Assembly: GCA_005798445.1 (NCBI GenBank)
Contig: SYJG01000079.1
Location: 1-45,261, forward strand
Source of the DNA: Planctomyces sp.
GTDB taxonomy: Bacteria > Planctomycetota > Planctomycetia > Planctomycetales > Planctomycetaceae
DNA: 45,261 bases
Direction of reading: 5' to 3'
Shown: positions 1-45,261 of the stretch, piece by piece
How the letters are laid out: every line of letters begins with the position of its first letter
How positions within the stretch are numbered: position 1 is the stretch's first letter
The notes under the pieces: generated by a model
Told to the model about the DNA's origin: nothing
Database searches by the model: none
What the model saw: the letters and a program-made list of their open reading frames with translations, nothing else
Made by a program: the position numbers and the translations under genes

Positions 1-248
1 CCGCCACCTCGGATCACGATGGAGACGCGTCCGTCCACTCGCTGGGCCACCCCCGTGCGCCAGTCTGTTCCGTCTCCCGCGTATCGTTGAACTGGTCTCT
101 TCCCTCACCGGAAGACGACACGAATAGCAGCCTGCTCGTGATTTCCGTCCCAACTCCCCTTCACCCATTTGACAAACCGCCACATAGCAGCGAGTGGTTG
201 CCTCGGAAGAGCCACTCGCTGGCGCGTCGTGCTGGAGAACACTCGTTC
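1..248. other. Window edge without a recognisable gene
   Basis: No reading frame here carries a motif I recognise. A frame entering from the left edge stops at about position 88 and could be the tail of a gene outside the window, but it is too short to judge. The only structure seen is an inverted repeat at 188-221, listed separately. Confidence 0.5.
188..221. repeat. Short inverted repeat downstream of the Nudix gene
   Basis: CAGCGAGTGG at 188-197 is the exact reverse complement of CCACTCGCTG at 212-221, giving a 10-bp stem with a 14-nt loop. It lies 28 bp beyond the stop of the minus-strand Nudix gene, so it could act in 3' end formation. No T-run follows on that strand, so an intrinsic terminator is not supported. 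Confidence 0.6.
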
Positions 249-827
249 CTAAACGATCGCACGCTCGGCCAGAATCCTCGCCGCTTTGAGGATCAGCACG
301 CAACTGCCGGAGTGCGTGATCTCGCTGCGCATGACCATCTCGACCGCTTCGGCGAACGGGACTCGCAGCCGACGGATTGTCTCGGTGCCGTCGGGTGACG
401 CTTCGACGAACGACAGCCCTTCGACCAGAAACAGCGAGATCGGCGCAATCGCCTGAGACGTGAGCGGATCGACGACTCCCAACGGAGTCCAGCGTGACGC
501 CACGATGCCAACCTCTTCACGCAACTCGCGAGCAGCAGCGGCCAGCAGGTCTTCGCCCGATTCCACGCCACCGCTGATGACCTCGATTCCGCGACGCCCC
601 TGTGCGTAGTGAAACTCCTCGGTCAAAAACACATGCCCGCAGTCGTCGAGCGGCAGCACCGACACGCCGTCCTTGAACCGCGTGACCGTGTGTGTCCCCG
701 GCCGACCATCCGGTCGAATCACGTCGTCCTTGCGAAGCACCACCCACGGGTCGCGATACATTTCGGCCGAGCCGAGCACTTGCCATGGCCCGTTGAACCG
801 GTCAGGGGTCAGGTCTTCAAATTTCAT
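249..827 (-). CDS. Nudix hydrolase, ADP-ribose pyrophosphatase-like
   Basis: This 192-residue protein would hydrolyse a nucleoside diphosphate linked to another moiety, most likely ADP-ribose or a nucleotide sugar, in the cytoplasm. The Nudix box is complete at residues 86-108: G86, E92, then R100-E101-L-R-E104-E105-V-G107-I, which fits G-x5-E-x7-REUxEExGU. The size and the preceding beta-rich half fit the ADP-ribose pyrophosphatase branch; the exact substrate is not readable. I place the start at 827 (MKFEDLTP); the frame stays open to 953 but that part shows no family resemblance. Unusually, the start codon and first eight codons lie inside a 30-nt repeat arm (805-834), so the repeat appears to have been captured as the N-terminus. 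Confidence 0.88.
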   Translation of the reverse strand: MKFEDLTPDRFNGPWQVLGSAEMYRDPWVVLRKDDVIRPDGRPGTHTVTRFKDGVSVLPLDDCGHVFLTEEFHYAQGRRGIEVISGGVESGEDLLAAAARELREEVGIVASRWTPLGVVDPLTSQAIAPISLFLVEGLSFVEASPDGTETIRRLRVPFAEAVEMVMRSEITHSGSCVLILKAARILAERAIV

Positions 828-930
828 TTTTGGCTCCACAATCCACCTTCGACACTCATTCACATCATCTTTCCAATTCACATCGCGCTCCGTTCGCGAC
901 GCCAAAAATGAAATTTGAAGACCTGACCCC
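805..930. repeat. Long inverted repeat, 30-nt arms, overlapping the Nudix start
   Basis: The arm at 901-930, containing ATGAAATTTGAAGACC, is repeated exactly as its reverse complement at 805-834, with a 66-nt spacer. The core GGGGTCAGGTCTTCAAATTT resembles repeats I know from REP-type transposase neighbourhoods in planctomycetes and other bacteria (from memory). No transposase is adjacent. One arm provides the start codon and codons 1-8 of the Nudix gene. Confidence 0.9.
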
Positions 931-953
931 GATTCCAAGATTCCACCCGCCAT

Positions 954-2117
954 TCATGCGTTGCCTTCGGAGCTTGGAGTTTGAGTGGTGCTCGGCGGCG
1001 GCGGCCCTTGAAACTGGTAGTAGGTGCATTCGATGCGGCCGTTGAAGAGCTTGCGGCGGCGGTCGCTGGCTTGTCCGAAGAGGCGCTCGAACTCTTTGTG
1101 TGAGGTCAGCACGTAGACTGACCACGCATTGAGCCGGTTGCAGAAGGCTCCCAACCGAGCGTAGAGCGCTTCCGCTTCGTCGAGTTCGCCAAGTCGCTCG
1201 CCATACGGCGGGTTGGCGATCAAGCAGCCGTAGGGCAACAGGTCGGGCCCGGCGATTTGAGCGAAGTCGCGATGCTCGAATCGCAAGTCGGTCGCGACGC
1301 CGGACTCCAGCGCGTGATGCTTGGCAAGCTTGATGGCGTGCGGATCGATGTCGCTGCCGACGATCGGCGCGTCGAGTTTCGGCAGCGCGACGCTGCGGGC
1401 TTCTTCGCGAGCTTGCTCCCAAACTTCGCGAGGCACGATCGGCCATTCCTCGGAAGCGAACGTGCGGTTCAATCCCGGGGCGAGCTTGCGGCCCAGCAGT
1501 GCCGCCTCAATCGGGATCGTCCCGCTGCCGCAGAACGGGTCGAGCAACATGCGACTGGAGTTCCAGTAGCTCAACTGAATCAGCGCGGCGGCGAGCGTCT
1601 CTTTCAGCGGGGCCTCACCGACTAGCTTGCGATACCCGCGCTTGTGCAGGCCCGGCCCGGTCGTGTCGATGGTCAGCGTGGCTCGGTCCTTCAGCAGCGA
1701 GACTTCGATCGTGAACGTCGGGCCGTTCTCCTGAAACCAGACCTTTTGATACTTCTGCTTGAGCCGCTCGACGATCGCCTTCTTCACGATTGCCTGGCAA
1801 TCCGGCGTGCTGTGCAACTGCGACCGCACCGAGCGACCGCGCACCGGAAAGTAGGCGTTCTCCGGCAACCATTCCTCCCACGGCAACGCCTTCGTGAGGT
1901 CGAACAACTCGCCGAAGTCGCGAGCCTCAAACTGCCCGACCTGCACCAGCACCCGCTCGGCGGATCGCAGCCACAAGTTCGCTCGCGCGATCGCCGCCGC
2001 GTTGGCTTCAAACGTCACTTTGCCGTCTTCGGTCGACTGTTTTTCGTAGCCAAGCTGCTTGAGCTCTCGCGAAACGACAGCTTCGAGTCCGAATGTGGTG
2101 GCGGCGATCAGGTGCAT
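954..2117 (-). CDS. THUMP-domain RNA guanine-N2 methyltransferase, RlmL/YpsC-like
   Basis: The product (387 residues) is a class I SAM-dependent methyltransferase of the family that makes m2G in 23S rRNA (N-terminal half of RlmL, YpsC). Residues 1 to about 155 form the ferredoxin-like/THUMP RNA-binding part. Residues about 165-370 are the Rossmann methyltransferase: SAM loop DPFCGSGT at 193-200, acidic GSDID near 254-258, and catalytic NPPY at 302-305, typical of base-amino methyltransferases. The start at 2117 (MHLIAATTFGLE) is chosen because family similarity begins exactly there. The longer open frame to 2270 runs through a palindrome (2157-2237) and is not supported. The gene is divergent from the radical SAM gene, with the palindrome between them. 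Confidence 0.9.
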   Translation of the reverse strand: MHLIAATTFGLEAVVSRELKQLGYEKQSTEDGKVTFEANAAAIARANLWLRSAERVLVQVGQFEARDFGELFDLTKALPWEEWLPENAYFPVRGRSVRSQLHSTPDCQAIVKKAIVERLKQKYQKVWFQENGPTFTIEVSLLKDRATLTIDTTGPGLHKRGYRKLVGEAPLKETLAAALIQLSYWNSSRMLLDPFCGSGTIPIEAALLGRKLAPGLNRTFASEEWPIVPREVWEQAREEARSVALPKLDAPIVGSDIDPHAIKLAKHHALESGVATDLRFEHRDFAQIAGPDLLPYGCLIANPPYGERLGELDEAEALYARLGAFCNRLNAWSVYVLTSHKEFERLFGQASDRRRKLFNGRIECTYYQFQGPPPPSTTQTPSSEGNA

Positions 2118-2156
2118 GAGGTCATTCGCGATCGGACAGGGCACGACGTGAAAACT

Positions 2157-2237
2157 GGGAGGGCGAGGCTCCCGCCGAGCCGGTGTGGGGATATTGTGTC
2201 GTTCTCGGTCACGGCTCGGCGGGAGCCTCGCCCTCCC
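2157..2237. repeat. 26-bp-arm palindrome in a divergent intergenic region
   Basis: The 26-nt arm at 2157-2182 (core GCGAGGCTCCCGCCGAGCC) is exactly reverse-complemented at 2212-2237, with a 29-nt loop. It sits between two divergently transcribed genes, leaving about 40-50 bp on each side for promoters. It belongs to the intergenic palindromes that are abundant in planctomycete chromosomes. Confidence 0.92.
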
Positions 2238-2287
2238 TCGTGCTCGCGAATGGGCTGCATCGTATCGCATTCGTTACAGTGGCCGAC

Positions 2288-3829
2288 ATGCCGGAGATCC
2301 TGTTGACCACGTTGAATGCCAAGTACCCGCACTGTGCGTTCGGGTTGCGGTACTTGTTCGCCAATCTCGGCGAGTTGCAGTCGCGGGCGGAAATGATCGA
2401 GTTCACGATCAACGACGCAACGCTGGAGGTGCTCGACGCGATCGTCTCGCGCAACCCGAAGATCGTCGGCCTGGGCGTCTACATCTGGAACATCGACCAC
2501 GCCACGCGATTGGTCGCCGCGCTGAAACGGTTACGTCCCGACATCGTCGTGATTCTCGGCGGCTCGGAGGTTAGCTTCGAGGCCGATGAGCAACCGATCG
2601 TGCAACTCGCCGACTACGTCATTACCGGCGAGGGAGACGTCGCTGTCGCCAAGTTGTGTCGCACGCTGTTGGAGGGTACACGCCCACCCGACAAGATCAT
2701 CGCGGCGGAACTGCCACGATTGGACGACCTGGTCCTGCCCTACGATTTCTATTCCGACGAGGACATCGCGCACCGAGTGATCTACGTCGAAGCCTCGCGC
2801 GGCTGCCCCTTCACCTGCGAGTTCTGTTTGTCGGCACTCGACATCCCCGTGCGTCAGTTTCCGCTCGACTCGTTTTTGGCCGCGATGCAACGGCTGCTCG
2901 ATCGAGACTGCCAGGCGTTCAAGTTTGTCGATCGGACGTTCAACCTGAATCCGCGCGTCAGCCGAGCGATCCTGCAATTCTTTCTCGACCGGATGCGGCC
3001 AGGATTGTTCCTGCACTTCGAGATGATCCCCGACCGTCTGCCGGACTCGCTGCGTGAATTGATCGTGCAGTTCCCGCCAGCGGTGCTGCAATTCGAGGTC
3101 GGCGTACAGACCTTCAACGACGACGTCGCCGAACTCATCAGCCGCAAGCAGGACAACGAGCAACTCGTCGCCAATTTCCGCTTCCTGCGCGAGCAGACCG
3201 GCGTCCACATCCACGCCGACCTGATCGCCGGCCTGCCGGGTGAGACGCTCGACAGTTTTGCCGCCGGCTTCGATCGCTTGCTAGCGCTGCGTCCGCAAGA
3301 AATTCAACTCGGCATTCTGAAACGCCTGCGCGGCACTCCGATCATCCGCCACGACGCAGCCGAACAAATGATCTACAGCCCTTCCGCCCCGTATGAAGTG
3401 CTCAGCACCCGCGTGCTGTCCGCCGCCGATCTCGGCCGACTGCGCCGCTTCGCTCGCGCATGGGACTTGCTCGGCAACAGTGGCAACTTCGTCGAAACCC
3501 TTCCGCTGCTGTGGCGTGACGAATCCCCCTTCTGGACGCTTTGGCGGCAGACCGACTGGCTTTTCGAACGCCTCGGCCGCTTCGTGGGCATCCCATTGCT
3601 GAAGCTGACGGAGTTGGTCTTCGAGTTTGCGACAGTGCAACTCGGCCGCGATGCCGACGATCTCGCGCCAACATTGCTTCGCGATTACCAACGCGGCGGA
3701 CGCTCTGACCTGCCGTTGTTTCTGCGCGATCAATTATCCAAAGAATCAACCGCTCGCACCGAGCCAGCCAGCAGCACGCAGATTTTCCCCCGCCAAGCGA
3801 GGCACGCGCGGCCGATCCGGCCCGTTTGA
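2288..3829 (+). CDS. B12-binding radical SAM protein (DUF4080-like C-terminus)
   Basis: This 513-residue cytoplasmic enzyme has an N-terminal cobalamin-binding Rossmann domain (about residues 1-130, with GLGVYIW and ILGGSE) and a radical SAM barrel from about 165. The [4Fe-4S] cysteines are C173, C177 and C180 in [10 protein letters not shown] (CxxxCxxC). The C-terminal part (about 370-500) resembles the DUF4080 extension found in this subgroup. Such enzymes catalyse radical methylations or rearrangements, but the substrate cannot be read here and no pathway partner is adjacent. The start at 2288 is chosen because conserved sequence begins there ([13 protein letters not shown]); the upstream open frame is derived from the palindrome. 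Confidence 0.88.
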
Positions 3830-4221
3830 CGATCACGGAATGAACTCGATGTGATCTCACGATTCGTATTCAACGCTCGTGTTTACCACCAGCGCCAAGT
3901 GTCCGACCAATGGGGCATTCCTTCCCAATAATGCCGCTCGATTGCGTTGAAGAGCCATCCTCATAGCGACGCAGCTCAACCAAGCTGCGGAAGTACCATT
4001 CTGGTCGAGGCGCGTGCAGCAACGCCGTATGGCTATGAACATGCGGAGGGTTGGAGGTCTGCGAAAACCGCGAGAACCTGGAGAACCAGGGGAGATTGGT
4101 TGGCTAGTTCGTCAACGATCATTCTTTCTCTTGTGGGTGTCGATTCTGAGAAGCGGCGACTCGTCAGAATCGATTGGGGCGAGACGGCGATCCATCAACT
4201 CCACCGGCGCAGGGACGGGCC
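3830..4221. other. 392-bp gap upstream of the flagellar operon
   Basis: No gene is recognised. A 9-bp perfect stem (CGATTCTGA at 4141-4149 with TCAGAATCG at 4164-4172) lies about 50 bp before flgF. It has no T-run, so it is more likely a leader or operator-like structure than a terminator. I searched for sigma-54 (GG/GC) and sigma-28 (TAAA/GCCGATAA) flagellar promoter patterns and saw no convincing match. Confidence 0.45.
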
Positions 4222-4923
4222 GTGATACGAGGGTTGTACAGTGCGGCTGGCGGAATGTTGGCGACGTCACATCAGCAGGACGTCGCTGCGCAGAATCTTG
4301 CGCACGCCGGTAAGCCGGGCTATCGGCGTGAGATCGTGCAATTTGATGCCAGCGGCGGTGCGGACGACTTCGTTGGGCCGAGCGTCAGCGTTCATGCGGA
4401 CCAAACTCCGGGGGGCTTTGAGCAGACCGGGAATCCGCTCGATGTCGCGATCGGCGGCTCTGGCCTGTTCGTGTTTGATGGACCAAACGGACCGACGTAT
4501 TCGCGGAGCGGCGTCTTTCGGATCGGCAGCGAAGGCCAATTGGTGACGTCCGAAGGTTTCGCGGTACAAGGACAAGGGGGAGACATCACTCTGCCGTCGG
4601 GGATCGCGGACCTGCAAATCTCTGGCGACGGAAGAATCCTGGCGAACGGCTCGGAAGTGGACCAGCTTCGCATCGTCGAGTTCGCCGACACGTCGAAGTT
4701 GCAGCGAGTCAGCGGTTGCAGTTTCGCGGCTCCGAAAGGAGTTGATCCGACGGAAGTCGAACAGCCGGACATTCGGCAGGGCGTGCGCGAGATGTCCAAC
4801 ACATCGGCCGTCCAAGAGATGGTGCAGATGACGACCGGGCTGCGGCAGTTCGAGGCGACACAGCGCGCGTTGCGAGCCATCGGCGATGCCATCGGTCTCA
4901 CCACTCGGCCCACAGGGAGGTAA
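4222..4923 (+). CDS. flgF: Flagellar basal-body rod protein FlgF
   Basis: A 233-residue member of the FlgF/FlgG/FlgE rod-hook family. The N-terminal signature IRGLYSAAGGML...QNLAHAGKPGYRRE and the C-terminal helix with EMVQMTTGLRQFEATQRAL are the coiled-coil termini that pack the axial rod. It would be exported by the flagellar type III apparatus and lie between proximal rod and FlgG. I choose GTG at 4222: AGGGA at 4211-4215 is well spaced, and conserved sequence begins at the next codon. It is the first gene of the operon, 5 bp before flgG. A FlgG paralogue is possible, but the order flgF-flgG and the next gene being a clear FlgG favour FlgF. Confidence 0.82.
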   Translation: MIRGLYSAAGGMLATSHQQDVAAQNLAHAGKPGYRREIVQFDASGGADDFVGPSVSVHADQTPGGFEQTGNPLDVAIGGSGLFVFDGPNGPTYSRSGVFRIGSEGQLVTSEGFAVQGQGGDITLPSGIADLQISGDGRILANGSEVDQLRIVEFADTSKLQRVSGCSFAAPKGVDPTEVEQPDIRQGVREMSNTSAVQEMVQMTTGLRQFEATQRALRAIGDAIGLTTRPTGR

Positions 4924-4928
4924 CGGTC

Positions 4929-5714
4929 ATGATTAAAGCTCTCTTCACCAGCGCGTCGGGCATGTTGGCTCAGCAGACAGTCGTTGATGCGACCGCCAAT
5001 AACCTCGCCAACGTGGACACGACCGGCTTCAAGCGCAGCCAGGTCGAATTCCAAGACCTGCTGTATCAAACCGTTCGTGCTCCGGGAACACAGGGAGCCA
5101 ACGGAGCCGAAGTTCCCACGGGCATTCAGATCGGCAGTGGCGTGCGGACTTCCGGCATCACCAAGATTTTTTCGGTCGGCAATCTCGAAAACACGAACAA
5201 CTTGTTGGATCTGGCGGTCAACGGCGAGGGCTTCTTTGAGGTGCAACTGCCAAACGGCGATTCGCGTTACACGCGTGATGGTTCGTTTCGCACAAACTCG
5301 ACCGGTCAGCTCGTGACGGCAGATGGCTTTCTGTTACAACCGCCGGTGACCATTCCGCCGGATGCGCTGGCAATCACGGTGGGTGCGGACGGCGCGGTCT
5401 CCTACACCGACGCTCAGAATCAGTCGCAACAGGCCGGCCAAATTCTGACTTCGCGATTTTCGAACAACAGCGGACTCAGCTCCGAAGGTCGCAACCTGTT
5501 TGCCGCAACGACCGCCTCCGGTCAACCGCTGCCCGGCACACCGGGAGACAACGGCTTCGGCAGTTTGCAGCAGGGCTTTCTGGAACGATCCAACGTGCAA
5601 GTCGTGACCGAGATGATTCGGCTCATCACCGCGCAACGCGCGTTCGAGGCGAGTCAGCGAGCGGTTCTCACCAGCGACCAGATGCTGCAAGCCACCAACG
5701 GAATGGTGAGGTAA
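4929..5714 (+). CDS. flgG: Flagellar distal rod protein FlgG
   Basis: The 261-residue length matches FlgG. It starts with MIKALFTSASGMLAQQ, followed by the Flg_bb_rod motif ANNLANVDTTGFKRSQVEFQDL, and ends with the conserved helix EMIRLITAQRAFEASQRAV...LQATN. The protein forms the distal rod that crosses the periplasm through the P and L rings. AGGGAGG at 4914-4920 gives a near-consensus ribosome site 8 nt before the ATG and overlaps the flgF stop, so the two are probably translationally coupled. Confidence 0.95.
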   Translation: MIKALFTSASGMLAQQTVVDATANNLANVDTTGFKRSQVEFQDLLYQTVRAPGTQGANGAEVPTGIQIGSGVRTSGITKIFSVGNLENTNNLLDLAVNGEGFFEVQLPNGDSRYTRDGSFRTNSTGQLVTADGFLLQPPVTIPPDALAITVGADGAVSYTDAQNQSQQAGQILTSRFSNNSGLSSEGRNLFAATTASGQPLPGTPGDNGFGSLQQGFLERSNVQVVTEMIRLITAQRAFEASQRAVLTSDQMLQATNGMVR

Positions 5715-5718
5715 CGCG

Positions 5719-6810
5719 ATGGACGCTCTCTCAAAAAAAGGATTACGGCATTCGGCTTTCGGCTTTCGACTTTCGGCGGGTGTGCTGATTGTCTTGCTCG
5801 TTTTTGGCAACAGCGTGCGATCGGAGAACCGAGCCGTCGCTCGTGTCATGATCACGCTGCGTCCACAAACGCGAACGCTCTCCGACGTCGTGCGAATTGT
5901 GGACGTTGCGGACCTCAGCGGCGGTGATGAGGCGTTGCGTGAGCGAATCGCGGCACTCGACTTGGACGACGCACCGGCAGCGAGCGAGTCACTCGATATT
6001 TCGCCCCGGCAGATCGAGTTTCGATTGCGACTTGCGGGCGTCGATCCGCGACTCGTGTCGATTCGCGGTTCCACATTGCCGGCTTCCACAAACAAGCTTG
6101 CCAAAGCGCAAACCGTGGTCCAATTGGCGTCACAGTCGCGAACGGCGAATATGCATTTGAGCACGGAACAGGCGGTGCTTGCGGCTGTTCAAGCCTGCTT
6201 GAAAAAGCAGTTGCCGTGGCCGGAGGAGGACATCGTCGTGCAATTGGTTCAGCCGTTGCCGCGCGAACTGCGGGACAGTCCGACGTCGGCAACATTCAGT
6301 GCCGAGTGGCGATCCACAGGAACACCGCTCGGACGAATCACGCTGCAAATTGTGCGGCAGGTCACGGGTCAGCGAACGCTCGAAGTCGCTCTGCCGTTTG
6401 AAGTGCGGCATTTCGAGAAAGTCCTGGTGACATCTCAGCCAATCGCTCGCGGCCAAGTGATTGTGGCCTCGGACCTGGAGTTTGGTCGACAGGACGTGAC
6501 TCAACTGACCGGCTTCAGCTCGTCATCAGATCAACTGGTGGGGCAGAAGGCCAAGCGAATCCTTCCGGCCGCTCATGTCCTCAAAACGGGTGATCTTGAG
6601 CCAGTGGTTCGGGTAGTCGGACCGCCAATTGTGAAGCGGCTTGATCGAGTCAAAGTCATTGCCCACAGCGGGGCGTTGCACGTTGAAATGGCTGGCGAGG
6701 CTCAGAAGGAAGGCCGCGCGGGGGACGTAATCAAAGTCAAAAACATCCACTCGAACGCTCTGATCTCCGCACGCGTGTTAAGCGCGTCCGAGGTCGAGGT
6801 GGTTGATTGA
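5719..6810 (+). CDS. flgA: Flagellar P-ring assembly chaperone FlgA
   Basis: A 363-residue secreted protein. FlgA is the periplasmic chaperone for FlgI during P-ring assembly. A signal peptide (hydrophobic core GVLIVLLVFG, about residues 22-31) is followed by a planctomycete-type N-terminal region and a C-terminal SAF/ChapFlgA domain (about 230-363) with SQPIARGQVIVASDLEF and GDVIKVKN motifs. It is longer than enterobacterial FlgA (about 220). The codons just before the hydrophobic core are written by a heptamer array (5751-5778), so part of the signal-peptide n-region is repeat-derived. It lies 4 bp after flgG and ends just upstream of flgH. Confidence 0.88.
   Translation: MDALSKKGLRHSAFGFRLSAGVLIVLLVFGNSVRSENRAVARVMITLRPQTRTLSDVVRIVDVADLSGGDEALRERIAALDLDDAPAASESLDISPRQIEFRLRLAGVDPRLVSIRGSTLPASTNKLAKAQTVVQLASQSRTANMHLSTEQAVLAAVQACLKKQLPWPEEDIVVQLVQPLPRELRDSPTSATFSAEWRSTGTPLGRITLQIVRQVTGQRTLEVALPFEVRHFEKVLVTSQPIARGQVIVASDLEFGRQDVTQLTGFSSSSDQLVGQKAKRILPAAHVLKTGDLEPVVRVVGPPIVKRLDRVKVIAHSGALHVEMAGEAQKEGRAGDVIKVKNIHSNALISARVLSASEVEVVD
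5751..5778. repeat. Heptamer tandem repeat inside the flgA signal-peptide region
   Basis: Four 7-bp units are read as TTCGGCT, TTCGGCT, TTCGACT, TTCGGCG. On the other strand the unit is AGCCGAA, the same as the array at 40801-40832 and close to that at 14248-14279. As 7 is not a multiple of 3, each unit is read in a different frame. Confidence 0.8.
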
Positions 6811-6844
6811 GAATCTCATTGAAAAACTGAAAAGGAGTTCCGCG

Positions 6845-7480
6845 ATGAAACGTCGCGTTGGAAGATTTGTGTTGCTGGCACTCAGCAGCGTGGCGTCGGT
6901 CTTGCTGGTCAAGAGCGGCGAGGCCGATTCGATTTGGGATCGGCGGGACCAGCGCAACGGTTATTTGTTCGTGGACAATCGAGCGAGACGTGTCGGCGAC
7001 TTGCTGACCGTTGTGGTCCGCGAAGTGACCGGGGCTTCGAACTCGGAAGAGCGGACGCTCGACAAGAGCAACGCCACCTCCGGCAAGTTCAACTTCGCGG
7101 GGAAAACCTCATCGAACGGAGCCAGCCGCGAAGCCGCCGCTGAGTTCAATGCGAATCAGTCGTCCGATCGCGCGTTCAACGGCAAGTCCGAGTACGAGAA
7201 CGATCGGAAATTCCTCGATCAAATGACCGTGACGGTCATGGACGTCCTGCCGAACGGGAACCTCGTCATTGAGGGCTATCGCAAGCGTGTCGTGTCGAAC
7301 GAGACGCGACTGCTGCGCATCTCCGGAGTCGTTCGTCCCAACGATGTCGATCAGCGGAATTCCGTGGAGTCGCGTTCCATCGCGAACTTCAACGTGGCTT
7401 ACGAAGGGACGGGAGTCGAATCGCGGTTCACCAATCAAGGCTGGTTGGGCCGTGTCGGCAACAAAGTTTGGCCGTGGTAA
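6845..7480 (+). CDS. flgH: Flagellar L-ring protein FlgH, lacking the lipobox cysteine
   Basis: A 211-residue FlgH, the outer-membrane ring around the rod. Family marks include SIWDRRDQRNGYLFVDNRARRVGDLLTVVV near the N-terminus, VTVMDVLPNGNLVIEG, and the SGVVRPNDVD...NSVESRSIAN...Y stretch near the C-terminus. The ATG at 6845 is preceded by AAGGAG at a good distance; an upstream TTG at 6803 overlapping flgA has no such support. The N-terminus is a hydrophobic signal ending near GEA. Family members are normally lipoproteins, yet this protein contains no cysteine at all, so it cannot be lipidated in the usual way. Confidence 0.93.
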   Translation: MKRRVGRFVLLALSSVASVLLVKSGEADSIWDRRDQRNGYLFVDNRARRVGDLLTVVVREVTGASNSEERTLDKSNATSGKFNFAGKTSSNGASREAAAEFNANQSSDRAFNGKSEYENDRKFLDQMTVTVMDVLPNGNLVIEGYRKRVVSNETRLLRISGVVRPNDVDQRNSVESRSIANFNVAYEGTGVESRFTNQGWLGRVGNKVWPW

Positions 7481-7495
7481 TCGCGAAAGGAACGG

Positions 7496-8653
7496 ATGAT
7501 GAATCGAGCAACCTTGGCCCTGCTGGCAATCGTCGCGTTCGCCGCCGCCGCTCCGTCGGCTCGCGCGGAGATTCGCATTAAGGACATCACCACGGTCAAA
7601 GGTGCTCGCGGAAACGAACTGTTCGGCATCGGAATGGTCATCGGATTGAACAACACCGGAGGAACCGATTTGGCGACGCAGCAGGTGGCGATCGACATGC
7701 TCCGTAAGTTGGACGTCACCACCGCGATCGCTCGGCAGTCGTTGCTGGACAATGTGTTCAAGTCACCGAACATCGCCTTGGTCGGTGTGACCGCGGAGTT
7801 GCCTCCGTTCGCTCACAAAGGGAGCAAGCTGGACGTGGTCGTCTCGGTGATTGGAGGCGGTGCCAGCTTGGAGGGTGGCACGTTGATTCGGACGCCGCTG
7901 GCTGGCTCCGACGGCCAAGTCTATGCCGTGACTCAGGGACAACTCTCGATCGGCGGCGCTCGAACCCGTGGCGCAAATAACGGTCAGCTCAATCATCCGA
8001 CCGTTGCGCGCGTTCCCGGCGGAGCGTTTGTCGAAAAAGAGGTGCTCGGCGAAATCCAGCACAACGGCATCGTGCAATTGCTGCTGCGTGGCCCGGATTA
8101 TTCGACGAGTTCACAAATCAGTCAGGCGATCAACCGCAACTTCCCCACGTGCGCGACGGCGATGGACCAAGCGATGGTCCGGGTCCGCGTTCCGACCGGA
8201 TTCACCAGTCGCGTCACCGAATTCATCGCGGAGATCGGCCTGCTCACAGTGGCTCCGGATACCCCCGCGCGAATCGTGATCAACGAACGGACAGGAACAG
8301 TCTCCGTGGGAGAAAACGTGCGTGTGTCACCTACCACCATTTATCACGCCAACATGGTGATTAACCCCAATCTGACGAGCGTTTCACCGCAGACTTCGCG
8401 AAGTTCGCCCGCTCCGCTGCCGAACCCGCCATCGCTGCGGTCGCCTCCCGATCCGGACGAGTCCCTCACGGTGCCGATCCCGCCCTCTCCGGACGACGAG
8501 CCGCAAAATCGAAATCGACAAGCGAAGTTCTACACCGTGGGAGAATTGGTCCGCGTGCTGAATGCGTTGGGAGCCACGCCAAAAGATCTGATCAGCATCT
8601 TTCAATCGTTAGAGAAACTCGGAGCCCTGCATGCCGAGTTGGTCATTATGTGA
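7496..8653 (+). CDS. flgI: Flagellar P-ring protein FlgI
   Basis: A 385-residue periplasmic ring protein. A clear signal peptide ends near PSARA-EI (about residue 24), followed by the FlgI signature IKDITTVKGARGNELFGIGMVIGLNNTG and later PDYSTSSQISQAIN, ARIVINERTGTVSVGENVRVSP and the C-terminal VGELVRVLNALGATPKDLISIFQSL. A proline-rich linker (about residues 300-342) precedes the C-terminal motif and makes it slightly longer than usual. GAAAGGA precedes the paired ATGs at 7496/7499. It is the client of FlgA encoded two genes upstream. Confidence 0.96.
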   Translation: MMNRATLALLAIVAFAAAAPSARAEIRIKDITTVKGARGNELFGIGMVIGLNNTGGTDLATQQVAIDMLRKLDVTTAIARQSLLDNVFKSPNIALVGVTAELPPFAHKGSKLDVVVSVIGGGASLEGGTLIRTPLAGSDGQVYAVTQGQLSIGGARTRGANNGQLNHPTVARVPGGAFVEKEVLGEIQHNGIVQLLLRGPDYSTSSQISQAINRNFPTCATAMDQAMVRVRVPTGFTSRVTEFIAEIGLLTVAPDTPARIVINERTGTVSVGENVRVSPTTIYHANMVINPNLTSVSPQTSRSSPAPLPNPPSLRSPPDPDESLTVPIPPSPDDEPQNRNRQAKFYTVGELVRVLNALGATPKDLISIFQSLEKLGALHAELVIM

Positions 8654-8674
8654 GTGGCCCGGAGAGGAATTGCA

Positions 8675-9016
8675 ATGTCATCGATTTCACCCATGCCTCT
8701 GCTGAGTCCGAACTCGCCCGTCGAGATCGCTTACGCTGCGCGCGAACGATCGGCTGACAACGACCAGATCGCGAAAGTGGCGGCCGACTTCGAAAGCTTG
8801 TTCGCCTCACAGTTGTTGAAAGAGATGCGGAAGACGCTCGACCCAGAGACGATGTTTGGCGGCGATGGGGGGGACGTCTACGGCGGCATGTTCGATCAAT
8901 TCGTCGGTCAGCAGATGTCACAAGGCGGCGGCTTCGGATTGGCCAAGATGCTCCGCGAGACATTGCGGCGCGAGCAGCAGTCGGAACGACCGCCGATTTG
9001 GAGTGCTCCGGCCTGA
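8675..9016 (+). CDS. flgJ: Rod-binding protein, FlgJ N-terminal domain only
   Basis: A 113-residue protein matching only the N-terminal rod-binding (rod cap) half of FlgJ: KVAADFESLFASQLLKEMRKT...GDVYGGMFDQFVGQQMSQGGGFGLAKML. The peptidoglycan-hydrolase domain present in enterobacterial FlgJ is absent, as in many other phyla. The ATG at 8675 follows GGAGAGGA (8661-8668). The last codons and the stop TGA (9014-9016) lie inside the left arm of a 33-bp palindrome, so the C-terminal tail IWSAPA is repeat-derived. Confidence 0.88.
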   Translation: MSSISPMPLLSPNSPVEIAYAARERSADNDQIAKVAADFESLFASQLLKEMRKTLDPETMFGGDGGDVYGGMFDQFVGQQMSQGGGFGLAKMLRETLRREQQSERPPIWSAPA

Positions 9017-9172
9017 CGGAGCTTTCCCTTTTTCATTTTTCATTTTGTAAGGGTCACTTTTTGTCTTTCGAGAATCGAAAAGTCGCGACGCTCGGATGTT
9101 GCCACTTAATCTCTTGAAAACATGAGAGCTATGAAATTTGGGAAAGCTCCGTCAGGCCGGAGCACTCCAAAT
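8996..9172. repeat. 33-bp-arm inverted repeat between flgJ and flgN
   Basis: The 33 nt at 8996-9028 (with GGAGTGCTCCGGCCTGACGG) are exactly reverse-complemented at 9140-9172, separated by 111 nt of AT-richer sequence. The left arm contains the flgJ stop codon; the right arm ends about 3 nt before the flgN ribosome site (GGAG at 9175-9178). In the transcript it could fold the whole flgJ-flgN junction into one hairpin and affect translation or stability of the distal genes. Confidence 0.93.
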
Positions 9173-9186
9173 GCGGAGAATGAATC

Positions 9187-9708
9187 ATGGACAACACACC
9201 GATCGCGGATGCCGTGGAAGTTGACGCTCGCATCATCGCGCACCTGCGGGAAGAGGAGCAGACGTTGGCGGTTCTGCTCGTCGCCGTGCGTGAGATCCGG
9301 CTCGCGCTGTTGAATCGCGATGGCGAGCGGCTCACGCAGGCTCTGCAAGCCGAAGTGGATAGCTTTCAGATGGGGGAGTTGATGCGCGGCAAGCGCGCGG
9401 CACTCCGCCAGCAATTGGCCGAACGTCTGCAGGAGTCTGCGGAGGAAATCACGTTGTCGAGCCTCGAGCGTGTTGTCTCGGCCGAGACACGCGGTGAGTT
9501 GGCGAAATGCCGGCAGCGGCTGCAAGAGATGTCGGACGAGTTGATGCGGTTGAATCGGCAGAACGCGGCGATGATTCAACAGACGCTCGATTTGACCGAG
9601 CGGATCGTGGGGCAACTCACGGGCAGTGGTCCGCACTTCACGAGCTACAACTCAACCGGTCAGACCGAATCGGCGCACGTCGGCCCCGTGTTGCAGTGGG
9701 GAGGCTGA
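9187..9708 (+). CDS. flgN: FlgN-like export chaperone
   Basis: A 173-residue, almost entirely helical protein with long amphipathic segments (ARIIAHLREEEQTLAVLLVAVREIRLALL, LAKCRQRLQEMSDELMRLNRQNAAMIQQTLDL). This is the pattern of FlgN, the cytoplasmic chaperone that escorts FlgK and FlgL to the export gate. Sequence similarity in the family is low, so the position directly before flgK (3-bp gap) carries much of the weight. The ATG at 9187 has GGAG 8 nt upstream, just beyond the palindrome. Confidence 0.8.
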   Translation: MDNTPIADAVEVDARIIAHLREEEQTLAVLLVAVREIRLALLNRDGERLTQALQAEVDSFQMGELMRGKRAALRQQLAERLQESAEEITLSSLERVVSAETRGELAKCRQRLQEMSDELMRLNRQNAAMIQQTLDLTERIVGQLTGSGPHFTSYNSTGQTESAHVGPVLQWGG

Positions 9709-9711
9709 GCC

Positions 9712-11388
9712 ATGCTGCAATTTTCCATCGGCGTCTCCGCGTTGCAGGCCAGCCAGCGCGCGTTGGAAGTGGCCGGCAACAACATCGCGAACGCGAACAC
9801 GCCGGGCTATCACCGGCAAGTCGTGCAGCTCAGCAGCGCGACGCCGCTGCGGTTGGACAAGCTGTCGATTGGGCGTGGTGTCGAAGTCACCGGCATCCAG
9901 CGGATCGTCAACGACAACATCGAGCTGTCACAGGTCCGGCAATCCGCCGCCACCGGGGCGTCGGATTCGCAGCTCACGGTGGCGACGCAGTTGGAAAGCC
10001 GACTTTCCAACGAAAAGGCTTCGGCCGGAGCGCGATTGGAAACGCTGTTCAATCGGCTGGAGCAACTGTCGTCGCAATTGAACAGCAGTTCGTCGCGAAA
10101 GTTGGTGGTCGCTTCCGCCGATCAGTTGGCTCGCGAGTTCAATTCGGTCGCCGCGGATTTGCTGCGTCAGCGCGACGATGTCGATCAATCCATCAACGCA
10201 GTCGTCGCGGAGATCAACCCGCTGACGAAGGCCATTGCCCAGCTCAATGCCGAGATCGCTCGGCAAATCACAGCGGGAAGCCCACCGAATGACTTACTCG
10301 ATCAGCGGTCGCAGTTGATCCAACAATTGGGCCAGCGGATCAGCATCGAAGTTCTGGAAGGCAATCAAGGTCAAGTCACAGTGTTGTCGGACGGCGTTCC
10401 CTTGGTGATTTCAGGACGATCCTTGTCGTTGGAGGTGGTCCGCGATGAAACCGATCACGTTTTGATTCAGCCAAAAGGGACGGACGCCTCGCTGACGACC
10501 ACCGGCGGCCAGCTTGGTGGCTACCTTGCTGCACGCCGTGAAACCGTGCCGCGCTACCTGTCACGAATGGACGATCTCGCTCGTGCCGTCGCTCGCGCGT
10601 TCAACTCCGTGCAAACAACTGGAGTGGGCGTTGCCGGAGCCTTCACGAACCTGACGAGCCAGCAACCGGTGCGCGACGTGAACCAGAAGCTGAACGCGGC
10701 CGGTTTGCCGTCACCGCCGATTGCCGGCTCGCTGACGGTCGCCGTGACCGACATCGCGACGGGACAGCGGACGCTGACCACGATCAACGTCGATCCCGTG
10801 CAACAAAGTCTGAGCGACGTGGCGAACGCGCTCGGCACGATCCCCAACCTGCAAGTCTTTGTGAATTCACAGGGAGGCACACTGTCCGTGATGTCCGCCT
10901 CGGGATTCACGTTTGATTTTCGCGGAGACGGTGAGACTCCCTCGGACACATCCGGCGTATTGAGCGCGCTGGGGTTCAACGCCTTTTTCACCGGCGGCGA
11001 CGCGGCCACGTTGAAAGTCAGCGACGACCTGCTCGGCAACGCCGACCGCCTGGCGACCTCGCGTAACGGGCAAACGGGAGACAGCTCCAATCTGCAACGC
11101 CTAGTCGCGCTGCGCGACGCGCCCCTGATGCCGAATCAATCCACGCTGTCGAACGACTTCCTCCAAACCGTCGCCGACATCGGCTCCGACGTGCAAGGTC
11201 TGACCGAGCAGCGTGAAACCAATCAACTCTTGTTCGATCGGCTGGAGGAACAACGACAGAGCTTGTCCGGCGTTGATCCGAACGAAGAGATGGTCAACTT
11301 GCTCAAGTATCAGCGGATGTTTCAGATCGCGTCGAAATACATCAACGTTTTGAATGACGCCTACGGCGAACTGCTAGAGATTCGATAA
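9712..11388 (+). CDS. flgK: Hook-filament junction protein FlgK (HAP1)
   Basis: A 558-residue FlgK. The N-terminus FSIGVSALQASQRALEVAGNNIANANTPGYHRQ is the axial-protein signature. The 170-190 region has LTKAIAQLNAEIARQ...PPNDLLDQRSQLIQQLGQ, diagnostic of FlgK, and the C-terminus EEMVNLLKYQRMFQIASKYINVLNDAYGELL is the matching coiled coil. The variable middle (about 290-440) forms the surface domains. The start follows flgN by 3 bp. The stop is followed by a long palindromic gap rather than directly by flgL. Confidence 0.96.
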   Translation: MLQFSIGVSALQASQRALEVAGNNIANANTPGYHRQVVQLSSATPLRLDKLSIGRGVEVTGIQRIVNDNIELSQVRQSAATGASDSQLTVATQLESRLSNEKASAGARLETLFNRLEQLSSQLNSSSSRKLVVASADQLAREFNSVAADLLRQRDDVDQSINAVVAEINPLTKAIAQLNAEIARQITAGSPPNDLLDQRSQLIQQLGQRISIEVLEGNQGQVTVLSDGVPLVISGRSLSLEVVRDETDHVLIQPKGTDASLTTTGGQLGGYLAARRETVPRYLSRMDDLARAVARAFNSVQTTGVGVAGAFTNLTSQQPVRDVNQKLNAAGLPSPPIAGSLTVAVTDIATGQRTLTTINVDPVQQSLSDVANALGTIPNLQVFVNSQGGTLSVMSASGFTFDFRGDGETPSDTSGVLSALGFNAFFTGGDAATLKVSDDLLGNADRLATSRNGQTGDSSNLQRLVALRDAPLMPNQSTLSNDFLQTVADIGSDVQGLTEQRETNQLLFDRLEEQRQSLSGVDPNEEMVNLLKYQRMFQIASKYINVLNDAYGELLEIR

Positions 11389-11431
11389 CTCAGTCAACCG
11401 AAGCGTCAGTTTTGAAGTTGCGATAATTGGA

Positions 11432-11728
11432 AATTCAGTAGTTCCAAGTTCGTGGGATCGACATATGGCTTTACTCCGAAGGAGTTATGTCACATAGCCC
11501 AGGGTTGCTCGCGAAGCGAGCTACCCTGGGTTGAGAATCAGAACGGTCGATGTACCCCGAAGGGGTTCCGTCATCGGAATTTCTCGAATGACGCAACCCT
11601 TTCAGGGTAGAGCAGGCACCTTCACCCTACCCAGGGTAGCCCGCAGTCGCGGGCAACCCTGGGCTATGTGACGCAATCCCTTCGGGATAAAGGCGGTTGC
11701 AAACAACGCCAAACTTGGAACTACTGAA
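11432..11728. repeat. Nested palindromic element between flgK and flgL (copy A)
   Basis: Several pairs of arms share one centre: TTCAGTAGTTCCAAGTT at 11434-11450 with its complement at 11712-11728; GTCACATAGCCCAGGGTTGC at 11489-11508 with its complement at 11653-11672; and CTACCCTGGGT at 11521-11531 with its complement at 11629-11639. Local hairpins (for example CTCGC-GAA-GCGAG near 11508-11520 and CCGAAGG boxes) are embedded. There is no coding content. It resembles composite REP/BIME-like elements. Confidence 0.88.
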
Positions 11729-11741
11729 ATTTGTGGTTGCT

Positions 11742-11964
11742 CCCCACCGACCTCGTGTCTGTGGAAGCCGTGATTGACAGCTAAAACGAACGATCCAAGA
11801 GGACCGGCCCCCGCCGAGCTTGTCTCGGTGGAGCCTTGATTGCCTACTAGCGGCGCGAGTGCAAATCATTCGCTCCACCGAGACAAGCTCGGCGGGGGCG
11901 GAGACATTCAAACCACGTCCATCTAGCTGTCAATCATCGTTCCACCGACGCGAGGTCGGTGGGG
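11742..11964. repeat. Nested palindromic element between flgK and flgL (copy B)
   Basis: Inner arms of 28 nt (11807-11834 and 11872-11899, core GCCGAGCTTGTCTCGGTGGA) are exact complements. Outer arms (11742-11782 and 11925-11964, core ACCGACCTCG and TTGACAGCT) are complements with a few mismatches. A diverged half-copy (CTCGGTGGAAGCC...TGACCGCTA) appears at about 13134-13160. The element ends about 20 bp before the flgL ribosome site. Confidence 0.88.
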
Positions 11965-11994
11965 ACGGGATGTGAATTTGAATCGGAGACAGTC

Positions 11995-12948
11995 ATGCGA
12001 GTGACGAACGACATGCAATTTCAGTCGATCCTCCGCAACTCTCAGCGGACGTTGGCGAGCATGACCAAGCTGCAGGATCAACTTGCTTCGGGCGTTCGCC
12101 TGCAACGTCCGTCGGATGGTCCAGCCGAGATGGTTCGTGTGCTGAAAAACCGGCAAGACGACGCGCGGCTGTCGGCGAATCTGGCGACCATACGCGATGC
12201 GGCCATCACGCTTGATGCTTCCACGAACGCGCTGACCGATGCGAAGAACGTGCTGACTCGCGCCAAAGACATCGCACTGCAAGCGGCGAACACCGCCACG
12301 TCGGACCCTTCGATGGATGAAGCTTTCGCGCAAGAAATCGACGTCGCAATCAGTTCGCTGCTGCGAATCGCCAATCGCCAACTCTCCGATGGACAATCCC
12401 TGTTTGCGGGGACCGCCAACCAGACGACTCCGTTCGTCGTGACAGCCACCGACAGCACGGGACGACCGACACAGGTTGCCTACCAGGGAACCAGCGACAG
12501 CTCGCAGGTGCTGATTGGTCCGGGGCAGACGCTCGACACGCTGATTCCGGGAGACGTCTTCAGCTTGCCCGCGTCCAGTGGCAATCCCGAGGCAACAGAT
12601 GCGTTTCAAATCTTGATGAGTCTGCGTGACGACATTCGCAATACGGACGGTTTATCGACAACCGATCGTAACGCCGCGCTGTCGCAGCACCTCGACAAAC
12701 TCGACCGCATGACCACTGGAGTGCTGGAGGCACTGGGGACTCAGGGAGTGCAGGCGGAGTTGCTGACGCAGTGGCAGGATCGTGTGACCGACTTGCAAAT
12801 CTCGTTGCAAAAACAAAACGAAGAACTGGAATCCGTGGACGTGGCGGCAGCAATCACCGAGCTGACTCAGTACCAGAATCTTTATGAAGTCAGCCTGTCA
12901 CTGATCCAGCAGATCAACTCGCTGAGCCTGTCCGAGTTCTTGAAGTGA
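11995..12948 (+). CDS. flgL: Hook-filament junction protein FlgL (HAP3)
   Basis: A 317-residue flagellin-like junction protein. The N-terminus MRVTNDMQFQSILRNSQRTLASMTKLQDQLASG, then PSDGPAEMVRVL, is typical of FlgL, as is the C-terminal helix AAITELTQYQNLYEVSLSLIQQINSLSLSEFL. It joins FlgK to the filament. The ATG at 11995 begins the conserved sequence; upstream in-frame codons lie in the palindrome. Because 606 bp of repeats separate it from flgK, it may have its own promoter, but I could not identify one. No csrA or fliW follows; the next gene is on the other strand. Confidence 0.93.
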   Translation: MRVTNDMQFQSILRNSQRTLASMTKLQDQLASGVRLQRPSDGPAEMVRVLKNRQDDARLSANLATIRDAAITLDASTNALTDAKNVLTRAKDIALQAANTATSDPSMDEAFAQEIDVAISSLLRIANRQLSDGQSLFAGTANQTTPFVVTATDSTGRPTQVAYQGTSDSSQVLIGPGQTLDTLIPGDVFSLPASSGNPEATDAFQILMSLRDDIRNTDGLSTTDRNAALSQHLDKLDRMTTGVLEALGTQGVQAELLTQWQDRVTDLQISLQKQNEELESVDVAAAITELTQYQNLYEVSLSLIQQINSLSLSEFLK

Positions 12949-13171
12949 CGGCCGACTGTTGCTTCTGCAGACTTCCAGGCAACAAAGCCAGGTTGACCAA
13001 CAGCTTTCGGGCGCTCGGCAGCAATGCCGCGACCCTCATTGATCCGGGCACACCGCTGGGAAGCGTCCACGAGTCGGTTGCTGACCGATCGCCGGCAGGT
13101 CGGGTTGCCGGCCTGAGCGTGCCGAGTTGTTTCTCGGTGGAAGCCAAGAATGACCGCTAGAATCGAGAAGT
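12949..13171. other. Convergent intergenic region after flgL
   Basis: Between the stops of flgL and the minus-strand PPC gene. It holds a diverged half-copy of the CTCGGTGGA repeat seen between flgK and flgL (about 13118-13160) and a CCGGCAGG...TTGCCGGCC inverted motif near 13092-13114. No gene or clear terminator is seen. Confidence 0.4.
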
Positions 13172-15295
13172 TCATGGCTTCACAACGGTCACGAACACCG
13201 GATCGGCGGAGAACGTCGTTTTCACCACGAAGTTCAGTGAGATATTGGCCGTCAATCCGATGAGCTGCCGCTCGATCGGTTCCGCCGTCTTGGCGGCCGT
13301 CAGCGTGATCGTGCCTTGAGTGGCTCCGTTGCTGAGCAGCGTTTTGCTCTTGCCGTCGAGCGTGACGCCATGAGGCAGCGTGTCGGCGAAGAGCGAGAGA
13401 TGCGTCATCGTCACATCGAGCGAGATGTTGGCTTTGAAATCGGGAGCACGATCGATCGTGACGTCGATCGTCTTCGACTCGCCCGGCTTGAGCGTGATGT
13501 CGGTCGTGCTGAGCTTGATGCCGCGAATGTCGTGAGCCGGAATCACCGCGACGATGTGTTGCTCGACCGGCCAGTGACCGCGACCGCCGCCAGGTTGATA
13601 CGTCTCTTGATAGGTCGTCGCGAGCGCCGCCAGTTCGGTCATCTGGCCGTCCGCTTGAGCATGAACGGCGGTGCCGCGAATCACGATCGGAGCGACCGCT
13701 CGGCCCGCTTCAGCCGTCGCTTTGAAAATGATGCAGCCGTCGGTTCCCTTGTCCGGCAGGATGCGTCCGCATTCAGCTGTGATTCCTGTCGGCAGGCCAT
13801 CGACGTGCAACTGCACCGCACCGGTGAACCCGTTCTTCCGTTCCACCTTCACCCACATGACGCCGTTCACGCCGGGGGACAAATTGGTTTTGTCCGTGTC
13901 GGCGTAGAGGCTGAAATACGGCCGAGCGTGCGTGACCTCGATCGCGTACATGAACGAGTCGCCGCCGCGCAGGTGCATGTCCCGAATCTCGATCGCGTAC
14001 TTGCCGTCGTCCGGAGCGGTCCAGGTCTCGATCCACGAATCCTGCGAGCCGCGTTTGCCCAGCCGCAAGTCATCGTTTTCGGCGAGCGTCGCTCCTTTCT
14101 CGTTGACGATGCGAATCGTCGAATCGAGTTCCGATTGCAGCCGCCGCGCTTTGACCTCGAACGAGAGCTTGTCGTCTTTTTTGGCCTCGAAGACGAAGCA
14201 ATCGACATCGCCGGGAGCGTCGATGCGACCGTTGATGACGCATGGCAAGCTGAGAGCCGAGGGCGGAGAGCTGAGAGCCTTCACCGCGTCGTTGTTGTCG
14301 TCGGGCGACTCCATGACGATCGGCAACGCCGTGACGTAAGTCGCGACCGGATTGCTCGGCCAGTCGGCGAACGGCAGACGCAGGCGATTGATCCCGTGGG
14401 GCACGTTTTCAACGTGCCCAGCAGGTAGCGTCACTTCCAGGGCAGGTTGGAAACCTGCCCCACTGGCCGCAAGCTGCGACCCGATCGCCCTGAGTTTCGT
14501 TTCTTTTCCCGCCGCGATCGCCAACGGAAACACCGACCGCACGAACGGTCGCGAGTGAATCTCGACCGCGTACTCCCAATACTGATTGCCGTTGTAGCGC
14601 ACGTCACGCATCTCCAGCAGGTACTCGCCCGCCTGTTCAAAGCGATGGCACAAGAACGGGTCGCCGTGAAACACGTTGTCCGCCGCCGCGATCGTCGAAC
14701 CCTGAGCGTTGCGGATCGTCAGAATCGGATCGCTGTGAGCCTGCAAGTCGTGAATCCGATCCTGCAACCGCTGCGACCTCACATGAAACACGAGCGACTG
14801 TCCGGCTTCGACTTTGAACTTGAAGAAGTCCAAGTCTTCCGCCTTCTCGAAACAGCCACACACTGTCGCTGGCAGCGAGATCAGTTGAGCCTCGGCCACC
14901 GAATCGTTCTTGGCCTGCTCGGCAACGACCGTGTCTTCAACGACGACCAACTGCGCGACCGTGCTGACTCCTTGAGCCGTAACCACTCGCAAGTCGCGCA
15001 CTCCCGGCAGCGCATCCGCCGCAACGGTCAGCTTGATCTTCAACGCGACGACGTTCGGAGCCTTGTCATCCTTCTTCACCTCCGGCGGCACCACCTCGCC
15101 CAACACGCCACCACCAGTCACCAGCACGCTCTCCGCCGAGTGCATCGAGTACCGCGAGTTGACCGTGACCTCACTGGTTGTCCCGACCTGCACGGCGACC
15201 GGCTTGAGGCTCATCACCATCGGAAAGGCCGTTTGGGCAGACACCGTCTGAGTACATGCGGCAATCAAACTGACGGCCAAAACGAGTCTTCGCAT
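13172..15295 (-). CDS. Secreted PPC-domain (pre-peptidase C-terminal) protein
   Basis: A 707-residue exported protein. Signal peptide: MRRLVLAVSLIAACTQTVSAQ. It has at least two PPC-like beta-sandwich domains, recognisable by repeated patterns such as DLDFFKFKVEAGQSLVFHV...LDPILTIRNAQG...RFEQAGEYLLEMRD (about 150-240) and GDVDCFVFEAKKDDKLSFEV...GKYAIEIRD (about 360-460). The rest is Ig-like beta-structure. No catalytic motif is seen; in planctomycetes such proteins usually accompany DUF1549/DUF1553 partners, as here 36 bp downstream of that gene. Two repeats are read through in frame: a double hairpin (14396-14463, residues about 278-300) and a heptamer array (14248-14279), the first giving the AGHVENVPHG-type peptide. 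Confidence 0.8.
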   Translation of the reverse strand: MRRLVLAVSLIAACTQTVSAQTAFPMVMSLKPVAVQVGTTSEVTVNSRYSMHSAESVLVTGGGVLGEVVPPEVKKDDKAPNVVALKIKLTVAADALPGVRDLRVVTAQGVSTVAQLVVVEDTVVAEQAKNDSVAEAQLISLPATVCGCFEKAEDLDFFKFKVEAGQSLVFHVRSQRLQDRIHDLQAHSDPILTIRNAQGSTIAAADNVFHGDPFLCHRFEQAGEYLLEMRDVRYNGNQYWEYAVEIHSRPFVRSVFPLAIAAGKETKLRAIGSQLAASGAGFQPALEVTLPAGHVENVPHGINRLRLPFADWPSNPVATYVTALPIVMESPDDNNDAVKALSSPPSALSLPCVINGRIDAPGDVDCFVFEAKKDDKLSFEVKARRLQSELDSTIRIVNEKGATLAENDDLRLGKRGSQDSWIETWTAPDDGKYAIEIRDMHLRGGDSFMYAIEVTHARPYFSLYADTDKTNLSPGVNGVMWVKVERKNGFTGAVQLHVDGLPTGITAECGRILPDKGTDGCIIFKATAEAGRAVAPIVIRGTAVHAQADGQMTELAALATTYQETYQPGGGRGHWPVEQHIVAVIPAHDIRGIKLSTTDITLKPGESKTIDVTIDRAPDFKANISLDVTMTHLSLFADTLPHGVTLDGKSKTLLSNGATQGTITLTAAKTAEPIERQLIGLTANISLNFVVKTTFSADPVFVTVVKP
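14248..14279. repeat. Heptamer array inside the PPC-protein gene
   Basis: Four units AGCTGAG, AGCCGAG, GGCGGAG, AGCTGAG followed by AGCC. It is translated on the minus strand as the linker ALSSPPSALSLP between two PPC domains. It shares the AGCYGAR pattern with the arrays in flgA and in the gene at 40387. Confidence 0.8.
14396..14463. repeat. Double-hairpin element in frame in the PPC-protein gene
   Basis: Two self-complementary hairpins, GGGCACGTT-TTC-AACGTGCCC (from 14399) and GGGCAGGTT-GGA-AACCTGCCC (from 14440), are flanked by GTG/CAC ends, so the whole unit is also an imperfect palindrome. It is translated within the protein as a short GFQPALE...AGHVENVPHG peptide. Related units lie at 30852-30904 and 33022-33081. 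Confidence 0.9.
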
Positions 15296-15331
15296 AGTTG
15301 CGATCCTTCATGGAGCAGGAGTTCGCGGGGA

Positions 15332-17821
15332 TCATCTCACGAACAAAAACTGCTTGCTGTTGATGAGTGCCCAGAGGAGGTCTTCGTAACACTCTTTCGG
15401 TGAGCCGGCTTGTTCAAGGAATTTTTGACTGGCGGCGAGTTCGGCGTCGCTCGGTTGGCGGCAGAGGGCGGCGAGGTACAGGTCGCGGACGATTTCTTCG
15501 TGCGGCTTTGGTTTGCCGTCGGCGGCTTTGAAGGCCAGCAACGCGGCGATGCGGCCTTTGGCGTCGGCGAGTTTATTGGCGAGGATGTCGCCGTTGAGCG
15601 TGTGCAGAGCTTGGGCGAGGTTCTCATCCGGTGAGCGTTCGCATTCGCAGACGCTGGCTCGCTTCGGTTTGGCAAAGACATTGAGGAAGAAGTCGGGGTA
15701 CTCGGCGTCGGGGAGTTCGATCGCCTTCGTGCCGAGCGGCAGGTTTTTGAATTTCGTTTGCGTGCCGGTAGCGCGGTCGATCGCGTCGAGCAACGCTTCG
15801 GCGGAGAGGCGTTTGACTCGGTAGTACGCGTAGAAGCGGCGGTCGCTGGCGTTCGTCGCGGTTGGCTGCGAATCGAGTTGATACAGCCGCGAGGTCATGA
15901 TCGTCCGCATCAACTGCTTGAGGTTGAAGCCGGAGTCGGTGAGATGTTTCGCGAGCGCGTCCATTAGCGGCGGGTTCGTGGGAGGGTTCGTCGAGCGCAT
16001 GTCATCGACGGGATCGACCAGGCCACGGCCCATCAGGCTGGCCATGTAGCGGTTCACGATCGAGCGGGCGAACATCCCGTTGTCTTTCGAGGTCATCCAA
16101 TCGGCGAGTGCGATGCGGCGGTCGAGCGGGTGATCGACAGGGTCTGCTTCGAGCGGAGTCGGCTTCAGAACCTTGCCGGTTTTCGGATGACTCACTTCGC
16201 CCGTGTTGCGGACGATGACGACCGACTCGCCGCCGAACGCTCCAAACTCTTCGCTTCCCTTGTTGCTGACGCGGGCGAAGAACGCGGCGAAGCCGTAGTA
16301 GTCTCCTTGGCCGTATTTCTCGAACGGGTGATGGTGGCACTTGGCACATTCCATTCTCAGCCCAAGAAACAATTGCACGGTCGCTTCGGTTGCCTCGGTC
16401 GGGTTGTTGTTGACGTTGAAGTAATTCGCCGGGCCGTTGCTGAAGACCGAACCTTTCGCCGTGACCATCTCGCGAACCATGCGGTCGTAACCCCAGTTCT
16501 CGCGGAAGACGGTTCGCAGCCAGTTGTGCATCGCCCACATGCCTTGCTCGGCTCGGCCGGAGGTATTTCGGAGCAGGTCCGACCACTTGAGCGTCCACCA
16601 CGCGGAGTACGCATCGTTGTAAATGTCGAGCTTTGGATCGCCGGTCAGTCCCAGCAACCGGTCGATCAGTTTTGTTCGCTTGTTGGCATCGGTGTCGGCG
16701 ATGAACGCAGTCGTTTCTTCGACGGTCGGCACTTGGCCAATCGCGTCGAGGAACGCTCGGCGAATGAACGTCGCATCATCGCACAGCGGCGACGGGTCGA
16801 TGCCGAGTTCTTTGAACTTCACCGAGGCCAATTCGTCGAGGAAGTTGTTGTTGGTCCAGCCGGTGAGTTCGATCGCTTCGCGATACGGGATCACGAACAG
16901 CGAAATCTCCCCCTGTCCCTCGAAGCGGACCATCACGGGAGCTTGCCCCTGTCCCGTGACCGTCACCAGTCCATCGGCGTTGACCACCAACATGCCGTCG
17001 TCCATCGAGTCGTATTTCGCCCATGCGGTTACGTCTCGCGTCGAACCGTCCGAATAGGTCGCATCGACCCGCAACTGCTGCTTCAGCCCGATGCCACCCA
17101 GTCGCTTCGCCGGGAATACGCTGAGCTTCGTCACTTCCGGAGCCTTTGCATCGGGCTTCGGTGCTCCGTTGGCGATCCAGGCTTTGAGCCACTCGTAATC
17201 GACCGATCCCACCGCCAGCCGCTTGCCGCCGCCGTGAGGTACCTGCATCGTCGGCTTCTTGAGAAACAAACTCTCTCCCGGCTCGACAAAGCTCAACCGC
17301 CGTTGAGCACGATCGCGCACGATCGCCTCGCGGTCTTGATCGAGTTCGCTGCCGAATACTGACAGCTTGAACCCACCCTGTCCGTATTGAGCCGCATGAC
17401 ACGCCCCCATGCTACATCCAGCCTTGTTGAGGATCGGCGTGACATGCTCGACATATCCGACGTTCGTGACCGGCTCGACCTTCTCGACCGTGACCACGAT
17501 CTCCTTCGACAGATCGCCGACCTTCACGCTGACTTTCGCCGAGCCGTTCGACTTCGCCAACAACTGCCCGCGCGCATCCACGACGACGACGTTCGCGTCG
17601 CTCGACTGAAACGCCGCGCCGTGAGTCAGGTCTTCGGATCGCTCGCCGATCCGACCGCTGGCATCCGATCGAGTCACGACAAGCTGCGACCGCGATAGGT
17701 TGCCGGAGAGCTTTGCTTCGGCGGGTGTGACAACGAATGCGGTCGGTTGATCGGCCGCCATCGTGCCACTCGTTACGAAACTCAGTATGACAATGCTCAG
17801 GAACATCCACGCACGGTTCAT
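15332..17821 (-). CDS. Big-domain/cytochrome-type DUF1549-DUF1553 protein
   Basis: An 829-residue exported protein. Signal peptide up to about SGTMAA. An Ig-like (Big_2) domain follows (about 28-115), then a haem-type motif C136-SMGA-C141-H142 of the CX4CH kind usual in this family. A second Big-like domain spans about 230-310, DUF1549 about 330-540 (with CAKCHHHPFEKYGQGDYYGFAAFF), and DUF1553 about 570-800 (DWMTSKDNGMFARSIVNRYMASLMGRGLVDPVDDMR). The family is almost confined to planctomycetes and relatives; proposed roles concern polysaccharide handling or electron transfer, but none is established. It is followed on the same strand by the PPC gene, a frequent pairing. Confidence 0.9.
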   Translation of the reverse strand: MNRAWMFLSIVILSFVTSGTMAADQPTAFVVTPAEAKLSGNLSRSQLVVTRSDASGRIGERSEDLTHGAAFQSSDANVVVVDARGQLLAKSNGSAKVSVKVGDLSKEIVVTVEKVEPVTNVGYVEHVTPILNKAGCSMGACHAAQYGQGGFKLSVFGSELDQDREAIVRDRAQRRLSFVEPGESLFLKKPTMQVPHGGGKRLAVGSVDYEWLKAWIANGAPKPDAKAPEVTKLSVFPAKRLGGIGLKQQLRVDATYSDGSTRDVTAWAKYDSMDDGMLVVNADGLVTVTGQGQAPVMVRFEGQGEISLFVIPYREAIELTGWTNNNFLDELASVKFKELGIDPSPLCDDATFIRRAFLDAIGQVPTVEETTAFIADTDANKRTKLIDRLLGLTGDPKLDIYNDAYSAWWTLKWSDLLRNTSGRAEQGMWAMHNWLRTVFRENWGYDRMVREMVTAKGSVFSNGPANYFNVNNNPTEATEATVQLFLGLRMECAKCHHHPFEKYGQGDYYGFAAFFARVSNKGSEEFGAFGGESVVIVRNTGEVSHPKTGKVLKPTPLEADPVDHPLDRRIALADWMTSKDNGMFARSIVNRYMASLMGRGLVDPVDDMRSTNPPTNPPLMDALAKHLTDSGFNLKQLMRTIMTSRLYQLDSQPTATNASDRRFYAYYRVKRLSAEALLDAIDRATGTQTKFKNLPLGTKAIELPDAEYPDFFLNVFAKPKRASVCECERSPDENLAQALHTLNGDILANKLADAKGRIAALLAFKAADGKPKPHEEIVRDLYLAALCRQPSDAELAASQKFLEQAGSPKECYEDLLWALINSKQFLFVR

Positions 17822-17855
17822 CAGTCAGTCTCCTTTGAGACGAATTCGTTGAGCA

Positions 17856-18272
17856 TCAATCTGGCGACCAACTCAAACGCCGAGCGAACTCAGCGGCGGT
17901 GATGATCTCGACGTTGCCGACCTTCTTCAGTTTGAGGATTTCTTGATCCGCCGTCACCAAGTAGTCGGCTCTGGCGGACAAGGCGGTTTGAACGATGGCG
18001 TCGTCCTTCGAATCACGTTCAACAAACCGTGGGATTCTTGAAGGAAGCGCGACGGACTTCGCCAAAATTTCCAAGGTCTGCCGCGAGTTGTTCGCAAACC
18101 GCCGCGAGAGTTCAAAGTGCTCCAGCAACGTGTTGACGAATTCCTCCAACTGGTACTGCGAAACAAAGAATCGCACCCGTCGTTCCAAAGCTGCCTCGAT
18201 CAATCGACCTCGAAAGCCATGAGGAAACGTCGTGAACGACACCCACATCATCGTGTCAACGACGACCTTCAC
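17856..18272 (-). CDS. PIN-domain toxin (COG1569-like)
   Basis: A 138-residue PIN nuclease of the 'putative toxin-antitoxin system toxin component' type, expected to cleave RNA. The acidic quartet is visible: D6 in VVVDTMMW, E43/E44 in QLEEFVN, D90/D91 in RDSKDDAIVQTAL, and D109 in YLVTADQEIL. I choose GTG at 18272, where the first beta-strand of the PIN fold begins; it overlaps the upstream gene by 17 bp, typical of a translationally coupled TA pair. The longer open frame to 18449 is out-of-frame reading of the partner gene. Confidence 0.82.
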   Translation of the reverse strand: MKVVVDTMMWVSFTTFPHGFRGRLIEAALERRVRFFVSQYQLEEFVNTLLEHFELSRRFANNSRQTLEILAKSVALPSRIPRFVERDSKDDAIVQTALSARADYLVTADQEILKLKKVGNVEIITAAEFARRLSWSPD

Positions 18273-18516
18273 GGCGACGCCCCACAATGTAGTCGTCGAT
18301 GCTCTGCTCCGTGATCCCCTTGGTGGCGATTCGCTGGGCCACTTCCTCACGCTCGCGATACCAACGAGCGAGGTGGATGTCGTCCAACTTCTTCCGCAAG
18401 GTTTGGAACTGGCGTTCGGGGAGGTGCTCGGCAACCTCGACGATTTCACGCATCGTTGGCCGCGAGCCGTTGGGTTTGGCGTTCCGTTTCGGCGGACGCT
18501 TCAGTTTGGTGGGCAT
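18256..18516 (-). CDS. Probable antitoxin partner of the PIN protein
   Basis: A small basic protein (86 residues) encoded just before and overlapping the PIN gene. It has a Lys/Arg/Pro-rich N-terminus, then a helical core (TMREIVEVAEHLPERQFQTLRKKLDDIHLARWYREREEVAQRIATKGITEQSIDDYIVGRRREG). I do not recognise a named antitoxin family. The call rests on the operon position, the overlap and the size. ATG at 18516 is preferred over GTG at 18525. Confidence 0.6.
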   Translation of the reverse strand: MPTKLKRPPKRNAKPNGSRPTMREIVEVAEHLPERQFQTLRKKLDDIHLARWYREREEVAQRIATKGITEQSIDDYIVGRRREGRR

Positions 18517-18644
18517 GGCAATCACTTCGACCTGTCGGATTTAGGAGGAGCGAGCGGTCCTTGAGGCGGGAATTGTCGTATCCGAATCACGTCATCGGCG
18601 GGATCGGCCGATAGCATAATTTGTCAGCCCGGCATAAGCACCTG

Positions 18645-18673
18645 TTGATTTCAGATTCCCGGCCGGTCATAGT
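18645..18673 (+). promoter_or_regulatory. Possible sigma-70 promoter for the DUF1501 gene
   Basis: TTGATT (18645-18650), a 17-bp spacer and CATAGT (18668-18673) form a loose -35/-10 pair about 80 bp upstream of the ATG at 18752. Matches to consensus are partial and planctomycete promoters are poorly defined, so this is tentative. Confidence 0.22.
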
Positions 18674-18751
18674 GTCCACCCTCCAAACGGTTCGTCGTCC
18701 CGCCTCGGCGGTCGATCCCACCCGACCGATCCCGCCCATGGAGATCACGCG

Positions 18752-20080
18752 ATGCTGAGCTTTCTCACCGGCACCACCCGCGATTGTGAACGCGTTTCAC
18801 GACGAAGCTTCTTGCAGGTCGGTTCGCTGGCAGGTTTGGGAGTCTCACTGCCGCTTGCATTGGCTGCGGAGCAAGCGTCCGCCAAGAGCGGCAGTTCGTC
18901 AAGCAGCGACGTGAACTGCATTCTCATTTGGACCCAAGGTGGAACTTCGCATCACGACACGTTCGATCCGAAACCCGACGCCCCGGTCAATGTCAAAGGC
19001 GAGTACAGCGTCATCGACACGGCCGTCCCCGGCGTGCAGTTCACCGAAATCCTGCCCAACATGGCGCGCGAATTAAAACGCTATGGCTTGCTGCGAGGCT
19101 GGAATCCACTCAACGGCAGTCACGGCACGGCGGATCAATGGGTCATGTCCGGCCGAAAGTTCAATCCGGCGATGACGTACCCAACGTATGGCTCGGTCAC
19201 CAGCTATCACCACGGATTCAAGTCCGTGTTGCCACCGTTCGTGCAACTCGGCACAAGCGTGGATCGCCGCTACGGCGGCGGCACGGCCGGAATTCTGGGG
19301 ATCGCGCACAACCCGTTCGAAATGGGTTCGGACCCCAGCCAAGAAAACTTCACGGTGCGCGACATCACTCCGCCGCAGGGCATCACGATGGCGCGAGTCG
19401 ATCGCCGTCGCGAGATGCTCAGCACCATTGATGCTTTGCAGAAGAAGGCCGACGTCCAGCCAGAACGCTTTGCCGCGCTCGATGAACACTTCAAGACGGC
19501 CCTCAACATGATCACCGCACCGGAAACCAAAAAGGCGTTCGATATGCAGGCAGAAGACCCGAAGCTGCGGGACCGTTACGGCCGCAACAAATTCGGACAA
19601 AGCTGCTTATTGGCTCGGCGGTTGGTGCAGTCCGGCGTTCGCTTCGTGACGGTGACCGACGGTGGCTGGGACACGCATGCGGACAACTTCAAATCGCTCA
19701 AGGACCGCAAGATTCCGCCGGTCGATCAGGCATTGCCGGTGCTGTTGGCGGACCTGGAAGAGCAAGGGCTGTTGCAGAAGACGCTGGTTTGCTGGCTGAC
19801 CGATTTCGGCCGCACTCCTAAGATCAACAGCGCCAGTGGCCGCGATCACTGGTCGAACACCGGCTTCGCGATCATGGCCGGAGCGGGCATCCCTGGCGGC
19901 ACGGTGCTCGGTGCCACAGACGCTGATGGCGGAACGGTTGCGAAGGGGGAATACCTCAGCGAAGACATCGCTGCAACGGTTTACTCAAAGCTCGGCTTGC
20001 CGCTGGATCTGCACGTCCAAAGCCCCGATGGTCGCCCTGTGCGGCTCCTCGAAGGACGGCCGATCAAGGAATGGATGTAG
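18752..20080 (+). CDS. DUF1501 protein with Tat signal
   Basis: A 442-residue member of DUF1501, a sulfatase/alkaline-phosphatase-fold family abundant in planctomycetes. The N-terminus has a twin-arginine signal (VSRRSFLQVGSLAGLGVSLPLALAAEQ). Family marks follow: ILIWTQGGTSHHDTFDPKPDAP near the start, GSHGTADQWVMSGRKF, RLVQSGVRFVTVTDGGWDTHADNF, LLQKTLVCWLTDFGRTPKIN and GRDHWSNTGFAIMAGAGIPGG. It normally pairs with a DUF1549/DUF1553 protein; here the neighbouring one is on the opposite strand beyond the TA pair. GGAG at 18740-18743 sits 8 nt before the ATG. The function is unproven; export and possibly hydrolysis are inferred. Confidence 0.92.
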   Translation: MLSFLTGTTRDCERVSRRSFLQVGSLAGLGVSLPLALAAEQASAKSGSSSSSDVNCILIWTQGGTSHHDTFDPKPDAPVNVKGEYSVIDTAVPGVQFTEILPNMARELKRYGLLRGWNPLNGSHGTADQWVMSGRKFNPAMTYPTYGSVTSYHHGFKSVLPPFVQLGTSVDRRYGGGTAGILGIAHNPFEMGSDPSQENFTVRDITPPQGITMARVDRRREMLSTIDALQKKADVQPERFAALDEHFKTALNMITAPETKKAFDMQAEDPKLRDRYGRNKFGQSCLLARRLVQSGVRFVTVTDGGWDTHADNFKSLKDRKIPPVDQALPVLLADLEEQGLLQKTLVCWLTDFGRTPKINSASGRDHWSNTGFAIMAGAGIPGGTVLGATDADGGTVAKGEYLSEDIAATVYSKLGLPLDLHVQSPDGRPVRLLEGRPIKEWM

Positions 20081-20102
20081 TCTGCACCGCGACGGCTCAC
20101 GC

Positions 20103-21059
20103 TCAACTGAGGGCGATGCTTGCCTTGGCTCGCATCAGGTCTTCCAGGGTTGGCACAGGGATCAGTCCGCCAACCGCGCGGCGGCAGAAGTGGTCAAGCA
20201 GCACTTCGGTTTCCGTTCGTTCGGCGGTCAGTTCTTCGGACTGCCGTTGCCCGTCGGTGGTCCATTCTATGGTCGTCGGACCAAGCAACCGTGCCTGACC
20301 TCGTTCGCAAGTGAGATGAACCTCGTCGAGCATTGGTCGATCGGCAACCGGGGGATTCAGGCAGAGAGACAGTTCCGCAATACCAGTGTCCTGCGGAGAA
20401 CCATTCGGTGCCAATCGCGGGAAATCCAAACGCAAGCCTTGGCCATCACCTCTGCGAGTGACCTGTTGCGGGACTGCTCGGAAAAGATAGTGGCACCAGT
20501 CTGACCATTCGAGCAGCGGGTCTTGTGGCGGTGGACTTTGTCCGCCGAAGTCCGACTCGGTCGCGAATGGCACCGCCTGCAAACTTGCTGGGGAGATCGA
20601 GATCTCGGCACGCAATGGCCGGCCGAGTTGAGTGGCCATCAATTCCTGGAGACGGTTGCTCGCCGGAGTGCAACGCCGAGGAAAGGCTGGCATGATGGTC
20701 ACTCCGTGCGAGACGGCGCGATCGTGCCATTGCTGAAGCTCGGACAACGTCGCATCCATTCGCGCTGCCAAAAGGATCGGTTTGCGACGATCACTCAGCA
20801 GATGCAAGATCGCTGCGCCTTGCCAACCAATATCCAGCAACAACAACGCTTGGACGTTCGCTCGATCCGCCAACGCTGCCACACCACCGACGACACGAGC
20901 GTTTGTCTCGCGTGCGGCCTGTTCCGCGCGGCTGACGACGTTGTCGTACACGGCCACGACGTTCAGCTTCGAGGACAGCTTCGTCAACGCTGGCCGAAAT
21001 CGGCTCTCCCAAAATGGCCCAAGGCCAATGAGGCCCAGATTGACGGGAGCGGACGCCAT
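20103..21059 (-). CDS. Gfo/Idh/MocA-family oxidoreductase-like protein
   Basis: A 318-residue protein with an N-terminal NAD(P)-binding Rossmann fold: NLGLIGLGPFWESRFRPAL fits GxGxx(G/A)-like binding, followed by VVAVYDNVVSRAEQAARETN at the second strand. The expected EKP motif after the fourth strand is replaced by ILLAARMDAT, so the usual catalytic lysine is not evident. The C-terminal half is alpha/beta dimerisation-like but weakly conserved. It may be a divergent dehydrogenase or a non-catalytic member. ATG at 21059 begins the conserved part; a TTG 15 bp upstream is possible. It is convergent with the DUF1501 gene. Confidence 0.68.
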   Translation of the reverse strand: MASAPVNLGLIGLGPFWESRFRPALTKLSSKLNVVAVYDNVVSRAEQAARETNARVVGGVAALADRANVQALLLLDIGWQGAAILHLLSDRRKPILLAARMDATLSELQQWHDRAVSHGVTIMPAFPRRCTPASNRLQELMATQLGRPLRAEISISPASLQAVPFATESDFGGQSPPPQDPLLEWSDWCHYLFRAVPQQVTRRGDGQGLRLDFPRLAPNGSPQDTGIAELSLCLNPPVADRPMLDEVHLTCERGQARLLGPTTIEWTTDGQRQSEELTAERTETEVLLDHFCRRAVGGLIPVPTLEDLMRAKASIALS

Positions 21060-21167
21060 GCGGAGAGGTCTCAAGAGGTGAGTGTCGAACGGTCAGCAGA
21101 GTTTAGAAGAGTGAACACGATGCCGACAGCGTGCGGACGACACAACTCTTAGCAGTCTCGATTCAAC

Positions 21168-21260
21168 CCTTCTCCCTTGGGGAGAAGGTGGCCGAAGGCC
21201 GGATGAGGGCCGGTCGATGATCGAATCCCTCACCCCGACCCTCTCCCAAGGGGGGAGGGG
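21168..21260. repeat. CCCTTCTCCC/CCCTCACCCC-type extragenic palindrome
   Basis: A perfect 9-bp hairpin CCTTCTCCC-TTG-GGGAGAAGG (21168-21188), a GGCCGAAGGCC-like stem (near 21190) and a second hairpin around CTCTCCCAAGGGGGGAGG (21241-21259). The first half pairs with the second (GATGAGGG with CCCTCACC). It is a widespread bacterial extragenic palindrome and supplies the spurious N-terminal extension of the SNF2 reading frame. Confidence 0.8.
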
Positions 21261-21432
21261 GAAGGAGACACCGCAACTCGACCCTTCCCACAACTTCACG
21301 GCAATCTCATCACCGGACCTACCCAGCCCGGCGAGCATCCGTTACCGTTGCCCTCTTCGCGCCATCGCTCGCGATGGAGTGAATTTCGGAGCTTCACATC
21401 CGACTTTGCCTGAGGAGACAGGGGAGCCGTCT

Positions 21433-24400
21433 GTGTCATTGTCATCGAGTTTGGAAAGCAAATTTCGCGGAGATATCCGCTTTCGAGGGCAGGCGTACGT
21501 CAAAGCGGAGCGGGTCGCGATCACGCGAGTCACCGCCGACGAGTTGTTTGGAGTGGTCGAGGACGGAACCGAGTTCCAGACGCAACTCACTCGCCGCGAC
21601 GATACGCTGCTGATGACCTGTTCGTGTGCGAACGGGCATGGCAATCCGCACGAGGTCCGCTGCAAGCACGTCTGGGCCACAATCCTGCAGGCCGAGCAGA
21701 CGGGTTACATTAACGACGCGTCGAAGCCGAATTACTTCCCGCCGTTCACCACCGAGGAAGAGCCGCTCGAGTGGGACTACGACGAGGATGATTGGGACGA
21801 AGTCCCCTCCGGCGACGCGGTGCGCCCCGTCAGCCTCAATCGCCGCAAGATGAAACCGGCGGCCGTCGTCATCGAACCGCGCGTGCGGGAGTGGGAAACG
21901 CAACTCAATCTCCTGCGACGCACGATGGATGCGGGCGAGGTCGCCCCGTCAGCGGAACTTCGAGAGACCGAGATCTTCTATGAGATCGACGTCAAACAGA
22001 GCCAACTCGAAAAACAGCTCGTCATCGGACTGGTGCAACGGCAGCGGCGGAACAACGGCAGTTGGGGAAAACTGAAACCACTCCGAGTTCGGCCAAACCG
22101 CTTCGATGACGTGACGCTGGCAGAAGACCGCCACATTCTGGCGACGCTGCTGGGGGGAGTCGCCGAACGCTCGAATTGGTACGCGCAGCAGAGCGAACTG
22201 CAAGCGGCCGCGAATCGCTTCCGAGTGCCGTTCGATCTGGCGGAACTTCTCCTGCCGGAGATCTGTGCGACCGGACGGCTGCGATTTCAAGAAGATGACG
22301 AGGATCAACTCTCATCGCGCGCGATCATGTGGGATACCGAACCGGCATGGGAGATGGCGGTCAGCGTGGTCTTCGACGAAGCCAATCAGCTTTGGCAACT
22401 GCAGGGCCGCTGGGAACGCTCCGGCGAATCGTTGCCGATGCGCGCCGCCGAATTGGTCGTGCCCGGCGGCTTCGTGCTGATGCCGTTGCATGCCGCGCCC
22501 GTCGTCCCGGCGATGGGTGAGTTCGATCGCGAGGATGCCGGTACCGAAGACGAGTCGCTGACGGAGTCAGCGACGGAGAACGTGCTCAAGCTGTCCGACT
22601 TGCGCGAGACAAAAGCTGCAGCGGCGGCAAATGCTGAGCAGGCCGCGGACGAAGCCGTGCAGCCTGACATTGTGGTGACGCATCGGCTCTGCCGCTGGAG
22701 CGACTCCGGGCAAATCGAGTGGGCGGAATTGTTGCGGCGCGATCCGCCGTTGATGGTCGCCGACGGCGAAGAGGAAGAGTTGGTCGACCGACTGCTGGAC
22801 ATGCCAAACGCTCCGAAGCTGGACTTGCCAGAGAACCTCAAGCTCGAAGAAGTTCGCGTCGATCCGGTGCCAGCGATCATGATTCACACGCCGCGCGGCC
22901 CGCGCTGGCAGCAAGAGCGGTTGAAAGGCGAAGTCCAATTCGATTACTCCGGCACGATGGTTCGCGCCAGCAGTCCACAGGGAGCAATCGTCGAACGGCA
23001 AGCGGGGCGCTGTCTGATTCGCAATCGGCGACTGGAAGAGATCGCCTGGACGCAACTGGTCGGCGCGGGATTCAAACGCTTGATCGACAAACGGCGCGGC
23101 GCGCACGACGTCGAGATCCTCGCTCGCGAGCTGGGTCCCGCCGTTCGCTACTTGATGCCGAGAGGTTGGGCGGTCAAAGCGGATGGCCGGCAGGTTTGGC
23201 AAGCGGGACAGCTCAAGTTCCGCGTGCAGTCGAACATCGACTGGTTCGAGCTGCACGGTGAGGCGGACTTCGGTGGTCGCCGAGTCACGTTCCCGGAACT
23301 GCTCGCGGCGCTCGCACGCGGCGACAGCACCGTGCGACTCGATGACGGATCGCTTGGCATCATCCCGGAAGAATGGCTCCAGCAATACGGTTTGCTCGCG
23401 GGACTCGGTACAGCCGAAGGGGAGCACTTGCGATTCGAGACACATCAGGTCGGACTGCTCGACGCGCTGCTCGCGACGCAGCCGCTCGTTGACTTCGACA
23501 CGAAGTTCACCGAACTGCGGAACAAGCTCAAAAACTTTGTCGGTGTTTCGTCCGCGAACGAACCGGCCAACTTCAAAGGGGAGCTGCGCGGTTATCAGCG
23601 CGACGGAGTCGGCTGGCTGGAGTTCTTGCAGGAATTCCAATTCGGCGGCTGCCTGGCGGACGACATGGGTCTCGGCACGACCGTGCAGATGCTGGCGGTG
23701 TTGCAAGATCGCGTGAATCAATCCAAAGGGAAGAAGGGAGAGCACCGCCCCTCATTGATCGTGGTCCCCAAGTCGCTGCTCTTCAACTGGGCTCAGGAGT
23801 GCGCCAAGTTCACGCCGAAGTTGCGTGTGCTGGAATACGCCGGCCTCGATCGAGCCGACCTGCGGCCGGAGTTCACGAACTACGATGTGATCCTCACGAC
23901 CTACGGTACGCTCCGCCGCGATGTCATGGTGCTCAAGGACATCCCGTTCGATTACGTCGTGCTCGACGAAGCTCAGACGATCAAGAATGCCGGCTCGCAG
24001 GTCGCGAAGGCCTCGCGGTTGTTGAACGCTCGGAACCGCCTGGCTCTGTCAGGTACGCCGATCGAGAACCATCTCGGCGACTTGTGGTCGATCTTTGAAT
24101 TCCTGAATCCCGGCATGCTCGGCCGCAGCACGGTCTTCCGTACGCACGCCGCCGACGCCGACAAGCCGGAATCGCGCGAGTTCCTCGCTCGCGGACTGCG
24201 ACCGTTCATTCTCCGCCGGACCAAGCAGCAAGTCGCTGCCGACCTGCCGGACAAGATCGAGCAGACGCTGTTTTGTCAGATGAGCGAAGAGCAAGCGCGG
24301 CTGTATGCCGAGATGCGCGACCATTATCGCCAGTCGTTGCTGGGCCTCATCAAGAATCAGGGACTGGCGAAGTCGAAGATGCACGTCCTCGAAGCGCTGC

Positions 24401-24969
24401 TGCGACTGCGTCAGGCGGCGTGTCATCCGGCGCTGCTCGACAAGTCGAAAGTCGGCGAAGGTTCGGCCAAGCTGGATGTCCTGCTGCCGCACCTCGAAGA
24501 GCTGATCGACGAGAAGCACAAGACGCTGGTCTTCTCGCAATTCACAAGCATGCTGTCGATCGTGCGACATCACCTCGACCAGCGCGGTATCGTCTACGAA
24601 TATCTCGACGGCCAAACTCGCGACCGCCGCGCATGCGTCGAACGATTCCAATCCGACGAAAAGTGCCCGCTGTTCCTGATCAGCCTGAAGGCCGGCGGCC
24701 TCGGCTTGAACCTGACGGCGGCGGATTACGTCTTCCTGCTTGATCCGTGGTGGAATCCCGCCGTCGAAGCGCAAGCGATCGACCGTGCTCACCGCGTTGG
24801 TCAGACGAAGCAGGTCTTTGCATACCGCCTGATCTGCCGCAACACGGTCGAAGAGAAGATCGCCGAGCTGCAAATCAAGAAGAAAGGTCTTGCCGACGCC
24901 ATTCTCCAAGAGAACGGCAGCGTGCTGGAGCAATTGTCGGCCGAGGACTTGGAGATGCTGCTCTCGTGA
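21433..24969 (+). CDS. SWIM-domain SNF2-family helicase with Walker A K-to-T change
   Basis: An 1178-residue Snf2-type protein. Residues 63-79 hold a SWIM zinc finger (C63-S-C65 ... C77-K-H79). A long middle region (about 150-690) is the bacterial SNF2-associated part. The ATPase lies at about 710-1175: Q-type [10 protein letters not shown], motif I at 741-752, DEAQ box D845-E846-A-Q, [22 protein letters not shown], and in lobe 2 [33 protein letters not shown] followed by DRAHRVGQT. All motifs look intact except motif I, which reads [10 protein letters not shown] instead of DDMGLGKTVQ: the ATP-binding lysine is T749 (ACG, one base from AAG). GTG at 21433 is preferred, with GGGGAG upstream; the open frame further left comes from a palindrome. 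Confidence 0.92.
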   Translation: [1178 protein letters not shown]

Positions 24970-24997
24970 CGCGTCGAGCGCGGCACTTTGGGGCGGA

Positions 24998-25765
24998 TCA
25001 ATACTGCCAAAGGGTCGAACCATCCGCCTCTTGCAAAGACGGCTGAATTGCCTTTTGCTCGCGGCCAAACCAACGCCGTTCACTAGGACGTTGCCGCCAT
25101 TGACGCAGCGATGACGTAGGGCTGGCAGCACGAAATTGCGCGAGTTGTGGATCGTCAAACCACGAAGCCAACAGCTCTTGCCAAGCGTGATCGCGGTGTC
25201 GGCGACGGATGTGAATCGGGTCGAAACCATACCACTGGCCCCGAAGTTCCAGCGTTTGAAGGTCATGTTTGCGACCGAGTTCGACGAGGTGTTGGTTGAG
25301 CCGCACGGCCTTTGGCACGAGATCGCCGAATTGAACAGTGGTGTTTGGGAAGAACAACGAGCGGAAGAACCGGAACCGTGCAGGTCCAAGACTCAGCACG
25401 CTGGCGATCGGGAGTTGAGTCAGCACGATTCGCGCGGACATCTCGTTCAGGCGTTCGATGCAAGTCGCGACCCACTCGGCAATCTGGTCTGGATCGACAC
25501 CGTACAACAAATCGTTACCGACGTCGGTAATGAGTGCTCGTGGAGGCTCGGCACAGGGAGATTGCGCGGCGAAGTCGTCCCACAAGCGACATTGAACAAT
25601 GCCCGGCAGCTCGCGCGGGCCGATGCGGCTCCACATTCCGAACGATCGGCCGTGACCATGCGCGGCGAACATTTCCACCGGCGCGGCGAACGCTCGACGC
25701 AGCCCGTGCCACAGCCGCGGAAACGCGAGCGTGACGTTGCTGGCCCCAAGCAGGATCGCTCGCAT
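24998..25765 (-). CDS. SGNH-fold hydrolase-like protein
   Basis: A 255-residue protein with SGNH/GDSL layout. Block I is ILLGASNVTLA (S9, with Ala instead of the usual Asp before Ser), block III is ITDVGNDLLYG (G-N-D), and block V is FDPIHIRRRHRD (D and H of the catalytic dyad). Such enzymes are esterases or O-acetyl hydrolases; the substrate is unknown. No signal peptide is seen from the chosen ATG at 25765. An upstream frame to 25828 encodes repeat-derived residues. It is convergent with the SNF2 gene (28 bp between stops). Confidence 0.68.
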   Translation of the reverse strand: MRAILLGASNVTLAFPRLWHGLRRAFAAPVEMFAAHGHGRSFGMWSRIGPRELPGIVQCRLWDDFAAQSPCAEPPRALITDVGNDLLYGVDPDQIAEWVATCIERLNEMSARIVLTQLPIASVLSLGPARFRFFRSLFFPNTTVQFGDLVPKAVRLNQHLVELGRKHDLQTLELRGQWYGFDPIHIRRRHRDHAWQELLASWFDDPQLAQFRAASPTSSLRQWRQRPSERRWFGREQKAIQPSLQEADGSTLWQY

Positions 25766-25793
25766 GGATGTGAAGCTCCGAATGGCCAGCACC

Positions 25794-25891
25794 CTAACCC
25801 GAAGCGTCAGAGAGGGCGAACGCTTCACACGGTTTCGACAGCCGGATCATGGCTTTCTGGAGCGCTCGCCCTCGCTGGCGCTTCGGGTTAG
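25794..25891. repeat. NPKRKRG-type palindrome, intergenic copy
   Basis: A 31-nt arm at 25794-25824 (starting CTAACCCGAAGCG) pairs with 25861-25891 (ending CTTCGGGTTAG) with three mismatches; the loop is 36 nt. The same family occurs within the coding sequence at 27420-27482 and at the window end (45171-45261). Confidence 0.92.
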
Positions 25892-25907
25892 TTTGCAGGT
25901 GACTCTG

Positions 25908-28900
25908 CTACCACGGAAGGTCCGGCCGCGCGAGTCGCTGTTTCTCGCGGCCGTAGTCCAACGTGATCCGCGTGCTCAATCCGACGAGCGTCACGCGGGC
26001 GGCGGCGGGGTCATGTTTGGTCTGTACGAGCCGCGTCGGCAGCACATGGTCGCTCGAACCAAGCAAATCGCCCGACAGCGCGTCGATCGCCTCGACCCGC
26101 AGCGCGGATTTGTCCGAGCGGGTGCGATCCTGCTGCCGAGCCAGTGCGATCAAAAACGGCAACCGAGCATTGTCGAGCCGCAAGACCGTGCGTTGCGGCA
26201 TTGTCCGCATCCACAGTTTCTTGCCGAGCTTGCCGGTCACTCCGTCCAGCGGTTGCGGCATTGTTGGCCGCTCGAAGGCGTACAGCTCGCCCAGCACTTC
26301 GGCATTCGGGACCAGCGTTTCATTCAGGAAATAGCTCATCGAAATCCGGTTGGAGTTGTCGAGGACTCGTTGCAGATTCAGGTAGTAGCGGTCGCGGTCG
26401 GAAAAGGCTCGCAGAATGTTGGCACCGCGGACGTCGGACTCGGACAGCGTCACGTCCAGCTTGACCAGACCGTTGTGAACGTCGATCACACGCACTCGGC
26501 CGGAGCGCAGCACGAGCAGCAATTCGCCGTCCTTGGTGACTTGCGGCGAAAACGCGGAGGTGCCGGGGGGCAATGCCTCGTCCAGTTCGTTGCGATCCGT
26601 TAGTGGATCCCAGATTCGCATGCGCCGGACGCCGTTCACCTCGATGATGTGAAACAGACGTCGGCCGAACGCGCGGCGCGATTGATGCTGATCGACGGGC
26701 AGCCGTCCTTGACGAATCTCGCGGCCGGTTGCGGTTTCGTAGACCGTGAACACCGATTGATCCGAACCGAACACGAACAGCGCTTCGCGATCGCCGAACA
26801 GGCCGGTCTCGCTTTCGCCGAGCAATCCCGAATGCGGTTCCAATTCGCGACGCCATGTCACTCGACCGGTTGCTGGATCGACGATGATCAGATGCTGTCG
26901 CGATTGAAACACGCAGAAGCCTGGCCCGACTGGCCCGACTCGCAAGAACTCCTGAGTTGCTCGCAACGGAACGAACGCCGTTTCCCAGGCCGGTTCCGTC
27001 TGACCACGTCCCAGCAACGAGAAGCCCAACATCCGGCCTGGTCCACCGACCGGAAAGAAATGGTTGACTCCCGCGGGAGCTCCCGCTGGCAAGCCGGTCG
27101 GGTAGTAACGATCCAACTGCGGCAGAAGTCCCATGACGACTCCGGAATCGCGATCGACGATTTGCCAACCCGGCTCCTGAAGCGGCCGGAACAATGACTG
27201 CGTTTGGAAGAGATGCACACCGATGCCCGCGCGAACCATCGTTCGATTGCGGATGTCGCCGTTGCCAAAACCTTCGACCAGACGCAGCTCACTGGTTCTC
27301 GGTCGATCTTCGGCGATCACCACACGACGCACGTTCCAGTTTGGCTTTTGTCGCCGAGCGAACGCTTGCCACGTCATCGAATCGCGTGGAAACGCCGCCA
27401 CGAATTGTTTGCCGGTCATACTAACCCGACGCGCAAGCGAGGGCGAATCGGCGTCCGACCCTCGCTTGCGCTTCGGGTTAGTCTCACCGAACGAATCAGT
27501 GACCGAAAACTCGACGTCGCCGAATCGGTCTTCCAATTCGCCCAACAAATTGGCTGCCAGCGAGTAAAAACCAACGTTCTCCCACAGCCGCAACATTCGA
27601 GCGGTCGCGGCGGCGGCGACTTGGGAATCGGTCGAGAGTCGATCGCGAGCCAGCAGCATTTCCGCCTCTTGGAAATCGCCGCGATCGAGCAGCAAGTCCG
27701 CCAGTCGCAGGCGCACATCGCTGGCCTGCGGCCAATCGTCACACAGCCGTGCAAACTGCCGCAGCCCGCCGACATCGGACGACTTCAACATCACGTCGCG
27801 CTCTTGATTCAGCAGGTCGTTGACGCGGTCCGCATCATCGGGCGCGTTGGCAACGCGACCGCGCACCTGCCTCAGAAAGCCACGGGCCCAGGTGTCGAGC
27901 GACACGACATGCTGGCCGTGCTCATCCAATTCCAATTCATGATCGAGCGACAACGCGGCCAAATCACGAGCGGCTTGCACCGTGCGAACCGGATCACGCG
28001 GCAGTGAAACCTCGCAGATGCGTTGCAGCAATCGCGCTCGCTCGCCGGTCGTGCCCGCCAGTCGCTCGAGCTGCGGCAACAGTTCGTCCGCTTGATCAGG
28101 ATCGCGGCTGAGTTCGAGATACAACGACTCGCGAAGTTGTCGTTCCGCTTGCTGACGCAGTTCCGGAGACAGCTCCGATTGCAGCACCTGCTTGAGTTCG
28201 GCGACGGGCGAGGCTTCCGATCCCAGCAGCATTGTGAGTTCGGACTCGAGCAGCCGCCGTTCAACGGACTCCGGCCGATCGTGGAGCGACGCCAACACCG
28301 CGCGAGCCTGCGGATACACGGCGACGCGGCCCAGTCCCAGCGAGACGACGACATCGTCGCACGCGATCAGATTCCCCGGCCACGGCGCGAATTCGTGTTC
28401 TGCGAGATCCTGCTCGTCTTCCGGACGAGGTCCGCGACGAATGGCCGCGAGATCAAACGTCCGAGTCACCGCAAAACCTCGATCGCGACCGGTCGCGAGA
28501 TCGAGGCACGCGACTCGGCCGGACTTCAGCGGCACGAGCAAGTCATCACCAACCCGCACACCGCGTCCTGTCACTGGCCCGACCAAGTGAGTCCACAACG
28601 GTTCCATCGGTTCATCGGCGTTCGCTGGTCCAACCTTCTGCGGTGTGGGATTCCCACCGGAACCGACCGTGTCGTCCGCGGGCATTGGGATCGCCCTGAC
28701 GTCGCGCTCACCCACGAGCACAATGCGATCGTCGGTCACCGCACCGATGTAGACCGCGTTGCCGCGCGGCACCTGCCACAGCAGCTTTCCGGTGATCGTT
28801 TCGACGCAATGCAACTCCTCGGAGAATCGTGACAGCAGCAAGACTCGGTCGCGATGAATGACCGGCCACGTTGGCGTGCCATCCCAGCCGAGAGATTCCG

Positions 28901-30704
28901 GAAAGTACTCGCGACGGACTCCCGCCTCGCCGATGCGGTAGCCGTGTACCCAGCGCTGTCGGCCCGTCACCAAATCGACACCGACGAATAACCCAACGTC
29001 GGTCGGACAGATCAACATGCCGTCCGAGACCGTCGGTGAACCGACCGGGTTGCGGCGACTGCGCTGCCGCATTTTGAAGAACGGTTCATCGACCAACGCC
29101 AGCCCCTGACACCACAGCGGCTCGCCGTTCGAGCCGTCGATCGCGATCAGGCAGAGTTGGTTGTTCTTCTCCGCCGTGAATTCGTCGATCGAAAATAGCT
29201 CGCCCATCACGAAAAGTTGCTCGTCCACGACGACCGGTGCACCGAGGAATTGGAGACCACAGCCACGATGTCCCAACTTGCTCGCGGCCGCCAAGCCATC
29301 CAACGTCCAAGTTGGCCGCACCTGTGCCACGAGCGTATCGCCCGTGTTCGATGTGCCGGTTTCGATCGGCAACGCCACCAACTGCGTCAGCACGTCGAGA
29401 TCGCGATTCCCCGAATCTTCGTCGACAACTTTGTTGCCCGCCGGTTTGCTCCCCCAGGGGATCATGTTGATTGCGAACACGCGCCGCCCATCACTCGACA
29501 ACATGCCGCACGCGGAGTTTGTCACGAAGCCATCGCGCACCGCGCTGACGCGGTTGGTCTCTCCGGCTTGAGCCATGGCGCGCGGCAGCCACTCGCTAAA
29601 CGGCAGCGAGGCCGGAAACGTCCATAACCGCCGGCCCGTTCGCAGATCGAAGGCCGAGACCCCGTTCAATTCGCGTACGACCAATTGCCCGCGCACGACG
29701 ATCGGCTCGACCGCCACCGCGAGCTGTTGGGTGTTGTGTTCGTCCTGATTCACCAGCCAATCCTGAATTGCCGAACGGTCCGAGGAGTTCGCTGCCAATG
29801 GCACCGGAGTCCAGAGCGGCTTCAACCACGGCACACTGCCGGACGGAGCCGCGTTGCGCGCGAAGTTGCCACTTGCCGTCAACCACTCGCGCGACATGCT
29901 TGCCGGAACTTTCGGCACCTCGTCCATGTGGCGAGCTACAAGCTGCTCCGCCAACTGTGTCGCCGATCGCTCTTCGCCGGCGATCCGAATTCTCGTCGCA
30001 CCCAGCTTCGCCAGCAGTTCTCTCGCGCGGATGTCGTTTCCCGCCAATTGCTGCGCCGCCGCTGCTTGCACCAGCAAATTGGGAGTCAGCCGCTCGCGAT
30101 GTACCGGCTCAGACAGCAATCGTTCGAACAGTCGTGCAGAGATGCGAGTCTCCCCTTTGTCGAGCCAGCGTGTGGCCAGCCACCGTGCCGCGTCAAAACC
30201 GGCCGCCGTGTGAAAATACCTCCGCATCGTCTCGGTGGCGAAGACCGAGCGACTGGTCTGTTGCGACTGCTCGAACAAATGCCGCGCGGCAGTGCCAAAC
30301 AATCGCTCGTAAGTTGCCCGTCCCTCTGGCGGCATTTCACTCAGACCACGCAGTACCTCACCGCGAACTTCCAACCACTGCCCGTCGGCTCGCAACTTGA
30401 CGAAGCCGTCGTCCCCGCGATCCAAAATCCGTTGCCAGAGGGTGAGCCCCTCGCTGGTTTGTCCACCGTCGAGCCGCGACCGACCATCCTTGAACCAGCG
30501 CCGCAGAGTTGTGTCGTTGTTGAGATGAAACGCGGCTTCCGACGACAAATCCAAAGTCAGCTTCGCGTTGAGCTTGGGAGACTTCGATGGTGCCGCAGGT
30601 TCTTGAGACTGTCCGTCCGCCGCTGCGATCACCAACCACGCGGCCACAACCGCGAGGCATCCCAGCGACCTCAACCTCCGCCGACCTGCGACGCGACTCA
30701 TCAT
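25908..30704 (-). CDS. Giant secreted PQQ-type beta-propeller protein
   Basis: A 1598-residue protein. A signal peptide or anchor (RSLGCLAVVAAWLVIAAADG) follows MMSRVAGRRRL. The first third has helical repeat character. Blocks of PQQ/quinoprotein-propeller repeats follow (DLRTGRRLWTFPA, DLVTGRQRWVHGY, ETITGKLLWQVP, DLATGRDRG, DPATGRVTWRREL), like those in BamB and outer-membrane quinoproteins. A TPR-like stretch lies at about 800-1070 (LLDRGDFQEAEMLLARDRL). Enzymatic motifs are absent, so a structural or binding role is likelier than dehydrogenase activity. ATG at 30704/30701 has GAAAGG upstream; the open frame to 31223 is antisense to the ACT gene and rejected. Residues about 1075-1095 (TNPKRKRGSDADSPSLARRVS) are encoded by a palindromic repeat read in frame. 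Confidence 0.85.
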   Translation of the reverse strand: MMSRVAGRRRLRSLGCLAVVAAWLVIAAADGQSQEPAAPSKSPKLNAKLTLDLSSEAAFHLNNDTTLRRWFKDGRSRLDGGQTSEGLTLWQRILDRGDDGFVKLRADGQWLEVRGEVLRGLSEMPPEGRATYERLFGTAARHLFEQSQQTSRSVFATETMRRYFHTAAGFDAARWLATRWLDKGETRISARLFERLLSEPVHRERLTPNLLVQAAAAQQLAGNDIRARELLAKLGATRIRIAGEERSATQLAEQLVARHMDEVPKVPASMSREWLTASGNFARNAAPSGSVPWLKPLWTPVPLAANSSDRSAIQDWLVNQDEHNTQQLAVAVEPIVVRGQLVVRELNGVSAFDLRTGRRLWTFPASLPFSEWLPRAMAQAGETNRVSAVRDGFVTNSACGMLSSDGRRVFAINMIPWGSKPAGNKVVDEDSGNRDLDVLTQLVALPIETGTSNTGDTLVAQVRPTWTLDGLAAASKLGHRGCGLQFLGAPVVVDEQLFVMGELFSIDEFTAEKNNQLCLIAIDGSNGEPLWCQGLALVDEPFFKMRQRSRRNPVGSPTVSDGMLICPTDVGLFVGVDLVTGRQRWVHGYRIGEAGVRREYFPESLGWDGTPTWPVIHRDRVLLLSRFSEELHCVETITGKLLWQVPRGNAVYIGAVTDDRIVLVGERDVRAIPMPADDTVGSGGNPTPQKVGPANADEPMEPLWTHLVGPVTGRGVRVGDDLLVPLKSGRVACLDLATGRDRGFAVTRTFDLAAIRRGPRPEDEQDLAEHEFAPWPGNLIACDDVVVSLGLGRVAVYPQARAVLASLHDRPESVERRLLESELTMLLGSEASPVAELKQVLQSELSPELRQQAERQLRESLYLELSRDPDQADELLPQLERLAGTTGERARLLQRICEVSLPRDPVRTVQAARDLAALSLDHELELDEHGQHVVSLDTWARGFLRQVRGRVANAPDDADRVNDLLNQERDVMLKSSDVGGLRQFARLCDDWPQASDVRLRLADLLLDRGDFQEAEMLLARDRLSTDSQVAAAATARMLRLWENVGFYSLAANLLGELEDRFGDVEFSVTDSFGETNPKRKRGSDADSPSLARRVSMTGKQFVAAFPRDSMTWQAFARRQKPNWNVRRVVIAEDRPRTSELRLVEGFGNGDIRNRTMVRAGIGVHLFQTQSLFRPLQEPGWQIVDRDSGVVMGLLPQLDRYYPTGLPAGAPAGVNHFFPVGGPGRMLGFSLLGRGQTEPAWETAFVPLRATQEFLRVGPVGPGFCVFQSRQHLIIVDPATGRVTWRRELEPHSGLLGESETGLFGDREALFVFGSDQSVFTVYETATGREIRQGRLPVDQHQSRRAFGRRLFHIIEVNGVRRMRIWDPLTDRNELDEALPPGTSAFSPQVTKDGELLLVLRSGRVRVIDVHNGLVKLDVTLSESDVRGANILRAFSDRDRYYLNLQRVLDNSNRISMSYFLNETLVPNAEVLGELYAFERPTMPQPLDGVTGKLGKKLWMRTMPQRTVLRLDNARLPFLIALARQQDRTRSDKSALRVEAIDALSGDLLGSSDHVLPTRLVQTKHDPAAARVTLVGLSTRITLDYGREKQRLARPDLPW
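27420..27482. repeat. NPKRKRG-type palindrome inside the PQQ-protein gene
   Basis: 24-nt arms 27420-27443 and 27459-27482 are complements with one mismatch; the loop is 15 nt. The unit is 63 bp, exactly 21 codons, so it keeps the frame and adds a basic peptide to the host protein, between the TPR-like part and the C-terminal propeller. The arrangement is analogous to Rickettsia palindromic elements. Confidence 0.93.
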
Positions 30705-30851
30705 CGACGCCTTTCGCAGAGAAAACTCGTGACATGGTGCCAGCGTCATGCTGGTACGGCTGCCGATCATGCTGCGAACCCCGAGCTGCAATTGTGCCGC
30801 GCTTTCGAGAACGTGCCAATGCCGAATCCCGTAGAACGGACGCCGCCGGAC

Positions 30852-30904
30852 GTGGAGCACGTTTTCAACGTGCTCGTCACGGGCACGTTGAAAACGTGCC
30901 CCAC
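30852..30904. repeat. Double-hairpin element between the PQQ and ACT genes
   Basis: GAGCACGTT-TTC-AACGTGCTC (30855-30875) and GGGCACGTT-GAA-AACGTGCCC (30881-30901), with GTGG and CCAC ends. It lies 7 bp downstream of the ACT gene stop and about 150 bp upstream of the PQQ gene start, both on the minus strand. It may separate the two transcription units or terminate the first, but no T-run follows. Confidence 0.9.
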
Positions 30905-30910
30905 GGTCAG

Positions 30911-31411
30911 CTAATCGTCCGCCAGCAGGTCGTCTTCGTTGACCAGACGATGCCCATGCTCGGTCAAGACTTTGATCGCCATTTCGATGTCGTCCACCGA
31001 GATCGCGACCGCACAGCGTCCATCGGGACGACACATCAATGGGTAGGTGTATTGAATGTTGACCTCGGCTTGCAGCAGCGAGGCACACAGCGTCACGAAC
31101 GGCTGACTCCCTTTCGGCAGGGCGACGCCGATGATGTCGCTCTCGAAGTATGCGAACCCCGACAGGCTGAGAATCTCCCGGCCACGGTCGTAGGAACTGA
31201 GCATCACTCGCGCAGTCGCGCATTCATGGGAATCATTGATGCTCAGCGCGATGATCCGCAGATCGTGCTTCTCGAAGTGCCGCAGCAGGTCACGCAGACG
31301 ACCGATGCGGTTCTCCAGGAACACGCAGAACTGCCGCAGACAAGGCCAGTCGTGGTCGTGAGCCGTTTGCTCGGCGATGCTTGATCCGTGATCGTCAAAA
31401 TCCGTGGGCAT
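30911..31411 (-). CDS. ACT-domain protein
   Basis: A 166-residue cytoplasmic protein. The fold pattern of tandem ACT modules is visible: QFCVFLENRIGRLRDLLRHFEKHDLRIIALSINDS (first beta-alpha-beta, with N-R-I-G-R-L at the ligand loop) and a second unit with VALPKGSQPFVTLCASLLQAEVNIQYTYPLM...CAVAISVDDIEMAIKVL. Such proteins bind amino acids and regulate partner enzymes; acetolactate synthase small subunits are related, but no catalytic subunit is nearby. ATG at 31411 has GGAGG upstream and is followed by a variable acidic/His-rich leader of about 25 residues. Confidence 0.8.
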   Translation of the reverse strand: MPTDFDDHGSSIAEQTAHDHDWPCLRQFCVFLENRIGRLRDLLRHFEKHDLRIIALSINDSHECATARVMLSSYDRGREILSLSGFAYFESDIIGVALPKGSQPFVTLCASLLQAEVNIQYTYPLMCRPDGRCAVAISVDDIEMAIKVLTEHGHRLVNEDDLLADD

Positions 31412-31583
31412 GAGAGTCCTGCCTCCGTGATCGTGGTCGGAACGCGAGCCGCTGGAAGTGAGAAGGCGAGACCGCGTCCGGCATGAGATGTTCGTCGCGC
31501 GGCGAATCTGCAATCATGCCACGCTCACCGTGCGGAGGAGTTGTATCCCGTCGCGTCAACAAGCGTCAATCAGCGAGTTTCTG

Positions 31584-32192
31584 ATGATCCGCACCTGTCT
31601 GTTCGACATGGGCAATGTCCTGGTCTTCTTCTCGCACGACCGCATGTGCGAGCAGCTCGGCCGGCTCGGTAACCGTTCGACCGACGACATGCGCCGGCTG
31701 CTGATCGACTCCGGCGTGCAGTGGAACTACGAACGGGGCCGGCTCAGCCCCACGCAATTTCACGAGTGGTTCAGATCGACCACGGGTCGCGAGGTCTCGT
31801 TCGATGACCTGGTGCGAGCCGCCTCGGACATCTTCTGGCTGAATGAGCCAATCGTCCCAGTGCTCGACCAACTGAAAGCGCGTGGCTTGCGGCTCGTGCT
31901 GTTGTCGAACACCTGCATCACGCACTTCGAGTGGGTCCGCGACCACTACGATGTCCTGCAACGTTTCGATGCCTGTGTGACCTCGTGCGGCGCGGGGGCC
32001 ATCAAGCCGGAACCCGCCATCTACGAAGCCGCGCTGCGTGAAATCGGCTGCGACCCCAACGAGTGCTTCTACACCGACGATATTCCGAAATATGTCGCGA
32101 CCGGCCGACAACACGGCCTACTCGCAGAGGTCTTCACCGACGTGCCGGCGCTGCTTGGACACTTGAGCTCGCACGGTGTATCGATGTCGTAG
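31584..32192 (+). CDS. HAD-superfamily hydrolase (YihX-like)
   Basis: A 202-residue HAD phosphatase. Motif I is CLFDMGNVLVFF, with the nucleophile Asp followed by M-G-N as in E. coli YihX-type sugar phosphatases (where the second Asp is also missing). Motif II is VLLSNT, motif III has the lysine of AIKPEPAIYE, and motif IV is CFYTDDIPKYV. The helical cap (about residues 17-80) is of subclass IA. A likely substrate is a sugar phosphate or small phosphorylated metabolite. The start is where similarity begins; the ribosome site is weak. Confidence 0.85.
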   Translation: MIRTCLFDMGNVLVFFSHDRMCEQLGRLGNRSTDDMRRLLIDSGVQWNYERGRLSPTQFHEWFRSTTGREVSFDDLVRAASDIFWLNEPIVPVLDQLKARGLRLVLLSNTCITHFEWVRDHYDVLQRFDACVTSCGAGAIKPEPAIYEAALREIGCDPNECFYTDDIPKYVATGRQHGLLAEVFTDVPALLGHLSSHGVSMS

Positions 32193-32229
32193 CCCGAGGT
32201 CATGGGTCAACGTCGATGGTCATCGTTGA

Positions 32230-33003
32230 TTACCCGCGGCCGATGATGTACCGCAAGGGATCGACTTCGTTCCGCAGGATTTCCAGTGTGGCCGGCTCTG
32301 GAGCAGGAGTCGCTTCGAGCGGCTCGCGCACGAGCAACTCGAATCCGGTGCGGTCACGAACTTCCTGAAGCGTGATCCCCGGATGTAGCGACTCGACCTG
32401 CATGCGCTTGGTCGCGTCGTCAAAGCCGAGCACCGCCAGATCGGTGATCACCTTGTACGGCCCGGTTCCCGGCGGCAAGCCCGCCGACTCGCGAGCGCCG
32501 GGGCCGGTCAGGTATCCGGGAGTCGTCACGAAGTCACACCGCTCAACAAATCGCCGCCGGTCGTGCGGTGTCAGAACCAGAATCTTCCAGCAAAGTGATC
32601 CGAGATCGTTCGCTCCACCGCTGCCGGGCAGACGCACTTTCGGATGCTGATAGTCCTCGCCGATTTGCGTCGAGTTCAGATTGCCGAACTGGTCAATTTG
32701 AGCTCCGCCGAGGAACGTGTAATCGACCATGCCGCGCTGACAGGTCTCCATGATGTCGGCCATGCTGGTGGCCATCAGCCCGCGATAGAACGTCCGCGAG
32801 TCTCCCACGCTGATCGGCATCCTCGGCAAGAGTGGCCCGACTCCGCCCGCTTCGAACAGCAGCGTCAGATTCGGTGCGGTCGTCTTCTGAGCCAGCATCG
32901 CCGCCGCGCACGGAGCACCGGTGCCGACGACAACCATCGCTCCGTCTTCCAGCCACCGCGCGGCCGAGCAGATCATCAATTCCATGCGGGTGTAGTTTGG
33001 CAT
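32230..33003 (-). CDS. CoA-transferase beta subunit (family I), orphan
   Basis: A 257-residue protein matching the beta subunit of glutaconate/3-oxoacid-type CoA-transferases: VVVGTGAPCAAAMLAQKTTAPNLTLLFEAGGVGP (the glutamate in FEAGG, about E51, is the probable catalytic residue), then DYTFLGGAQIDQFGNLNSTQIGE and a C-terminal GFELLVREPLEATPAP. These enzymes work as alpha/beta pairs encoded side by side. Here no alpha subunit is adjacent: the HAD gene and a decayed region flank it on the other strand. ATG at 33003 is preferred because the upstream frame runs through a double-hairpin repeat. Confidence 0.85.
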   Translation of the reverse strand: MPNYTRMELMICSAARWLEDGAMVVVGTGAPCAAAMLAQKTTAPNLTLLFEAGGVGPLLPRMPISVGDSRTFYRGLMATSMADIMETCQRGMVDYTFLGGAQIDQFGNLNSTQIGEDYQHPKVRLPGSGGANDLGSLCWKILVLTPHDRRRFVERCDFVTTPGYLTGPGARESAGLPPGTGPYKVITDLAVLGFDDATKRMQVESLHPGITLQEVRDRTGFELLVREPLEATPAPEPATLEILRNEVDPLRYIIGRG

Positions 33004-33021
33004 GCCTCGAAATGTAGAGCC

Positions 33022-33081
33022 GTAGGGCAGGTTTTCAACCTGCTCGGCAGTCTGGACGAGCAGGTTGAAAACCTGCCCCAC
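33022..33081. repeat. Double-hairpin element upstream of the CoA-transferase gene
   Basis: GGGCAGGTT-TTC-AACCTGCTC (33025-33045) and GAGCAGGTT-GAA-AACCTGCCC (33058-33078). It is the third copy of the family seen at 14396 and 30852. It covers the region where the CoA-transferase promoter would be expected (19 bp before its ATG) and forms the left edge of the decayed patch. Confidence 0.9.
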
Positions 33082-33348
33082 ATTGTCGATAGAATCGCCG
33101 CCGCACTTCTTCGATTCGCAAACGAAGCCGAAGAAAATGTCGAAGCCGTGCAGGCTCGTCTGGTCGCGCTCGATGCGGAGTTCAAAGCGGAAGCCGAGAA
33201 GCTCTCCGCGCACGTCGATCCCACCTCGATTGAGTTGGAAGAACTCACTCTGCAACCGAAGAAGGCGGACATCACGATCAGCCAGGTGGCGCTGGTCTGG
33301 ACACCGTTGTCCGTCGGAGCCGACGGTCAAGCAACGCCTTTGGTGTGA
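33082..33348 (+). pseudogene. 3' remnant of a HerA/DUF87-like ATPase gene
   Basis: An open frame of about 87 codons without a credible start encodes FANEAEENVEAVQARLVALDAEF...EELTLQPKKADITISQVALVWTPLSVG and then stops. This coiled-coil plus 'KPKKxDI...VALxW-P' ending resembles, from memory, the extreme C-terminus of bacterial HerA/DUF87-type ATP-binding proteins. The upstream frame is antisense to the CoA-transferase gene, so the rest is missing and the junction coincides with the double hairpin. It could instead be a small unrelated gene; a deletion remnant is my inference. Confidence 0.45.
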
Positions 33349-33409
33349 TTCCTATTCCTATTCCTATTCCTACTCCTACTCGAATTCGTCCGAGTCGGAG
33401 TAGGAGTGA
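33348..33409. repeat. Hexamer array (ATTCCT)n with an inverted partner
   Basis: Units ATTCCT x4 followed by ACTCCT and ACTCG (33348-33381), then after CGAATTCGTC the complementary CGAGTCGGAGTAGGAGT (33391-33407). Array and partner can pair as an imperfect hairpin. It lies directly after the ATPase remnant's stop. Confidence 0.8.
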
Positions 33410-33524
33410 GACGCCCGCTGCTGGAGACTGCGGCGTCCGCTGGCTAGTGCCGCCATCGAAAGTTGATCGACCACGAGCCGCCATTTTTGACGGAACTCTG
33501 CGGACTTGGTCAAAGAGGCGCGTC

Positions 33525-33728
33525 ATGTCAGGGAAGGCAGCGAAGGTGTTGGTGTCGGAGTGGCAGTGGACGATTTTGGAAGAGTTTCGTCGGTCGAAGA
33601 CGGAACCGCGGTCTGTTTCGGAGCGAGCCGCGATCATCGTGGGCGCGTTCCACGGACGTTCGCAACTCAGGATTCATCGGTCGTTGGTGTTTACGCTCCA
33701 ATACAGGTCTGCGCTCGCGGTGAATTGA
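33525..33728 (+). pseudogene. 5' remnant of an IS630-type transposase
   Basis: About 45 codons starting MSGKAAKVLVSEWQW, then ILEEFRRSKTEPRSVSERAAIIVGAFHGR, match the N-terminal helix-turn-helix start of IS630-family transposases; the sequence then runs into an unrelated tail and stops at 33728. The integrase core (DDE) is absent. No terminal inverted repeats could be assigned. It lies just upstream of the kinase gene. Confidence 0.5.
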
Positions 33729-33743
33729 GGTTTTGGAATACGT

Positions 33744-36700
33744 ATGGCAGAAAACGCTCGGCAAAAGTGCTCGGAATGCGGCGCGATCCTTTCCGAATCG
33801 AGCAAGTCTGATCCGCCGCGTTGTGAGTCTTGTCAGATGACGTCTCAAAATACTCCGTCGTCTGCTCTCAAGACTCCTGGCGATCCGAGTGGTCCGACCG
33901 CACATCTCGCCGCTTCGAAGAGGACGGTCATCATCGGCAGCGACGATGACACTGATCTGAATCAGGCGATGACGCTGGACTTCGTCCCTTCGGCGGACCC
34001 CACCGAGCCGACAGTCTACGCTTCCGATGCGCTTGTGGCGTCGAGAAAGTTGGTCGGACGATTTCAAGTGATCAGCATTCTGGGTCGCGGATCGTTCGGC
34101 ACGGTCTATCGAGCCCACGATCCGTTGCTGGATCGAGAAGTCGCCTTGAAAGTGCCTCGGTTCGGGCCCGACGATCGCGACATGATGGAGCGATTTCATC
34201 GTGAGGCCAAAGCGGCGGCGCGTCTGCATCATCCCAATATTGTCACGCTGTATGAGAATGGTCAGACCGACGAAGGTCCGTATCTGGTCACCGAGTTCAT
34301 CAGCGGCGTCCCATTGTCTCAAAAGCTCAGAGAAAAACGACTCGACTTGCGGACGGCAGTGGATTGGACGAGGCAAATCGCCGAGGGACTCCACTACGCC
34401 CACGCCGAAGGGATCGTTCATCGCGACGTGAAACCGGCCAACATCATGCTGAATCTCGCGGGTCGGCCGCAGGTCATGGACTTTGGGTTGGCGAAACGTG
34501 AAGGGGACATCGAGTCGGGCATGACGATGGATGGGCAAATCGTCGGCACTCCGAATTACATGTCTCCGGAACAGGCGCGCGGGGCGATCGCCGAGATTGG
34601 TCCGCACAGTGATCAATACAGTGTCGGCGTGGTGCTCTACGAAATGTTGTGTGGCCGACCTCCGTTTTCCGGCGATCCGTGGACGATCATCGCGCGAGTC
34701 GCCAACGTCCGCGAGGCACCCCCAGCGCCTCGGTCGGTGAGGCCTGACCTGCCGCGCGATCTCGAAGCGTGCTGCTTGAAGGCGATGGAGAAGGATCCCC
34801 ACTCACGCTATCCGAATCTGCAAGCTCTGGCCGATGACTTGGATCACTGGCTGAGGGGGTTGCCATTGTTGGCTCGGCCGATTGGTCCGGTCGAACGATT
34901 CGCTCGCTGGTGCCGCCACAATCGGATGATCGCGAGTTTGGGTGGTGCGATCACGTTGTTGCTGCTGATCGCAGGGATCGTCGGACCTTGGCTGGCCGTC
35001 GAATTCAATAAATTGGCAACGGCCGCGAAGCGTGATGCCAACGAGGCCAAGCTCGCTCGCGACGATGAGAAGCAGGCACGCCTGGCCGCCGAGCAGTCGA
35101 CTATCGACACCTACACCGAGGCTGGGCTGACCGCCGATCGCAATGGCGATCCGCGCGAGGCGATCTTGTGGTTCGCGAATGCCGTCTCCGCGACCGAGAA
35201 TCATCCGCTGCGCGAGAAGCACAATCGCATTCGGTTTCAATCGTGGTTGCCAAAAATCACGACACCCATTCAGGCCTTTGCACAGCCATCGGTGTGGATC
35301 AAGGAACTGAGCTATCACCCTTCAGAAAATGATCAGTTGCTGACTCTCACACTCAATGGCACATGCGAGTTACTCAACGTGTCTGATGGCAGCCGCGCGA
35401 ACGTCCCGATCGAGGATTGGGTCCATGCCGCAACCTGTAGCCCCGATGGAAAACTGTTGGTCTTGGCATCCAACGCTGAAGTCATTGCCTTCGAGTATCC
35501 CACGAATAAGGAATTCGACCGCTGGAACCACCCTGAGAAAGTAAGCTCTCTGCAGTTCAGTTCGGACGGCCGCTTGCTAGTTGTCGGCGGCGAACGGACG
35601 GTGCAAGTCCGCGATATTCCGAACAAGTCGTTTCGGACTGGTCCGCTGGAAGTCGGCAGTCCCGTATCCTCAGCGGCCATTGCTCGAAATGGCGAATGTT
35701 TCGCGGTTCGCAGCGAGGACAAACAGATCCGAGTTTTTTCTTCCTCAATCGGCCAACTTAATTCCAAGCCTCTGCTGCCCGCCCAGCCCGCGGCGTCCAA
35801 CGTCGCTCCAATTTTCATCGACAACGATCGGCTACTGGTTCTCGACGACTACAAGTCCGCTCGTTGCTGGAACCTCGATCTGGAGACCATCGAATGGGAG
35901 CGGGAGATCAGTCGCGTCTTTGCGTCGGCTCAATCACCCGATGGGATGTGGATTGCTCTCGCGGAAGATTTCGACATTTTGCTGTTGAATGCGGATGCAG
36001 GGTGCTCAGTCGAGAAGCGAATCACATTTCCGCATGTGAATTTCTGCTTGAGCTTTCATCCGCAATGCTCGTTTCTGTTGGCGGGAAGTGCGGACAAGTC
36101 CGTTCGCTTGTTGGAGATTCCGTCCGGAAAGTTGGTTGGCAGCCCAATCCTGCATTGTGACGCCGTTCAGAAATGCGTGTGGTCGCCTGATGGAGCGACC
36201 TTTGCGACAACTCACTGGACGGGCGATTTGACCCGAATCTGGCGACTGAGCGAGGCACAATCGCTGGACTCTGCCATTGCCAATACAGAGTCGACTCCGT
36301 TTGTGCGGTTGAACCAAAGCGGTGACCGCTGGCTCCCTTCGAGTTTTGACAATGGACGGTCTCGGAGCAGCGTTGCAATTCAGGATTCGCGATCTGGGAA
36401 GACAGTCGGCCCGAAACTCTACGGTCCCGGACTCATCAGTGATGCCGACTTCGTTCCCAAATCACCGCTCGTGGTGCTCGCGTGTGGCGGCTCGCGAGAG
36501 GACGCCCGACGTGGATTGCAAGACCAGAAGCTCGACGATCCTGGGTCTGTTCGGTTCGTGAATTCCGAAACGGCTGAATCGGTGTTTGCGGATGTCACGA
36601 CTCCGTCACAACCGATCGCGGTGCGATGCAGCCCGGATGGCCAAACGGTCGTCGTGTTGTGCTACCAAGGCCAAGTCTTATTGCTGGATGCGGCAACAGG

Positions 36701-37553
36701 AAAAGTCCGCGCCGAGGACCAGGCGTTTGAAGGAAAGCCCGCGACTTTTGGCTTTGTGATTCGCGATCGGATTCGGTTTTCGGCACGGGGCGACCAATTC
36801 GTGATCTGGGGCTGCAACGAGATGATCGAACTGCGCAAAACCTCGACGGGTGAGCAACTGTTCGTCCTAAGGCATTCGCCCAATTTCATCCATGACGCGC
36901 AGTTCTCGCCCGATGGGCGGCTGATCGCGACTGGCGGGTCTGATCATACGGCTCGTCTGTGGGACACCAAAACTGGCGAGAATGTTGGTCCGGTTTTGGT
37001 GCATGCCGGATGGGTCTTCAGCGTGAAGTTCAGTCACGACGGTCGGCGCTTGCTGACCGCTTCGTCCGACAAGCAGGCCCGCATCTGGGACGTTGCCACG
37101 GGACGCGCGGAATTGGCGACTCGGGAGCACCTCGACCAAGTCTTCGACGCGACGTTCCTGCCCGGCGAAGAACTGTTGTTGGTGGCCAGTCGCGATGGTC
37201 GACTCACCGCTTGGGACGCGACGCTGGGAAAGTTGATCGCTCCTTCGTGGCGAATGCCAGACATGATCTACCAACTTTCGCTGGAAGGTTCGGGGGCTCA
37301 AGTCATCGCCTCCGGAAGAAGCTCGTCCGTTCGAAGATTCGATCGGAGCCGCTGGATTGTGGCGGGAGACTCGCAACTGAACCGTGAGGATGTGAAGCTG
37401 CTTGGCGAAATTCTGTCCTCGCAGCGCATTCACGAAGGAGGTGCGGCCACCAGCCTGACCTCCGAGGAATGGCTCGAACGCTGGATCAAGTTTCGTAATC
37501 AATACCCCGACCACCCGGTACTCAGGATGCCACGGAAATCCAAAGACGATTGA
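33744..37553 (+). CDS. Membrane Ser/Thr kinase with C-terminal WD40 repeats
   Basis: A 1269-residue protein. The N-terminus has a small zinc-ribbon-like CxxC pair (CSEC at 9-12, CESC at 27-30). The Hanks-type kinase domain spans about 106-370: glycine loop GRGSFGTV (114-121), K136 in VALKV, HRDVKPAN with D228, DFG at 246-248, and SPEQ in the activation segment. All catalytic residues are present. One transmembrane helix (about 396-418, IASLGGAITLLLLIAGIVGPWLAV) is followed by a linker and many WD40 blades (FSPDGRLIATGGSDHTARLWD, FSHDGRRLLTASSDKQARIWD), probably extracytoplasmic. Kinase-WD40 fusions are common in planctomycetes and would couple sensing to phosphorylation; targets are unknown. 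Confidence 0.95.
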   Translation: MAENARQKCSECGAILSESSKSDPPRCESCQMTSQNTPSSALKTPGDPSGPTAHLAASKRTVIIGSDDDTDLNQAMTLDFVPSADPTEPTVYASDALVASRKLVGRFQVISILGRGSFGTVYRAHDPLLDREVALKVPRFGPDDRDMMERFHREAKAAARLHHPNIVTLYENGQTDEGPYLVTEFISGVPLSQKLREKRLDLRTAVDWTRQIAEGLHYAHAEGIVHRDVKPANIMLNLAGRPQVMDFGLAKREGDIESGMTMDGQIVGTPNYMSPEQARGAIAEIGPHSDQYSVGVVLYEMLCGRPPFSGDPWTIIARVANVREAPPAPRSVRPDLPRDLEACCLKAMEKDPHSRYPNLQALADDLDHWLRGLPLLARPIGPVERFARWCRHNRMIASLGGAITLLLLIAGIVGPWLAVEFNKLATAAKRDANEAKLARDDEKQARLAAEQSTIDTYTEAGLTADRNGDPREAILWFANAVSATENHPLREKHNRIRFQSWLPKITTPIQAFAQPSVWIKELSYHPSENDQLLTLTLNGTCELLNVSDGSRANVPIEDWVHAATCSPDGKLLVLASNAEVIAFEYPTNKEFDRWNHPEKVSSLQFSSDGRLLVVGGERTVQVRDIPNKSFRTGPLEVGSPVSSAAIARNGECFAVRSEDKQIRVFSSSIGQLNSKPLLPAQPAASNVAPIFIDNDRLLVLDDYKSARCWNLDLETIEWEREISRVFASAQSPDGMWIALAEDFDILLLNADAGCSVEKRITFPHVNFCLSFHPQCSFLLAGSADKSVRLLEIPSGKLVGSPILHCDAVQKCVWSPDGATFATTHWTGDLTRIWRLSEAQSLDSAIANTESTPFVRLNQSGDRWLPSSFDNGRSRSSVAIQDSRSGKTVGPKLYGPGLISDADFVPKSPLVVLACGGSREDARRGLQDQKLDDPGSVRFVNSETAESVFADVTTPSQPIAVRCSPDGQTVVVLCYQGQVLLLDAATGKVRAEDQAFEGKPATFGFVIRDRIRFSARGDQFVIWGCNEMIELRKTSTGEQLFVLRHSPNFIHDAQFSPDGRLIATGGSDHTARLWDTKTGENVGPVLVHAGWVFSVKFSHDGRRLLTASSDKQARIWDVATGRAELATREHLDQVFDATFLPGEELLLVASRDGRLTAWDATLGKLIAPSWRMPDMIYQLSLEGSGAQVIASGRSSSVRRFDRSRWIVAGDSQLNREDVKLLGEILSSQRIHEGGAATSLTSEEWLERWIKFRNQYPDHPVLRMPRKSKDD

Positions 37554-37586
37554 TGTGATCCCTCCGTGTCGGCCCGACGAGTCAAC

Positions 37587-38351
37587 ATGACGAAAAAACG
37601 CCAACGCCGCCTCATCGCGTTCGACTTGAATCCTCAAGCTGGCATGCCGATTGAGCCGGCTTCGTCCAACCGTGAATGGATGGACCAGAGTCGTGACCGT
37701 TTTGCCTATCGTTGTTTGCCGCTGGTGATCGCGAATCAGGGGGGGTGGATCATCCGCTGCCCCATCAGTTTCAGCGTGCGATGGAATGGTGGACCGGAAC
37801 TCGCGGATCTCAAAGTCCGCAAGCCGCGAAACGGACAGGGCCAATCGGACTACATCGTGAGCCACTTCGGCGGTGGAGTTCTCACGATCTTGTTGCCGTA
37901 TCTGTTTCGAACCCCGCGGGGCGTCAACCTGTGGGTAAAAGGTCCGTCCAATTGGATCAAAGATGGAATTCAACCGCTCGAAGGAATCGTCGAGACCGAC
38001 TGGAACGAATCCACGTTCACCATGAATTGGAAGCTGACTCGCCGCAATCACTCCGTCCGCTTCGAGCAAGGGGAGCCGATCTGCATGATCGTGCCCGTTC
38101 CGCGCGGATTGGCCGAGTCGTTTGATCCGGTCTGCCAACCCTTGTCCACGAACCCGAAGCTCGAAAAAGCTCTCGAACAATGGCGAACAGCGCGAACCGC
38201 ACAAATTGAGCGGCTCACCCGATATCTCGAATCCGAGAGCAAACCTGGCTGGCAGCGAGATTACCTGCTCGGTCGAAAAACCGACGGAACGTCCTTCGTG
38301 GAACATCAAACCAAACTGCAACTGCGCCCGTTCCGGCGAGCAACCAACTGA
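37587..38351 (+). CDS. DUF6065-like protein
   Basis: A 254-residue protein that I associate with the uncharacterised DUF6065 family (from memory). Conserved-looking features are LIAFDLNP near the start, REWMDQSRDRFAYRCLPLVIANQGGWIIRCP (about 30-60), a WVKGPSNWIKDGIQPLEGIVETDW segment, and FEQGEPICMIVPVPRG. It is beta-rich, without signal peptide or membrane segment. No function is known to me. It begins 33 bp after the kinase stop and is followed by the glycosyltransferase gene, so it may belong to that group. ATG at 37587 is chosen; GTG at 37566 is an alternative. Confidence 0.65.
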   Translation: MTKKRQRRLIAFDLNPQAGMPIEPASSNREWMDQSRDRFAYRCLPLVIANQGGWIIRCPISFSVRWNGGPELADLKVRKPRNGQGQSDYIVSHFGGGVLTILLPYLFRTPRGVNLWVKGPSNWIKDGIQPLEGIVETDWNESTFTMNWKLTRRNHSVRFEQGEPICMIVPVPRGLAESFDPVCQPLSTNPKLEKALEQWRTARTAQIERLTRYLESESKPGWQRDYLLGRKTDGTSFVEHQTKLQLRPFRRATN

Positions 38352-38358
38352 TGGAGGA

Positions 38359-38429
38359 TTTTCGATTTCCGATTTTTGATTTTCGATTGAACCGCATCCT
38401 CAATCAAAAATCGACAATCGACAATCGGA
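38359..38429. repeat. TCGATTTT/AAAATCGA inverted repeat
   Basis: The T-rich stretch around CGATTTCCGATTTTTGATTTTCGATTG (38364-38389) is followed by its approximate reverse complement CAATCAAAAATCGAC plus CAATCG repeats (38401-38427). It is AT-rich compared with its surroundings and fills the gap between the DUF6065-like and glycosyltransferase genes; the hairpin with T-rich tracts could attenuate or terminate transcription. Confidence 0.65.
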
Positions 38430-38432
38430 AAC

Positions 38433-39320
38433 ATGCCACGACACGAAATCGTCGTCTGCACCGAAAACACAGACTATCTGGTCTGGCAGACGATGCTGTT
38501 TCATTATTCGTGCGTGACGCATCTGGGACGTCCGCCGATCGTCGTGGTCCACCAGCAGGGTGAACCGCTTCTGCCCGGCTTTGAGCAGATTCGAGCAGCC
38601 GGTGGACGCTTGCAACTCGCGCCGAATTATCGTGATCTGAATGGAATCAGTTATCCGCCGCGCAACACCGCCGGATCACTCAGGCACGTCGAGGCCGATG
38701 CCGACTACATTGTGTTGTGCGACTCAGACATGCTCTTTCTGCAACCGTTTCCGTACGACGAACTGATCCTCTCCGACCGACAAATCAGCTTCGACTATTG
38801 TGGTTATCTTCAACCAGACGCACCCGAGCATCAGCCAACTCTGGACGATGTCTGTCGCCAAGCCGGTATCAATCCCCGCCGGTTACGGAAACCACTCATT
38901 GACGGCGGCGTGCCGCACGTCATCCCCACACGCTGGCAACGACCGCTCAGCGATTCCTGGTTCGAGATGATGGAACTGTTTCCGACAATTGGCACGGAAG
39001 ATTACGGCCAACCTCGCAAAACCTGGCTGACCGCGATGTGGGCTCTCGTGATGTCCATGCACCGCCTGAAACTCAAAGCCGTCTCGACAAAGCTCTGCCT
39101 CACCAACTTTCAAGAAGATCAGCCGATGCCGCTGCTTGATGCCGCGGGTCCAAAAGTGTTGCACTACTGTTACGGCGGGCCGAGCTTTAACAAACGAGAC
39201 TTCGGCACCGCCGAAGCGGCCAACGAATATGTTTGGAAAGTTCCCAAAGATGACGGTTCGATCGCCGGAACCATCCGTCGGCAACTTCGCGATGCTCGCA
39301 AGTTCTACGGCATCGCCTGA
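38433..39320 (+). CDS. GT-A-like glycosyltransferase
   Basis: A 295-residue cytoplasmic protein. EIVVCTENTDYLVWQTMLFHYSC and PPIVVVHQQGEP form the first strands of a nucleotide-sugar-binding fold, and YIVLCDSDMLFL (D97-S-D99) is a DxD metal/nucleotide-sugar motif. The sequence RNTAGSLRHVEADADY before it is of the type seen in small hydroxyproline- or protein-linked glycosyltransferases. VLHYCYGGPSFNKRDF near the C-terminus may bind the acceptor. Exact donor and acceptor are unknown. The gene lies between the DUF6065-like gene and the polyproline mini-gene, which makes a proline-rich acceptor conceivable, but this is only an inference. Confidence 0.68.
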   Translation: MPRHEIVVCTENTDYLVWQTMLFHYSCVTHLGRPPIVVVHQQGEPLLPGFEQIRAAGGRLQLAPNYRDLNGISYPPRNTAGSLRHVEADADYIVLCDSDMLFLQPFPYDELILSDRQISFDYCGYLQPDAPEHQPTLDDVCRQAGINPRRLRKPLIDGGVPHVIPTRWQRPLSDSWFEMMELFPTIGTEDYGQPRKTWLTAMWALVMSMHRLKLKAVSTKLCLTNFQEDQPMPLLDAAGPKVLHYCYGGPSFNKRDFGTAEAANEYVWKVPKDDGSIAGTIRRQLRDARKFYGIA

Positions 39321-39367
39321 TGCGTGATGGCGGTTCATTGAATCCGTGAGGGAAAATCGCGTCTCTG

Positions 39368-39396
39368 TTGAGCAACTCCCTTTGCTTCCGTATATC
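39368..39396 (+). promoter_or_regulatory. Putative sigma-70 promoter of the polyproline mini-gene
   Basis: TTGAGC (39368-39373), a 17-bp spacer and TATATC (39391-39396), each with four of six consensus bases, end 43 bp before the ATG at 39440. This would allow separate transcription of the mini-gene. Confidence 0.45.
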
Positions 39397-39439
39397 TGTC
39401 GTCAGAGTTCTTTCACCACCTTTTGAATGGAGCAGTTTC

Positions 39440-39514
39440 ATGCCATTTCCTCCGCCTCCCCCACCGCTACCGCCGCCACCGCCGCCACTTCCACCTCCTC
39501 TTCCGCCAAGATAA
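39440..39514 (+). CDS. 24-codon polyproline peptide
   Basis: A mini-gene encoding Met-Pro-Phe, then runs of six, six, three and two prolines separated by single leucines, and ending Pro-Arg-stop; 18 of 24 residues are proline. GGAG at 39429-39432 lies 7 nt before the ATG, and a promoter-like pair lies 43 bp upstream. Proline codons vary (CCA, CCT, CCG, CCC all used), so this is not a plain codon microsatellite. A 13-bp GC-rich hairpin follows 27 nt after the stop. Proline runs stall ribosomes without EF-P, so a regulatory leader is one reading; a peptide or modified product associated with the flanking glycosyltransferase and methyltransferase is another. I know no named family for it. Confidence 0.6.
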   Translation: MPFPPPPPPLPPPPPPLPPPLPPR

Positions 39515-39541
39515 TCGCAGCGGTGGAACGGCTGTTCGTTC

Positions 39542-39570
39542 TGACCGCCGGCTCGTTGAGTCGGCGGTCA
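39542..39570 (+). terminator. Strong hairpin after the polyproline mini-gene
   Basis: TGACCGCCGGCTC (39542-39554) pairs with GAGTCGGCGGTCA (39558-39570), 13 bp including one G-T pair, around a GTT triloop. Only TTTCATT follows, so it may be a weak terminator or an attenuator 30 nt before the methyltransferase start. Confidence 0.6.
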
Positions 39571-39600
39571 TTTCATTGACACCTCGGTGCGAGAAGGCTC

Positions 39601-40344
39601 ATGCAGTCACTGTCGACGGAGGAAATCCATCAGATGTTCTCGGATGCCGTCGTCCGTCATGGCCCGCTCGCGGGACTGCGGTACGCCGAGATGACTTCCA
39701 TTGCCAGCTCGCTGTACCCCAAGTTGCTGGGCTCGTACGAGTCCGAGCTGCATCCGTGGATCACTGAGATCTGCGAAGCGGGCTACACCGAGATCATCGA
39801 CGTGGGCTGTGCGGAAGGGTACTACGCCGTCGGGCTAGCGATGCGAGTCCCCAAAGCGGCGGTCTACGCCTACGACACCTACGAAGGATCACGGCAACTC
39901 TGCGCCGCCTGCGCGAAGCTCAACCGAGTGGCAAGACGCCTGAAGATCCGATCGCAGTTTACGGCTGAAGAACTGGGCAGCATTCCCATTCGACATCGCG
40001 GGTTGATCGTCTGCGACTGTGACGGAGGAGAAAACGAAATCTTCACCGATCAATCTCACCGGCAATTCGCCGAATGGGACTTGCTGATCGAAACGCACGA
40101 TTGCTACGACATCACGATCTCAACTCGACTGGCGGAATTATTCCGAGAGACACACGAATTGCGTTCCATCCTCAGCATCGACGATATCCAAAAAGCCAAA
40201 TCCTACGATTACCCGGAACTCGTGGGGCTGGATCTGGCCACTCGTCGAGCGATCCTCGCCGAGTACCGTCCGACGCTGATGGAATGGCATTTTTACTCGT
40301 CCCGATCAGCACTCGCTCGATTTCAGGCCGACCGGCCAATCTGA
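39601..40344 (+). CDS. Class I SAM-dependent methyltransferase
   Basis: A 247-residue protein with the SAM-binding loop IIDVGCAEGYYAVGLA (residues 65-80), an acidic end to strand 2 (VYAYDTYE) and a motif IV region GLIVCDCDGGENEIF. The first 60 residues are a helical cap. The layout resembles FkbM-like and small-molecule or glycan O-methyltransferases; the acceptor is unknown. GAGAAGG lies close before the ATG. It follows the polyproline hairpin, and its expression could depend on read-through of that structure. Confidence 0.75.
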   Translation: MQSLSTEEIHQMFSDAVVRHGPLAGLRYAEMTSIASSLYPKLLGSYESELHPWITEICEAGYTEIIDVGCAEGYYAVGLAMRVPKAAVYAYDTYEGSRQLCAACAKLNRVARRLKIRSQFTAEELGSIPIRHRGLIVCDCDGGENEIFTDQSHRQFAEWDLLIETHDCYDITISTRLAELFRETHELRSILSIDDIQKAKSYDYPELVGLDLATRRAILAEYRPTLMEWHFYSSRSALARFQADRPI

Positions 40345-40386
40345 TAATCTGGCATCCCTGAAATTGATGAACCGAGGAGAACTGCG

Positions 40387-43300
40387 ATGCGTGCCTCGTC
40401 CTGGTTTGTTTTCGTGCTCGCGTTGTCCGTGAACCTGGCGGTCGCTGCGGATGCTCCGTTGCCCGACGTTGTCGAATTCAATCGCGACATCCGGCCCCTC
40501 CTGTCTGACAACTGCTTCTTCTGCCACGGGCCGGACAAGAACAAACGCAAGGCCGATCTGCGGCTCGACACGGCCGAAGGGTTGTCCGGAAAGCCGGGTG
40601 AACCGGGCACCGTCGCGCCGGGCAAGCCGGCCGAGAGCGAACTCTTTCGCCGCATCACCTCGACTGACCCCGAACAGAAAATGCCGCCGGCAGAAAGTGG
40701 GAAGTCGCTCACGCCGCGCGACATCGCGCTGCTCAAAAAATGGATCGAGCAGGGTGCAAAGTACGAAGGCCATTGGGCCTTCCTACCCATCAAACGCCCG
40801 GCCGAAAGCCGAGAGCCGAAAGCCGAAAGCCGTGATACCGTTTTTCAATCGGCCCCAAAGATCGACGGATTCATCCGCGAGTCACTCGCGAAACAAAATC
40901 TCAAACCGTCACCCGCCGCCGACCGCATCACGTTGATCCGCCGGCTGAGCTTCGATCTGATCGGTCTGCCACCGACGCCCGAGGAAGTCGCTGCGTTCGT
41001 GAACGACTCGTCGCCGGACGCCTACGAAAAGCTCGTCGATCGGCTGCTCAAGTCGCCGCATTTCGGAGAGCGGCAGGCGATGTGGTGGCTGGACCTCGTG
41101 CGGTACGCCGACACCGTTGGCTATCACGGCGATCAGGACATGAGCGTCTCGCCATTTCGGCAGTACGTCATCGACTCATTCAACGCGAACAAGCGGTTTG
41201 ATCAATTCACGATCGAGCAGCTCGCTGGCGACCTGCTGCCGAATGCAACGCGCGAACAGTTGATCGCCTCCGGCTACAACCGCCTGGGGATGATGAGCGC
41301 CGAAGGGGGCGTGCAAGACAAGGAGTACCTCGCGAAGTACATCGCCGAACGTGTCCGCAACGCGACCGGCACTTGGATGGGGATCACGCTCGGCTGTGCC
41401 GAGTGTCACGACCATAAGTTCGATCCGTTGACGCAGCGCGACTTCTATCGCTTTGAGGCGTTCTTCGCCGACATCCAAGAGCGGGGCTTGTACTCCGGCG
41501 CACACGCCGACGGCAACTGGGGGCCGTTCGTCAAAGTTCCGAACGCCGACCAAGAAACCGCGCTGGCGAAGCTCGACCAGGAAATTGCTGGCGTTAAAAA
41601 GGTCTTGGAGACAACGACGCCAGAACTCGCCGCCGCCCAGGCGGCGTGGGAGAAATCGCACGTCGTGTGGACCGTGCTCAAGTCAGCCAGCATCACCTCG
41701 GCCGAAGGAGTTACTCTCACGGCAAAGGACGATGGTTCGATTCTCGCCAGCGGCAAGAACCCGGCGACCGACACGTACACGCTGGTTGTGAAGAACCCGC
41801 CGCAAGGGATCACGGCCTTCCGTCTCGAGGTTCTGCCGGACGATTCGCTGCCGGCAAAAGGTCCGGGGCGAGCCGGCAACGGCAACTTCGTGCTCAGTGA
41901 GTTCACCGTGAAGCACATCGTCGGCGAGACGATCGACGAAGCCGTCCCGTTGCAGAACGCGACCGCGACCTACGAACAAACGGGCGGAGCCGAAAGCAAT
42001 CCGTACAAAAAATGGGCGGTGGCAGCCGCGATCGACGGCGACGCGAAAGGCAAAACGTGGGGCTGGGCGATCATGGAAAAAGTCGGCCAGCCGCAGACCG
42101 CCGTGTTTGAAACCGTCAGCGACATCGTTGGCGGAGAGAGTTCGATGCTGACGATCTCGCTGCTGCAAAATCTCGACAACCCAAACCACACGATCGGCCG
42201 CTTTCGGATTTCGGTGGCGACTTCCCCGCGACCGATCCGAGCCGATCAAGCTCCGCCGTCGAACATCGCCTCGCTGCTGGCGATCGCCGCCGAACAACGC
42301 AGCGATGCACAGAAGAACGAACTCGCCGCGCACTACCGCTCGATCGCCCCGATGCTCGACGCCGCTCGCAAGCAACTCGCCGAACGAGAGAGCGCTCGCA
42401 AGGATTTGGAGGCTCGCATCCCCAGCACGCTCATCACCGCCTCGGTCCAACCGCGCATGGTTCGCATTCTGAAACGGGGCAACTGGATGGACGATAGCGG
42501 CGAAGAGGTGACCCCCGCGTTCCCGGCCGTCTTCAGCGCTGGGGCCGGTCTCAGCGCTGGGGTCGGTCTCAGCGCTGGGGCCGGTCTCCTGACCGAGCCC
42601 CCCGACCGACCGAAGGTCTCCTCGAAAGACAAGAGTGCGTCGGAAGAAGACCGGCGGTCAGACGAGCGGCGGGGTCAGGAGACCCGCGCCGAGCGTCTGT
42701 CACGCTACGACCTCGCGAAGTGGATCGTTTCGAAAGACAACCCGCTGACGGCGCGAGTGTTCGTGAATCGTATTTGGAAACAGCTCTTCGGAGCCGGCTT
42801 GTCGCGCAAGCTCGATGACCTCGGAGCACAAGGGGAGTGGCCGAGCCATCCACTGCTTCTCGATCATCTCGCCGCCACGTTTGCCGACAGCGGCTGGGAC
42901 GTGAAACAGCTCATCAAGTCGATCGTCCTGTCGAAGACCTATCAGCAGTCGTCTCTCACCGGTCGCGAGCTGCGCGAGGCCGACTCGTACAACCGTTGGC
43001 TCGCACGACAGGGACGGTTCCGTATCGACGCCGAACTGGTCCGCGACAATGCGCTGGCGGTCAGCGGCTTGCTGGTGACGAAGCTCGGCGGCAAGAGCGT
43101 TCACCCGTATCAGCCGCCGGGCTATTTCGCGTACCTCAACTTCCCGGCTCGCGAATGGCAAAACGACACGGGCGAGAACCTGTATCGCCGCGGCCTCTAC
43201 ACGCACTGGCAACGGCAATACCTGCATCCCAGCTTTCTCGCATTCGACGCTCCCAACCGCGAAGAATGCACTGCCGACCGTCCCCGTTCGAACACACCGC

Positions 43301-43641
43301 TACAATCGCTCGTGCTGCTCAACGACCCGTCGTACGTCGAAGCCTCGCGAGCCTTCGCAGAAAACATCCTCCGATCGGGTGGCTCGACGACGCGAGACAA
43401 ACTCGATTGGTCCTTCCGCCGAGCCGTCTCGCGTCCGATCAAACCGGCCGAGGCGGATGTCCTCGAACGCCTGCTGCAATCGCATCTCAATGAATACAAG
43501 TCAGACGCAACCGCCGCCAACGAACTGCTCACGGTCGGAGCTAAGCCGGCATCGGCTGATCTCGATAAATCGGAACTCGCCGCTTGGACGAGCGTGGCTC
43601 GCGCGATTTTGAATCTGCACGAGACCATCACGAGAAATTAG
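40387..43641 (+). CDS. Cytochrome-domain DUF1549-DUF1553 protein (PSD1-type)
   Basis: A 1084-residue exported protein. Signal peptide up to about LAVAAD. The N-terminal planctomycete cytochrome domain has C43-FF-C46-H47 (CxxCH). DUF1549 spans about 155-365 (LIRRLSFDLIGLPPTPEEV, ERQAMWWLDLVRYADTVGYHGD, CAECHDHKFDPLTQRDFYRFEAFFAD), followed by a laminin-G-like insert (about 430-610) and DUF1553 (about 775-1060; YDLAKWIVSKDNPLTARVFVNRIWKQLFGAGL, NRWLARQGRFRIDAELVRDNALAVSGLL). GAGGAG precedes the ATG. Two repeat-derived stretches are read in frame: a heptamer array (40801-40832) and an 18-bp triple repeat plus palindrome (42534-42684). No DUF1501 partner follows, unlike the usual pairing. Confidence 0.92.
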   Translation: MRASSWFVFVLALSVNLAVAADAPLPDVVEFNRDIRPLLSDNCFFCHGPDKNKRKADLRLDTAEGLSGKPGEPGTVAPGKPAESELFRRITSTDPEQKMPPAESGKSLTPRDIALLKKWIEQGAKYEGHWAFLPIKRPAESREPKAESRDTVFQSAPKIDGFIRESLAKQNLKPSPAADRITLIRRLSFDLIGLPPTPEEVAAFVNDSSPDAYEKLVDRLLKSPHFGERQAMWWLDLVRYADTVGYHGDQDMSVSPFRQYVIDSFNANKRFDQFTIEQLAGDLLPNATREQLIASGYNRLGMMSAEGGVQDKEYLAKYIAERVRNATGTWMGITLGCAECHDHKFDPLTQRDFYRFEAFFADIQERGLYSGAHADGNWGPFVKVPNADQETALAKLDQEIAGVKKVLETTTPELAAAQAAWEKSHVVWTVLKSASITSAEGVTLTAKDDGSILASGKNPATDTYTLVVKNPPQGITAFRLEVLPDDSLPAKGPGRAGNGNFVLSEFTVKHIVGETIDEAVPLQNATATYEQTGGAESNPYKKWAVAAAIDGDAKGKTWGWAIMEKVGQPQTAVFETVSDIVGGESSMLTISLLQNLDNPNHTIGRFRISVATSPRPIRADQAPPSNIASLLAIAAEQRSDAQKNELAAHYRSIAPMLDAARKQLAERESARKDLEARIPSTLITASVQPRMVRILKRGNWMDDSGEEVTPAFPAVFSAGAGLSAGVGLSAGAGLLTEPPDRPKVSSKDKSASEEDRRSDERRGQETRAERLSRYDLAKWIVSKDNPLTARVFVNRIWKQLFGAGLSRKLDDLGAQGEWPSHPLLLDHLAATFADSGWDVKQLIKSIVLSKTYQQSSLTGRELREADSYNRWLARQGRFRIDAELVRDNALAVSGLLVTKLGGKSVHPYQPPGYFAYLNFPAREWQNDTGENLYRRGLYTHWQRQYLHPSFLAFDAPNREECTADRPRSNTPLQSLVLLNDPSYVEASRAFAENILRSGGSTTRDKLDWSFRRAVSRPIKPAEADVLERLLQSHLNEYKSDATAANELLTVGAKPASADLDKSELAAWTSVARAILNLHETITRN
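40801..40832. repeat. Heptamer array inside the DUF1549/DUF1553 gene
   Basis: Units GCCGAAA, GCCGAGA, GCCGAAA, GCCGAAA and GCCG. It is translated as the charged linker AESREPKAESR between the cytochrome domain and DUF1549. Its complement is the unit seen in flgA. Confidence 0.85.
42534..42684. repeat. 18-bp triple repeat plus palindrome inside the DUF1553 gene
   Basis: CAGCGCTGGGGCCGGTCT is present three times in tandem (42534-42551, 42552-42569 with one change, 42570-42587), encoding SAGAGL-SAGVGL-SAGAGL. GGTCTCCTGACC at 42583-42594 is the exact complement of GGTCAGGAGACC at 42673-42684. The whole block adds about 50 residues of Ser/Gly/charged linker just before the YDLAKWIVS motif of DUF1553. 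Confidence 0.9.
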
Positions 43642-43653
43642 GTTGCGAGAGGA

Positions 43654-45174
43654 ATGTTTCCGTTCATGACGTCTCCGCCGATTGTCAGTCGCTGGCGAGG
43701 AACAGACCTCGGCTTGCCGATTCCGGAAGAACGGCACGCCGTCTCGGTCTGCTTGCCGCGTTGGCGAGACAACGTCGGCTATGAAGAGGCCGATCCGACG
43801 GTCACTGACGCGATGCAGTGCGGGTATCCGCGCTTCTTCTTTCATCCTGACACCGCGCGGCTGTTCGCCGAGTACGAGCGCCGGCTGGCTCGGCCGGGGG
43901 AGTGTGCGATCGCGTTTCCCTCGGAGCGCGTGGCTTGGCGGTGTGCCGAATTCATTCACGGCGAAACAGGAATCAGCGCAACAATCGCTGGCCCACTCGG
44001 CGAGCGAGTTTATGCGGTGTTGATGCCGATCTCCGCGCGCGACACGGCGAAAGCGTTTTGGCAACACGCGGGAGAGATCATCCCATCACGACAGGCAGTC
44101 GCGTTGCTCGAAGGACGCGCTGCGACGTCAACAGACGGAACTCCAGAGAAGACGTTGCTTCGCGAACGAGTGGCTCAGTTGCAAGGTTGCTCGGCCGAGG
44201 ACGTGTACCTGTTTCCGTCGGGCATGGCGGCGATCTTCACGGCGTATCGGCTGTTTCAGCGGTTGCGGCCGGAAGCGCGCAGCGTTCAGTTTGGGTTTCC
44301 GTATGTGGACAACTTGAAGGTGCAGCAACGGCTGTCGCGCGTGCGACCGGTTGAGCGGGCGTGCTCGTTCTTTCCTCACGGGACCGAAGCGGATATTGAC
44401 GAGATCGCGCGGTTGGCGGCGGCGGAGCCGTTGCTCGGACTGGTCGTTGAGCTGCCGGGGAATCCGTTGCTCGGCAGTCCGAACGTTGCGCGACTCAGCG
44501 AGCTGTCGTTGCGGCACGAATTCCCGTTGTTGATCGACGACACGCTGGCTGCGTGCGTGAATCTCGACACGCTGCCGCTCGCGGATGTCGTCGCCACCAG
44601 CCTCACGAAATACTTTTCCGGAGCCGGCAACGTGCTGGCCGGTTCGCTGGTGCTCAATCGCGAGCGGCCGTACTACGACCGGCTGAAGACGCTGCTGGCC
44701 GAAGAGTTCGAGGACATCTTTTACGGTGAGGATGCGATCGTTCTGGAACGCAACTCGCGCGACGTTGCCGAGCGGATTCCGAAGATCAACGACAACGCCG
44801 CGCGGCTGTGCGAGTTCCTCGCCGAACAACCGCAAGTCGCCGACGTCTTCTATCCAGCACGAGTCGATCGCGCGAATTACGAACGGCATCTCCGACCTGG
44901 CGGCGGATTCGGCGGACTGTTCTCGGTCGTGCTGCGCGACGCGACCGCGAAGACAGAGCGGTTCTTCGATGCGCTGCAAATCCCCAAAGGTCCGAATCTG
45001 GGAACCAGCTTCACGCTCTGCTGCCCGTTCACGATTCTGGCTCACTACAACGAGCTCCCATTCGCCGAAAGCTGCGGCATCTCGCGGCATCTGATCCGCG
45101 TCTCAGTTGGCCTGGAGGATTCGGATTGGCAGATCGAGCGATTCACGGAGGCACTGCGCGAATGCCAACCCTAA
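43654..45174 (+). CDS. Cystathionine gamma-synthase-like PLP enzyme with N-terminal extension
   Basis: A 506-residue Cys/Met-metabolism PLP-dependent enzyme. The PLP lysine is K319 in ATSLTKYFSGAGN. Other family marks are VYLFPSGMAAIFTAYRL (cofactor phosphate and ring binding), LVVELPGNPLLGSPNVARL, LLIDDTLAACVN and the C-terminal HLIRVSVGLEDSDWQIERFTEAL. About 130 extra N-terminal residues precede the catalytic fold, an arrangement I associate with the fungal-type cystathionine gamma-synthase branch. It would join an activated homoserine with cysteine, or carry out a related gamma-replacement. ATG at 43654 lies directly after AGAGGA; ATG at 43666 has better spacing. Its stop codon TAA is part of the terminal palindrome. 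Confidence 0.88.
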   Translation: MFPFMTSPPIVSRWRGTDLGLPIPEERHAVSVCLPRWRDNVGYEEADPTVTDAMQCGYPRFFFHPDTARLFAEYERRLARPGECAIAFPSERVAWRCAEFIHGETGISATIAGPLGERVYAVLMPISARDTAKAFWQHAGEIIPSRQAVALLEGRAATSTDGTPEKTLLRERVAQLQGCSAEDVYLFPSGMAAIFTAYRLFQRLRPEARSVQFGFPYVDNLKVQQRLSRVRPVERACSFFPHGTEADIDEIARLAAAEPLLGLVVELPGNPLLGSPNVARLSELSLRHEFPLLIDDTLAACVNLDTLPLADVVATSLTKYFSGAGNVLAGSLVLNRERPYYDRLKTLLAEEFEDIFYGEDAIVLERNSRDVAERIPKINDNAARLCEFLAEQPQVADVFYPARVDRANYERHLRPGGGFGGLFSVVLRDATAKTERFFDALQIPKGPNLGTSFTLCCPFTILAHYNELPFAESCGISRHLIRVSVGLEDSDWQIERFTEALRECQP

Positions 45175-45261
45175 CCCGCAGCGCCAGCGAGGGCGAACGC
45201 TTCATCGGGCAACGAATTTCAGATCGAGTGTCAGTGAAGCGCTCGCCCTCGCTGGCGCGTC
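45171..45261. repeat. NPKRKRG-type palindrome at the window end, supplying a stop codon
   Basis: The arm starting CTAACCCGCAGCGCCAGCG (from 45171) pairs with GCGCTCGCCCTCGCTGGCGC (45239-45258) and continues to the edge of the window, where it is cut. The TAA stop of the PLP-enzyme gene (45172-45174) is the TAA of CTAACCC. It is the third member of the family at 25794 and 27420. Confidence 0.9.

Follow-up and report, generated by a model that had tools for sequence, protein, structure and literature searches.

Organization of the locus

The window analysed here, a stretch of 45,261 nucleotides from Planctomyces sp. (contig SYJG01000079.1), harbours a unit made up of a Ser/Thr kinase-WD40 gene, a DUF6065 gene, a gene for a glycosyltransferase (GT) resembling hydroxyproline O-arabinosyltransferases (HPAT) and a polyproline mini-gene, which is followed by a methyltransferase-like gene (Table 1). 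The open reading frame of the mini-gene, proposed in the initial annotation, was borne out when the sequence was re-read: 18 of its 24 codons encode proline, in runs of six, six, three and two plus one single residue, and Ser, Thr and Tyr are absent from the peptide. The signals proposed with it are likewise present, namely the GGAG 7 nt before the ATG, the 13-bp hairpin after the mini-gene and the 86 bp between its stop and the methyltransferase ATG. The proposed promoter stood in part: the hexamer pair with its 17-bp spacer does exist, but it is weak, with 8 of 12 consensus bases, and was missed by a promoter scan with a threshold of 9 bases, which found none. No protease or transporter gene was seen in the unit. 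The stretch that separates the DUF6065 and GT genes (38357-38427) contains two arrays close to each other, built of the 7-bp units GATTTTC and CAATCGA.

Table 1. Features of the window and of the related loci discussed in the text
Feature	Location	Strand	Evidence or remark
Ser/Thr kinase-WD40 protein, first gene of the unit	33744..37553	+	Pfam Pkinase (E 6.2e-49), WD40
DUF6065 protein (PF19541), predicted dUTPase-like beta fold	37566..38351	+	Pfam E 2.8e-91; AF2 pLDDT 89.8; Foldseek
HPAT-like glycosyltransferase, DSD motif, predicted GT-A-type fold	38433..39320	+	Pfam HPAT; AF2 and Foldseek
Weak promoter-like pair TTGAGC-17-TATATC	39368..39396	+	same hexamers in sister genome (alignment)
Ribosome-binding site GGAG	39429..39432	+	same in sister locus L017
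Polyproline mini-gene	39440..39514	+	24 aa, MPFPPPPPPLPPPPPPLPPPLPPR; ORF list, locus comparison, strand scan
Terminator-like hairpin, 13 pairs, loop of 3	39542..39570	+	tail TTTCATT; identical in L017
Class I methyltransferase-like protein	39601..40344	+	weak methyltransferase matches, below cut-off only
DUF6065-Cupin_8/JmjC frame	L081:7950-9695		Pfam
DUF6065-Cupin_8/JmjC frame	L089:7887-9599		Pfam
DUF6065-Cupin_8/JmjC frame	L090:6935-8599		tblastn and frame only
Sinorhizobium autotransporter with long polyproline linker, directly before DUF6065	L007:3451-6732

Recurrence of the glycosyltransferase and the mini-ORF

The GT was found in at least seven of 397 genomes of the class by means of a four-row profile, a lower bound since at most five candidates per genome were scored. 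The loci concerned are the window, G006 (L002/L017), G731 (L018), G743 (L019), G633 (L102), G674 (L103) and G509 (L104), loci and genomes being matched via equal contig coordinates. Identity to the window GT reaches 95% in L017 and 42-58% in the other cassette loci. When 13 candidates were scored in the family, 6 of 170 genomes carried the GT, with no new cassette locus and only a distant copy (L175, see below), and among 40 near relatives it was present in three: that of the window, G006, and G009 as a truncated copy. A single-sequence search of a phylum sample returned 1 of 392 genomes, that of the window itself; the profile search recovered more. The window GT was not found in phages or plasmids, and a search of viral contigs with the GT alignment gave no match either.

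In all six testable loci (the window, L017, L018, L102, L103 and L104), the next ORF directly after the GT is a proline-rich mini-ORF; L019 is excluded because its contig ends inside the GT. One of the downstream products begins MSYSPPPYSPPYSPPVSPPPYSPP; the L018 mini-protein reads MPESPPPPPPG, that of L102 reads MSYSPPPYSPPYSPPVSPPPYSPPASPPPVSPPPYSPPTG, that of L103 reads MQHSPPPPPSPPPPPPPAPPPPSPPPAKK, with 12 residues more if translated from an upstream ATG behind GGAGG, and that of L104 begins MSEPTYPPPTSPPPPVPPPPLPPPP, an earlier in-frame ATG being also present. Their lengths are 24, 28, 11, 40, 29 (41 from the upstream ATG) and 47 aa in the window, L017, L018, L102, L103 and L104, and the share of proline in the forms scored ranges from 50 to 79%. 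Ribosome-site-like sequences precede them: GGAG in the window and L017, AAGGGG in L018, AAAGGG in L102, GGAGG for the longer L103 form and AAGGAGA in L104. These mini-proteins are alike in composition, not in alignment, being of polyproline, SPPPP or YSPPPYSPP type, and no signal peptide was evident on them by eye. The Ser-Pro3+ or contiguous-Pro pattern of an extensin-type substrate was indeed found, as SPPP in L018, L102, L103 and L104 and as Ser-free runs of 6-8 prolines in the window and L017. The six loci also display the RiPP-type co-conservation of a precursor gene with tailoring enzyme genes.

The folding of the RNA 3' of the window stop was beaten by 1 of 200 shuffles (z -3.84). Compared across loci, this RNA folded better than shuffles in the window, L017, L018 and L103 (z -3.8, -3.1, -2.2 and -2.2), not clearly so in L104 (z -1.2) and no better in L102 (z 0.2).

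Coding potential of the mini-ORF

The window and its sister locus L017 differ, over the first 13 codons of the mini-gene and before any gap, by 0, 0 and 5 changes at codon positions 1, 2 and 3. Over the rest, gaps of 6 and 3 bp keep the frame, one Leu-to-Pro change occurs, and the stop is shifted by one codon. The initial annotation had named a lack of conservation of the mini-ORF, ribosome site or hairpin in close relatives, or a broken frame there, as grounds for refutation, and the outcome favours a gene.

A strict scan covered 622.8 kb of strand, taken from the window and from 21 loci (L018-L033, L041, L051 and L102-L104), each read in both directions; by title or kinship nearly all of these loci are planctomycete, and L017 was not among them. 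ORFs were retained if they began with ATG, encoded 8-70 aa and contained seven or more Pro that made up at least 50% of the residues, thresholds set after the mini-ORFs had been seen. Five ORFs passed, all five directly downstream of this GT. When the rule was relaxed to one PPP and a Pro content of 30% or more, 227 kb situated up to 1.5 kb from DUF6065 contained six ATG ORFs, convincing only in L017 and L018, and 496 kb at more than 3.5 kb from DUF6065 contained 12. Windows of 20 residues with at least 10 Pro were weakly enriched near DUF6065, at 0.20 per kb within 500 bp and 0.08, 0.11 and 0.06 per kb further outwards, many of them in antisense frames. Near planctomycete DUF6065 genes without GT, no convincing proline-rich mini-ORF was found. 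A tblastn search of plasmids with the mini-peptide gave no match, which means little because the peptide is of low complexity.

The mini-ORF might have arisen by chance where CCN triplets abound, and the CCN6 pattern does occur 95 times (overlapping) in the genome. Against this stand the presence of a mini-ORF in all six testable GT loci, the position of all five strict-scan ORFs downstream of a GT, and the third-position changes and frame-keeping gaps between the window and L017, so that we regard the probability of a chance frame as negligible. As judged from these comparisons, the window mini-ORF is a real protein-coding gene that recurs beside the GT.

The HPAT-like glycosyltransferase

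HPAT (PF23452) is the only Pfam family matched by the window GT (E 1.8e-6, 28.0 bits, cut-off 23.9), and matches at E<=0.1 were obtained for six of the seven GTs. When scored singly, the GT of L104 (26.4 bits) also lies above the cut-off, those of L102, L103 and L019 lie below it (L017 was not scored singly), and that of L018 gave no match at E<=0.01. The AF2 model (pLDDT 82.3) resembles, among the Foldseek matches listed, alpha-1,3-galactosyltransferases, blood-group transferases, UGGT and WbbM (E from 5e-7, TMq 0.40-0.53). The predicted model thus displays the GT-A-type fold with a DxD motif of HPAT/GT95, and the DxD aspartates D97 and D99 are invariant in all seven GTs. According to the profile matches and the predicted fold, this enzyme is a remote HPAT relative and only putatively an HPAT itself. 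G731 also encodes, on contig C325 (L175:1402-2364, minus strand), a second and distant GT that matches HPAT strongly (E 2.5e-27, 96.5 bits); no polyproline mini-ORF lies within 1.5 kb of it on either side.

DUF6065 and its genomic contexts

DUF6065 occurs in 80 of 397 genomes of the class and in all seven GT genomes (hypergeometric 1.1e-5), a co-occurrence that mostly reflects linkage because DUF6065 adjoins the GT in six of the seven; in G509 (L104), it lies on a different contig from the GT. Its predicted fold is dUTPase-like: among the 50 Foldseek matches listed, 48 are named dUTPase and the other two are SaPI-repressor chains. Invariant columns comprise one His and five Trp, two further Trp being nearly invariant, and no HxD...H motif was found among them. 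DUF6065 was accordingly rejected as a 2OG-Fe(II) hydroxylase, and is probably not such an enzyme itself, because of this predicted fold, though TMq values reach only 0.33-0.39.

The contexts of DUF6065 were surveyed in the best 80 loci of 299 relatives from a genome scan, which span several phyla by record title. In three of these 80 loci, from Novosphingobium, Porphyrobacter and a Caulobacteraceae MAG, a single reading frame covers both DUF6065 and a Cupin_8/JmjC hydroxylase domain (Table 1), and four more (L022, L029, L031 and L038) have a Cupin_8 relative within 150 bp. In a Pfam scan of 108 of 154 picked neighbour ORFs, without those outside 100-900 aa, those of L017-L019 and 19 others, the most frequent families were Cupin_8 and JmjC_2, with six members each (two fusions included). 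A hydroxylase acting in trans was also considered and rejected for the two families tested, PF13640 being present in four of the seven cassette genomes and Cupin_8 in one.

Polyproline also accompanies DUF6065 outside the planctomycetes. In Sinorhizobium medicae, 9 bp separate the start of DUF6065 from a preceding autotransporter gene, the linker of which contains runs of 20 and 11 Pro; proline-rich ORFs occupy the same place relative to DUF6065 in Mesorhizobium (L074, L079 and L092). At five gammaproteobacterial loci (L043, L045, L052, L059 and L065, two from one genome and one titled Woeseiaceae), a divergent lipoprotein-like gene encodes 8-19 consecutive Pro. Thirty-five loci are flanked by 7.5 kb in each direction. 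Among these, related loci being counted apart, runs of at least six Pro occur within 1.5 kb of DUF6065 in seven, one of which (L017) is the present cassette and two of which (L088 and L096) are doubtful; the corresponding numbers for the four successive 1.5 kb zones further out are 1, 2, 2 and 1. Such a run lies within 1.5 kb in at most 14 of the best 80 loci, most being without. In two S. meliloti plasmid records (L013 and L014, around 5500-6700), the annotation shows nothing but short pieces of the autotransporter, while DUF6065 is in two pieces or unannotated, as if both were decaying together.

Other genes of the unit and loss of the cassette

The kinase-WD40 gene is part of the unit in six of the seven GT loci. 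Its relatives lie just upstream of DUF6065, at 90% identity over 944 aa in L017, as full-length proteins at 46, 48 and 38% in L102, L103 and L019, and at 32% in L018, where the gene is cut by the contig end; in L104, none was seen by eye beside the GT. By tblastn, a relative of the methyltransferase was found only in L017 among the best 80 DUF6065 loci (of 299) and as a remnant in G009, and none was found in L102-L104. It was thus rejected as a cassette partner, the window and L017 being the only intact cassette loci to possess one. The gene that follows the mini-ORF is the methyltransferase in the window and L017, a histidine-kinase-like gene on the other strand in L018, convergent ORFs in L102 and L103, and an ABC-ATPase-like gene with its own Shine-Dalgarno in L104, those of L018 and L104 being named by eye.

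In G009, all that is left of kinase, DUF6065 and GT is a set of joined remnants attached to the methyltransferase end; the mini-gene has disappeared, the truncated GT copy having no mini-ORF. This arrangement suggests that the cassette was lost as a unit, provided that the assembly is correct. The record of L017 (CAMDPK010000004.1) is titled Candidatus Kuenenia stuttgartiensis; its contig matches G006, which belongs to the genus of the window, and the title looks doubtful.

Proposed function and alternative readings

The initial annotation had suggested, as one option, a short proline-rich peptide acted on by a neighbouring enzyme. For the GT or the DUF6065 protein, this option is well supported by the context, that is, by the remote HPAT kinship of the GT and by the six loci out of six. 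We consider it fairly probable that a proline-directed cassette (kinase-WD40 protein, DUF6065 and HPAT-like GT) acts on the mini-gene product as its substrate, which would make this product a bacterial extensin-like glycopeptide. Mechanistically, the peptide would be translated as a 24-residue polyproline rod, presumably with EF-P; a step dependent on DUF6065 would hydroxylate prolines in its PPP runs, or activate them in some other way, and the GT would then attach a sugar to the new hydroxyl, as plant HPAT does on the Ser-Hyp repeats of extensin. Since the window peptide is devoid of Ser, Thr and Tyr, its O-glycosylation would need hydroxyproline or another modified residue. Also in favour of this reading are the five strict-scan ORFs, the presence of DUF6065 in all seven GT genomes, its polyproline and Cupin_8 contexts elsewhere and the joint decay in G009, if correctly assembled. 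Against it stand the remoteness of the HPAT match, the strong HPAT relative L175 with no mini-ORF within 1.5 kb, the predicted dUTPase-like fold of DUF6065, the patchy occurrence of the two hydroxylase families, the scarcity of long polyproline runs near most DUF6065 genes, the separate contig of DUF6065 in G509 and the lack of an evident signal peptide. What the comparisons show directly is the gene, its recurrence beside the GT, the remote HPAT similarity of that GT and the co-occurrence with DUF6065; the peptide as GT substrate, proline hydroxylation, the identity of the sugar and the role of the product are inferred. As a broader and tentative proposal, these loci could represent a planctomycete class of ribosomal glycopeptides, in which a free polyproline or SPP-repeat mini-protein would be hydroxylated via DUF6065 and O-glycosylated by the HPAT-like enzyme, DUF6065 also serving surface-protein linkers in other phyla. 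In such a class, DUF6065 may be an unrecognised proline-modification factor, and the whole may be a bacterial counterpart of plant extensin chemistry.

The initial annotation had also offered an EF-P-sensitive leader of the methyltransferase gene. More generally, the mini-ORF would be an EF-P-dependent leader or attenuator in which stalling sets the expression of the next gene. Like such leaders, which are short ORFs with PPP, the mini-ORF is short and rich in PPP, and a hairpin follows it. Long PPP runs indeed stall ribosomes without EF-P (PMC11611912). However, the mini-ORF differs from such leaders by its location at the 3' end of the unit and by the lack of a constant, conserved gene downstream; the peptide sequences are widely divergent, and that of L102 contains few PPP. 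The methyltransferase version of this claim lost its footing with the distribution of that gene, and the leader reading as a whole is unsupported because the next gene changes between loci while the GT upstream is constant; we regard it as very improbable.

Two further alternatives keep the peptide and reassign the GT or its target. Polyproline forms PPII rods, and PPII-binding domains use aromatic residues. The peptide could thus be an unmodified polyproline II rod, binding for instance DUF6065, with its invariant and nearly invariant Trp, or the WD40 kinase, which recurs in most of these units, the GT acting elsewhere. This we find rather unlikely, as an HPAT-like GT adjoins the mini-ORF in every testable locus and its plant relatives glycosylate such sequences once hydroxylated (PMC8012813). 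Alternatively, the GT could glycosylate Ser, Thr, Tyr or a terminus rather than hydroxyproline, in the manner of the Ser galactosyltransferase of GT96 (SGT1) on extensins, a family related to GT95 (PMC8012813). In favour of this, Ser stands next to Pro in four peptides (L018, L102, L103 and L104) and neither tested hydroxylase family is found in all seven genomes; the window peptide, however, offers no such residue and that of L017 only a C-terminal Tyr, its sole Ser, Thr or Tyr. A target of this kind appears quite improbable.

Comparison with known systems

Under the preferred reading of a proline-directed cassette with its peptide substrate, the genes would form a modification unit akin to those of RiPPs or extensins. 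In the L102 peptide, SPPPY/SPPY recurs, an extensin-type pattern. As in plant extensins and their HPAT, the putative substrate is polyproline or Ser-Pro-rich and the GT shows remote HPAT similarity; unlike them, the system is bacterial, the peptide has 11-47 aa and no evident signal peptide, its gene adjoins that of the putative GT, and the unit contains no recognised prolyl hydroxylase. Glycocins, which are RiPPs with glycosylated precursors, resemble the unit in that a short precursor gene lies next to genes of tailoring enzymes, a GT among them, whereas the unit has no leader/core split and no protease or transporter gene, and combines a polyproline substrate with an HPAT-like GT. The DUF6065 loci of Sinorhizobium, Mesorhizobium and Gammaproteobacteria are alike in that DUF6065 adjoins a polyproline-bearing protein, but there the prolines form the linker of a longer polypeptide, as opposed to a free mini-protein in the cassette, and no relative of the window GT was found at the autotransporter or lipoprotein-like loci. 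In plants, HPAT1-3 (GT95) act on extensin, of which Ser-Hyp3+ is the hallmark, and contiguous-Hyp glycosylation is known as cell-wall chemistry (PMC8012813). Literature searches, from which preprints and most subscription journals were absent, returned no mention of DUF6065, no bacterial HPAT in titles and abstracts, and no bacterial extensin-like, planctomycete proline-rich or glycosylated polyproline RiPP peptide. If the proposed function is true, the unit, in which a minimal polyproline substrate is paired with an HPAT-like enzyme, would offer a simple system for the study of contiguous-Hyp glycosylation, together with a lead on the role of DUF6065. Gene finders easily miss such peptides because they have 11-47 codons and are of low complexity. 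Repeats of another kind were observed downstream in the window (42533-42588), inside a PSD1 (DUF1553) gene, where an in-frame 18-bp repeat encodes SAGAGL-type repeats.
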